From NCBI GenBank assembly GCA_009886115.1, contig VFJJ01000060.1, positions 1 to 42,386 on the forward strand: DNA of 42,386 nucleotides. Direction: 5' to 3'. The translations under genes were made by a program, and so were the position numbers. Source of the DNA: Actinomycetota bacterium. Its GTDB lineage: Bacteria > Actinomycetota > Acidimicrobiia > IMCC26256 > VFJJ01. Below the pieces are notes generated by a model. That model was not told the origin of the DNA, did not search any database, and was given only the letters and a program-made list of their open reading frames with translations. Of this stretch, positions 1 to 42,386 are shown piece by piece. Numbering within the stretch: the stretch's first letter is position 1; the number at the start of each line of letters is the position of its first letter.

Positions 1-163
1 ACGACCCGGCCGGCCACGACCACGCGTCCGGCGTCGACGACCACGACCCGGCCGGCCACGACGACTCGGCCGACGTTCAACGATGACGACGACGGGCCGA
101 CCACCACGACCCGGCCGGCCACGACCACGCGTCCGGCGTCGACGACCACGACCCGGCCGGCCA
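1..163 (+). repeat. 58-bp exact direct repeat in the surface-protein stalk
   Basis: Bases 1-58 recur exactly at 106-163, a period of 105 bp (35 codons), so the repeat stays in frame. Between the copies is an odd acidic insert (TFNDDDDGP) in an otherwise Thr/Pro/Arg stalk. Shorter fragments of the unit recur to about 215. The copies extend to the window edge, so the full array size is not visible. Such arrays change stalk length by slippage or recombination. Confidence 0.85.
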
Positions 164-804
164 CCACGACGACCCAGGCGGCCACGACCACGCGTCCGGC
201 GTCCACGACGAGCGTTTCTGCGGGGACGACCCTCGGGTCGCAGACACCGCCGACACCGCCGACGTTCCCGACCACGACGAGCTCGGGCCCGGCGGGATCG
301 ACGGGATCGACGGAGCCCACCGTGATCACGGAACCCACCGAGACCACGGAACCCCATGAGAGCACCACCTCCATGGAGGTGCAGTCTTCGACCGCCCCTG
401 CGGGGGAGCCGTCGACCACTGCAGCTTCCGCCACGTCGACATCCGCCCCGATCCCTCCCGAGTCCGAGATCGTCGAGACGGACGGCTTCGGGGATGGCGG
501 CACCGGGTCGATCACCGGGCAGGCGGCTGTGGGGAGCGTGGTGGTCGTGACCTCGCCAGCCGGCACCTCCGTGACCGTCATCCCGAATGGCGATGGGGCC
601 TTCGCCGTGCCCGGGCTCAGCCCCGGTCCCTACGAGGTGACTGTCGATGGGGTCACGACGGTCCAGACCCCCACAGGGCTGGCGTTCACCGGTTCAGACA
701 CCCCGAAGCAAGTGATGCTCGGCATCGCCTGCGTGGTGCTCGGTGCACTGATGCTGCTGCGCGGCAATGACCGCCGATCTGTTCGAGGAGACCGGTCCAG
801 CTGA
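1..804 (+). CDS. C-terminal part of a Thr/Pro-rich cell-wall-anchored surface protein (5' end outside window)
   Basis: The frame is open from base 1, so the gene starts upstream; at least 267 residues are visible. About the first 120 residues are low-complexity Thr/Pro/Arg/Ala sequence typical of an extended, probably glycosylated wall-spanning stalk. A short beta-rich segment follows (around residues 175-215, with a GxFxVPGLxPGPYEVTV pattern) resembling SpaA/Cna-B or carboxypeptidase-regulatory repeats. The C-terminus has the sorting signal LAFTG, a hydrophobic helix (VMLGIACVVLGALMLL) and an Arg-rich tail. LAxTG is the motif of actinobacterial class E sortases, so covalent attachment to peptidoglycan is inferred. 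No catalytic domain is visible in this part. Function is unknown; adhesion or a structural role is possible. Confidence 0.8.
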   Translation, partial: TTRPATTTRPASTTTTRPATTTRPTFNDDDDGPTTTTRPATTTRPASTTTTRPATTTTQAATTTRPASTTSVSAGTTLGSQTPPTPPTFPTTTSSGPAGSTGSTEPTVITEPTETTEPHESTTSMEVQSSTAPAGEPSTTAASATSTSAPIPPESEIVETDGFGDGGTGSITGQAAVGSVVVVTSPAGTSVTVIPNGDGAFAVPGLSPGPYEVTVDGVTTVQTPTGLAFTGSDTPKQVMLGIACVVLGALMLLRGNDRRSVRGDRSS

Positions 805-856
805 GCCGGCAGGCGTCGATGGTCTGACCGCCGCTTGACCGGAGGGTTGACGACAC

Positions 857-887
857 CGCGGAGCGCCCGGCGCACGGGCGTTCCGCG
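857..887. terminator. GC-rich hairpin, probable terminator after the surface-protein gene
   Basis: Arms 857-869 and 875-887 pair over 13 positions with one G-T wobble and a 5-nt loop. It lies about 52 nt after the stop at 804 and between convergent genes. There is no T-tract, which is common in high-GC actinobacteria. The rest of 805-1196 shows only the short tandem repeat at 941-982 and no gene I can support. Confidence 0.5.
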
Positions 888-940
888 CCGTCGCGTCGCC
901 GTGAAGTCACCCCCGGGTCACTCAGCAACCCGAGGACGCC

Positions 941-982
941 AGTGCCCAGGACCACGAGTGCCCAGGACCACGAGTGCCCAGG
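941..982. repeat. 16-bp tandem repeat, 2.6 copies
   Basis: The unit AGTGCCCAGGACCACG occurs at 941-956 and 957-972, followed by 10 bases of a third copy at 973-982. The copies are identical. It lies in the non-coding interval between two convergent genes. Slippage is the simplest origin; no function is visible. Confidence 0.85.
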
Positions 983-1196
983 TGACCTCGCAACCCCGGG
1001 GTCTCGAGCAGCCCGACGTGAGCCCAGGTGCGGGTGGGTCCGGACCGCGGCACCCGACGGGAACCTCACGACCCGGGACCCCGCGCCCAGCAACGCGTGG
1101 GCGTGCACCCCGACGGTTCGGGCAGAGGCGAGGCAGAAGGGGCCGGCGACCTCTCGAGCATCCCGGTCGAGCCGTCAGCCGATCGCTGATCGAGCG

Positions 1197-2060
1197 CTAC
1201 AACAGACCAAAGCTCCCCAGGGGCCACACGCGGATGAAGGCGCGCCCGACGAAGAGCTCGCCGTCGACCGGTCCGAACTCGGTGGAGTCCTTCGAGTTCA
1301 ACCGGTTGTCGCCCAGCATGTAGAAGTGGTCGTGGGTGATCTGGTTCTGGGCGTCGACCCGACCGTCGAGCGACGTCTGCAGGCTCGCCACGATCCGCTG
1401 GCCATCGACCTCCAGCGTCGTGGAATCGATCTCCACGATCACGTCACCCGCTTCGGGCACGTAGTACGGGCCGAACGTCTTCGAGACGACGGTGGCTTCA
1501 AGGTACGGCTCGACGAGCAGCTGTCCGTTGATGTACACGTGGCCGTCTCGCCCTTCGACGACGTCGCCCGGCAGCCCGATGAGCCGCTTGATGAGATCCT
1601 TGATCTCGCTCGTCGCCTGCCCGACCGGGGCCTCGAACACCACGATGTCGCCCCGCTCGGGATCGCCGAACTCGTACGACAGCTTGTTCACGAGCACCCG
1701 GTCCTGCACCTTGAGGGTGGGCACCATCGACTCCGACGGGATGAAGAACGCCTGTACCACGAAAGCCTTGACGATCAGGGCGATCGCCACGGCCACGCCG
1801 ATGAGGATGATCAGCTCGAGCCCCTGCCGGGCGGCTCGTCGTGACGGGCCCTCGGAATCGGGCGCAACGTCGGCGCCGAGCTCTGCCGGTGCGTCCCCCC
1901 CCGTGTCGGTCATGCCGGCGGGAACGTCGTACCACGGCGCGGTGGCGTCGACCGGGGGCCCGGGGCGGACATCGACCCTGAGACCCGCGACCTTGCTCAG
2001 CCCATCGTCAGTCGGATCATGGCCAACTTGGCGACTCTCGCCGTCCTCGCTCGACTTCAC
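1197..2060 (-). CDS. lepB: Signal peptidase I
   Basis: This 287-residue membrane protease removes signal peptides from Sec/Tat-exported proteins. A disordered N-terminus of about 78 residues precedes one transmembrane helix (about 81-105, LELIILIGVAVAIALIVKAF). The catalytic Ser is about 111 in PSESMVPTL and the general-base Lys about 158 in LIKRLIGLPGD. The HFYMLGDNRxxSKDS box near the C-terminus is also family-typical. The GTG start at 2060 is preceded by AGGATG and lies 3 nt after a 27-codon ORF that itself overlaps pafC, so lepB looks translationally coupled to the paf genes. The N-terminal cytoplasmic extension is longer than in most homologues. Confidence 0.93.
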   Translation of the reverse strand: MKSSEDGESRQVGHDPTDDGLSKVAGLRVDVRPGPPVDATAPWYDVPAGMTDTGGDAPAELGADVAPDSEGPSRRAARQGLELIILIGVAVAIALIVKAFVVQAFFIPSESMVPTLKVQDRVLVNKLSYEFGDPERGDIVVFEAPVGQATSEIKDLIKRLIGLPGDVVEGRDGHVYINGQLLVEPYLEATVVSKTFGPYYVPEAGDVIVEIDSTTLEVDGQRIVASLQTSLDGRVDAQNQITHDHFYMLGDNRLNSKDSTEFGPVDGELFVGRAFIRVWPLGSFGLL

Positions 2061-2063
2061 GGA

Positions 2064-2147
2064 TCATCCTGACAAGGTCGGGAGCAGCGATCGTGCCTGC
2101 ACCTGGGTATCGAGCGTGGACCGGCCAGCCTTGAGCAAGCGGCTCAT
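2064..2147 (-). CDS. 27-codon ORF packed between pafC and lepB
   Basis: The ORF starts at an ATG overlapping the pafC stop (TGATG) and ends 3 nt before the lepB GTG. It encodes a 27-residue peptide beginning MSRLLKAGRSTLDTQ. I recognise no family. In Mycobacterium a TatA gene follows pafC, but this peptide has no TatA-like helix. The exact stop-start overlaps on both sides suggest that it is translated, either as a micro-protein or as a coupling cistron carrying ribosomes to lepB. A chance ORF is possible at this size. Confidence 0.4.
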   Translation of the reverse strand: MSRLLKAGRSTLDTQVQARSLLPTLSG

Positions 2148-3103
2148 CACGTCGTCTCCTCGACACCGTAGCGGGCGAGGACCCTCGCGGCGGCGGCACG
2201 AGCGATGCCGATCATCTCATCGGGAGCCACGATCTCGGATCGGGGTCCGAGCCGCAGTGCCAGGCGCTCGAACCAGGCCTGACCGCTGACCGCCAGCACG
2301 ACTCGGATCCGACCGTCGGCCACGACATCGGTCTCGAGCACCGGGTAGGACTCCACGACCCAGCGATCGTCTTCAGCGAGGAGCATCTCGACTCGGGGAT
2401 CGTCGGCCCCGGCCCGGAACGTGTCGGCCGCGGGGACGACATCGGGCGCCGGGAACGTGCCCCCCGTGGAATGGACGCTGCGGATACGGTCGACGCGAAA
2501 CAGCCGCTCGTCGCCGGCTTGGTGGCACCAGGCCGCCAGGTACCACTCGCCGCCGGCGCTGTGCACCGCCCACGGATCGACGACGCGGACCGTCTCGACG
2601 TCGCGTCCGAAGCTGTAGTAGCCGATCTCGAGCTGACGACGTGCGGCCACGGCCTCCTGCAGGGTGCTGATCGTGTCGTCGCTCTGACCGATCGTCCCCA
2701 TCTCGACCGTGAGGCCCTCGACGGGGCCCAGCACCCGGGCCAGCTTCGCCAGCGCGTCGACCAGCGGCCCCTCGGCGTCGGAGCCTGGCACGGCCAGGAG
2801 CGCCCGACCGGCCGCCAGGATGGCGAAGCCCTCGGCCGCGGTGAACCGCAAGGGACGGTCGAGGTACTCGGCCATCCTGATCCGCACCCTGTCGTCGACC
2901 AGATCGACCTCGATGAGCCGATCGGGCGTGTAGGGAGGCAGCCCGCACATCGGGAGGATCTCGAGATCGCGTTCGATCTCGCGCTCGGGAATCCCGAAGC
3001 GTCGGGCCAGGTCGCCAATGGTCACACCGGGATGGGCGAGGATCCACGGCACCACGGCCAACATGCGCCGGAGCCGTTCGGAGGCGTTCGGACGGGCGGC
3101 CAT
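2147..3103 (-). CDS. pafC: PafC, WYL-domain transcriptional regulator
   Basis: This 318-residue protein has an N-terminal winged HTH (about 1-60; LARRFGIPEREIERDLEIL), a WYL domain around residues 145-215 (IGYYSFGR... VDPWAVHSAGGEWYLAAWC... FRVDRI) and a C-terminal WCX-type region. With PafB it forms the PafBC activator, which in mycobacteria induces most of the RecA/LexA-independent DNA-damage response; the WYL domain is thought to sense single-stranded nucleic acid. The start at 3103 is chosen because its ATG overlaps the pafB stop by one base (TGATG); an upstream in-frame start would run into pafB. PafB and PafC are similar in architecture and are assigned by gene order after pafA. Confidence 0.88.
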   Translation of the reverse strand: MAARPNASERLRRMLAVVPWILAHPGVTIGDLARRFGIPEREIERDLEILPMCGLPPYTPDRLIEVDLVDDRVRIRMAEYLDRPLRFTAAEGFAILAAGRALLAVPGSDAEGPLVDALAKLARVLGPVEGLTVEMGTIGQSDDTISTLQEAVAARRQLEIGYYSFGRDVETVRVVDPWAVHSAGGEWYLAAWCHQAGDERLFRVDRIRSVHSTGGTFPAPDVVPAADTFRAGADDPRVEMLLAEDDRWVVESYPVLETDVVADGRIRVVLAVSGQAWFERLALRLGPRSEIVAPDEMIGIARAAAARVLARYGVEETT

Positions 3104-4044
3104 CAGGCCGGGCTCCCTGGGCCGGCGCAACGGATGCGGAGCCACTCCACCAGGTCGTCGCGCAGCTCATCGGGAGACAGCACCTCGGCCCGGTCGAGGA
3201 AGCCGAGCACGAAGCTCCGGAACGCCTCGCGGTTGGTGACCGCCAGGCGCACCACGACACCGTCGGCGCGGCGCTCGACGACGGCCTCCTCGCCCAACTG
3301 GGCCACGATGCTCTGTGCGTGGGTGTCGTCGATCAGCACCAGAGCCTCGATCGCCGCATCGCCGCCGAAGCTCCACGGCTGGTCGCGCAGGGCGGTCTGC
3401 GGGTCGAAATCGGCGGGGCGCTCGAAACGCCCGGGCGGTCCGACATCGACGGCGCCTTCGACGCGGTCGGCCCGGAACGATCGTTGAGCCCCGCGCACCT
3501 GGTCGAAACCGATCGCGTACCAGTGCCCTCGCCGGAACACGATGGCCCAGGGCTCGACCCGCCGATCCTCGTTCCTGTACCGGAACGACGCCACGGCCCG
3601 AAGTCGGTACGCCTCGAACAGACGGGGCAACGCCGCGACCGTCGGCAGCGCCGCGAGCCTCGGGGTGCCGGTGTCACCGCCGCCACCGAGCTTCCAGAGC
3701 GCCTCGCGTCCTTGTCCCTCCTGGATGTGCACGGCCGTCACCGCTGCCGCGAGCGCCGTTCGCTCGTCGGCCGTGAGCTCGAGATCGGGGAGGTAGTACT
3801 CGCCGGGCAGGATCCGGTAGGCGACATCGCCGGTTCCGCCGAGGTGATCGGTCACCGCCAGGGTGATCGGCACGCCGAGCTCGCGCAGCGTCTCCTTGTC
3901 ACGCTCGAACTGCCGACGTCGCGACTCGAGCGCCTCGGGGTAGCCGGGCACCCGTTCGGTCACCTCGTCGAGCGTGAGCGGTCGACGGGTCGCGAGCATG
4001 ACCGCGACCAGGTTCGTGAGACGTTCGAAGCGGTCGATGGTCAT
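3103..4044 (-). CDS. pafB: PafB, WYL-domain transcriptional regulator
   Basis: This 313-residue protein has an N-terminal HTH (MTIDRFERLTNLVAVML... LTLDEVTERV), a WYL core (about 165-235; VASFRYRNEDRRVEPWAIVFRRGHWYAIGFD... FRADRVEG) and a C-terminal WCX region. It is the expected partner of PafC in the PafBC heterodimeric activator of DNA-repair genes. It begins 21 nt after the pafA stop and ends in a one-base overlap with pafC, so the three are probably one transcript. PafBC is not needed for pupylation itself; the linkage to pafA is conserved in actinobacteria. Confidence 0.9.
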   Translation of the reverse strand: MTIDRFERLTNLVAVMLATRRPLTLDEVTERVPGYPEALESRRRQFERDKETLRELGVPITLAVTDHLGGTGDVAYRILPGEYYLPDLELTADERTALAAAVTAVHIQEGQGREALWKLGGGGDTGTPRLAALPTVAALPRLFEAYRLRAVASFRYRNEDRRVEPWAIVFRRGHWYAIGFDQVRGAQRSFRADRVEGAVDVGPPGRFERPADFDPQTALRDQPWSFGGDAAIEALVLIDDTHAQSIVAQLGEEAVVERRADGVVVRLAVTNREAFRSFVLGFLDRAEVLSPDELRDDLVEWLRIRCAGPGSPA

Positions 4045-4065
4045 CGGATCAGGCAGCGACCGAGC

Positions 4066-5424
4066 TCAGAGCGACGCGATCAGGCGTTCGACCCGCTCGT
4101 CCTGGAACTTGAAGGGGTCCTTGCACAGCAGCGTCCGCTGGGCCTGGTCGTTGAGCTTGAGGTGCACCCAGTCGACCGTGTAGTCGCGCTTCTTCGCCTT
4201 CGCCTTCTTGATGAACTCGCCTCGGAGCTTGGCCCGGGTCGTCTGCGGCGGGTTGTAGACGGCGTCCTCGATCGCCTCGTCGGTGGTGATCCGCTCGACC
4301 ACGCCCTTGCGCTCGAGCAGGTAGTACAGCGAGCGGTTGCGATCGATGTCGTGGTAGGCCAGATCGAGGAGCGCGACCTTGGGATGCGTGAGCGCCAGGC
4401 CGTGCTTGGCCCGGTACTGCTCGATGAGGTGGTACTTGATGACCCAGTCGATCTCCCGACCCATCTCGAGCGGGTCGGTCTCGAGCGCGGTCATCGCCCG
4501 CTCCCACATGGCCAACGCCCGGGTCTCGTGCTCACCGAGGCCCTTGCGGTCGGCAAACTTCTTGGCCCGCTCGAGGTACTCGGACTGGATCTCGAAACCC
4601 GAGAGCTCACGCCCGTTGGCCAGTCGCACCTTGCGCTTGCAGGTCATGTCGTGACTGATCTCGCGAATGGCCCGGATCGAGTTCTCGAGGGTCATGTCGC
4701 GCCACGATCCCTTCGACTCCTCGAGCATCCGGAGGACGATCGACGTGGCGCCGAGCTTGAGGAAGGTCGTGTGCTCGCTCATGTTGGAGTCGCCGACGAT
4801 CACGTGCAACCGGCGGTACCGCTCGGCATCGGCGTGCGGCTCGTCGCGGGTGTTGATGATCGGGCGGCTCCTGGTGGTCGCCGACGAGACGCCCTCCCAG
4901 ATGTGCTCGGCCCGCTGGCTCACCGAGTACAACGCGCCGCGGGCCGTCTGCAACAGCTTGCCCGCGCCGGCGTAGATCTGGCGCGACACGAAGAAGGGGA
5001 TGAGCACGTCGGTGAATTTCGTGAAGTCGCCGTCGCGCTCGACGAGATAGTTCTCGTGGCAACCGTACGAGTTCCCGGCCGAATCGGTGTTGTTCTTGAA
5101 CAGGTAGATCTCGCCCCGGATGCCCTCCTCGCGCAGTCGCTGCTCGGCGCTGGCCAGCAACCGTTCGAGGATGCGCTCACCGGCCTTGTCGTGGATCACG
5201 GCGTCGAGCACCGAGTCGCACTCCGGCGTCGCGTACTCGGGATGACTCCCGACATCGAGGTACAGCCGGGCGCCGTTCTCGAGGAACACGTTCGACGATC
5301 TGCCCCACGACACGACCCGGCGGAACAGGTACCGGGCCACCTCGTCGGGGCTCAGCCGCCGCTGACCCCGAAGCGTGCAGGTGACGCCGTACTCGTTCTC
5401 CAGCCCGAAGATCCGTCGTTCCAT
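4066..5424 (-). CDS. pafA: Pup-protein ligase PafA
   Basis: PafA phosphorylates the C-terminal Glu of Pup with ATP and joins it to a substrate lysine. The 452-residue length equals that of the Mycobacterium protein as I recall it. Diagnostic segments are [16 protein letters not shown] (nucleotide-binding Glu), [14 protein letters not shown] with the catalytic Asp, [37 protein letters not shown] and the C-terminal [19 protein letters not shown]. The start is placed at 5424: a TACACT -10 box ends 10 nt upstream, and a longer reading would add 23 unconserved residues across that box. PafA is homologous to Dop at 7771-9282 but lacks Dop's N-terminal insertion. Confidence 0.97.
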
Positions 5425-5434
5425 GGTGGCGAGG

Positions 5435-5440
5435 AGTGTA
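5435..5440 (-). promoter_or_regulatory. -10 box of pafA (near-leaderless)
   Basis: TACACT on the minus strand ends 10 nt before the pafA ATG, so transcription should begin within about 3-4 nt of the start codon. No clear -35 hexamer is seen. It implies that pafA-pafB-pafC can be transcribed separately from prcBA. Confidence 0.55.
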
Positions 5441-5587
5441 AGCCCTCCCCGCGCTCTGCGTCTGGACCCGATGCATCCGTCCGGCCAGGTCACATTCGGT
5501 GCTGCCGCCGGTCGAGCCTGGTCGGTCCTTCGACGTGGGATCGGGAGGATCCAACGGCACGTGCTCGCTGATCTCCTGGCTTCGGCT

Positions 5588-5723
5588 TCAGACGTCGTCG
5601 GCCAGGAGCTCTCCGAGGCGACGGTCGAAGAGCCCGTTCGTAGGCCACGCTCGCCTCGTTGATCAGGCCCTCTCGACGCAGCAGGTCGGCTCGGGCGGAG
5701 TGGTACTCGGCCAGGGCTACCGC
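5588..5723 (-). pseudogene. Fragment of an ECF-type RNA polymerase sigma factor C-terminus
   Basis: The minus strand encodes [20 protein letters not shown] and then VAYERA in one frame, and [14 protein letters not shown] plus stop in the next frame. This matches the helical C-terminal tail of SigJ/DUF6596-type sigma factors (YHxxRADLLRRLGRxxEAxxAYERAL...ERRFLxRRLxEL). The expected segment between AYERAL and the RRL helix is shortened and the frame changes there. No start or upstream sigma domains are recognisable, and only about 45 residues of similarity remain. It occupies much of the 364-bp space between prcA and pafA; the rest of that space shows only the pafA promoter. The family call is from memory of the pattern. 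Confidence 0.5.
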
Positions 5724-5788
5724 TGAGCTTCGGTGTGGACGCGATCGGCCAGCGATGCCGACGATCAGGGTGGGCCCAACTGCCGCGA

Positions 5789-6475
5789 TCAGCCTGCGAG
5801 CAGCTCGGCGACCTCGGCGACGGGGAGGCGGCGGAACGTGCGACGACCGCTGCCTCGGTCGAGGACGGCCACCTCGAGCTGGGTGGCCTCGAGCGTCCGG
5901 TCGTCGGGCTTGCCCAGCGCCGAGGCCCCCAGGCGGACCGCTTCCCCGCGGCTCAGGCCCTCGCTGAATTGGCCTTCGAGCGCGTCGCCGATCGCTTCGG
6001 CGTTGCCGCCCAGCACCGAGTACCCGTGCTCGTCCATGACCGTGCCGTCGTAGAGGATGTGGAACAGACGGTTGGGATCGAGAGCGGTGACACCCACCGA
6101 GGCGACGAGGATCTCGACCTCGTAGGGCTTCATCTCGTGCGTGAAGATCTGCCCCAAGAGCTGGGCGTACGAGTTGGCCAGCGAACGGGCGTTCACGTCG
6201 TCGCGTGAGTACTGGTAGCCGGTGACGTCGGCGTGGCGGATGCCGGAGATCTTCAGCTGCTCGAACTCGTTGTAGCGCCCGACACCGGCGAAGGCGATCC
6301 GGTCGTAGATCTCGGCGATCTTGTTGAGCGACGAGGACGGGTTCTCAGCCACCAGGGCCACCCCGTCGAGGTATTCGAGCCCCACGAGGGCCCGGCCCCG
6401 GGCGATGCCCTTGCGGGCGTAGTCGGCGCGGTCTTTCATCACCTGTTCGGGTGACATGTAGTACGGCATGCTCAT
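5789..6475 (-). CDS. prcA: 20S proteasome alpha subunit PrcA
   Basis: This 228-residue protein forms the outer heptameric rings of the core particle and gates the entry pore. The N-terminus ([29 protein letters not shown]) is the typical actinobacterial gate and H0 helix. [19 protein letters not shown] and [19 protein letters not shown] are proteasome-fold strands. There is no catalytic Thr, as expected. The start overlaps the prcB stop (ATGA), so the two subunits are translationally coupled, which suits equal stoichiometry. A decayed sigma-factor fragment follows before pafA. Confidence 0.96.
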
Positions 6476-7371
6476 CGGGGCACCTCTGTCGTGACCCCGG
6501 CGCCATCAGGCGCGCGACTGGGCTCGGTCTCGGCCTGCACCCGGCGGGGGCCACCCAAGGCCGGAGTGTCGACCAGCCGTGAGGCCCGCTCGGCCAGTTC
6601 TTCCTCGGGGACCGTCGCGATGCCGTCAGCGGTGACGATGACGACCGACGGATAGATCCGCCGGATCAGATCGGGGCCACCAGTGGCTGAGTCTTCGTCG
6701 GCCGCTTGGAACAGGGAGGCGAGCGACAGATCGATCACGGCGTCACGGTCGAGCTCAGCGCGCCAGAAGGCCTTGATCCAGTTGCGCGCGTGGACGCCGC
6801 CCGAACCCGTGGTCGCGTAGTCGGCTTCTTCGTAGCGACCCCCGGTGATGTCGTAGCGGAACACCCGTCCCCGCTCCTGACGCCGGTCGTACCCGCAGAA
6901 CAAGGGAACGACCACCAGCCCTTGGAAGGCGGCCGGCAGGTTGGCTCGGATCATCTGCGAGAGCTTGTTGGCTTTGCCCTCGAGCGACAGCGGCCCACCA
7001 GACACCTTCTCGTAGTGCTCGAGCTCGGTGGCGAACAACCGCACCATTTCCATGGCCGGGCCAGCAGCTCCAGCGATGCCGACCACCGAGTGGGCATCGG
7101 CGGGGAACACCTTGTCCATCGCTCTGCTGGCGATGGTGTGACCCTCGGTGGCGCGACGGTCCCCGGCCATGAGCACACCATCCCTGCACCGTATGGTGAC
7201 GATGGTCGTGCCGTGAGGTATCCCCAGCGGCGAGTGGGGAGTCGCGTCACCTCCGGCGGTCGGCAACGCACTTCCGGGAAGGAGGTGCGGCGTGCGACGG
7301 CGGAGCAGGTCGGAGAAGGATGCGCCGGGATCGTCACCAGCGCCGAAGACGGGAAGCGGGAGGTCGGTCAT
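6472..7371 (-). CDS. prcB: 20S proteasome beta subunit PrcB (catalytic)
   Basis: This is the Thr-protease subunit of the inner rings. The 54-residue propeptide (containing DFGAGDDP-like acidic and LLRRRTPHLLPG segments) ends at Gly before the nucleophile Thr55 in HGTTIVTI. Asp and Lys of the active site are in VLMAGDRRAT and MDKVFPADAH. TGSGGVHARNWIKAF and DEDSATGGPDLIRRIYP are conserved. I chose the ATG at 7371: a TACGCT -10 box lies 9 nt upstream, and the propeptide length then matches the Mycobacterium protein (about 57). A start at 7431 would add 20 residues. It overlaps prcA by 4 nt. Confidence 0.94.
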   Translation of the reverse strand: MTDLPLPVFGAGDDPGASFSDLLRRRTPHLLPGSALPTAGGDATPHSPLGIPHGTTIVTIRCRDGVLMAGDRRATEGHTIASRAMDKVFPADAHSVVGIAGAAGPAMEMVRLFATELEHYEKVSGGPLSLEGKANKLSQMIRANLPAAFQGLVVVPLFCGYDRRQERGRVFRYDITGGRYEEADYATTGSGGVHARNWIKAFWRAELDRDAVIDLSLASLFQAADEDSATGGPDLIRRIYPSVVIVTADGIATVPEEELAERASRLVDTPALGGPRRVQAETEPSRAPDGAGVTTEVPR

Positions 7372-7380
7372 CGTCGGAGG

Positions 7381-7386
7381 AGCGTA
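7381..7386 (-). promoter_or_regulatory. -10 box of prcB (near-leaderless)
   Basis: TACGCT on the minus strand ends 9 nt before the ATG at 7371. The same hexamer precedes the ABC ATPase at 31451 and vapB at 41354. It gives prcBA its own promoter 97 nt downstream of the pup stop and supports the shorter PrcB start. Confidence 0.5.
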
Positions 7387-7467
7387 GTCGAGCGAGCACC
7401 ACCCGACGTCGGCCCGAGGATCGACGCTCATCGACGTCGGCGCACCGTGGGTCTCGGGGACCGCCGA

Positions 7468-7668
7468 CTACTGGCCGCCCTTTTGGATGTAGTTGCGGAC
7501 GAACTCTTCGGCGTTCTCCTCGAGCACCGAGTCGATCTCGTCGAGCAGGTCGTCGAGCTCTTCCTTGATCTTCTCGCCCTGCTTCGGGGGCGCGGCGACC
7601 TCGGCGCTCTCGGTGACGTCGTCGTCACGCTTCGAAGTGGGTTTGGCCTTGCGCTCTTGTGCAGCCAT
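7468..7668 (-). CDS. pup: Prokaryotic ubiquitin-like protein Pup
   Basis: This is a 66-residue, acidic, largely disordered modifier. The core helix ELDDLLDEIDSVLEENAEEF is the segment that forms a coiled coil with Mpa, and the end is VRNYIQKGGQ. The terminal Gln means that Dop must deamidate it to Glu before PafA can use it. The start at 7668 (MAAQERK) is preferred: GGAGG stands 4 nt upstream and a TATGGT -10 box lies 10 nt upstream; the earlier ATG at 7683 falls inside that box. It lies between dop and prcB, the standard order. Confidence 0.97.
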   Translation of the reverse strand: MAAQERKAKPTSKRDDDVTESAEVAAPPKQGEKIKEELDDLLDEIDSVLEENAEEFVRNYIQKGGQ

Positions 7669-7678
7669 CGTGCCTCCG

Positions 7679-7684
7679 ACCATA
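7679..7684 (-). promoter_or_regulatory. -10 box of pup
   Basis: TATGGT on the minus strand ends 10 nt before the pup ATG, with GGAGG between. Pup, needed in excess of the enzymes, would thus have its own promoter downstream of dop. Confidence 0.45.
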
Positions 7685-7770
7685 ACACGGGCCCCGACGC
7701 GGCAATGACGTTCTGGTGACCGTGTCGGCCGCCGATCGCCCGAGTTGCGCGCGGCCGTGCCGCCCTGCCG

Positions 7771-9282
7771 TCAGCCGGTGAGCCGGGCGATCAGCTCGGC
7801 CGGCGTGCGACACCCCTCGAAGAGCGGTCCGACGTGGGCCCTGGTGCCCCGTAGCGGTTCCATCATCGGGATGCGTTGCAACGGGTCGGAGCCCACGTCG
7901 AGGATCAGGCTGTCCCAGTTGGCGGCCACGACGGCCTCGGGCCAGCGGATGAGGCACTGCCCGCGGAAGTACGCCCGCGTCGTCTCGGGCGGCTCGGTGA
8001 CCGCCGTGATCACGTCGGCCTGGTCGACGAGGCGGACGGCTTTGCCCGAACGCACGACCTTGGCGAACAACGACCGCTCGGGTCGGAGGTCGTGGTACTG
8101 GAGATCGATCAGGGCGAGCTTCGGATCGGCCCACGACAGGTTGTCGCGTTCTCTGTAGGCGTCGAGCAGCGACAACTTGGTGACCCAGTCGAGCTGACCG
8201 ACGAGCTTCATGGGATCCGACTCGAGCGTCTCGAGGGTCTGTCCCCACAGCGACATCACCTGGCGCCCGATGGCCTCCGTGCCGCAGGCCTCGATCAGGC
8301 CGTGCTCGTCGGCGTACTTGCCGGCAAGGCGGAAGAACTCCCACTGGATGTCGAGGGCCGTGCACTTGGTCCCGTCGTGGCGCTCGACGAGGTGCTGCAG
8401 CGTCGGATCGTGCGACACGTCGTGGATCTGTCGTACCGGGTTGCGCAGCGACAGATCGGGGGCCGCTGCTCTCCCCGAACGGGTCAGGAAATCATCCTCG
8501 ATCATGCACAGCACGATGGCGGTGGTCCCGACCTTGAGGAAGGTCGTCACCTCGCACATGTTGGCATCACCCACGATCACGTGGAGGCGCCGGTACTTCT
8601 GCGCATCCGCGTGCGGCTCGTCACGGGTGTTGACGATCGGCCGCTTGAGCGTGGTCTCGAGCCCGACCTCCTCCTCGAAGAAGTCGGCTCGCTGACTGAT
8701 CTGGAAGTCGCAGGCGTCTGCCCCGTTCTCGGAGCCCACCTTCCCGGCGCCAGCGAACACCTGCCGGGTCACGAACCAGGGCAGCAGGTGACGCACCAGG
8801 GTCGAGAACGGCACCGCCCGGTCGACGAGGAAGTTCTCGTGCGTGCCGTAGCTGTTGCCCTTGCCGTCGCTGTTGTTCTTGTGGATCAGGATCTCCTGAT
8901 CGGGGTGCATCGAGCGCTTGGCCGCAGCCATCGAGCGCACGAGGATCTCCTCGCCCGCCTTGTCGTAGAGCACGACCTCGAGGGGATTGGAGCACTCGGG
9001 GGCCGAGTACTCGGGGTGGGCATGATCGACGTAGTACCGAGCTCCGTTGGTGAGCACGGCGTTCACCAGATGGCTCTCGATCTCTGGCGGCATCGAGTCG
9101 GCACGGAGGTGGCCCCGGGCATCGCGCCCGGGCGACTCGTCGTCGAAGTCCCAACCCACCCGTCGATGCTCGACGTATGCGTTGATGAGTTGCGATGACG
9201 CGACGACCGGGTTGGGGTCGGAGACGCCACGCACGGAGATACCGAACTCGGTCTCCATGCTGAGAACCTTGGGCAGTGCCAT
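7771..9282 (-). CDS. dop: Pup deamidase/depupylase Dop
   Basis: Dop converts Pup-Gln to Pup-Glu and also removes Pup from substrates. Its 503 residues are close to the usual length. It is a PafA paralogue with the same carboxylate-amine-ligase fold: METEFGISVRG, VDHAHPEYSAPEC with the active-site Asp, [36 protein letters not shown] and the C-terminal EPLRGTRAHVGPLFEG, which PafA lacks. The insertion after the first strand (about residues 30-70), the Dop-loop region, is present. The ATG is preceded by a TAGTCT -10 box at 9 nt. It heads the dop-pup-prcBA cluster and is divergent from the histidine phosphatase. Confidence 0.97.
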   Translation of the reverse strand: MALPKVLSMETEFGISVRGVSDPNPVVASSQLINAYVEHRRVGWDFDDESPGRDARGHLRADSMPPEIESHLVNAVLTNGARYYVDHAHPEYSAPECSNPLEVVLYDKAGEEILVRSMAAAKRSMHPDQEILIHKNNSDGKGNSYGTHENFLVDRAVPFSTLVRHLLPWFVTRQVFAGAGKVGSENGADACDFQISQRADFFEEEVGLETTLKRPIVNTRDEPHADAQKYRRLHVIVGDANMCEVTTFLKVGTTAIVLCMIEDDFLTRSGRAAAPDLSLRNPVRQIHDVSHDPTLQHLVERHDGTKCTALDIQWEFFRLAGKYADEHGLIEACGTEAIGRQVMSLWGQTLETLESDPMKLVGQLDWVTKLSLLDAYRERDNLSWADPKLALIDLQYHDLRPERSLFAKVVRSGKAVRLVDQADVITAVTEPPETTRAYFRGQCLIRWPEAVVAANWDSLILDVGSDPLQRIPMMEPLRGTRAHVGPLFEGCRTPAELIARLTG

Positions 9283-9291
9283 GTGCCGGAA

Positions 9292-9297
9292 AGACTA
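9292..9297 (-). promoter_or_regulatory. -10 box of dop (near-leaderless)
   Basis: TAGTCT on the minus strand ends 9 nt before the dop ATG. The divergent gene at 9349 has its own -10 at 9336-9341, so two promoters lie within a 66-bp divergent region. Confidence 0.5.
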
Positions 9298-9335
9298 CCT
9301 CTCCCCTGCTCCCTCGACGGGCGAAGGTCCGTCCG

Positions 9336-9341
9336 TAGACT
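9336..9341 (+). promoter_or_regulatory. -10 box of the histidine phosphatase gene (leaderless)
   Basis: TAGACT lies 7 nt before the GTG at 9349, the distance at which transcription would begin on the start codon itself. It decides the start in favour of 9349 over an in-frame ATG at 9283. Confidence 0.55.
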
Positions 9342-9348
9342 CCCCGCC

Positions 9349-9951
9349 GTGAACCTGTTGGTGATCCGTCATGGGGAGCCCGTTCGGATGGCCCGAGCCG
9401 ATGGCCGGCCCGCGGATCCGCATCTCACGCCCCGGGGTCAGGCCCAGGCCCGACGCCTCGTCGAATGGCTGGCCGACGAACACGTCGACGCGATCTGGTC
9501 GTCGCCGATGCTGCGAGCCCGTGAGACGGCAGAGCCCCTCGCCAGAGCCCGAGGGATCACCGTCGAGGTCGACGATCGCCTGGCCGAGTACGACCGCTCC
9601 TCGACCGAGTACATCCCTGTCGAAGACCTCAAGGCCGCCGGCGACGAACGGTTCCGGGCCCTGGCCCGAGGTGATCTCTCGTCGTACGGGGTTGACGGCG
9701 AGGCGTTCATCGCCGAGGTGGCAACGGCGTTCGAAGCCATCGTGACCGCGCACGCCGGCCAGACCGTCGCCGTCTTCTGCCACGGGGGCGTCGCCAACGC
9801 CTACTTCACGCATGTGTTGCAGACACCGAAGCGGTTCTGGCTCGACCTGCCCTACACCGCGATCTGCCGGCTCCTGGCGCATCGTGACGGTACCCGCACG
9901 ATCCGCGGCCTCGGCGAGATCGCCCATCTCCGCGGCACCGCCCTGCTCTGA
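9349..9951 (+). CDS. Histidine phosphatase family protein (phosphoglycerate mutase-like)
   Basis: This 200-residue cytoplasmic phosphatase has the catalytic RHG motif at its very N-terminus (LLVIRHGEPV), LTPRGQAQARRLVEWL, IWSSPMLRARETAEPLA and the second catalytic His in FCHGGVANAYF. The phospho-His mechanism is known for the family; the substrate cannot be read from sequence, and most such actinobacterial proteins are broad or unknown phosphatases rather than glycolytic mutases. The GTG at 9349 gives the canonical N-terminus and follows a -10 box. It is transcribed away from dop and towards mpa, with a shared terminator. Confidence 0.9.
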   Translation: MNLLVIRHGEPVRMARADGRPADPHLTPRGQAQARRLVEWLADEHVDAIWSSPMLRARETAEPLARARGITVEVDDRLAEYDRSSTEYIPVEDLKAAGDERFRALARGDLSSYGVDGEAFIAEVATAFEAIVTAHAGQTVAVFCHGGVANAYFTHVLQTPKRFWLDLPYTAICRLLAHRDGTRTIRGLGEIAHLRGTALL

Positions 9952-9954
9952 CGC

Positions 9955-10001
9955 TTCTTTGTGTCCAAGGCCACGCCGGGCGCAGCCTTGGACACAAAGA
10001 A
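9955..10001. terminator. Bidirectional terminator: 17-bp perfect inverted repeat
   Basis: TTCTTTGTGTCCAAGGC (9955-9971) pairs perfectly with 9985-10001 around a 13-nt loop. It begins 3 nt after the stop at 9951 and ends 7 nt before the mpa stop at 10009. The outer arms give a T-rich tail on either strand (CTTT / AAAG), so it should end both convergent transcripts. It is the strongest inverted repeat I found in the window. Confidence 0.85.
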
Positions 10002-10008
10002 CGGGGGT

Positions 10009-11781
10009 CTACAGGTACTGGCCGGTGGTGACCCGCTCGATGGTGCGGCCGCCCTTGGGATCGAGGCCGGCGCCCTGACTCATGATCGTTCGCACGTAGA
10101 CGATGCGCTCGCCCTTCTTGCCGCTGATCTTGGCCCAGTCGTCGGGGTTGGTGGTGTTGGGAAGGTCTTCGTGCTCGCGGAATTCCTGGGCGATCGACTC
10201 GAGCATGTCGTCGAGGCAGATGCCCTTGGCGCCGCCGCTGATGACCCTCTTCACCGAGAGCTTCTTGGCGCGGCGCACGATGTTCTCGATCATCGCTCCC
10301 GACGAGAAGTCCTTGAAATACAGGATTTCCTTGTCGCCGTTGTGGTACGTGACCTCGAGGAACTTGGTGTCTTCTTCGGTCCGGTACATGTGGCGTGCGG
10401 CTTGGTCGATCATGTCGGCAACGGCCTTGGCGCGATCGCCGTCGTGCCGGGCGAGCTCCTCCTTGGCCAACGGGAGATCGGTCCGGAGGTATCGACCGAA
10501 GATCTGCTTCGCCGACTGTTCGGTGGGCCGCTCGATCTTGATCTTCACGTCGAGCCGCCCGGGACGCAGGATCGCCGGGTCGATGAGGTCCTCGCGGTTG
10601 GAAGCCCCGATGACGATGACGTTCTTCAACCCCTCGACACCGTCGATCTCCGAGAGCAGCTGAGGCACGATCGTCGATTCGATGTCGGACGAGATACCTG
10701 TGCCTCGGGTTCGAAACAGCGAGTCCATCTCGTCGAAGAACACGATCACGGGTACACCTTCGGATGCCTTCTCGCGCGCTCGCTCGAAGATCAACCGGAT
10801 CTGCCGCTCGGTCTCACCAACGTACTTGTTGAGGAGCTCGGGGCCCTTGATGTTCAGGAAGTACGAGCGGGTGTTCTCGTTGCCGGTCTTCTCCGACACG
10901 CGCTTGGCGAGCGAGTTCGCCACGGCCTTGGCGATGAGCGTCTTGCCGCACCCAGGTGGCCCGTAGAGCAAGACGCCCTTGGGTGCTTCGAGCTGGTGCT
11001 CGATGAAGAGGTCTCCGTGGAGATACGGCAGCTCGACGGCGTCCTTGATCTGCTCGATCTGCGAGTCGAGGCCGCCGACATCGTCGTAGGTGATGTCGGG
11101 GACCTCCTCGAGCACGAGCTCCTCGACCTCGGGCCGAGGGATGCGTTCGAGCAGGATCCCCGATCGGGAATCCATGAGCAGGCTCTCGCCGGCTCGGAGC
11201 CGTACCCCGATGAGCGCAACAGCGAGCTCGCAGACGCGTTCCTCGTCGGCGCGCCCCGTGACGACGGCACGACGTCCGTCCTCCATCACCTCCTTGAAGG
11301 TGACCATCTCACCCGTGGCGTCGAGGCCGCGGGCGAGCACCACGTTCAGCGAGTCGTTCAGCACGACCTCCTGGCCCCGATCGAGCTCGTCGATGTCGAC
11401 ATCGGGCGACACCGAGACCCGCATCTTGCGGCCGGCGGTGAAGATGTCGATGGTCCCGTCGTCGTTGGCGTCGAGGAACGTTCCGTATCCCGACGGGGGC
11501 ATCGTGAGCTTCTCGACCTCGTCGCGCAGCGCTGCGATGTGCTCACGCGCCTCACGCAATGTGGCCGACAGTCGTTCGTTCTGACCCAGCGCCGCTTGGA
11601 GCTGGCCCTTGGTCTCGAGGAGGCGCTCCTCCAGCGTCCGCACACGCCCGGGCGCGTCCTGGAGGCGGCGGCGCATCACGACGACTTCCTCCTCCAGCGC
11701 CTTGACCTGCTGCTGGAGATCGGCAACCTCTCGCTCGTACTCAGCGAGGCGGAGTTCGTATTCGCTAGCCGAGGGAACCAC
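10009..11781 (-). CDS. mpa: Proteasomal AAA+ ATPase Mpa/ARC
   Basis: This 590-residue hexameric unfoldase recognises Pup and drives substrates into PrcAB. It has an N-terminal coiled coil (about 7-94) that binds Pup, tandem OB domains (about 95-214), an AAA+ domain with Walker A GPPGCGKT (about 274-281), Walker [11 protein letters not shown], and arginine-finger region [11 protein letters not shown]. The C-terminal GQYL is the motif that docks in the alpha ring. The GTG at 11781, preceded by AGGAGGGG, starts just before the coiled coil. A longer frame to 12009 would overlap the divergent ferredoxin and is rejected. It is separated from dop by the histidine phosphatase. Confidence 0.96.
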
Positions 11782-11821
11782 CCCCTCCTGACGTGGGTGC
11801 AACAGATGCACCGTTGCGCCG

Positions 11822-11827
11822 ACAATA
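11822..11827 (-). promoter_or_regulatory. -10 box of mpa
   Basis: TATTGT on the minus strand, about 40 nt before the GTG at 11781. The expected 30-35-nt leader holds a 6-bp hairpin (11796-11801 with 11807-11812) and an AGGAGG. Unlike the other proteasome genes, mpa is therefore not leaderless. Confidence 0.4.
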
Positions 11828-11865
11828 CACCGGCGTTCCGGGCCCGACGCGCGGATCGTGCGCCG

Positions 11866-11871
11866 TACACT
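11866..11871 (+). promoter_or_regulatory. -10 box of the ferredoxin gene
   Basis: TACACT, 27 nt before the ATG at 11899. A TTGGAGACACCG stretch supplies a GGAG ribosome-binding site. Divergent from the mpa promoter, with about 38 bp between the two -10 boxes. Confidence 0.45.
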
Positions 11872-11898
11872 CCCCGACTCGCGGCGTTGGAGACACCG

Positions 11899-12144
11899 AT
11901 GAAAGTCTGGATCGATCAGGATCTCTGCACCGGCGACGGCCTGTGCGAGGAGATCGCCGCCGACGTGTTCACGCTGCTCGACGACGGGCTGGCGTACGTT
12001 CGAGATCATGTCCGCGTCTACGACGGTTCGGCCCCCGACCGTCCAGCCGGCTCAGATGGTCTCGCGCTGGTTCCGGACACTCGGCTCGAGGCCGTCGTCG
12101 AGGCGGCCGAGGAATGCCCGGGCGAGTGCATCTTCCTCGAGTGA
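11899..12144 (+). CDS. Small ferredoxin, [3Fe-4S]-type pattern
   Basis: This 81-residue acidic electron carrier starts [18 protein letters not shown]. Cluster ligands visible are Cys10 and Cys16 (C-x5-C) and the C-terminal pair CPGEC. The Cys-x5-Cys spacing, with no Cys at the middle position, is typical of the single [3Fe-4S] ferredoxins that serve actinobacterial P450s. The extra Cys in CPGEC leaves a [4Fe-4S] option. A loop with the segment [15 protein letters not shown] is inserted between the halves. No P450 or other redox partner is nearby, so the partner is unknown. It converges on marP. Confidence 0.85.
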
Positions 12145-12198
12145 CCCGGATTCCTCGAGTGACGTGGGAACCCGGCTGACCTGGGATCCTCGGGTGGC

Positions 12199-13380
12199 TC
12201 AGCCGTCGGCCAGGCATTCACCGGTCGAGACGGCCCGTCGATCGGCCGGCACCGCGTCGATGATCGGGAGGAACTCCTCGGTCGCGAGCGCGTACGAGAC
12301 GTCACGGTGGTTGGGGTCGATCGCGAACGCCAACCCGATCACGGTTCCGTCAGGTGCGACCAGGGGAGCCCCCGAATCGCCTGGGAACAAGTTGGCCGCC
12401 AGGATCAGCACCTCACGTCGGGTGTTGGCGTCGCGGTAGATGTCGGTACCGGTCGCGGTGATCTGCGAATCGATGTTGGCCGGCCTGATGTTGAGGCCCC
12501 GTCCGGCGGGATGCCCGAAGACCGCGGAGCGGTCCTGGTCGTGCACGTCCTGGCCGGAGCGAGCGATCGGGAGTTCCTGGCGCTCGAGGCCCTCGAGCGC
12601 CAGGATGGCCACGTCGATCGCAGGATCGAACGCCACGACCCGGACTTCGTGGTGCTCGCCGTCGAGCGTCTCGATCTCCGTGAAGCTCTCGCCCGCCACG
12701 ACGTGGGCGTTCGTGATCACGAGGTCGGGTCTCACGAAGAACCCGCTGCCCTCCTGAATGCGGTTGCACGCCCTGCCCGACACCTTCACCGTGCTGGCCT
12801 GGGTGATCGAAACCACGTCGTCGCTCAGCAGGTGGGTTTCGGGAACGTCGCCGGGCTCGCCTCCCAGGTTCTGGCTGAAGAGCGAGGCTTCGTCGCCGAC
12901 GAAACGCTCGAGGCTGTTCGCGACCTCGGGCGGATCGGGGGTCAAGCGGTGGACCGTTCGGACGATCGCCGATCGGTCGGCCTCACGTGATGGCCAGCCC
13001 TCCACCTCGGCCAAGGACGGAGCGACGAGCCAGACGACACAGAGGATCCCGAGGCCACCGACCGCCCCGCCGGCGACCCGGTCGCCTCGGCGTACGTCCT
13101 CGGTGGCTCGGATGTGGAAGTGCACCAACGTGCCCAGGGCCAGGCCCAGGCCCTGGCCGATCATGGCGACGGCGAGGAACAGGCCGAGGACCGCGATGAG
13201 ACGGGTCTGCTCGCTCGATCGATCGAGCGCCCGCCCGAGGGTCGCAGCGAACTTCAGGGCCACGATCGCACCCACCGCCAGTCCCAGCCATGAGAACAGG
13301 CGGGCGAGGAATCCCAGTCGGTAGCCGCCCACGACGGCCGCGGTCAGCGCCGTGAGCAGGAACAGATCGAGCAGATTCAC
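12199..13380 (-). CDS. marP: MarP-type membrane serine protease (CvpA-like domain plus trypsin-fold domain)
   Basis: This 393-residue protein has four predicted transmembrane helices in the first about 115 residues (CvpA-like) and a periplasmic chymotrypsin-fold domain. Catalytic residues are His in TNAHVVAG, Asp in PAIDVAIL and Ser in FPGDSGAPLV. Cys residues in SGRACNRI and near the C-terminus (GECLADG) fit the disulfide known in Mycobacterium MarP, which is needed for acid resistance and cell-wall hydrolase processing. The GTG at 13380 overlaps the trmI stop (GTGA), so it is the last gene of the ttuB-ttuA-trmI-marP operon. The longer open frame upstream is antisense to nothing real and overlaps trmI. 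Confidence 0.9.
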   Translation of the reverse strand: MNLLDLFLLTALTAAVVGGYRLGFLARLFSWLGLAVGAIVALKFAATLGRALDRSSEQTRLIAVLGLFLAVAMIGQGLGLALGTLVHFHIRATEDVRRGDRVAGGAVGGLGILCVVWLVAPSLAEVEGWPSREADRSAIVRTVHRLTPDPPEVANSLERFVGDEASLFSQNLGGEPGDVPETHLLSDDVVSITQASTVKVSGRACNRIQEGSGFFVRPDLVITNAHVVAGESFTEIETLDGEHHEVRVVAFDPAIDVAILALEGLERQELPIARSGQDVHDQDRSAVFGHPAGRGLNIRPANIDSQITATGTDIYRDANTRREVLILAANLFPGDSGAPLVAPDGTVIGLAFAIDPNHRDVSYALATEEFLPIIDAVPADRRAVSTGECLADG

Positions 13381-14288
13381 CCGTGATCGTCCGAGACGTC
13401 GCCGGGCTCGACGTCGTCGACGGGCTCGCTGTCGTCGACGGGCTCGGAGCCCCGCCGATGCCGGAACTCGACACCTGGGGTTCGCCGCCCGGGCTCGTCG
13501 TCGAGCAGCAGACGAGCCACCGTGAGGAAGCCCGTGTGGGCGACCATCCGGTGGTCGGGCCGCACCGACGTCGCCTCGACGTGCCAGCCCCGTTGCAGGA
13601 TCTCGATGGTGTCGGCCATGCCGAAGCGCGATCGGCTCAAAGCGTCTCGAAGTTGAGCCACCTGGCCGACGGTGGGCACGTAGGCCACCAGGATCCCCCC
13701 CGGCCGCAACGCCTTCTCGGCGTGTTCGATCACCTGCCACGGCTCGGGCAGATCGAGCATGATCCGGTCGAGATCGCGCTCGTCGATGCCGGCGTAGCAA
13801 TCGCGCACCTGCACGTCGTAGGGCTGACCCGCCCCGAGGAAGCCCTCGACGTTGCGGACGGCGCGGTTGGCGAAGTCGTCACGAAGCTCGTACCCCACGA
13901 CCGAGCCCTCGCGTCCGACCGCTCGGAGCAACGCGCACGACAGCGCGCCGGAGCCGACCCCCGATTCCAGCACCCGCAACCCCGGGCCCATGTCGGCGAG
14001 CATGAGCATCGGACCGATGTCCTTGGGGTAGATCACCTGTGCGCCACGGGGCATCTTGAGGATGTAGTCGGAGAGCGTCGGACGCACGGCGAGCATCTTC
14101 GCCCCGCGGGTGGTGGCCGCGACGGTGCCCTCGTCGGCACCGATGAGGTCGTCGTGGGCGAGGACGCCGGCGTGGCAGTGGAACGATCCGCCCGCTTCCA
14201 GGGGAATGAGATACCGCCGCTGCTTGGCGTCGATGAGCAAGGCGCGCTCGCCCGCTGCGAACGGTCGGACCGGTCCCGGCGCGCTCAT
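13377..14288 (-). CDS. trmI: tRNA (adenine-58-N1)-methyltransferase TrmI
   Basis: TrmI uses S-adenosylmethionine to make m1A58 in the tRNA T-loop. Its 303 residues include a small N-terminal beta-domain (to about 90), then the Rossmann methyltransferase: RVLESGVGSGALSCALLRAVG (SAM loop), VVGYELRDDFANRAVRNV, and the catalytic-region DRIMLDLPEPWQVIEHAEKAL. IYPKDIGPMLMLADMGPG is family-typical. The C-terminus carries a repeated acidic tail (EPVDDSEPVDDVEPGD). It overlaps ttuA and marP by 4 nt on each side. The TrmI-Mpa neighbourhood is conserved in actinobacteria; the pairing with ttuA links two modifications of the same loop. Confidence 0.94.
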   Translation of the reverse strand: MSAPGPVRPFAAGERALLIDAKQRRYLIPLEAGGSFHCHAGVLAHDDLIGADEGTVAATTRGAKMLAVRPTLSDYILKMPRGAQVIYPKDIGPMLMLADMGPGLRVLESGVGSGALSCALLRAVGREGSVVGYELRDDFANRAVRNVEGFLGAGQPYDVQVRDCYAGIDERDLDRIMLDLPEPWQVIEHAEKALRPGGILVAYVPTVGQVAQLRDALSRSRFGMADTIEILQRGWHVEATSVRPDHRMVAHTGFLTVARLLLDDEPGRRTPGVEFRHRRGSEPVDDSEPVDDVEPGDVSDDHG

Positions 14289-15364
14289 CGGTTCACCTCG
14301 ATCGGATCCGGGGCGGGGTTCGCGGCGCCACGATCGGTCGGACCGGTGTGGGTGTCGGGTTCCGCGGCACGGTCACGCCGCTGGGGGCTGGCGATCGCCA
14401 CGGGCGTGTCGACCGGCGCTCCGGCCGCTCGCGAGGCGTCGGCTGCACGGGCCGACCCGGCTTGGGACCGGAGCCGGCAGAACGCGCAGATCTCGCCCGG
14501 TGTCGGCGATCCGCACGACGCGCAGGGCCGCAGCCCCTCCCGAGACTCGGCGGCCGTGCCGGCGAAGCGCTCGTGGGCCCGGTCGAAGAAGCCGCTCACG
14601 AAGCTGGCCTTGGTCCCCGGAGAGCGCCTCTCGAGATCGTTGAGCACCTCCTTGTAGGCCAGGTGCTTGTTCCCTGCGGCGATGGGGCACTCGTCGACGA
14701 TGTAGTCGATGCCTCGGATCACGCAATAGGCGGCCATCTCCCGCTCGCCCACCCGCACCAACGGCTTCACCTTGCGAACGAAGCCCTCGCCCGCGGGCAG
14801 CACGGGGAACTGCCGCCCCAGGTACTCGCCATCCCAGCGCAGCACGTTGCCGAGCAGGACGGCGGCCTCGTCATCGAGGTTGTGACCGGTCGCCACCACG
14901 TCGTAGCCTCCATCGAGCGCAGCCTGGTTGAAGAGATGACGCTTGGACAGGCCGCAGGCACTGCACGGCGCCCGCCGGGCCGCCTTGGCGCCCTCGGGCA
15001 CGGCGAATCCGTGGTCGGTGGGGAGATCGATCTCGACGAGGCGCAACCCCCGCTCGTCGGCGAAGCGGCGCGCGAGCCGCCCCGACTCGTCGGAGTAGTC
15101 GCCGATGCCGAGCCCGAGGTAGAGCCCGTCGACCTCGATCGACAGGTCGCCGGCCAGGTCGAGGAGCAGGTCCCACAGCGCCAGCGAGTCCTTGCCGCCC
15201 GAGACGGCGACCAGGACCCGGTCACCCTTGGCGATCATGCGGAGATCGTGGATCGTGCGCCGTACCTGCTCGCGGCAGTGACGCACGAAGCACGGGCCGC
15301 AGAACGCGGCGTTGTGGCGGCGGACGTCGATGACGGCCGGCTGGCGGCAGCCGCCGCACTTCAT
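14285..15364 (-). CDS. ttuA: TtuA-like tRNA 2-thiolation enzyme (PP-loop, Fe-S)
   Basis: This 359-residue ATP-pyrophosphatase-family enzyme has an N-terminal zinc finger (Cys3, Cys6, Cys22, Cys25), PP-loop SGGKDS at about 55-60, and three Cys expected to hold a catalytic [4Fe-4S] cluster: Cys134 and Cys137 (CSAC) and Cys226 (VDECP). These positions are very close to those I recall for Thermus TtuA (130, 133, 222). A second zinc finger (CASCG...CAFC) follows near 285-305, then a disordered tail of about 55 residues. TtuA makes 2-thiouridine at position 54 using a TtuB thiocarboxylate. A ttuB-like gene overlaps its start (ATGA) and trmI overlaps its end. Confidence 0.88.
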   Translation of the reverse strand: MKCGGCRQPAVIDVRRHNAAFCGPCFVRHCREQVRRTIHDLRMIAKGDRVLVAVSGGKDSLALWDLLLDLAGDLSIEVDGLYLGLGIGDYSDESGRLARRFADERGLRLVEIDLPTDHGFAVPEGAKAARRAPCSACGLSKRHLFNQAALDGGYDVVATGHNLDDEAAVLLGNVLRWDGEYLGRQFPVLPAGEGFVRKVKPLVRVGEREMAAYCVIRGIDYIVDECPIAAGNKHLAYKEVLNDLERRSPGTKASFVSGFFDRAHERFAGTAAESREGLRPCASCGSPTPGEICAFCRLRSQAGSARAADASRAAGAPVDTPVAIASPQRRDRAAEPDTHTGPTDRGAANPAPDPIEVNR

Positions 15365-15564
15365 GCGAGCGCCCCGCCGGAGATCACGGGCCGGATCTCG
15401 ACGACATCGAGGTCGTCGAGCACCTCGTCGTGGGTCGCCAGGGTGTCACCCCGGATGACCAGAACCGACTCCGGGTTGAGCTCCAAACGGCGCAGCAACG
15501 CCTGGACCTTCAGCGGCCCGGGGACATCGACCTCGCGGCGAGGGTTGCGCAGGACGACCTTCAT
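15361..15564 (-). CDS. ttuB: TtuB-like ubiquitin-fold sulfur carrier with masked diglycine
   Basis: This is a 67-residue beta-grasp protein of the MoaD/ThiS/TtuB group. The pattern MKVVLRNPRREVDV...LLRRLELNPESVLVIRG...LDDLDVVEIRPVISGG closely follows Thermus TtuB. In TtuB the protein ends at Gly-Gly, which is adenylated and thiocarboxylated. Here Ala-Leu-Ala follows the diglycine, so a protease would have to remove it before activation. It overlaps ttuA by 4 nt. A TACCCT -10 box lies at 15594-15599. No E1-like activating enzyme or JAMM protease is in the window. Confidence 0.85.
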   Translation of the reverse strand: MKVVLRNPRREVDVPGPLKVQALLRRLELNPESVLVIRGDTLATHDEVLDDLDVVEIRPVISGGALA

Positions 15565-15593
15565 CGATGGTGACCACTCCCGTTGGGGACTTC

Positions 15594-15599
15594 AGGGTA
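15594..15599 (-). promoter_or_regulatory. -10 box of the ttuB-ttuA-trmI-marP operon
   Basis: TACCCT on the minus strand, 29 nt before the ttuB ATG; expected leader about 22 nt. It lies in the 112-bp space between ttuB and the small membrane protein gene. Confidence 0.4.
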
Positions 15600-15676
15600 C
15601 CGTGCCGACGCCCCGATCCCGGGGCGCTCGGGCCAGCTCCGTCGACCATCGGACCGACGATGACTCCGACGACCGC

Positions 15677-15892
15677 TCAGCGAGACGGTGGGATCGCGGT
15701 GATCGTCACCGACTGCCCGGGAAGGAGCTCCTCGATGGCGAGGACCTGGGTCTGGCGATGGCGCGACGAGAGCCGCCGGATGATCGCCACGCCCGACATC
15801 GCGATGCCGAGGACGGCCCACGAGGTGGATCCCTGCCGGAAGCCCTTGCGCAGGCCCGTACGAGCCAGTCGTTCGATGAGCGCGCCGATCAT
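15677..15892 (-). CDS. Small hypothetical membrane-associated protein
   Basis: This 71-residue basic protein has one hydrophobic stretch (about 24-38, SWAVLGIAMSGVAII) flanked by Arg/Lys, and an Arg-rich middle (RRLSSRHRQ). I recognise no family. It lies 10 nt after the small coiled-coil membrane protein at 15903 and is probably the last gene of that three-gene envelope set. The hydrophobic N-terminal half and charge pattern suggest a monotopic inner-membrane protein. Confidence 0.65.
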   Translation of the reverse strand: MIGALIERLARTGLRKGFRQGSTSWAVLGIAMSGVAIIRRLSSRHRQTQVLAIEELLPGQSVTITAIPPSR

Positions 15893-15902
15893 CGGAGCAC
15901 GC

Positions 15903-16121
15903 TCACACCCGTCGGATCTCGACGATGGTGGTCTTCTTCTTGCCCCCGGATCGTCCGAGGAAGTACAGCAACAGGGCTACGAGCACGGCCGCGGCCACGC
16001 CACCAACCTTGGCCTTGTCGAGCACCTGACGTTTCACCGTGTCGACCTCACCGCGGATCTCGACCAGCTTGGCCTCGATGTCGGCTCGGGTGATCTTGGG
16101 CGTGTCGCTCGAGGCGCTCAT
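15903..16121 (-). CDS. Small single-pass membrane protein, DUF3618-like
   Basis: This is a 72-residue protein. The first half is a charged amphipathic helix (ITRADIEAKLVEIRGEVDTV) resembling the DUF3618 pattern of actinobacterial envelope proteins; a transmembrane helix follows (about 42-58, VGGVAAAVLVALLLYFLG) and then a basic tail (GRSGGKKKTT). The ATG at 16121 overlaps the stop of the upstream holin-like gene (ATGA), which settles the start; a longer frame runs antisense-like through that gene. Function unknown. Confidence 0.75.
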   Translation of the reverse strand: MSASSDTPKITRADIEAKLVEIRGEVDTVKRQVLDKAKVGGVAAAVLVALLLYFLGRSGGKKKTTIVEIRRV

Positions 16122-16456
16122 CGCACGGCCTCCCCGTCGCTGGTGCGGCTCGGTTCGTGACGGTCGGTGCGCAAGCGCCACACCAGCACGGCGCCCACGA
16201 GGAGCACCACGACCATGATCACGTACGGCGACCACGACCAGTTGCCGTCGAGGCGACCGTCGGTCTCGGTCTGGATGGCGCGCAGGCCGGCCAAGGTGAT
16301 GAACACGACCCCGATCCCGAGGAGGAACGAGCCGGCGACGCCGAAGGCCACGAAACGCATCAGCGCCTTGAGCGGATCGACCGCCTCCTGCTTGAAGTAG
16401 GCGATGAGGAGGGTCTTGAGCTCGGCAGCTTGCTCGGACAGGCGCTTCTTGGCCAC
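16118..16456 (-). CDS. Phage-holin-superfamily (Holin-X/DUF1469-type) membrane protein
   Basis: This 112-residue protein has an amphipathic N-terminus (KKRLSEQAAELKTLLIAYFKQEAVDPLKALMRF), two transmembrane segments (about 35-60 and 76-94) and a charged tail. This arrangement fits the actinobacterial holin-X group, which are chromosomal envelope proteins and not evidence of a phage. The GTG start at 16456 has GAGGAA 3 nt upstream. It is coupled by ATGA overlap to the next small membrane protein. Confidence 0.72.
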   Translation of the reverse strand: MAKKRLSEQAAELKTLLIAYFKQEAVDPLKALMRFVAFGVAGSFLLGIGVVFITLAGLRAIQTETDGRLDGNWSWSPYVIMVVVLLVGAVLVWRLRTDRHEPSRTSDGEAVR

Positions 16457-16543
16457 GGGTTCCTCAAGAGAAGGTCGACGGAACGGTCGGATTGTCGTCG
16501 GTCGGAGCGGGTCGCGGCAAAGCGCGGGACTTCGAGACCCCGC

Positions 16544-18022
16544 TCAGGTGCCCGGCGGGGCGATCGTCGAAGGGTCGAGGGCCCGGACGAGCCACTCGTT
16601 CACCTTCGTTGCGACCTCGACCCGGTAGTTGCGGAGCTCGTCGTCGGAGGCGGCTTGGTTGACGATGAAGGCGAACGTGACCCTGCGACCGCCGCTCGTG
16701 TCGACGGCGGTCGCGGGAGCGGCGGCGGCGGTCGGGGCCGCGAGGTCGGGGTCGTCGACGAAGCCGGCCAGGCCCGCGACGTCGTCGAGGAACCCCGTCT
16801 TGGCCCGGAGGCGACCTTCCAGCGCCGTCCCGGTGAGTCGCTCCCGAAGGGTGCCGCTGACGCCGGCGACCGCGAGTCCTTCGTAGAGCACGGCGTAGCG
16901 GGGATCGTCATCGACGAGCGCCAGGGTCGACAGCAGCGCCCGGCACGTCGCCTGGTTGGCGCGGTCGAGGCCCGAGCCGTCGATGATCGTGACCCCCCCG
17001 AGCGGCACGCCCAGCGTCTGCAGCGTCGACGCGACCGCAGAGGCTCCACCGGCCGTGGTGCCCGGGCCACCAGCCGTCAGCGCCAGCTCTTTCACGAGCA
17101 TCTCGGCGATCGCGTTGTCGGACTCCCGCAGCATCGTGGCGACGATCTCGCTCAGGGGTGGCGAGCTGATCTGGGCGAGCTGCACGGCGCCGGGCGGCAC
17201 GACAGCGCGGTCGAAGGTGGGTGCGACGGCGACTCCGGCCCCCGAGAGCATCCGGGCCAGCTCGCCGGCCGCCGCGGCGGCCGGATCGGCGGCCTGCACC
17301 CGTGATCCGTCGGGCGCGCTCCATCCGCCGTTGGTGACGAGGGCCCCGATCGAGCCGACGACGCCCGAGGTCGCGTAGGTCGGCTTCCACGAGGCCACGG
17401 TCGTCAGATCGTCGTAGCGCGATCCGTCACCGTGCACCGATCCGCTCACCGACCGGACGCCGAGCGCCGCGACCTGACCCGCGAGCTGGTCGAGCGGCGT
17501 CAGGGCGTGACCCGTCGACAGGGGTTGCTCATCGAGGTACGCAGCCCACTCGGGGACCATCAGGACGGGATCGCCCCCGCCGACCAGGTACAGCTCGGCG
17601 ACGCTGCCGTCGGCGCCGATCGGCCCGCTCGAATACACGGTGGTGACGAAACGGTGATCGGGTCCGAGGTTCGTCATCGCCGCGGCCGCTGTGAACAGCT
17701 TCTGGGTGGAGGCCGGGATGAAGGGATCGTCGGGCCGGGTCTCGCCGAGCACCCGGTCGTCCTCGGCGATCATGAGGCAGTGCTCGGTGGAGGCCAACGT
17801 GGAGGCCACGACGTCGCCGACCTGGTCGACGGCGACCTCCACCGTGATGGCTTCGGGCAGGCGACGCAGCGACCACAGGGGAACCTCCGCCGACGGGAGC
17901 GGCTGCACCGGGATCGGCTCGGACAGCGCCGGATCGTGCGTGGCGTCCCAGCTCAGGAACGACGCCGTGCCCAGCAGCACGGCGATCAGTCCCCCGGCGA
18001 TCAGCGTGCTGGGATGGGCCAC
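16544..18022 (-). CDS. dacB: D-alanyl-D-alanine carboxypeptidase/endopeptidase, PBP4 (DacB) type
   Basis: This is a 492-residue penicillin-binding protein of the S13 family that trims or cleaves peptidoglycan peptides outside the membrane. An N-terminal membrane anchor (LIAGGLIAVLLGTASFLSW) is followed by the catalytic motifs: SxxK in PASTQKLFTAAAA (about residue 105), SDN in ESDNAIAEMLVKEL, and KTG in LRAKTGFLDDVAGLAGF. A domain insertion between SxxK and SDN is typical of PBP4. A Pro/Ala-rich insert (about DLAAPTAAAAPATAV) lies after KTG. The GTG start at 18022 stands one base after the stop of the acyl-CoA synthetase alpha gene. Confidence 0.92.
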   Translation of the reverse strand: MAHPSTLIAGGLIAVLLGTASFLSWDATHDPALSEPIPVQPLPSAEVPLWSLRRLPEAITVEVAVDQVGDVVASTLASTEHCLMIAEDDRVLGETRPDDPFIPASTQKLFTAAAAMTNLGPDHRFVTTVYSSGPIGADGSVAELYLVGGGDPVLMVPEWAAYLDEQPLSTGHALTPLDQLAGQVAALGVRSVSGSVHGDGSRYDDLTTVASWKPTYATSGVVGSIGALVTNGGWSAPDGSRVQAADPAAAAAGELARMLSGAGVAVAPTFDRAVVPPGAVQLAQISSPPLSEIVATMLRESDNAIAEMLVKELALTAGGPGTTAGGASAVASTLQTLGVPLGGVTIIDGSGLDRANQATCRALLSTLALVDDDPRYAVLYEGLAVAGVSGTLRERLTGTALEGRLRAKTGFLDDVAGLAGFVDDPDLAAPTAAAAPATAVDTSGGRRVTFAFIVNQAASDDELRNYRVEVATKVNEWLVRALDPSTIAPPGT

Positions 18023-18023
18023 C

Positions 18024-19514
18024 TCAGCCCGCTCCCTGACGTTCGGGCCGCAGCCCGCGTCGATCGAGCCAGCGGGCGTGACGGGCCAGGTGCTCGAGAG
18101 CGGCCACGGCCCGGTTGGCCGATGCGTAGCAGAGCCGTCCCGAGGCCCGCACCGCAGCCGGACCAGCGTTGTCGGGGAACGCGACCGCCAGCTCGGTCGC
18201 GGTGAGGATGGGCTTGCCCGTCTCGTCCGAGATCTCGGCCGCCGCCTGCGCGAAACGGGCGTCCTGGCGCTCGTGGTAGGCGACGATCCGCTCCAGCCCG
18301 TGGTCGGGGTAGAACCGCGACTCGCGCATGAATCGGGCCTGGTTCGACTGGATCCCCAGCCCGAGGTAGACGATCGCATCGACGTCGGGATGCGTGGCAA
18401 CGAGGCGCATGACGTCGGGGACGGTATCGCGCGTCTCGCCGCCTGCGAGGTCGACCGGGTTGCTCTTGGACCATCGGGGCGGCAGGTGGGCGTCGATCGC
18501 CTCCTTCAGATCGTCGGGGAGCGCGATGAGCTCGAGGCTCGACCGGGTGATGGCGTCGGCGGTGACCACGCCCCAGCCGCCGGCCGTGGTGAGCACGACC
18601 GTGCGGGGGCCACGCGGCAGCGGCTGGGTGGCGAAGGTGGCTGCGGCCTCGAATGCGGCCTCGACCGTGTCGGCCCTGATGGCCCCGGCCTGGCGGCACA
18701 TCCCGTCGAAGACCCGATCGTCGGCCGCCAGGGCCCCGGTGTGGGACGCCGCCGCGTGCTGGCCACCAGCGGTCGCGCCGCCCTTGAGCACGACGACGGG
18801 CTTTTGGGCCGCGACCGCAGCCAGACGGTCGAAGAACGCCCGGCCGTCGGGGAGCCCCTCGACGTAGACGAGGCTCACCGCGGTCTCGGGGTCGTCGGCG
18901 AAGTACTCGAGGTAGTCGGCGATGCTCGTGGCGGCGGCGTTGCCGGCGCTGACGGCCCGACTGATCCCCACGCCGGTCTGGGATGCGACGTTGAGGAACG
19001 ACGACACGAAGTTCCCCGACTGGCTGGCCACGGCGATCCGGCCGGCAGGCGGGTACGGGGCCACGATCTGGGCACACATCGACGCCGGTGTCGACACGAC
19101 TCCCTGGCCGTTGGGTCCCGCGAGCACCATGTCGAGCTCGTTGCACAGCGCGACCAGCTCGGCCTCGGCACGGCGCCCGTCGTCACCGGCCTCGCCATAG
19201 CCCGCGGTCGTCACGAACGCGGCCTTCACGCCTCGAGCTGCGCACGCTCGGAGCAACTCGAGGTTCGCTCCCGGCGGCGTGCACACAAAGACCAGCTCGG
19301 CACCACCGTGGGGCAGCTCGTCGATCGAGGTGAGCAGCGCAACGCCGAGCACCTCGCCCCCGTCCCGGTTCGTCGCGAACACCCGACCCTGATACCCGCT
19401 GGCCAGGATGTTGTGGAGCGCGACGAACCCGAACTTCCCCGGATGGCTCGACGCTCCGGCCACGACCACGCCACTGGGCTCGAACAACGACGCCAGCCGG
19501 TGCCGTGCGGTCAT
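18024..19514 (-). CDS. ADP-forming acyl-CoA synthetase, alpha (CoA-binding) subunit
   Basis: This 496-residue protein has a CoA-binding Rossmann domain (MxxLFEPSGVVVAGASSHPGKFGF), followed by two succinyl-CoA-ligase-like domains. The phosphorylated His is in AAASHTGALA. GPNGQGVVS and ASQSGNFVSSFLN are typical. It converts acyl-CoA, ADP and phosphate to acid, CoA and ATP, or the reverse, with the beta subunit encoded immediately upstream (4-nt ATGA overlap at 19511-19514). Acetate or other short or aromatic acids are possible substrates; the sequence does not decide. In many bacteria alpha and beta are fused; here they are separate. Confidence 0.88.
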   Translation of the reverse strand: MTARHRLASLFEPSGVVVAGASSHPGKFGFVALHNILASGYQGRVFATNRDGGEVLGVALLTSIDELPHGGAELVFVCTPPGANLELLRACAARGVKAAFVTTAGYGEAGDDGRRAEAELVALCNELDMVLAGPNGQGVVSTPASMCAQIVAPYPPAGRIAVASQSGNFVSSFLNVASQTGVGISRAVSAGNAAATSIADYLEYFADDPETAVSLVYVEGLPDGRAFFDRLAAVAAQKPVVVLKGGATAGGQHAAASHTGALAADDRVFDGMCRQAGAIRADTVEAAFEAAATFATQPLPRGPRTVVLTTAGGWGVVTADAITRSSLELIALPDDLKEAIDAHLPPRWSKSNPVDLAGGETRDTVPDVMRLVATHPDVDAIVYLGLGIQSNQARFMRESRFYPDHGLERIVAYHERQDARFAQAAAEISDETGKPILTATELAVAFPDNAGPAAVRASGRLCYASANRAVAALEHLARHARWLDRRGLRPERQGAG

Positions 19515-20161
19515 CGCCCGCTCCCGTCGACGACCACGAGCGCATCGACCGCGACGGGGAGCCCGTCAACGACGATCAGGGGATTCACGTCGACCGAGAC
19601 GATGTCGGGCCGATCCTGTGCGAGCTGCGAGAGAGCCACGAGCACCCGAGCCACGGCGTCGCGATCGACGGGCGGCTCGCCCCTGAAGGAGGCGAGCAGG
19701 GCCTGGGTCGACAGGTCGTCGAGCATCTCCCCGGCGTCGATCTCGCTGATCGGCACCAGCCGGAACGCCACGTCGGCGATGGCCTCGGCGAAGATGCCGC
19801 CGATGCCGAGCATGACGCACGGGCCGAACTGCGGGTCGCGGTGCACACCGGCGATCAGCTCCCGATTGCCCTTGACCATTGCCGCGACGAGGACGCCCTG
19901 GACGTCGTCGTCCGGCTCGGCCGCCGCGAGCAGCTCGGTGGCAGCCCGCGCCACCGCATCGTCGTCGGCCAGACCGAGGCGCACGAGTCCCCGTTCGGTC
20001 TTGTGGGCGATGCCCGTCCCGCAGAGCTTGAGCGCCACGGGGAACCCGACGATCCGGGCTCCGTCGACAGCGCCGGCGGCGTCGATCGCCAACCGTTCGG
20101 CCGGGACCGGGACGCCCCGCTGGGCGAGCAACATCTTCGAGTCGTGCTCCGAGAGCGTCAT
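19511..20161 (-). CDS. ADP-forming acyl-CoA synthetase, beta (ATP-grasp) subunit
   Basis: This 216-residue ATP-grasp domain binds the nucleotide and accepts phosphate from the alpha-subunit His. Visible features: GFPVALKLCGTGIAHKTERGLVRLGL (ATP-grasp Lys region), VLVAAMVKGNRELIAGVHRDPQFGPCVMLGIGG and VDVNPLIVVDG with the metal-binding Asn/Asp. Length is normal for a stand-alone beta subunit. The ATG at 20161 is chosen because upstream in-frame codons fall in the preceding gene, which stops at 20175. Confidence 0.88.
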   Translation of the reverse strand: MTLSEHDSKMLLAQRGVPVPAERLAIDAAGAVDGARIVGFPVALKLCGTGIAHKTERGLVRLGLADDDAVARAATELLAAAEPDDDVQGVLVAAMVKGNRELIAGVHRDPQFGPCVMLGIGGIFAEAIADVAFRLVPISEIDAGEMLDDLSTQALLASFRGEPPVDRDAVARVLVALSQLAQDRPDIVSVDVNPLIVVDGLPVAVDALVVVDGSGR

Positions 20162-20174
20162 CACCGCATGGAAC

Positions 20175-21827
20175 CTAGTTTTCGTGGGGGTCGCGCAGCG
20201 GTGCAGCGATGCTCTGGAGGGCCTCGATGTACTCATCGCGCAGCAGCCGCTTGAGCAGCTTTCCGGCGTCGGTGCGGGGCAGCTCTGAGCGGAGCTCGTA
20301 GCTCCTGGGGCGCTTGTAGGCCGCCAGCCGGGTCTGGAGGAAGGCGTCGAGCCCGACCGCGTCCACGGTCGAGTGCGGCTGGAGGGCGACCACGCAATGC
20401 ACGGCTTCGCCCCACTCGTCGTCGGGGACGCCGAAGACCCCGGCGTCGAGCACGTCCGGATGCTCGTGGAGCACCGCCTCGATCTCGGCCGGGTAGATGT
20501 TGACGCCGCCCGAGATGATCATGTCCTTCAGGCGGTCGCAGATCGAGACGAACCCCTCGTCGTCGATCAGGGCGACGTCGCCCACCGAGAACCACCCGTC
20601 ACCACCTCGGTCACCGTCGGTCGGCACTTCGGAGTCGCTGTCGCTGCCGGCACCGGGAATGGTCGCGAGCTGCTCGGACGAGCGGTGGTAGCCGTCCATC
20701 ACCAGCCGACTCCGGATGAACAGCTCGCCGGGCTCGCCGACGGGGGCGTCGGAGCCGTCGGAGCCCACGACGCGCACCTCGATCGAGCCGTAGGGGCGCC
20801 CGCAGGATCCGGGCTTGCGCAGCTGATCGGCCGGTTCGAGGATCGTCGTGACCCCGATCTCGGTCGAGCCGTAGACCTCGAACAGGAACTCGGCACCGAA
20901 CCGCTCGATGATCTGCACCTTGAGCGCGTACGGAACCGGCGCCGCGTTGACCACGAGCGAGCGCATGCTCGAGAGGTCGGCCCGGGCCAGCTCGTCGACC
21001 GGAAGCGCCATGATCCGCTTCATCTGCGTCGGGGCGCTGAAGGTGTTCGTGACGCGGTGCTGGGCCACCAGGTGCAGCCAACGCCGGGCGTCGAAGCGGC
21101 GGAGCACGATCACGGTCTGACCGCTCGAGTGCGCAAGCGACGCCCAGGCCAGCGGACCGGAGTGATAGAGGGGCCCGGTCGTGAGGTGCACGTCGCCGGG
21201 TCGGCCGAGCCGGAGCGTGTCCATCATGACCGCCACCGTGGCCGGGTCGCTCCTGGTTCGGAGCGCGCCTTTCGGATGACCGGTCGTTCCCGACGTGTAG
21301 ATCATCGCGGCACCGGCCGAGGCCCCGGACACCCCGGGCTCCTCGGCCGAGCATCCGTCGATGAGTTGATTCCACCCAAGCCAGCCGGGTGGTCGGGGCG
21401 TGCCATGTGCACCAGTCGCTCCGAACACCACGACATGGCGCACCTTGGGAAGGGCGTCAGCCACCTGGGCCAGCACATCGGCGTGCTCGGCGTCGATGAA
21501 GACCAGCGCGGCATCCGAGTTGTCGATGACGTAGCGCATCTCCTCGGCGACGAAGCGGTACGACAAGGGCACCGCGGTCAACGAGGCCTTGCGGGCCGCA
21601 TGGACGACGACCAGCAATTCGAGCGAGTTGGGGCCGCACCACACCACACGATCACCCGGTACCGTCCCCAGGCGGCGCATGCCGGCAACGACCCGGTTCA
21701 CCAGGGCGTTCAGCTCGGCGTAGCTCGTCGACGACGCACGGGCGCCACCGCTTCCGTCGACGACGACGGCCCGCGTGTCGGGCTGTGAGGCCGAATGCCG
21801 GGCGAGGGGGTCGATCGGTTGACTCAC
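20175..21827 (-). CDS. AMP-forming acyl-CoA synthetase (ANL superfamily)
   Basis: This 550-residue enzyme activates a carboxylic acid as acyl-AMP and then acyl-CoA. The AMP-binding P-loop is MIYTSGTTGHPKGALRT; YGSTEIGVTT is the adenine-binding A5 motif; GWFSVGDVALIDDEGFVSICDRLKDMIISGGVNIYP covers the A7-A8 hinge; the catalytic Lys is in RTDAGKLLKRLLR. A Gly/Asp/Ser-rich insert (SDSDSEVPTDGDRGGDG) sits before A7. The GTG at 21827 has GATGAGG upstream. It is 13 nt before the ADP-forming beta subunit, so two different acyl-CoA synthetase types share one operon. A fatty or dicarboxylic acid substrate is possible. Confidence 0.88.
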   Translation of the reverse strand: MSQPIDPLARHSASQPDTRAVVVDGSGGARASSTSYAELNALVNRVVAGMRRLGTVPGDRVVWCGPNSLELLVVVHAARKASLTAVPLSYRFVAEEMRYVIDNSDAALVFIDAEHADVLAQVADALPKVRHVVVFGATGAHGTPRPPGWLGWNQLIDGCSAEEPGVSGASAGAAMIYTSGTTGHPKGALRTRSDPATVAVMMDTLRLGRPGDVHLTTGPLYHSGPLAWASLAHSSGQTVIVLRRFDARRWLHLVAQHRVTNTFSAPTQMKRIMALPVDELARADLSSMRSLVVNAAPVPYALKVQIIERFGAEFLFEVYGSTEIGVTTILEPADQLRKPGSCGRPYGSIEVRVVGSDGSDAPVGEPGELFIRSRLVMDGYHRSSEQLATIPGAGSDSDSEVPTDGDRGGDGWFSVGDVALIDDEGFVSICDRLKDMIISGGVNIYPAEIEAVLHEHPDVLDAGVFGVPDDEWGEAVHCVVALQPHSTVDAVGLDAFLQTRLAAYKRPRSYELRSELPRTDAGKLLKRLLRDEYIEALQSIAAPLRDPHEN

Positions 21828-21892
21828 ACGAACCTCATCAGAATGGAGAACACCGCGGACCACGGTGCGACATCGCGCCATCAGGGCGCCGG

Positions 21893-21898
21893 TAGCCT
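21893..21898 (+). promoter_or_regulatory. -10 box ahead of a leaderless short ORF and the glycosyltransferase
   Basis: TAGCCT, followed by 6 nt and then GTG at 21905. The identical hexamer stands 8 nt before lutA. It points to transcription starting at 21905. Confidence 0.45.
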
Positions 21899-21904
21899 AC
21901 CGAC

Positions 21905-21988
21905 GTGCCGAGATCGTTTGAGGTTGTCGAGTGCGCGGTCCGTGACGAGCCAAACGACGCAATCCAGAGCGATCGGGCGGTCCGCTGA
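21905..21988 (+). CDS. Possible 27-codon leader ORF before the glycosyltransferase
   Basis: The GTG at 21905 is placed 6 nt after a TAGCCT -10 box, the leaderless arrangement seen elsewhere in the window. The ORF encodes 27 residues beginning VPRSFEVVECAVRDE and stops at 21988, 7 nt before the ATG at 21996. No family is recognised. It may be a leader peptide that feeds ribosomes to the glycosyltransferase, whose own start lacks a good ribosome-binding site, or it may be chance. Confidence 0.25.
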   Translation: MPRSFEVVECAVRDEPNDAIQSDRAVR

Positions 21989-21995
21989 GCGCCTC

Positions 21996-22805
21996 ATGCC
22001 CCTTCGCCAGTTCAGGTGGAGCGGGATCGGAGCCGATGTCTCATCCGTGGCTCTGCCCGACCTTCAGCCGCCGTTTCTCCGCGGCCTCGACGGGGCTCGC
22101 CGCGTGATCACGGTCGTCATGCCGGCCCACAACGAAGAGGATCTGCTCGCCGAGGCGGTGGACGTCGTCGTCTCGGGCCTCGAGGCCGACGGGACCGACT
22201 TCGAGATCGTCATCGTCGAGAACGGCTCGAAGGACCGGACCTGGGGCATCGCCCAGGATCTCGAGCGCGCCAACCCGCGGATCAGGGCCCTCCAGTCACC
22301 CGAGCCCGACTACGGGCGGGCGCTGCGAGCCGGCTTCATGGCCGCGACGGGCGACGTGGTCGTGTCGTTCGACGTCGACTTCTGCGATCTCGACTTCCTC
22401 CGCGCTGCGGTGGCAACGATCGAGCAGCCCGGCGGCCCGGCGATCGTCGTCGGCACCAAGCGTGGTGCCGGCTCGAACGACACCCGTCCCTTCTCCCGGC
22501 GGCTGGTGACGGGGGTCTTCTCCCGGCTCCTCACGGTGGGCTTCGGGCTCAAGGTCTCCGACACCCACGGCATCAAGGCGTTCCGGCGTTCGGCGGTGAC
22601 GCCCATCGTCGAACGGTGCGAGTTCGGGACTGACATCTTCGACACCGAGCTCGTCCTGCGGGCCGAACGGGCGGGGCTGCTCACCGACGAGATCCCGGTG
22701 GTCGTCGAGGAGCGGCGCCCGGCCCGGTCATCGATCGCCCGGCGCATCCCTCGCACCCTCAAGAACCTGGCCCGGCTGCGGATCGCGCTCTGGCGCCGGC
22801 CCTGA
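21996..22805 (+). CDS. Family 2 glycosyltransferase (dolichol-phosphate-mannose-synthase-like)
   Basis: This 269-residue GT-A enzyme has VITVVMPAHNEEDLLAEAV at the nucleotide-sugar-binding start, FEIVIVENGSKDRTWGIA, DYGRALRAGFMAATGDVVVSFDVDF (DXD-type metal site) and SDTHGIKAFRRSAV. It resembles polyprenyl-phosphate mannosyl or glucosyl transferases but has no C-terminal membrane helices, so it acts on the cytoplasmic face. The ATG at 21996 is uncertain; a GTG at 22047 is also possible because the first 40 residues are not conserved. Divergent from the acyl-CoA synthetase gene. Confidence 0.85.
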   Translation: MPLRQFRWSGIGADVSSVALPDLQPPFLRGLDGARRVITVVMPAHNEEDLLAEAVDVVVSGLEADGTDFEIVIVENGSKDRTWGIAQDLERANPRIRALQSPEPDYGRALRAGFMAATGDVVVSFDVDFCDLDFLRAAVATIEQPGGPAIVVGTKRGAGSNDTRPFSRRLVTGVFSRLLTVGFGLKVSDTHGIKAFRRSAVTPIVERCEFGTDIFDTELVLRAERAGLLTDEIPVVVEERRPARSSIARRIPRTLKNLARLRIALWRRP

Positions 22806-22832
22806 CCGCCGTCCGCCGCCCGACGGGTGCCG

Positions 22833-22838
22833 TAGCCT
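22833..22838 (+). promoter_or_regulatory. -10 box of lutABC (leaderless)
   Basis: TAGCCT, 8 nt before the GTG at 22847. It separates lutABC from the glycosyltransferase ending at 22805. Confidence 0.5.
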
Positions 22839-22846
22839 GACCGACC

Positions 22847-23596
22847 GTGGACCTCAACGACCCGGCAGCCGTCAGACCCCAGGTCGCGCTCTTCGTGACC
22901 TGCACGGTCGACAGCGTCGCCCCGAAGGTGGGGACGGCCACCGTGCGGCTCCTCGAAGCGGCCGGCGTCGAGGTTGTCGTGCCCGCAGCGCAAACCTGCT
23001 GCGGACAGCCCGCGGCCAACAGCGGTGCCCCCGAGGCCGCCGCCGTCCTCGCCCGTCACTTCGTGGAGGTCTTCGAGCCCTACGAGACCATCGTCTCCCC
23101 ATCGGGATCGTGCGTCGCCATGGTGCGGCACTGGTATCCCCGGCTCCTGTCGGGGAGTTGGCGGACCCGGGCCGAAGCCGTCGCCGAACGCACCCACGAG
23201 CTCACGGCGTACCTCGTCGACGTGGCCGGACGGGCCGATCTGGGCGCCGTGATCGACGGGGGCCCGCTGACCGTGCACGACTCGTGCCACGGCCTGCGCG
23301 TCCTCGGGCTCGGCCATGCCGCTCGGGAGCTGTTGGGCGCCGCCGGTGCCAAGATCGTCGAGATGGACGATCCCGAGGCCTGCTGCGGCTTCGGCGGGAC
23401 GTTCGCGCTCAAGCACACGGCGGTCTCGACCGCCATGGCCGACGCCAAGCTCCGTGACTCCGCCGCGACCGGAGCGGCCTGCATGGTGGGCGGCGACGCC
23501 GGCTGCCTCGTGCACCTCGAAGGTCGCCAGCGGCGGTGCGGCATCGGTCCGGCCGTCCGCCACATCGCCGAGGTGCTGGCCGAGGCACTCCCGTGA
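22847..23596 (+). CDS. lutA: L-lactate oxidation iron-sulfur protein LutA
   Basis: This 249-residue protein of the CCG-domain family has two Cys-Cys-Gly sites: AAQTCCGQPAANSG and DPEACCGFGGTFALKH, plus conserved Cys in TVHDSCHGLRVLG and VGGDAGCLVHLEG. Such domains bind an unusual Fe-S cluster. With LutB and LutC it forms the lactate-utilisation complex that oxidises L-lactate to pyruvate. Start and stop are tightly packed: its stop overlaps the lutB GTG (GTGA). Confidence 0.92.
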   Translation: MDLNDPAAVRPQVALFVTCTVDSVAPKVGTATVRLLEAAGVEVVVPAAQTCCGQPAANSGAPEAAAVLARHFVEVFEPYETIVSPSGSCVAMVRHWYPRLLSGSWRTRAEAVAERTHELTAYLVDVAGRADLGAVIDGGPLTVHDSCHGLRVLGLGHAARELLGAAGAKIVEMDDPEACCGFGGTFALKHTAVSTAMADAKLRDSAATGAACMVGGDAGCLVHLEGRQRRCGIGPAVRHIAEVLAEALP

Positions 23597-25113
23597 CCCT
23601 CGCCGCCCGGGCTCCCGCCGCGCTGGCCGACGAGCACCTCCAGCAGGCGCTGGGCCGCATCACCGACCGGTACCGCCTCGTTCGCGCCCGCGCCCGGGAG
23701 ACGCCCGACACCGACGACCGCAAGCACCGGGCCGGGGCGCTCCGACGCGAGATCCTGGCCGACCTCGACGGCTGGATCGACAGGGTGACCAGCTCCCTCG
23801 AGCGGGTCGGAGCGGTCGTGCACCGTTGCGCCACCGCGGCCGATGCGGCCGAGACCGTCGTCGCCATCGCCCGTGCGGAAGGCTCCCGACTCGCGGTCAA
23901 GTCGAAGTCGATGGCCACCGAGGAGATCCATCTCAACGCCGCCCTCGAGGCGATCGGCGTCGAGGTGATCGAGGGTGACCTCGGCGAGTACATCGTCCAG
24001 ATCGCCGGCGAACGGCCGTCGCACATCATCACGCCGGCCATCCACAAGACCCTGGGCCAGGTCGCCGATCTGTTCAGCCCGCTGGCCGGTCACACCCTCC
24101 CCGTCGAGCGCGAGGCTCTCTGCGCCTTCGCCCGCGATCACCTGCGCACCAAGTTCCTGAACGCCGACCTGGGCATCACCGGGGCCAACTTCGTCGCGGC
24201 CGACACGGGGACGATCGTCCTCGTCACCAACGAGGGCAACGGTCGCATGGCCACGACCGTCCCCCGGGTCCAGGTCTCGGTGGTACCGATCGACAAGATC
24301 GTCCCCCGGCTCGCCGATCTCGGGGCGATCCTCCCGTTGCTCACCGAGCACGCGACGAACCAGTCGATCACGGCCTACCTGTCGATGACCACCGGGCCCC
24401 GGCGGGCCGGCGAGATCGACGGGCCCGAGGTGCTCCACGTGGTCCTGCTCGACGGGCACCGCCGCGATCTGGTCGGTACTCCCTACGAGGAGATGCTGGC
24501 CTGCATCCGGTGCGGGGCCTGCCTCAACGCCTGCCCGGTGTACGCCAAGGTCGGTGGGCACGCCTACGACTCGGTGTACCCGGGGCCCATGGGGTCGGTG
24601 CTCACGCCGTTGCTGTCGGGCGGCACCGAGGGACGCGACCTCCCGTTCGCCTCGTCGCTGTGCGGCGCCTGCACCGAGATCTGCCCGGTCGGCATCCCGT
24701 TGGCCGACCTCCTCGTGCGCCTCCGAGCCGACCTACGCACGCCGGGTCCGGTGGTGCCCGCACGCGTGGGCCGCACGCCGCCCGGCAGGGCCGGGCCCCA
24801 GGCCGGCCCCGGCCCTGTCAGTTCCCCGGGCACCCGTCCGCCGGCTGCGGGTTTTCCGTGGCCGGGCGCCGACGCCGCGCTGTCTCGCCAGCCGTGGTAC
24901 CGCAGCCTCGGCTGGAGCATCTGGGCCCGGGTGTGGAGCCGGCCCCGGCTGTACCGGGCCACGCTGGCCCTCGGGCGGCTCGTGACGCGGCGACGAAGCG
25001 GCTGGTGCCGTCGGCTTCCCGGCTCAGGCGGCTGGACGGCGACGCGCGACCTGCCGAGCCTCGCCCAGCCGGGGTTCCGCAGGCTCTGGACCGATCGGGA
25101 ACACCGACGATGA
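23593..25113 (+). CDS. lutB: L-lactate oxidation iron-sulfur protein LutB
   Basis: This 506-residue protein has an N-terminal LUD domain (about 50-310; AVKSKSMATEEIHLNAALE, ADTGTIVLVTNEGNGRM) and two 4Fe-4S motifs, CIRCGACLNACPVY and CGACTEICPVGIP, with the linker GHAYDSVYPGPMGSVLTPLL. Both domains are diagnostic of LutB. The last about 130 residues are Pro/Arg-rich with weak conservation. The GTG start overlaps the lutA stop and the stop overlaps the lutC ATG, so the three subunits are co-translated. Confidence 0.93.
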   Translation: MTLAARAPAALADEHLQQALGRITDRYRLVRARARETPDTDDRKHRAGALRREILADLDGWIDRVTSSLERVGAVVHRCATAADAAETVVAIARAEGSRLAVKSKSMATEEIHLNAALEAIGVEVIEGDLGEYIVQIAGERPSHIITPAIHKTLGQVADLFSPLAGHTLPVEREALCAFARDHLRTKFLNADLGITGANFVAADTGTIVLVTNEGNGRMATTVPRVQVSVVPIDKIVPRLADLGAILPLLTEHATNQSITAYLSMTTGPRRAGEIDGPEVLHVVLLDGHRRDLVGTPYEEMLACIRCGACLNACPVYAKVGGHAYDSVYPGPMGSVLTPLLSGGTEGRDLPFASSLCGACTEICPVGIPLADLLVRLRADLRTPGPVVPARVGRTPPGRAGPQAGPGPVSSPGTRPPAAGFPWPGADAALSRQPWYRSLGWSIWARVWSRPRLYRATLALGRLVTRRRSGWCRRLPGSGGWTATRDLPSLAQPGFRRLWTDREHRR

Positions 25114-25751
25114 CCGACGCCGTCTCTCTCCTGTCCGAACGCCTGCGTGCCAATCGCTGCGCCGTCCACGGTCCCGTCGATCGGGGGCATCTCGGTGCGA
25201 CGATCGTCGCGGTGCTGGGGGCCCTCGTCGACAGCCGGCCCGTCGCCTTGCCCAGCGCTCCCGATCCCCTCCTCGACGCTCCCGGCGTGACCGCCGCGTT
25301 CGCGGATTGGCCCGGCTCCGTCGACGTGATCCGTCCCGATTCGCCGCGCTGGCCCGACGAGATCGCCGGCTGCTGCGTCGGGATCGCCGTCGCGACGCTG
25401 GCAGCCGCCGATCTCGGGATCGTCGCTGTCGCCTGCTCCCCCGGCGCTCCCCGCTCCCTCACGTTGCTGGCACCGACGATCCTGCTCGTGGTTCGGGCCG
25501 AGACGGTGCACCACAGCTTCGAAGACGCTTGGGGAGCATTGGCCTCGGGAAGCCTGGCGTCGGGCGCGCTGGCCTCGGGCGTGTCATGGATCAGCGGGCC
25601 GTCGCGCACCGGCGATCTCGAGATGATCCTCACCTGGGGCGTGCACGGCCCCGCCCGGGTCGAGGTCGTCATCGTCACATCCGATCCTCCCGCTGACGTC
25701 ATCGGGGCGGCCGCGGGGATCGACGGGGCCGGCATCGAGGTCAGCCGGTAG
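25110..25751 (+). CDS. lutC: LUD-domain protein LutC
   Basis: This 213-residue LUD-domain subunit of the lactate-utilisation complex carries AATLAAADLGIVAVACSPG and the terminal SGPSRTGDLEMILTWGVHGPARVEVVIV, the family's conserved end. The ATG overlaps the lutB stop (ATGA). A short repeat (LASGSLASGALASGVS) before the conserved end has three near-identical ASG units and looks like a local expansion in a loop. Its stop codon forms part of the next gene's -10 box. Confidence 0.9.
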   Translation: MTDAVSLLSERLRANRCAVHGPVDRGHLGATIVAVLGALVDSRPVALPSAPDPLLDAPGVTAAFADWPGSVDVIRPDSPRWPDEIAGCCVGIAVATLAAADLGIVAVACSPGAPRSLTLLAPTILLVVRAETVHHSFEDAWGALASGSLASGALASGVSWISGPSRTGDLEMILTWGVHGPARVEVVIVTSDPPADVIGAAAGIDGAGIEVSR

Positions 25752-25754
25752 CGT
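25749..25754 (+). promoter_or_regulatory. -10 box of the HhH-GPD gene, overlapping the lutC stop
   Basis: TAGCGT includes the lutC TAG stop and lies 6 nt before the ATG at 25761, so the transcript should be leaderless. Confidence 0.45.
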
Positions 25755-25760
25755 TGGGCC

Positions 25761-26339
25761 ATGGCGCCCCCCGTTGTCCTGCCCTTCACGCCCGACCACG
25801 CGGCCAACGAGCTCCTGGCCAAGGAGCCCTTGGCGTTGTTGATCGGGATGCTCCTCGACCAGCAGTTCCCGATGGAGCGCGCCTTCGCCTCGCCGGCGCT
25901 CCTCAAAGAGCGTCTCGGGCGCCTCGACGTGAGCGCGATCGCCGAGATGGACCCCGACGAGTTGGCGTCGGTCTTCGTCGGCCCGCCCGCCCTGCACCGG
26001 TTTCCCGGCTCGATGGCCGGCCGAACCCAGGAGGTCTGCCGGCACCTGGTCGAGCACCACGGGGGAGTGGTCGCGAACCTGTGGAATGGGGCAGCCGACG
26101 GGCAGGCCTTCTACGACCGGGTGCGGGCGCTCCCCGGCTTCGGTGACGCCAAGACCCGCATCTATGTCGCGATCATCGGCCGCCGCCTCGGTGTCGCGCC
26201 GGCCGGGTGGGAGGCCTACGCCGCCACGTGGGCCTCGATCGCCGACGTCGACACGTTCGAGAAGATCGGCGAGATCCGCGAGCAGAAGCGGGCGATGAAG
26301 GCCGCGGCCAAGGTCCCCAAGACCGCCGCGGGCGGCTGA
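25761..26339 (+). CDS. HhH-GPD-type base-excision-repair-like protein
   Basis: This 192-residue protein of an actinobacterial HhH-GPD subfamily is related to endonuclease III/AlkA-fold DNA glycosylases. The DNA-binding helix-hairpin-helix is LPGFGDAKTRIYVAIIGRRLGV. The N-terminal part (EPLALLIGMLLDQQFPMERAFASP) matches the glycosylase fold core. I do not see the canonical catalytic Lys or the C-terminal 4Cys cluster loop of Nth, so activity is uncertain. It is followed closely by two genes of unrelated type. Confidence 0.85.
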   Translation: MAPPVVLPFTPDHAANELLAKEPLALLIGMLLDQQFPMERAFASPALLKERLGRLDVSAIAEMDPDELASVFVGPPALHRFPGSMAGRTQEVCRHLVEHHGGVVANLWNGAADGQAFYDRVRALPGFGDAKTRIYVAIIGRRLGVAPAGWEAYAATWASIADVDTFEKIGEIREQKRAMKAAAKVPKTAAGG

Positions 26340-26347
26340 GGCCCGAC

Positions 26348-26740
26348 ATGGAGATCGTGGCGGCGTTGTTCGTCGAGGACATCACGTTCCGTACGGTGCC
26401 TGCGGTTCCGAGCCCGTCGACACGCATCGACCTCAAGGGCGTGTTCTTCTCACTCCCGGTCAGCGCGTTCCCTGCCACGATCGAGCCGCATCTCGTGGTG
26501 CTCGTGCGGGTCGCGTCCGAGCACCACGGAACCGGTGCCCTGGTCGTCACCTACCACCGTGACGGACTGGAGATCGCCAGGAACCGCCAGGTGTTCACGG
26601 TCGAGCCCGGGAAGTTCGGGTATCGACTGGTCAAGAGCGAGCTGGTCTTCGACGAGCCGGGGGCCATCGAAGCCCGGTGCGCCATCGACGGCACGCCGAC
26701 GGTCATCACCGTTCCCTTGAGCGTCATTCACGCCGCCTGA
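26348..26740 (+). CDS. Hypothetical protein, DUF6941-like
   Basis: This 130-residue beta-rich soluble protein starts MEIVAALFVEDITFR. The pattern (short N-terminal strand, then LKGVFFSLPVSAFPATIEPHLVVLVRVASEHHGTG and a final VITVPLSV strand) reminds me of DUF6941, whose role is unknown. It lies 8 nt after the HhH-GPD gene and 14 nt before the FIST gene, suggesting an operon. No catalytic or signal motif seen. Confidence 0.7.
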   Translation: MEIVAALFVEDITFRTVPAVPSPSTRIDLKGVFFSLPVSAFPATIEPHLVVLVRVASEHHGTGALVVTYHRDGLEIARNRQVFTVEPGKFGYRLVKSELVFDEPGAIEARCAIDGTPTVITVPLSVIHAA

Positions 26741-26754
26741 ACCCTGGAGGAGCT

Positions 26755-27999
26755 GTGACGGCTCGATTCGCGTCCGGCGTGTCGCAGCACCCGACAGCAA
26801 GCGTGGCCACGGGTGAGGCCGCTGGTCAGGTCATCGAGGCGCTCGACGCCGCGGCCCCCGATCTCGTCGTCATCTTCGCCTCGGTCCATCACACCGACGC
26901 GTTCGCCGACATCGTCGCCTCGGTCCGTGAGCTCGTCGGGGCTCGCATCGTCATCGGCGCCACGGCCAACGGGATCGTCGCCGACGCTCGCGAGATCGAG
27001 GACGGGCCGGCCCTGTCCCTGTTCGCGGCGGCTCTCCCGACGACGCACCTCGATCCGATTCACCTGCAGCATTTCCAGGCCCCCGACGGATCGACGTTCG
27101 TGGGTTGGCCCGACGAGACCGGGCCGCGCCGTCGGGTTGACGAGACCGGGCCGCGCCGTCGGGTTGACGAGAACGAGGTCGCGGGCGATGCGGGTCCGAG
27201 CGCGCCGACGAGCACGCTTCTGCTGCTCGCCGACCCGTTCTCGTTCCCTGCCGACGCGTTCCTGGCCCGGCTCAACGTCTCACACCCGGGCCTGGCCGTC
27301 ATCGGCGGCCTGGCGTCTGCCGCTCGGGGCCCCGGTGGCAACCGGCTGGCGGTGCTCGGCCCCGATTCCGACGGCAGCGGCGTCGTCACCGGAGGAGCCG
27401 TCGGCGTGGTGTTGACGGGTGGGGTGGAGATCGCCACGGTGGTCTCGCAGGGATGTCGACCGGTGGGGCGTCCCCTCGCGGTCACCAAGGGCGAGCGTCA
27501 GTGGATCGTGGAGCTGGCCGGTCGCCCTGCTCTCGAACGGCTCCAGGAGGTCGTGGCCGACGCGAGCGACGATGAGCGCGAGCTGTTCCGGGGCGGTGTG
27601 CACATGGGCCGCGTCGTCGACGAGCACAAGCTCGACTTCGAGCGCGGCGATTTCCTCGTCCGCACCGTGCTGGGCGCCGACCAGAGCACCGGGGCCGTCG
27701 CCGTCGGTGACGTCGTCGAGATCGGCCAGACGGTGCAGTTCCACGTTCGCGACGCGGCCTCGGCCGACGACGACCTGCGCACGCTGCTCGAGGGCTGCCA
27801 CGCCCGGGCGGCGCTCGTCTTCACCTGCAACGGGCGAGGTCGCCACCTCTTCGGCGCGCCCGATCACGATGCGGGCATGATCGACGATCTGCTCGGGCCG
27901 CTCCCGGTCGCCGGGTTCTTCTGTGCCGGCGAGCTGGGCCCGATCGGAGGTCGGAACTTCCTCCACGGCTTCACCGCGAGCATCGCGCTGTTCCGCTGA
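26755..27999 (+). CDS. FIST-domain sensor protein (FIST_N plus FIST_C)
   Basis: This 414-residue protein has a FIST_N domain (residues about 5-210; APDLVVIFASVHHTDAFADI, VIGATANGIVADAREIE, LAVIGGLASAA) and a FIST_C domain (about 240-410; LFRGGVHMGRVVDEHKLDF, FTCNGRGRHLFGAPDHDAGMIDDLL, PVAGFFCAGELGPIGGRNFLHGFTASIALF). FIST domains are thought to bind small ligands in signalling. No kinase or cyclase is fused or adjacent. The GTG start has GGAGGA upstream. A 27-bp tandem repeat in the loop before residue 140 adds one DETGPRRRV unit. Confidence 0.88.
   Translation: MTARFASGVSQHPTASVATGEAAGQVIEALDAAAPDLVVIFASVHHTDAFADIVASVRELVGARIVIGATANGIVADAREIEDGPALSLFAAALPTTHLDPIHLQHFQAPDGSTFVGWPDETGPRRRVDETGPRRRVDENEVAGDAGPSAPTSTLLLLADPFSFPADAFLARLNVSHPGLAVIGGLASAARGPGGNRLAVLGPDSDGSGVVTGGAVGVVLTGGVEIATVVSQGCRPVGRPLAVTKGERQWIVELAGRPALERLQEVVADASDDERELFRGGVHMGRVVDEHKLDFERGDFLVRTVLGADQSTGAVAVGDVVEIGQTVQFHVRDAASADDDLRTLLEGCHARAALVFTCNGRGRHLFGAPDHDAGMIDDLLGPLPVAGFFCAGELGPIGGRNFLHGFTASIALFR
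27112..27165 (+). repeat. 27-bp perfect tandem repeat within the FIST gene
   Basis: Bases 27112-27138 and 27139-27165 are identical and encode DETGPRRRV twice; a third degenerate start (DEN) follows. It preserves the frame and lies in a surface loop between FIST_N strands, as a recent slippage product would. Confidence 0.9.
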
Positions 28000-28140
28000 C
28001 CGGTCTCTGGCCAACGTGCCGGCCTGCAACACGTGCAGCGTGATGACTGTCACGTCGGAGATTCCGTCGGACGGCGGACGTTCTCGGTACATTCGGAGCC
28101 GTCGAACGCGCCGGACCGGCGAGTCGAAAGCGAGGACCTC

Positions 28141-28542
28141 GTGCAGCGTTGCGCCATCCGTCCCCTCATCGGTCTCCTCTCGGTCGGGCTCGTGCTCGCC
28201 GTCACGGCATGCGGAGGTGACGACGACACCGGTACCCCAGCGGCGCCGGCCACCCTGCCGCCCGGCGCGGTGATCGTGCCCGCGGCCGACATCTCCTTTC
28301 CCGTCACGGAGTTCACCGCGGCCGCAGGCGACGTGACCATCCAGTACGTGAACGATCCCGGCCTGATCGCGCACACGCTCGTGATCGAGGACGTCGAGCG
28401 GTCCGACTTCTACCTCGAGATCTCTGGATCCGGTGACACAGCATCGGGCACCGTCGCCCTCACCGCCGGCACGTACACGATCTTCTGCGACATCCCCGCC
28501 CACCGCAGCGCCGGGATGGAAGGGACGCTGACGATCACGTGA
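28141..28542 (+). CDS. Cupredoxin-fold lipoprotein
   Basis: This 133-residue exported copper protein has a signal peptide with lipobox (IGLLSVGLVLAVTACGG), so it is expected to be lipid-anchored at Cys. The plastocyanin/cupredoxin domain shows the copper ligands His in GLIAHTLVI, and Cys, His and Met in FCDIPAHRSAGMEGTLTI. The GTG at 28141 gives a normal signal peptide; a -10-like TACATT is at 28088-28093. A role as electron carrier to or from cytochrome oxidase is plausible because ctaB follows, but this is inference. Confidence 0.88.
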   Translation: MQRCAIRPLIGLLSVGLVLAVTACGGDDDTGTPAAPATLPPGAVIVPAADISFPVTEFTAAAGDVTIQYVNDPGLIAHTLVIEDVERSDFYLEISGSGDTASGTVALTAGTYTIFCDIPAHRSAGMEGTLTIT

Positions 28543-28571
28543 CGTGTTCGGTCGAACGGAGCCCCGGGCGG

Positions 28572-28577
28572 TACAGT
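28572..28577 (+). promoter_or_regulatory. -10 box upstream of ctaB
   Basis: TACAGT lies about 140 nt before the ctaB start, giving a leader of around 130 nt, unusually long for this window. The leader contains an open frame of its own but no structure I can name. Confidence 0.3.
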
Positions 28578-28714
28578 CGGCCGCAGCCGGGCCACAGTGG
28601 GCGAGCGACCCGAGCCGGCTGCGAGATCCCCCGAGCGAGAGCTGAGCGGACTGTGGTGAGCGCGTCCCCCAGGCGGCAGGATTCAGCAGGGGCCCTCACG
28701 TCGCCCGGCCGACG

Positions 28715-29698
28715 TTGCCGATGCCGGACATGAGTGTGCGACCTGCTCCCACGCCAGCCGATGCGGCCGCCGAGGTTGTCGAGACGGCGCCCGTCCGGCC
28801 CGTGCTCGGCGTCGTCGACGGCTCCCCGCTGATCCCCTGGACGACCCGGATCAGCGCCTACTTCTGGCTCACCAAGCCCCGAGTCGTCGAGTTGCTGCTG
28901 GTCACCACGGTGCCGGCCATGATCCTGGCGGCCGGTGGCTGGCCGGGTCTCGGCCTCACCATCGGCGTCGTGATCGGCGGGGCGATGGCCGCTGGCAGCG
29001 CCAATGCGGTCAACAGCTGGATCGAGCGTGACCGCGACAAGTTGATGCACCGCACCGAGTCGCGCCCGTTGCCGACCGGCGCCGTCGAACCCACGATCGC
29101 GCTGATCTTTGCCATCACCCTGCAGGTGGTGGCCTTCGCCGTGCTCTGGCTGGCGGCCAACCTCCTGTGCGCGCTCCTCACCCTCGGCGCAGCGCTGTTC
29201 TACGTGTTCGTGTACACCATCTGGCTCAAGCCGAGGACGGTCCAGAACATCGTGATCGGCGGCGCGGCCGGAGCCGTACCCGTGCTCGCCGGCTGGGCCG
29301 CCGTCACCGGGACGCTCGATGCCTCGGCGTGGGTCATGTTCGCCATCATCTTCTTCTGGACGCCGCCGCACTTCTGGGCGCTGGCCATCAAGTACCGCGA
29401 CGACTACGCCCGGGGCGGCTTCCCGATGATGCCGGTGGTCAAGGGCATCCCTCGCACCACGACCGAGATGCTCGTCTACACGGTGATCGTGGTCGCCACG
29501 ACGCTGGCGCTCGTTCCCGTGGCCGATACGGGCCCGGTGTACCTCGTCGCCTGCTCGGTGCTCGGCGCGGCGTTCATCTTCGTCGCCGTGCGCTTGCGCC
29601 GTCGTCCCGAGCCGGGATCGGCGATCAAGATGTTCGTGTTCTCGAACCTCTACCTGGCGCTGATCTTCTGCGCCATCACCGTCGACACCTTCGTCTGA
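28715..29698 (+). CDS. ctaB: Protoheme IX farnesyltransferase (heme O synthase)
   Basis: CtaB adds a farnesyl group to heme B to give heme O for terminal oxidases. The 327-residue integral membrane prenyltransferase shows the Mg-pyrophosphate site NSWIERDRDKLMHRT (Asp-rich motif) followed by SRPLPTG, and the second motif IKYRDDYARGGFPMMP. YTIWLKPRTVQNIVIGGAAGA is also typical. Eight to nine membrane helices are predictable. The first about 45 residues are soluble and not conserved, and ATGs at 28715, 28721 and 28730 are all possible. An ABC exporter converges on it. Confidence 0.94.
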   Translation: MPMPDMSVRPAPTPADAAAEVVETAPVRPVLGVVDGSPLIPWTTRISAYFWLTKPRVVELLLVTTVPAMILAAGGWPGLGLTIGVVIGGAMAAGSANAVNSWIERDRDKLMHRTESRPLPTGAVEPTIALIFAITLQVVAFAVLWLAANLLCALLTLGAALFYVFVYTIWLKPRTVQNIVIGGAAGAVPVLAGWAAVTGTLDASAWVMFAIIFFWTPPHFWALAIKYRDDYARGGFPMMPVVKGIPRTTTEMLVYTVIVVATTLALVPVADTGPVYLVACSVLGAAFIFVAVRLRRRPEPGSAIKMFVFSNLYLALIFCAITVDTFV

Positions 29699-29710
29699 GG
29701 ACTCCACCGG

Positions 29711-29750
29711 CCCGCTCCGCTGGTCCTGAGCGGACGGGCGTCGAACGCCC
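29711..29750. terminator. Overlapping hairpins between convergent ctaB and ABC permease
   Basis: Arms 29711-29721 and 29729-29738 form a 10-bp stem with one bulge and a 7-nt loop. A second perfect 6-bp hairpin (29736-29741 with 29745-29750, loop CGA) overlaps it, so the two are alternatives. They lie between stops at 29698 (+) and 29773 (-), as expected for terminators of both transcripts. Confidence 0.6.
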
Positions 29751-29772
29751 CGAGAACGCAGAGGACGCCCGA

Positions 29773-30525
29773 TCAGCGCTCTTCCCAGCGGAACAGACGC
29801 GACGTCACGACGGGGGTGGCGATCGTCCAGGCTGCGAGCACGATGAGGCTCCAGCTGGGCACGTCGGCGCCGTCGGTGAGGACGCCACGGAGGCTCTCCG
29901 ACAACGCTGCGCCGGGAAGGGCCTGCGCGACGAGCTCGACGGCCCGGGGCATCTGCTCGAGGGGGTAGGCCATGCCACCAATGGCCGTGAACACGAGATA
30001 CAGGCCGTTGGCCAGGGCCAGGGTCGCTTCGGCTCGGAGCGTGCCGGCCATCAGGAGACCCAGGGACGCGAAGGCGACCGTCCCGGCGACGACGAGCCCG
30101 AGGGCCGGGACGATCCCGGCAGCGTCGGGACGCCAGTCGAGCGCCACCGCTGTGACGACGAGCACCACGATCTGCAGGGCCTCGATGGCCAGGACCGACG
30201 TGATCTTGGCGGCGAGCAGTCGTCCCCGGGTGAGCGGCGATGCTCCCAGGCGTTTCAGCACGCCGTACCGGCGCTCGAAGCCCGTCGCGATGGCGAGCGA
30301 GACCATCGCCGACGACATCACGGCCAGCGCGAGCACGCCCGGGGTGAGGAACTCGACCGGGGTCTCGACGCCGAGGTCGACGAAGTCGGCCTTCGAGAAG
30401 AAAGCCAGGATCCCGACCGGGATCACCAGGGCCACGAGGAGGCTCTCGCCCCGCCGCAAGGTGAGCGCCAGCTCGACGCGAACCTGCGCCAGGACCGACC
30501 GGGTCATCGACGCCGACGCGCTCAC
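29773..30525 (-). CDS. ABC-2 type transporter permease
   Basis: This 250-residue membrane protein has six predicted helices. Characteristic segments: RRGESLLVALVIPVGILAFF, GVLALAVMSSAMVSLAIATGFERRYGVLKRLGASPLTRG (the ABC-2 cytoplasmic loop), GGMAYPLEQMPRAVELVAQALPGAALSESLRGVL. It overlaps the ATPase gene by 4 nt. ABC-2 exporters of this type lie near heme A/O synthesis genes in several actinobacteria; the substrate is unknown. Confidence 0.9.
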   Translation of the reverse strand: MSASASMTRSVLAQVRVELALTLRRGESLLVALVIPVGILAFFSKADFVDLGVETPVEFLTPGVLALAVMSSAMVSLAIATGFERRYGVLKRLGASPLTRGRLLAAKITSVLAIEALQIVVLVVTAVALDWRPDAAGIVPALGLVVAGTVAFASLGLLMAGTLRAEATLALANGLYLVFTAIGGMAYPLEQMPRAVELVAQALPGAALSESLRGVLTDGADVPSWSLIVLAAWTIATPVVTSRLFRWEER

Positions 30526-31451
30526 TTGAGCGCCCCGTCGTTGGTGAGACGGAGGAAGACCTCTTCGAGCGTGCGCCGTCCCGCCCGGAGATCGCCGATC
30601 GGCTCGTCGCGGTCGCGCAGCCAGCAGGCCAGGTCGGCGACCAACGCCGGGGTGGCCTCGGCCACGATGCGGTACTGCCCGGGCTCGTCCTCGACGATCG
30701 CATCGACGGCCATTGCCAGCGCACCGGCCAGCGAGTCGCGATCGAGCCCCGGACGGGCCGAGAAGCGCGTCTCGCTCGAGGCCAGACCGGCCCCGAGCTC
30801 GCCCGGGGCGCCCAGGGCCACGAGGCGACCCTGATCGACGATCGCCACCCGGTCGCAGAGCCGTTCGGCCTCGTCCATGAAGTGCGTCGTGAGCAACACG
30901 GTGGCGCCGCCGTCGGCCAGGCTGCGCACGAGCTCCCAGGTCCGGGTACGAGCGTGGGGATCCATCCCGGCGGTCGGCTCGTCGAGGAAGACGAGCTCGG
31001 GACGGCCGACGAGTGCGAGGGCGAGCGCCAGGCGTTGACGTTGGCCGCCCGAGAGGCGACGCACATGGCTCGAGGCCACGTCGGTGAGGCCCACGAGCTC
31101 GAGCAGACCCTCGGGCGACTCGGGCTCGGCGAAGAACCCGGCGTACTGGCGCAGCACCTCATGGGCCTTGATCCCGGGGTACAGCCCGCCGTCTTGGAGC
31201 ATGACGCCGACGCGGGGCTTGAGCGCGCGCCCGTCACGCCACGGATCGAGCCCCAGGACCTGTACCGACCCCGCGTCGGGCCGGCGGAAGCCCTCGAGGA
31301 TCTCGACCGTCGTCGTCTTGCCGGCGCCGTTGGGTCCGAGCAGACCGAACACCTCGCCGGGCGCGACCGTGAACGACAGGTCGTCGACGACGGCCCGTTC
31401 TCCGTAGCGTTTGGAGAGGTGATCGACGACCACCGCCGCCTCGACCGGCAC
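30522..31451 (-). CDS. ABC transporter ATP-binding protein
   Basis: This 309-residue ATPase powers the permease encoded after it. Walker A is GPNGAGKTT, the signature LSGGQRQRLALA, Walker B LVFLDEPTAGMD, the switch His in LLTTHFMDEAE. A DrrA-like C-terminal domain of about 90 residues follows. I start it at GTG 31451 (VPVEAAVVVDHLSKRYG): a TACGCT -10 box lies 8 nt upstream; a GTG at 31502 would place that promoter inside the gene. Confidence 0.9.
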   Translation of the reverse strand: MPVEAAVVVDHLSKRYGERAVVDDLSFTVAPGEVFGLLGPNGAGKTTTVEILEGFRRPDAGSVQVLGLDPWRDGRALKPRVGVMLQDGGLYPGIKAHEVLRQYAGFFAEPESPEGLLELVGLTDVASSHVRRLSGGQRQRLALALALVGRPELVFLDEPTAGMDPHARTRTWELVRSLADGGATVLLTTHFMDEAERLCDRVAIVDQGRLVALGAPGELGAGLASSETRFSARPGLDRDSLAGALAMAVDAIVEDEPGQYRIVAEATPALVADLACWLRDRDEPIGDLRAGRRTLEEVFLRLTNDGALK

Positions 31452-31459
31452 GGCCGGGG

Positions 31460-31465
31460 AGCGTA
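31460..31465 (-). promoter_or_regulatory. -10 box of the ABC exporter operon (leaderless)
   Basis: TACGCT on the minus strand, 8 nt before the GTG at 31451. Same hexamer as at prcB and vapB. Confidence 0.45.
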
Positions 31466-31573
31466 GCCAGCTCGACGCCACAACCTCGTTCTGTGTCTCC
31501 ACGACCTCAACAGGGCCTGGAAACCACGCGTCACCCGACCGGAGCGGCCGCGCCGGCCATCGGTGAACCGGGG

Positions 31574-31579
31574 TAGGTT
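31574..31579 (+). promoter_or_regulatory. -10 box of the AhpC/TSA_2 gene (leaderless)
   Basis: TAGGTT lies 6 nt before the ATG at 31586. It fixes the translation start 51 codons upstream of the in-frame TGA and so argues that the sequence before the TGA is expressed as part of this gene. Confidence 0.5.
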
Positions 31580-31585
31580 CTCGCC

Positions 31586-32206
31586 ATGACAGATCGAGCT
31601 GGAGCCCATCGGCTGCTGAGCGTCGGCCGGGCCCTGTCCGACATCACGATCCTCGACGCCCACGGCACCCCGGTGGACGTGGCCTCGTTGGCTCGGCCCG
31701 GCCAGGCGCTCGTGGTCGTTGCCATCAGGTACTACGGCTGAATCCCCTGCCAGGAGTACCTCGTGCAGGTACGCCACCGGGCAGCCGAGCTCATCGAGAC
31801 CGGCGCGAGCGTCGCGGTCGTCGCGACCGGGGCCGACTGGCAGGCCCAGCGCCTCATCGACGACGGGTTCCCCTTCCCGTGCCTGGTCGATCCCGACGCC
31901 CGGCTGTACGAGGCCATGGGCATCACGCGCCTCACCTGGCGTTCGGTGTTCAACCTCCGCAACTGGCGGAACTACCTCCGGGCCCGGCGAGCCGCTCGCC
32001 ACGATGGGATCGGCCAAGGCGAGGTCACCGGAGACTGGAAGCGGCTCTCGGGCGTGCTCGTGGTCGACGGCGCCGGCGTCGTCCGCTTCATCCACCGGGC
32101 CCGCGCGCTGGGCGACTATCCCCCGGTGAGCGAACTCATCGACACCGTTGTTCGTCTCGACGAGCGCGCCACCCGCAGAACCGGATGGGAGGAACGGGAA
32201 CGGTAA
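31586..32206 (+). CDS. AhpC/TSA_2 (PRXL2/SelenoU-like) peroxiredoxin-family protein, probable selenoprotein with in-frame TGA
   Basis: One frame of 206 residues runs from ATG 31586 to TAA 32206, interrupted only by TGA at 31739-31741 (codon 52). The TGA sits exactly where the family has its first redox Cys: RYYG-U-IPCQEYL, giving a UxxC motif with Cys55. The part before it (DITILDAHGTPVDVASLARPG, ALVVVAI) is the expected thioredoxin-fold beginning; after it come FPFPCLVDPDARLYEAMGI and GDWKRLSGVLVVDGAGVVRFIHRAR, typical of AhpC-TSA_2. A SECIS-like hairpin follows at 31760-31781. Expected role: thiol/selenol peroxidase or oxidoreductase in the cytoplasm. Alternatives are a point-mutated pseudogene, a sequencing error (one base from TGC/TGT), or re-initiation at GTG 31763, which has AGGAG 6 nt upstream. 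No Sec machinery is in the window. Confidence 0.72.
31760..31781 (+). promoter_or_regulatory. SECIS-like hairpin downstream of the in-frame TGA
   Basis: Bases 31760-31766 pair with 31773-31781 (seven pairs, one of them U-G, with single-base bulges at 31774 and 31778) around the loop AGGUAC. The loop begins 25 nt after the UGA and has G at its second position; both fit the bacterial SECIS rules as I recall them. A competing fold pairs 31746-31750 with 31765-31769. Hairpins are common in GC-rich DNA, so this is supportive, not decisive. Confidence 0.4.
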
Positions 32207-32209
32207 GGT
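32204..32209 (+). promoter_or_regulatory. Possible -10 box of glpX overlapping the preceding stop codon
   Basis: TAAGGT contains the TAA stop of the AhpC/TSA_2 gene; the glpX ATG is 33 nt further on with GGAG upstream. Confidence 0.3.
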
Positions 32210-32242
32210 ACGCCGCCCGAGCGACGCGACGACGGAGTCCCC

Positions 32243-33235
32243 ATGGAACTACGCCCCACCATTCCAGACCGCAACCTGGCGATGGAGCTCGTCAGGGTCA
32301 CCGAGGCCGCAGCGATGGCGGCCGGGCGCTGGATGGGCCGCGGTGACAAGAACACGGCCGACCGGGCGGCCGTCGACGCCATGCGCACGCTCCTCAACAG
32401 CGTGCAGATGCACGGCGTCGTCGTGATCGGCGAGGGCGAGAAGGACGAGGCGCCCATGCTGTTCAACGGCGAAGAGCTCGGCGACGGCACCGACCCGTCG
32501 TGCGACATCGCCGTCGATCCGATCGACGGGACCACGCTCACCTCGTTGGGCCGTCCCAACGCCGTCTCGGTGATCGCGCTCGCCGAGCGGGGAACCATGT
32601 TCAACCCGGGTCCGTGCGTGTACATGGACAAGATCGCCGTGGGCCCCGACGCCGCCGACGTGATCGACATCAACGTACCGGTGATCGACAATCTCCGGGC
32701 CGTCGCCCGGCGCCTCGACCGCAACGTCGCCGACCTCACCGCCGTCATCCTCGACCGCGACCGTCACGCCGGCATCATCAGGGAGTGCCGGGAGGCCGGT
32801 TCCCGTATCCGGCTCATCCCCGACGGTGATGTCGCCGGCGCCATCTCCGTTGCCTGGCCCGACTCGGGTGCCGACATCCTCTTCGGGATCGGCGGCACGC
32901 CCGAAGGGGTGATCGCCGCCTGTGCGCTCAAGTGCCTCGGCGGGAACATCCAGGGCAAGCTCTGGCCCCGAAACGACACCGAGCGCCAGGCCGCACTCGA
33001 CGCCGGCTACGACCTCGATGCCGTGCTGACGATCGACACGCTCTGCAGCGGCGACGACATCTTCTTCTCGGCCACCGGGATCACCGACGGCGACCTGCTC
33101 CAGGGCGTGCGCTACTTCGGCGGCGGCGCCACCACCCACTCGCTCGTGATGCGCTCGCGCAGCGGCACGATCCGCAAGATCGAGAGCACGCACCACTGGC
33201 ACAAGGTCCAGCAGTACCCGCCCGTCGTCGTGTGA
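32243..33235 (+). CDS. glpX: Fructose-1,6-bisphosphatase class II
   Basis: This 330-residue gluconeogenic phosphatase, the main FBPase type in actinobacteria, hydrolyses fructose 1,6-bisphosphate. Metal and substrate sites: [34 protein letters not shown] (Li-sensitive phosphatase motif), [36 protein letters not shown]. The C-terminus [10 protein letters not shown] is also usual. The ATG at 32243 follows CGGAGTCCCC. Divergence of function from phosphofructokinase, encoded 1 kb away on the other strand, is a natural pairing for glycolysis/gluconeogenesis control. Confidence 0.95.
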
Positions 33236-33256
33236 CGGCGCGCCCCCGCCGGGCGA

Positions 33257-34171
33257 TCAGCTCGCCGCGGCAGCCGCTTCGTACACATCGACGGCGTGCT
33301 TGTAGTTGGCGGCGATCTGGCCGGCTGCTGTGGCACGGTCGATCTCGCCGGCCCGGAAGGCCGTCAGCGGCTTCGACCAGATGGTCCGGCCGATCGCGAA
33401 CCCGATGTAGCCCGGGACGCCTGCGCCCTGACGGAGCCAGAAGTCGACCTTCTCCTGGCTGGCACCACGTCCGAGCACGACACAGCCGACACCGTCGCGA
33501 CCCCCGGCCCGAGCCTGCGCGGCGAGCCGCGCGCAGTCGTCACGGCTGTCGATGCCCTCGATCTTCCAGATGTCGGCCTCGACGCCAGCCGCTTGGTAGT
33601 GCTTGATGACCTCGACCATGAGGTTGGGACGGATCTCGGCGTCGTAGCGGGCGTCGTCGCCATCGACCGTGGCCAACTGGTCGGCCGTCGCCGGCACGAG
33701 GAGCTCGAACAGGAACTTCCGGTCGTGAGCATGCAGCCAGTCGCCGAGGCGCTTGAGCCGCTCGGTTTGACGGGCGTTCATCCCGGGATCGCCCTCGGGG
33801 TTGTGGCGCACCAGCACCTTCGAGAACACGGGGTCGAATTGCTCGATGTGGACGCCGAAGTCGTCGCCGTACTCGAAGTCGAACTCGTCCTGGCCCGACT
33901 TCTCGACGGGCATCGCCAACGACAGGCCCTTGGCCCGGGCGGTCGCGGGAACGTCGCCGCCGTATTGCTCGTCGACGAGCACACCGGCGCTGACCCGGTC
34001 GATGCCCAGGCCCAGCGAGACCTCGAGACCCTCGAAGATGAGGGCCTTGGCGTCGCGAATGACCGGGAGGCGCTCGGCGTCGGGCTTGCCCGCGACCCCC
34101 AGCATCTTCTCGAACGATCCTCGATGGTCGAACGCGAGGATGTACAGCGCCTTGTTGTATCCGAGCGACAC
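33257..34171 (-). CDS. DUF2090 (IolC C-terminal-like) aldolase-family protein
   Basis: This 304-residue TIM-barrel protein matches DUF2090, the C-terminal part of some IolC proteins, and is thought to act as a 2-deoxy-5-keto-gluconate-6-phosphate or tagatose-bisphosphate-type aldolase. Key segments: LYILAFDHRGSFEKMLG, SAGVLVDEQYGG, LAMPVEKSGQDEFDFEYGDDF with the probable Schiff-base Lys, KVLVRHNPEGDPGMN and RKFLFELLVPAT. The kinase half of IolC is absent. The GTG at 34171 has GAGGAGA upstream. Substrate is inferred only. It converges on glpX with just 21 bp between stops. Confidence 0.85.
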   Translation of the reverse strand: MSLGYNKALYILAFDHRGSFEKMLGVAGKPDAERLPVIRDAKALIFEGLEVSLGLGIDRVSAGVLVDEQYGGDVPATARAKGLSLAMPVEKSGQDEFDFEYGDDFGVHIEQFDPVFSKVLVRHNPEGDPGMNARQTERLKRLGDWLHAHDRKFLFELLVPATADQLATVDGDDARYDAEIRPNLMVEVIKHYQAAGVEADIWKIEGIDSRDDCARLAAQARAGGRDGVGCVVLGRGASQEKVDFWLRQGAGVPGYIGFAIGRTIWSKPLTAFRAGEIDRATAAGQIAANYKHAVDVYEAAAAAS

Positions 34172-34239
34172 GATCAGTCTCCTCGTCGAGCGGCCGTGAA
34201 CGACCTGCATGAGCGGTGCGGCACGCCTCGACCCGCCTC

Positions 34240-34256
34240 GACCCGTTCGACGGGTC
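34240..34256. promoter_or_regulatory. Perfect 7-bp hairpin in the leader of the DUF2090 gene
   Basis: GACCCGT (34240-34246) pairs with ACGGGTC (34250-34256) around TCG. A TAGCGT -10 box on the minus strand at 34281-34286 would give a leader of about 105 nt containing this hairpin and the direct repeat CCTCGACCCG. It could be a terminator for pfk or a leader element. Confidence 0.4.
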
Positions 34257-34327
34257 TGGTGACGCGGCGGCGGCCGAGTGACGCTATCAGCGCCGCTGAA
34301 CCATCTCGGACACGGCACTGGGCCGGA

Positions 34328-35353
34328 TCAGCCGAAGAAGATCTCGGCGGTCTCGTACAGGTCGGGGTCGATGGTCTTGAGCCGATCGGTTGCTTCGTGG
34401 AGGGTCACCAGCTCGATCTTGGTGCCCCGCAGTGCCGGCATGGTGCCCAGCCTTCCGGCGTGGACGGCGTCGATGGCGGCGACGCCGAGGCGTGTGGCCA
34501 GCACCCGGTCGTGGGCGTTGGGGGTGCCACCCCGCTGCACGTGGCCGAGGATCGTCACCCGCGACTCGAACCCCGTCCGGCGCTCGACTTCGCGGCGAAC
34601 CACATTCGAGATCCCCCCCAGTCGCGGACGGCCCGATTCGTCGAGGTCGTACTCGGGCGCGTCGATCGTCCCGGGCCGGGGGAAGGAGCCCTCGGCCACC
34701 ACCACGATCGAGAACGAGGCCCGGGCGTGTCGTTGCCGCAGCCGCTCGCACACCTCGTCGATGTCGAAGGGCCGTTCCGGAACGAGGATCACGTCGGCAC
34801 CCCCGGCCATGCCCGCGTACAGCGCGATCCAGCCCGTGTGCCGGCCCATCACCTCGACCACCATGACCCGGTCGTGCGACTCGGCCGTGGTGTGCAGCCG
34901 GTCGATGGCGTCGGTGGCGATCTGCACTGCCGTCTGGAAGCCGAACGTGACATCCGTGGCATCGATGTCGTTGTCGATGGTCTTGGGCACGCCGACGATC
35001 GGGACGCCCTGGTCGGACAGGATGCGTGCCACCGACAGCGTGCCCTCGCCGCCGATGGCGATGAGCGCGTCGATGCCGCGCCGACCGAGGGTGGCCCGGA
35101 GGATCTCGACCCCGTCGGGCGTGCGGAGCGGCGTGTCGCGGGAGGTGCCCAGCATCGTGCCCCCCCTGTGCAGCATCCCCCGGGTGTTGGCGATGCTGAG
35201 CTCGATGGCCACGTCGTCGAGCGCGCCTCGCCAACCGTTCCTGAACCCCACGAAGGTGTCACCGTGGACGCGTTCTCCCTGGCGGACCACGGCCCGGATC
35301 ACGGCGTTCAGCCCCGGGCAGTCGCCGCCGCCCGTCAACACTCCCACTCGCAC
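34328..35353 (-). CDS. pfkA: 6-phosphofructokinase
   Basis: This 341-residue enzyme phosphorylates fructose 6-phosphate. VRVGVLTGGGDCPGLNAVIRAVV begins the ATP site; IAIGGEGTLSVARIL carries Gly at the position that favours ATP over pyrophosphate (Asp in PPi enzymes); VPKTIDNDIDATDVTFGF holds the catalytic Asp, with Lys at the second discriminating site, as in actinobacterial group III enzymes. MGRHTGWIALYAGMAGGAD and GHVQRGGTPNAHDRVLA bind substrate. I infer an ATP enzyme. The GTG at 35353 aligns with the usual MRxGVLTGG start. Divergent from the HAD gene. Confidence 0.93.
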   Translation of the reverse strand: MRVGVLTGGGDCPGLNAVIRAVVRQGERVHGDTFVGFRNGWRGALDDVAIELSIANTRGMLHRGGTMLGTSRDTPLRTPDGVEILRATLGRRGIDALIAIGGEGTLSVARILSDQGVPIVGVPKTIDNDIDATDVTFGFQTAVQIATDAIDRLHTTAESHDRVMVVEVMGRHTGWIALYAGMAGGADVILVPERPFDIDEVCERLRQRHARASFSIVVVAEGSFPRPGTIDAPEYDLDESGRPRLGGISNVVRREVERRTGFESRVTILGHVQRGGTPNAHDRVLATRLGVAAIDAVHAGRLGTMPALRGTKIELVTLHEATDRLKTIDPDLYETAEIFFG

Positions 35354-35405
35354 CAACCCAGTCTCGCGTACTTCGCCGACAGCAGCGTCGACACTCGGGC
35401 GGGGG

Positions 35406-35411
35406 TACCCT
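35406..35411 (+). promoter_or_regulatory. -10 box of the HAD hydrolase gene
   Basis: TACCCT, 29 nt before the ATG at 35441; the leader ends GGATCGGAAG, giving a weak GGA ribosome-binding site. Confidence 0.35.
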
Positions 35412-35440
35412 GGTCTCGACCGAACGACCAGGATCGGAAG

Positions 35441-36148
35441 ATGACCATCACCACCGTGCTGCTCGACTTCTACGGGACCCTGGCCCGAGCCGTCCGTTGG
35501 GGGACCTCGTTCGACGTCATCCTCGAGCGCCACGGCGCGAGCATCTCGGCGCTGGTCCGAGAGCGGTGGACGAGCGACTCGTACGACGGCCACGACCTGT
35601 CGGAGCACTCCGGGTCACGCCAGGCCTACGTGGAATGGGAGCTGGCGCGCTTCGAGCGGCTCGCCGGCGACGCCGGCATCGCACCGGCCCGAGCTCGCGA
35701 CGTGGCCCAGGAGATGTGGGACGCCGCCAAGGGCTACGAGCTCGAGCTCTACGACGACGTGCCCGATGCCCTCGAATCCTTACGCGACAAGGGCTTGCGC
35801 CTCGTGATCTGCTCGAACTGGGACTGGGATCTGCCGGAGGTGATCGAGTCGCTCGGTCTCGCCCCGCACTTCGATGTCGTGGTCACCTCGGCGCGGGCCG
35901 GGTCGCGCAAGCCCCATCCGCAGATCTACCGGCACACGCTCGAACGGGCCGCCGTCGGAGCCGGCGAGGCCGTGTTCGTGGGCGACAGCTGGGGGCCCGA
36001 CGTGGAAGGTCCGCGCGCTGCCGGAATCCGGGCCGTGCACATCGCCCGCACCGACCGCGACCCCGAGCCCAGCTGGCCGGCCCACGACGCCCTGCCGACG
36101 GGCACCCATCGCATCGTCGATCTCGGCGCACTGATCGAGTTGCTCTGA
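35441..36148 (+). CDS. HAD-superfamily hydrolase
   Basis: This 235-residue phosphatase/dehalogenase-fold enzyme has the nucleophile Asp in LLDFYGTLA (the second Asp of DxD is Tyr, as in haloacid-dehalogenase-like members), motif II in LVICSNWDWDLP, Lys in RAGSRKPHPQIY and motif IV acidic residues in FVGDSWGPDVEGPRAAG. An alpha-helical cap (about 15-95) fits subfamily I. The substrate is unknown. Stop overlaps the next gene by one base (TGATG). Confidence 0.9.
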   Translation: MTITTVLLDFYGTLARAVRWGTSFDVILERHGASISALVRERWTSDSYDGHDLSEHSGSRQAYVEWELARFERLAGDAGIAPARARDVAQEMWDAAKGYELELYDDVPDALESLRDKGLRLVICSNWDWDLPEVIESLGLAPHFDVVVTSARAGSRKPHPQIYRHTLERAAVGAGEAVFVGDSWGPDVEGPRAAGIRAVHIARTDRDPEPSWPAHDALPTGTHRIVDLGALIELL

Positions 36149-36750
36149 TGCCCCTGCGGACGCGCGCCGGGGCAGGCGAGAGCCGTACGCCCGACAGCGA
36201 CGACGCCGAGCCGGGCCGACACGTCCCGTTTTGGCTCCACCAGCTCGTCGAGTACCTGCTCGGCGCAGGGCTGCTGTGGGCTGGTGCTCGCGTCGAAGGC
36301 GACGGCCGCATCGTGGCCTTTTCCCTGGGCGGCGCCCTGCTGGTGTTCAGCGCGATCAGCGACGGTGGGCTCGGCGCGGGCCGGCTCCTCGAGCGTTCGC
36401 AGCACCGCATCGGCGACATGATGCTTGTCGTTGCCATCCCTGTGGTCCTGGTGATCGTTCCCGGGGCCCGGACTGCCATCGTGCTCGTCCCCGGAGGTGC
36501 CAGCGTCGCGATGCTCGTGTACCTGCTGCGCCGGACCCGCTACGAACGCCGGCCGCCCCGCACCCTCCCTGCCCTGCCGCCGGTCGTGCGCCGCCTGTCC
36601 GGGGTCGCCAAGCCCGTCGACGGCGCCACTGTCGCCCGTCGGGTCGGACGGTCGCTCGGTGGCGACGGCTCCCCCGTCGCCCGTCGGGTCGGACGCCTGT
36701 TGGGACGTACCGCTCGCCGCTCCCCCACCCGTCCCCGCGACGACGGCTGA
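36148..36750 (+). CDS. Hypothetical multi-pass membrane protein
   Basis: This 200-residue protein has about four membrane helices (roughly residues 30-115; LVEYLLGAGLLWAGARV, IVAFSLGGALLVFSAI, MMLVVAIPVVLVIVPG, TAIVLVPGGASVAMLVYLL) and a long basic cytoplasmic tail. In the tail VARRVGR occurs twice within 20 residues, encoded by a repeated stretch of about 20 bp near 36629 and 36677. I recognise no family. It is translationally coupled to the HAD gene (TGATG). Confidence 0.75.
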   Translation: MPLRTRAGAGESRTPDSDDAEPGRHVPFWLHQLVEYLLGAGLLWAGARVEGDGRIVAFSLGGALLVFSAISDGGLGAGRLLERSQHRIGDMMLVVAIPVVLVIVPGARTAIVLVPGGASVAMLVYLLRRTRYERRPPRTLPALPPVVRRLSGVAKPVDGATVARRVGRSLGGDGSPVARRVGRLLGRTARRSPTRPRDDG

Positions 36751-36760
36751 GGCCCGCGCC

Positions 36761-37567
36761 GTGCACCCCATCGAACGATTGCGGGCGCTGGCGCGCACCC
36801 ATCCCGACCAGGCCAGCGCGGCTGCCCGAGCCGCGGTCGACGCCCTGGCCGGCCTCCATGACGATCCGGCCGGGCTGGTGGTCGCCTGCCGACGTCTCGT
36901 CGACCACGAGCCCGCCATCGGCGTGATGTGGTGGGTCTGCTCCGAGCTGCTCGCTGCCAGCGACGTGGGCGACGCCGCGTGGCGGATCGCGGCGGTCCTC
37001 GATGCCGACTCGACCCCGGAGACCCTCGCCACCGAGCTGCCCAGCGAGCGCACCGTCGCCATGCTCGGGCGGTCGGAGGAGATGCTCGGGGCCCTGGGCC
37101 TGCGCTCCGACTGCTGCGGCGTGCTCGTCGACCTCGACGACGGCGGATGGGCTCCGCGGCGACGGCGGGGCCCGGCCCTCGACCACGCCGACATCGACGA
37201 GATCGCCGAGGTGCTCTCGCCCGGCGACGTGCTGCTCGTCGACGTGCTGGCACTCTCGACGAAGGGCTGGGTGGGCCGCTGCGAGGTTCCCGAAGCGGTC
37301 GGCGAGGCCCGGAGGGCTGGAGCAGAGGTGTGGGGCGTGGCCGGAACCGGGCGTCAGCTCCCGGTGGCCGTCTTCGACGCACTCTGCAGCCGCCTCGAGC
37401 ACCGCGAACGCGTTGGTGGCGCGACCCCGGCGTCCACCGGCGGCTACCAGCGCCACGACCTCGCCTTGGTCGACCTGGTGGTGGGCTCGGGGACGGCCTG
37501 GCTTCCCGACGAGCTCGACCCCGGGGCGGCCTGTGCAGTCGCCCCCGAGCTGCTGCGCTTCACCTGA
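36761..37567 (+). CDS. Uncharacterised protein, possibly distantly eIF2B/MtnA-like
   Basis: This 268-residue soluble protein starts at GTG 36761, 10 nt after the membrane-protein gene. The second half (VLLVDVLALSTKGWVGRCE, VPEAVGEARRAGAEVWGVAG, LVDLVVGSGTAWLPDEL) resembles the Rossmann-like half of translation initiation factor eIF2B and methylthioribose-phosphate isomerases, in which a GADA-type loop precedes a strand. The similarity is weak and catalytic residues are not convincing. Function unknown. Confidence 0.7.
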   Translation: MHPIERLRALARTHPDQASAAARAAVDALAGLHDDPAGLVVACRRLVDHEPAIGVMWWVCSELLAASDVGDAAWRIAAVLDADSTPETLATELPSERTVAMLGRSEEMLGALGLRSDCCGVLVDLDDGGWAPRRRRGPALDHADIDEIAEVLSPGDVLLVDVLALSTKGWVGRCEVPEAVGEARRAGAEVWGVAGTGRQLPVAVFDALCSRLEHRERVGGATPASTGGYQRHDLALVDLVVGSGTAWLPDELDPGAACAVAPELLRFT

Positions 37568-37702
37568 GCCGGCAGCGGCGCGGGCGCGGTGGCCGTCCGG
37601 GGCCTGCCCGGGCTCCGGCCTCACGACCCCGCCAGCCATGGGTGGCGCGAGCGCTGGCGTCGGTGGCGGCGAGGTCCATCCGCGCGTCCTGGACGCCTGC
37701 TT

Positions 37703-37708
37703 CGTACA
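37703..37708 (+). promoter_or_regulatory. -10 box of the small zinc-ribbon gene
   Basis: TACACT, 39 nt before the GTG at 37748. GGAG 6 nt before the GTG provides a ribosome-binding site. The rest of the 180-bp space 37568-37747 shows no gene. Confidence 0.4.
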
Positions 37709-37747
37709 CTCGCCGCCCCAGACCCGGACACGCCTTGTGGAGTCGCC

Positions 37748-37927
37748 GTGACCGATCGCTCGCTCTCGCCCGCCGCGGCGCTGGTCGTCCCGCCCCGGTG
37801 GGCGCCCGACAGCGTCGACCTGTCGACGGTCTGCCTGGCGTGCGACACCCCGATGCGCCCCGAGCACGCCCACTACCGGTGTCCGGCGTGCGGCTGGCGC
37901 GACTCGTGCTGCGACGGGCCCTACTGA
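37748..37927 (+). CDS. Small zinc-ribbon protein
   Basis: This 59-residue protein has a C-terminal zinc ribbon, CLACDTPMRPEHAHYRCPACGWRDSCC: CxxC, then CxxC, with a CC pair at the end. Proteins of this shape bind zinc and often act as adaptors or in nucleic-acid contacts, but no family is recognised. It has its own -10 box and ribosome-binding site. No partner is apparent next to it. Confidence 0.7.
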   Translation: MTDRSLSPAAALVVPPRWAPDSVDLSTVCLACDTPMRPEHAHYRCPACGWRDSCCDGPY

Positions 37928-38000
37928 GCACAGCGTCCCGCCGCTACCCATCCTGAACAGCATCTTCGTGGCGCTCCGATGCCCGGCGGGGGCGCTACTA

Positions 38001-38015
38001 TAACGCTGTTGTATC
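38001..38015. promoter_or_regulatory. Probable TetR operator: TATAAC-GCT-GTTGTA
   Basis: The half-sites TATAAC and GTTGTA are inverted about GCT with 5 of 6 positions symmetric. It lies 34 nt before the TetR GTG at 38049 and overlaps a TATAAC -10-like hexamer, as expected for autoregulation. It is one of the few AT-rich patches in the window. Confidence 0.5.
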
Positions 38016-38048
38016 ACGATGTTCGTTCAGGATCGGGAGGTGAGCTTC

Positions 38049-38639
38049 GTGCCCAGGCTCGTCGATGGCGACCAGCGCCGCCGGGAGATCGCCGATGCGG
38101 CCTTCGACATCGCCCGCGAACGCGGACTCGATGCGGTCACGTTCCGAAGCGTCGCCGCCAGGATGGGCGCGGCCTCCACGACGGTCGTCACGCACTACGC
38201 ACCCACCCGGGAAGCCCTGATGGGCTTGCTCGCTGCACACGTGCTGCCCATTCAGCAGCGGCTCATCGACGAGGTGATCGAGACGCTCGAACCCGTCCCC
38301 GCCCTTCGGGTGCTCGTCGACGCGCTGCTGCCGACCCGCCGGGTGAACCGGCTCATGGCCCGGCTGGTGTTCGGCCCGCTCGCCGATCTGGCCACGATCG
38401 AAGCCACCCACCGGGCCTTCCTCACCTGGTTGCGGGCCACGATCAACCGGGTGGTGTCGAGCCTCGACCCGTCCGACTCCCCCGGCACCCTCACCGAGCT
38501 GGTGATCGTGGCCATCGCCGGCACCACCACCATGGCCCTGGCCGACCCCGAAGGGTGGCCGCCCGACCGTCAACGGGCCTTCGTGGCCCTGCAGCTCGAT
38601 CGGTTCGGGCTCCCGATGGCTGGCCCCGCTCGCGGCTGA
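38049..38639 (+). CDS. TetR-family transcriptional regulator
   Basis: This 196-residue repressor has an N-terminal HTH (about 10-55; REIADAAFDIARERGLDAVTFRSVAARMGAASTTVVTHY) and a helical ligand domain with WLRATINRVVSSLDPS and VIVAIAGTTTMALADPEGW. The GTG at 38049 has GGGAGGTGAG 4 nt upstream and is preferred over ATG 38019, which lacks one. It most likely controls the downstream DrrAB-like exporter and its own gene via the inverted repeat at 38001-38015; the inducer is probably an exported drug or lipid. Confidence 0.9.
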   Translation: MPRLVDGDQRRREIADAAFDIARERGLDAVTFRSVAARMGAASTTVVTHYAPTREALMGLLAAHVLPIQQRLIDEVIETLEPVPALRVLVDALLPTRRVNRLMARLVFGPLADLATIEATHRAFLTWLRATINRVVSSLDPSDSPGTLTELVIVAIAGTTTMALADPEGWPPDRQRAFVALQLDRFGLPMAGPARG

Positions 38640-38714
38640 GCCACCGAGTCACCCGTCCGAGCGCCGACGACGCCAGGAAGGGAAAAAGCGATGGGGTCGG
38701 GCGCCGTCCCGGGC

Positions 38715-38720
38715 TACGTT
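38715..38720 (+). promoter_or_regulatory. -10 box of the drrAB-like operon
   Basis: TACGTT lies 44 nt before the GTG at 38765. It would let the exporter be transcribed separately from tetR. AGGAG stands 5 nt before the GTG. No second copy of the tetR inverted repeat was found here. Confidence 0.35.
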
Positions 38721-38764
38721 CGACAGTCGTCCCTCCACCGAATCACCGTGCAGCAGGAGTCCAG

Positions 38765-39799
38765 GTGCCCGTCGTCGAAGCAGTCGATCTCGCCAAGAGC
38801 TTCGGAGAGACCCAGGCGTTGCGCGGACTCGATCTCACCGTCGAACGGGCGACCGTGCTGGCCGTGCTCGGTCCCAACGGGGCCGGCAAGACCACTGCCG
38901 TGCGCATCCTCACGACCCTGGTGCGACCCGACTCCGGCCACGCCACGATCGACGGGATCGACGTGGTCGCCGAGCCGGCCCGGGTGCGGGCCAGGATCGG
39001 TCTGACCGGGCAGTACGCCGCTGTCGACGAGCGCCTCACCGGGCGCGAGAACCTCGAGCTGATCGGACGGTTCTTCCGCCAGTCGGGCGGTCGGGCCCGT
39101 GAGCGCGCCACCGAGTTGCTGACCGGCTTCGATCTCGTCGACGCGGGTGACCGGGTCGTGAAGGGGTACTCCGGGGGCATGCGCCGCCGGCTCGACATCG
39201 CCATGAGCCTCGTGGCCCGACCCAAGGTGCTCTTCCTCGACGAGCCCACGACCGGCCTCGACCCGAGGAGCCGTCTCGCCATGTGGGAGCTCATCGAGAG
39301 CCTCGTCGCCGAGGGCACCACCACCATGCTCACCACGCAGTACCTCGACGAGGCCGATCGGTTGGCCGACTCGATCGTCGTCGTCGACCACGGAACGGTG
39401 ATCGCCCGAGGCACCCCGCAGGAGCTCAAGGACCGGCTCGGCGGACACACCGTGACCGTCGACCTGCTCCCCGGCGCTGGTCCCGAGACCCCGGCCGCCG
39501 TGGTCGCCGCGCTGGCACCGCACCGAACGGCCGGGCCGGTGCGCCACAGCGACCGCCACCGGGTCGTGGTGAGCGTGCGAGCGGACACGACCACGCCCGA
39601 CGTGGTCCACGATCTCGACGCCGCCGGCCTCGTCGTCGCCGACGTCACCGTCGAGCGGCCCACGCTCGACGACGTGTTCATGGGCCTCACCGGACATGGC
39701 GCCTCCGAGAACGAGCTCACGACCGAGAACGGCACCGGCACCAGGACCGGCACCAGGAGCAAGAACAAGACCAAGACCTCGAGCGGGGCGAAACCATGA
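38765..39799 (+). CDS. DrrA-like ABC exporter ATP-binding protein
   Basis: This 344-residue ATPase of the daunorubicin-resistance (DrrA) group has Walker A GPNGAGKTT, DERLTGRENLELIGRF (the DrrA-type segment), signature YSGGMRRRLDIAMSL, Walker B VLFLDEPTTGLDPRSR, and TQYLDEAD as switch region. The C-terminal about 90 residues carry the DrrA regulatory domain and VTVERPTLDDVFMGLTGH. The final 25 residues are low-complexity (GTGTRTGTRSKNKTKT). GTG 38765 has AGGAG 5 nt upstream. Coupled to the permease by ATGA overlap. Confidence 0.92.
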   Translation: MPVVEAVDLAKSFGETQALRGLDLTVERATVLAVLGPNGAGKTTAVRILTTLVRPDSGHATIDGIDVVAEPARVRARIGLTGQYAAVDERLTGRENLELIGRFFRQSGGRARERATELLTGFDLVDAGDRVVKGYSGGMRRRLDIAMSLVARPKVLFLDEPTTGLDPRSRLAMWELIESLVAEGTTTMLTTQYLDEADRLADSIVVVDHGTVIARGTPQELKDRLGGHTVTVDLLPGAGPETPAAVVAALAPHRTAGPVRHSDRHRVVVSVRADTTTPDVVHDLDAAGLVVADVTVERPTLDDVFMGLTGHGASENELTTENGTGTRTGTRSKNKTKTSSGAKP

Positions 39800-40638
39800 C
39801 CACGCAGCTCTCCGACTCCGCCACCGACTCTGGCCCCGTCACCGACGCGGAGTTCGTCGAGCCTCCGCAGACCGTCATCTGGGCGCTGCGCGACTCGTGG
39901 AACGAGGCCACGCGCCACCTGCGGGCCGTGCCGCGCAACCTCGACCTGCTGATATTCGCGACCCTCCAGCCCATCATGTTCGTGCTCTTGTTCCGCTACG
40001 TGTTCGGGGGCTCGATCTCGGTCCCGGGGTTCAGCTACAACCAGTACCTGATGCCGGGGATCTTCGCCCAGACGATGGTCTTCGGCTCGGGCTTCACCGG
40101 GATCGGCCTGGCCGAGGATCTCCAGCGGGGCTTCATCGACCGACTCCGCTCGTTGCCGATCTCGCAGTCGGCCGTGCTCGTCGGACGCACCGTGAGCGAC
40201 CTGCTCCGGAACCTGCTCACCTTCGCGGTGATGCTGGCGGTGGCCTTCGCCATCGGCTTCCGGTTCGAGGGCGGCCTCGTCCGCGGGATCGGCGCCAGCG
40301 GGTTGTTGCTCTTCTTCAGCTACGCGTTCTCGTGGATCCAGGCCCTCATCGGCCTGTCGGTGAAGTCGGTGGAAGCTGCGAACTCGGGCGGATTCCTCTG
40401 GATGTTTCCGATGACCTTCGTATCGTCGGCCTTCGTGCCCACCGAGGACATGCCGTCATGGCTCGCCAAGGTCGCTGACGCCAACCCGTTCACCGTGGCC
40501 ACCAACGCCGCCCGGGCCCTGTACAACGGCAACGACCCAGGATCCGACGTGTGGCAGGCCCTCGCCTGGGCCACGGGTATCACCGTGGTCTTCGCCACCC
40601 TGGCGATCCGCCGCTTCACCCGCACCGCCAGCCGCTGA
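39796..40638 (+). CDS. DrrB-like ABC-2 permease
   Basis: This 280-residue membrane protein has six helices. LLIFATLQPIMFVLLFRYVFGGSI and PGFSYNQYLMPGIFAQTMVFGSGFTGIGLAEDLQRGFIDRLRSLPISQSAVLVGRT are hallmark DrrB/ABC-2 regions; FPMTFVSSAFVPTEDMPSWL is in the last conserved segment. It pairs with the ATPase before it as an exporter of hydrophobic drugs or lipids; the specific substrate is not deducible. Confidence 0.92.
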   Translation: MTTQLSDSATDSGPVTDAEFVEPPQTVIWALRDSWNEATRHLRAVPRNLDLLIFATLQPIMFVLLFRYVFGGSISVPGFSYNQYLMPGIFAQTMVFGSGFTGIGLAEDLQRGFIDRLRSLPISQSAVLVGRTVSDLLRNLLTFAVMLAVAFAIGFRFEGGLVRGIGASGLLLFFSYAFSWIQALIGLSVKSVEAANSGGFLWMFPMTFVSSAFVPTEDMPSWLAKVADANPFTVATNAARALYNGNDPGSDVWQALAWATGITVVFATLAIRRFTRTASR

Positions 40639-40746
40639 CGGCTGTTCTGCTGCTTCGCTGCTGCCTGCCGGCTTGCTGCCGCGTGGCGGCGTGGGGCAGG
40701 CGCGGCGGCTGCTGCCGGCGCGCCGAGCAACCGACACGCCAACGTC

Positions 40747-41145
40747 TCAGTGGCGCTCCATGGGGATGCCCACGACCGCAGCGACCCGGTCGAGGTCGAC
40801 GTCGGCGGCCAGCAGATTGGCACCGTGGCGTCGGGCCACAGCGGCGATCATGCAGTCGACCATGCCCCGCGGCGTGACACCGGAGCGACGGCACATCCGG
40901 TAGATCCGCATCGCACCATCGAAGTCGATGGCAGCATCGAACCGCATGAGCGAGAAGCGTTGCATGAGACGACGCAGCTCCTGCTCTCGCCGATCGTCAC
41001 GCGCCCCTGCGAGGACTTCCATGATGACCGGCTCGGTCACGGCGATCTCATCGGTGGTGGCGATCAACTCCGTCAATCGAGTGTCGATCGGGCTTCCGGT
41101 CGCCCGGTCGAACTCGACCCACGCCGAGGTGTCGACCAGGATCAC
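40747..41145 (-). CDS. vapC: VapC-family PIN-domain toxin
   Basis: This 132-residue ribonuclease toxin has the PIN fold with acidic residues Asp5 (MILVDTSAWVEF), Glu43 (TEPVIMEVLAGARD), Asp97 (GMVDCMIAAVARRHG) and Asp near 115-119 (LAADVDLDRVA), the Mg-binding quartet. VapC cleaves specific tRNA or rRNA. It overlaps vapB by 4 nt (ATGA at 41142-41145). It faces the DrrB-like gene, with 108 bp between stops that hold only small GC hairpins. Confidence 0.92.
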   Translation of the reverse strand: MILVDTSAWVEFDRATGSPIDTRLTELIATTDEIAVTEPVIMEVLAGARDDRREQELRRLMQRFSLMRFDAAIDFDGAMRIYRMCRRSGVTPRGMVDCMIAAVARRHGANLLAADVDLDRVAAVVGIPMERH

Positions 41146-41354
41146 GCGACGATCCCGGGCCCGGCGTCGATGGGGGCCTCATCGATGGCGTGGCGGCCCC
41201 GCATGGCCAGCGCTTCCTCCCGAGTCATCGGTTGCCCGGCGAGGTGGCGCAGAGCCAGGTCAACGGCCTCGGTCTTGGTGTGAACGCCGAAGCGGTCCAT
41301 GATCGCCTCGACGTAACGGTCCTCGAGCTCGATGTTGGTTCGCGTCTTCGCCAT
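41142..41354 (-). CDS. vapB: VapB-family antitoxin
   Basis: This 70-residue antitoxin has a ribbon-helix-helix N-terminus (MAKTRTNIELEDRYVEAIMDRFGVHTKTEAVDLALRHL) of VapB type and a C-terminal toxin-binding tail containing MTREEALAMRG. ATG 41354 is preferred over an in-frame upstream codon because a TACGCT -10 box ends exactly 6 nt before it. The operator at 41364-41380 overlaps the promoter, so VapBC should repress itself. Confidence 0.9.
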   Translation of the reverse strand: MAKTRTNIELEDRYVEAIMDRFGVHTKTEAVDLALRHLAGQPMTREEALAMRGRHAIDEAPIDAGPGIVA

Positions 41355-41563
41355 ACACGTAGCGTACACGTCAGGTGTACCAAAGGTGTAGCGCACCCCG
41401 GCACAGCGTCCGATCGGGAGTAGCCCTGCGCAGCGATGCAGTCCGCCGCCTGGGCCCTGAAGACATCAGGGTCCTCTCGGGGCAACTGGTCGAGCCAACC
41501 ACCGACGACGCCGTTGAGCTCGCGCTCTTCGCAGTTGACCAACACCTCCTCGGCCCGGTTCAT
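41225..41563 (-). CDS. Doubtful ORF, possible truncated gene upstream of vapB
   Basis: An ATG at 41563 has a strong AAGGAGG 2 nt before it. The first about 55 residues (MNRAEEVLVNCEERELNG and on) have coding-like composition, but the frame then runs through vapB out of register until 41225. I recognise no family. It may be the start of a gene truncated where vapBC now lies, or chance. The region 41397-41626 holds nothing else I can name. Confidence 0.25.
   Translation of the reverse strand: MNRAEEVLVNCEERELNGVVGGWLDQLPREDPDVFRAQAADCIAAQGYSRSDAVPGCATPLVHLTCTLRVWRRREPTSSSRTVTSRRSWTASAFTPRPRPLTWLCATSPGNR
41361..41366 (-). promoter_or_regulatory. -10 box of vapBC (leaderless)
   Basis: TACGCT on the minus strand, 6 nt before the vapB ATG. 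Confidence 0.5.
41364..41380. promoter_or_regulatory. Probable VapB operator, 17-bp palindrome
   Basis: GTACAC-GTCAG-GTGTAC: perfect 6-bp inverted half-sites with a 5-bp spacer. Two more GTGTA/TACAC elements flank it (41354-41358 and 41386-41390), suggesting several antitoxin dimers bind. It covers the vapB -10 region. Confidence 0.6.
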
Positions 41564-41626
41564 CCCCTCCTTGGTCGCCACCCCGCCAGTTCCGACCGCG
41601 TCCACCCGGGCAGCGTTCGCGCCGGA

Positions 41627-42386
41627 TCAGGGTCGGGCACGGCCCGCGGCTGCGGTGCGGAGGTGCTCGGCGAGGCTGGACACGGTGGCGTGGGCGTTGA
41701 GGCCGCTCGGGTTGGGCATCACGTAGACGGGAATGCCGGCGAGGGACCGGTCCTGCCAGCCGGCGGTGGCCCGGCGATCGACGGCAGACCGCCATCCGGC
41801 CAGACCCAAGAAGCACACGGCGCCGGGCCGGAGCCAATGCACGAGACGCTCGACCCGGGCCAGGCCGGCGGTGTACTCGTCGGCGCTCAGCTCGTCGGCC
41901 CGGGGCGTGGCCCGCTTGACCAGGTCGGTCATCCCGACACCATGCTCAGCCAGCGCGTGGTCGGGGTCGCGGTCGCGGCTCACGATCCCTGCGGCCAGCG
42001 CGGCGGGCCAGAAGCGGTTGCCGGGACGGGCGAAGCCGACCCCCACGTCGGCGGCGTACAGGCTCGGGTTGAGGCCGCACACGAGCAGGCGCATCCCCGG
42101 ACCGACCACGTCGGGCAGGCTTCGGGCCCGGGTCGCCCGCACGACGATCCGGTGCGCCACAGCTGTGATCGACGGCTCCTCGGCGGCGATCATGCCGTCG
42201 ATGGTGAAGCCCGCTCCACGCACCACGTCACACAGCGCATCGGCGCCCAGGGGCCATGAGCTCCGTCCCGACGGCTCCGGGTCGCGACAGTCGGAGCGGT
42301 CGGAGCCGTCGTCGGACCCGTCAGCACCGTCGGCACGAACGCCGAGGCGGCTGGCTTCGTCGGGGCGGTCGTCGAGCCGGTCCTCG
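41627..42386 (-). CDS. mug: G/U mismatch-specific DNA glycosylase (Mug/TDG type), 5' end beyond the window
   Basis: The last about 165 residues form a Mug-type uracil-DNA-glycosylase domain: LLVCGLNPSLYAADVGVGFARPGN (active-site motif GLNPS), MTDLVKRATPRADELS, VCFLGLAGWRSAV and YVMPNPSGLNAHA (the NPSGLN intercalation motif). It excises U or T opposite G. The frame stays open to the window edge at 42386, and upstream residues (SSWPLGADALCDVVRGAGF) look like a protein domain end and not a leader, so an N-terminal fusion is likely; a GTG at 42226 is an alternative start. An Asp/Ser-rich linker (about 42280-42345) lies in between. Confidence 0.85.
   Translation of the reverse strand, partial: EDRLDDRPDEASRLGVRADGADGSDDGSDRSDCRDPEPSGRSSWPLGADALCDVVRGAGFTIDGMIAAEEPSITAVAHRIVVRATRARSLPDVVGPGMRLLVCGLNPSLYAADVGVGFARPGNRFWPAALAAGIVSRDRDPDHALAEHGVGMTDLVKRATPRADELSADEYTAGLARVERLVHWLRPGAVCFLGLAGWRSAVDRRATAGWQDRSLAGIPVYVMPNPSGLNAHATVSSLAEHLRTAAAGRARP

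Follow-up and report, generated by a model that had tools for sequence, protein, structure and literature searches.

A predicted selenoprotein of the PRXL2/SelL kind in an Acidimicrobiia genome, with relatives carrying selenocysteine or cysteine at the same position

The gene at the centre of this analysis very probably encodes a selenoprotein, in which the in-frame UGA at codon 52 is recoded as selenocysteine (Sec) within a thioredoxin-fold enzyme related to PRXL2/PGF synthase and SelL. It lies in the window, the whole stretch of 42,386 nucleotides analysed here, which forms contig C27 of a draft genome of 5.4 Mb in 224 contigs, with a completeness of 95.6%. An initial annotation made from the sequence alone had already read the TGA as Sec, and this reading is now supported by the Sec machinery of the genome, by the TGA or Cys codons found at the same column in relatives, and by SECIS hairpins in the family.

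The gene is a frame of 206 codons closed by TAA (32204-32206), and the TGA is its sole interruption. The Sec-read protein runs MTDRAGAHRLL...VVVAIRYYG-U-IPCQEYL..., and the frame, the single break and the UIPC motif are all as originally described. The G+C content at the three codon positions is 0.73/0.51/0.84 before the TGA and 0.74/0.49/0.88 after it. Because these values are alike on either side, both halves are coding, in agreement with the earlier view that the part before the TGA is genuine coding sequence. Moreover, the alignment of relatives to the window protein continues through the TGA, spanning roughly residues 10-195. Standard annotation would give a 51-residue fragment or a false start past the TGA, as with most selenoprotein genes. 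The upstream neighbour is a divergent ABC-transporter ATPase gene (30522-31502, minus strand), and the downstream neighbour is glpX (32243-33235, plus strand), which starts 36 nt past the stop of the selenoprotein gene. The stop TAA also begins TAAGGT (32204-32209), which resembles a -10 box and lies about 34 nt upstream of glpX.

The start codon had been regarded as fixed by a leaderless -10 box. The box TAGGTT, of the TANNNT type, begins 12 nt before the ATG. Such a placement is rare, as only five of the 777 ATGs of the window have a TANNNT box that starts between -13 and -11. The same spacing is found at two of 14 other gene starts checked (L002 and L019), and a box at -13 or -14 at three more. 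The scan for sigma-70 promoters, which does not cover -10-only promoters, found none. The position of the box is compatible with a leaderless start, short of proof.

Table 1 Features of the selenoprotein gene and its flanks in the window.
Feature	Position	Strand	Basis
Selenoprotein gene, PRXL2/SelL-like thioredoxin-fold oxidoreductase (predicted)	31586..32206	+	Frame, profile matches, alignment, AF2 model
TGA codon 52, probably read as selenocysteine, catalytic residue	31739..31741	+	Same-column TGA or TGC/TGT in relatives
Cys55, partner in U-x-x-C, proposed resolving thiol	31748..31750	+	Invariant in both homologue alignments
Cys99, possible third redox thiol	31880..31882	+	RYYGUIPC-group alignment and Chloroflexi L082
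Putative bacterial SECIS hairpin	31747..31784	+	z -0.94, weak alone; conserved hairpin in family
TAGGTT, -10-like box placed for a leaderless transcript from the ATG	31574..31579	+	Inference

The initial annotation had assigned both flanks of the TGA to AhpC-TSA_2. Three Pfam families pass their cut-offs, namely AhpC-TSA_2 (PF13911; residues 66-173, 47.9 bits against a gathering score of 27), AhpC-TSA (PF00578; residues 13-122) and Redoxin (PF08534; residues 14-114). AhpC-TSA_2 is confined to residues 66-173, and upstream of the TGA the matches come from the other two families. The SelenoU/PRXL2 label is retained in so far as the protein is PRXL2-type, with the correction that, among named proteins, PRXL2B/PGF synthase and the SelL-related proteins are its nearest relatives. 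The AF2 model, built on a 27-row alignment of the window protein and locus proteins, has a pLDDT of 92.9 and a pTM of 0.88. The best solved relative by profile is human prostamide/PGF synthase (9us9), matched over its full length with an E-value of 1e-16; in the fold search, the double Cys mutant of the same enzyme ranks second, among peroxiredoxins. The residues conserved at the would-be peroxiredoxin motif are R48, G51, U/C52 and C55, and judged by this sequence the protein is not a canonical peroxiredoxin. Because it matches PGF synthase and the SelL-related family NF040769 and lacks the TxxC/TxxU motif, it is best described as a thioredoxin-fold oxidoreductase with a UxxC site, of the PRXL2/SelL kind.

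In the mechanism that we propose, SelB with Sec-tRNA(UCA) would recode the UGA of codon 52, aided by the hairpin just downstream, and give a 206-residue protein in which Sec replaces the catalytic Cys of the thioredoxin-fold enzyme. The selenolate of Sec52 would attack a peroxide or another oxidised substrate, Cys55 would resolve the intermediate as an Se-S bond within U-x-x-C, and a thioredoxin-type reductant would restore the Sec52/Cys55 pair. A peroxide has slightly better odds as the substrate than the alternatives, as generic peroxiredoxin families match the protein and peroxiredoxins abound in the fold search. It is nevertheless quite conceivable that the selenoprotein acts on a different kind of substrate, as PGF synthase or ResA-like proteins do, and reduces an endoperoxide-like compound, a sulfoxide or a protein disulfide. 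The PxxxTxxC signature is missing, with RYYGU in its place, the best solved match is itself a CxxC reductase, and ResA-type CxxC reductases also match the window protein by profile. This alternative concerns the substrate only, so it is compatible with recoding of the UGA.

The alignment of homologues bears directly on that recoding. Among 60 relatives, six other genomes from several families of the same order carry AIRYYG-U-IPC with TGA at the exact column, and one (G005, L025) carries TGC in PRYYGCLPC. Over the loci compared, TGA stands at the column in L019-L024, L052-L054, L080 and L082, and TGC or TGT in L025, L051 and L055. The comparison with homologues suggested earlier thus yields independent genomes with TGA at codon 52 and others with a Cys codon, which means that the in-frame TGA falls where Cys homologues have a conserved functional Cys, as in selenoproteins. 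In the eight-row alignment, R48, Y49, Y50, G51, U/C52, P54 and C55 are invariant. All seven Sec members in the RYYGUIPC alignment have Cys99, as does the Chloroflexi locus L082, and the Cys homologue lacks it; by this pattern, Cys99 could be a third redox thiol.

Strong matches occur in 37 of 395 genomes of the class, mostly with TGA and in some cases with TGC or TGT, and among 396 genomes of the phylum the matches outside the class again include both Sec and Cys forms. In addition, named genomes were scanned with a DNA pattern, the RYYGUIPC codons with TGA. The pattern matched metagenome-assembled genomes labelled Acidimicrobiia, Acidimicrobiales or Actinomycetota and one from Chloroflexi, and the proteins of L079, L081, L083, L084, L085 and L087 are identical to those of same-order relatives, which would put the window in the Acidimicrobiia. 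A match in Pseudoflavitalea (L086) was discarded as a chance match. Sequence reading places an ilvC-like gene, with ilvN/ilvB-like neighbours, on the opposite strand near the selenoprotein gene in L079, L083 and L084. The gene neighbourhood, with glpX in the window and the ilvC-like gene near these three relatives, gave no functional clue.

For 49 homologues (37 Sec, 12 Cys), a maximum-likelihood tree calculated with the Sec column masked needs seven changes between Sec and Cys, six of which are forced by well-supported branches. The nearest homologues of the window protein are only 40-47% identical to it, and the tree gives it no settled position among them.

Most Sec forms share a hairpin whose loop, AGUU or AGUUG, begins about 25 nt past the UGA, for example CCUCGCGC-AGUU-GCGCGAGG. 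The family thus has a SECIS hairpin just past the UGA, with a G in the small apical loop, as expected for bacterial selenoproteins. In a loop-specific test, the hairpin beats at least 95% of synonymous shuffles in 24 of 31 Sec forms and in none of 10 Cys forms; the test was devised after the hairpins had been seen, so the size of this effect should be read cautiously. Plain minimum-free-energy z-scores separate the two forms weakly (-0.57 for Sec against 0.04 for Cys). The signal can also be read from a synonymous codon. The Leu at position +10, counted from the Sec, is encoded by TTG in 20 of 21 Sec forms and in none of seven Cys forms, against a background of 9.3% TTG among the other Leu codons of the same Sec genes (binomial 5e-20, Fisher 7e-6, with relatives treated as independent). 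Including added loci, which were not used in finding the rule, the counts become 26 of 27 and 0 of 9, and all six tree-independent Sec/Cys pairs agree (p 0.031, the minimum possible with six pairs). The marker was followed over L001, L002, L019-L037 and L051-L082. As a simple codon marker, TTG at Leu+10 could find further Sec genes of the lineage.

The window copy is an outlier, having Val (GTA) where Leu (TTG) stands in the Sec forms. Its hairpin, GUACCU-CGUGC-AGGUAC, has the loop at 31762-31766, 20 nt past the UGA, lies within a longer stem and keeps GU in the loop, and 9% of synonymous shuffles are as good. The initial annotation had proposed a SECIS prediction over 31736-31800; the signal there is strong in the family and weak in the window, where the hairpin is an atypical variant for its close group and of little weight on its own. 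The Rfam scan of the window gave no match, as expected for a SECIS that is not curated.

The genome that carries the window has the complete Sec machinery, as the initial annotation had required of the host. The tRNA-Sec scores 66.2 bits (gathering score 47) and is called by ARAGORN as tRNA-SeC with anticodon TCA; selA scores 458.7 bits, selB, directly downstream of selA on the same contig, about 320 bits, and selD, in its Cys form, 398 bits. With selA, selB, selC (tRNA-Sec) and selD all present, the genome is equipped to make a bacterial selenoprotein, and from its sequence we would expect Sec to be inserted at the window UGA in a SelB-dependent manner.

Two further genes of the same genome carry TGA at catalytic sites. 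One is a paralogue (L002:616-1158, minus strand; G000 contig C92:643-1146) with RHFG-U-LLCREH, whose group mostly has Sec, with Cys in some relatives (L027, L028, L032). The other is a homologue of the formate dehydrogenase alpha subunit (L089; G000 contig C80:17964-19832, minus strand), with an in-frame TGA in SCNRT-U-HAP, the classical Sec position of FdhA (the UHxP site). Past this TGA by 18 nt, L089 has the sequence GGUCU in the context GUCGUC-GGUCU-GGCGAC; in the E. coli fdhF SECIS, GGUCU forms the apical loop.

These observations leave little room for a sequencing or assembly error, or for a gene decaying into a pseudogene after a nonsense mutation in its catalytic Cys codon. The window comes from a single draft genome, one base separates TGA from TGC or TGT, and the local hairpin is weak, but an accident of this kind is very unlikely given the independent genomes from several families that share TGA at this codon, the second and third TGA genes of this genome, its full Sec machinery and a coding signal undisturbed on both sides of the TGA. 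Equally hard to credit is the idea that the UGA acts as a stop or in regulatory readthrough, with a 51-residue peptide as the main product and the downstream part separately started. An ORF from GTG 31763 exists and Sec insertion always competes with termination, yet the active site lies where the two halves join to make up a single domain, and the Cys homologues are unbroken. That TGA is read as another amino acid under an altered code is the least credible proposal, as nothing beyond the open frame speaks for it. Against it, the frame of the paralogue L002, as aligned, is closed by a TGA, and the genome has a specific tRNA-Sec whose anticodon is UCA.

The initial annotation had called the Sec machinery uncommon in this lineage. 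Of the 395 genomes of the class that were sampled, 279 have a tRNA-Sec above the Rfam cut-off, so that remark was wrong, while the prediction drawn from it, that the machinery would be present here, was right. An earlier survey had already placed the Actinobacteria among the selenoprotein-rich phyla (PMC1794560). Our results show that selenocysteine is in wide use across this class of actinobacteria, which has been little studied. Genomes as small as about 1 Mb (family f22) are among the carriers. Across draft genomes, tRNA-Sec accompanies 21 of 26 Sec forms against four of nine Cys forms (Fisher p 0.08), only a trend in genomes that are incomplete. Sec genes of three other families often end in TAG rather than TGA (L052, L056, L060-L062, L064, L065, L067 and L069), and it is possible that Sec genes avoid TGA as terminator.

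A 2026 review lists 119 prokaryotic selenoprotein families, among them Prx-like UxxC (PF00578), Redoxin UxxC (PF08534) and AhpC-TSA_2/cd02970 UxxS (PMC13188914). An entry for AhpC-TSA_2 (PF13911) with UxxC, or for the SelL-related family NF040769, is absent from its table (PMC13188914; PMC9312934). The review treats the same domain with a different Sec motif as a different subfamily (PMC13188914), and by this rule the window protein would count as a new subfamily. The branch may already be covered by the "Redoxin family UxxC" entry of that table (PMC13188914). On balance, we lean towards the view that Acidimicrobiia and some neighbours hold an uncatalogued, largely Sec-based PRXL2/SelL-like branch (RYYGUIPC, RYFGUAPC, RHFGUxxC) with its own SECIS signature, an AGUU-type loop that forces the rare TTG at Leu+10, and at least six exchanges between Sec and Cys. 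If so, the branch would offer a natural set of cases for testing why selenium is retained or lost by an enzyme. With Sec and Cys forms alternating among close relatives and the RNA signal readable from a synonymous codon, what the enzyme gains from selenium becomes testable.

Among known systems, human PRXL2B/PGF synthase (PDB 9us9, 9usa) has the same fold, and its CxxC aligns exactly on the UxxC; it differs in being an animal Cys enzyme with about 24% identity to the bacterial protein. The best curated match is the bacterial SelL-related redox protein family NF040769 of NCBIfam (full length, residues 18-187, E 6.5e-27), which all 27 aligned homologues match. The window protein scores 94.3 bits and by the curated rule stands outside this family because the cut-off is 120, while a sister group with RHLAULPC (L035) passes with 138.2 bits. 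The canonical Sec peroxiredoxins (TxxU) belong to the same superfamily, but their TxxU/PxxxTxxC motif is absent from the window protein, which has VAIRYYGU in its place. Vertebrate SelL and SelU are Sec-containing relatives through the family name only (SelL-related and PRXL2, respectively). SelL contains two Sec two residues apart (PMC3316567). Both vertebrate proteins depend on eukaryotic SECIS elements in the 3'UTR, unlike the hairpin just past the UGA described here. The bacterial Prx-like UxxC selenoproteins (PF00578/PF08534) likewise carry Sec in a UxxC motif at the catalytic position of the thioredoxin fold, and the AhpC-TSA_2/cd02970 selenoprotein has its Sec at the same catalytic position, but in a UxxS motif (PMC13188914).
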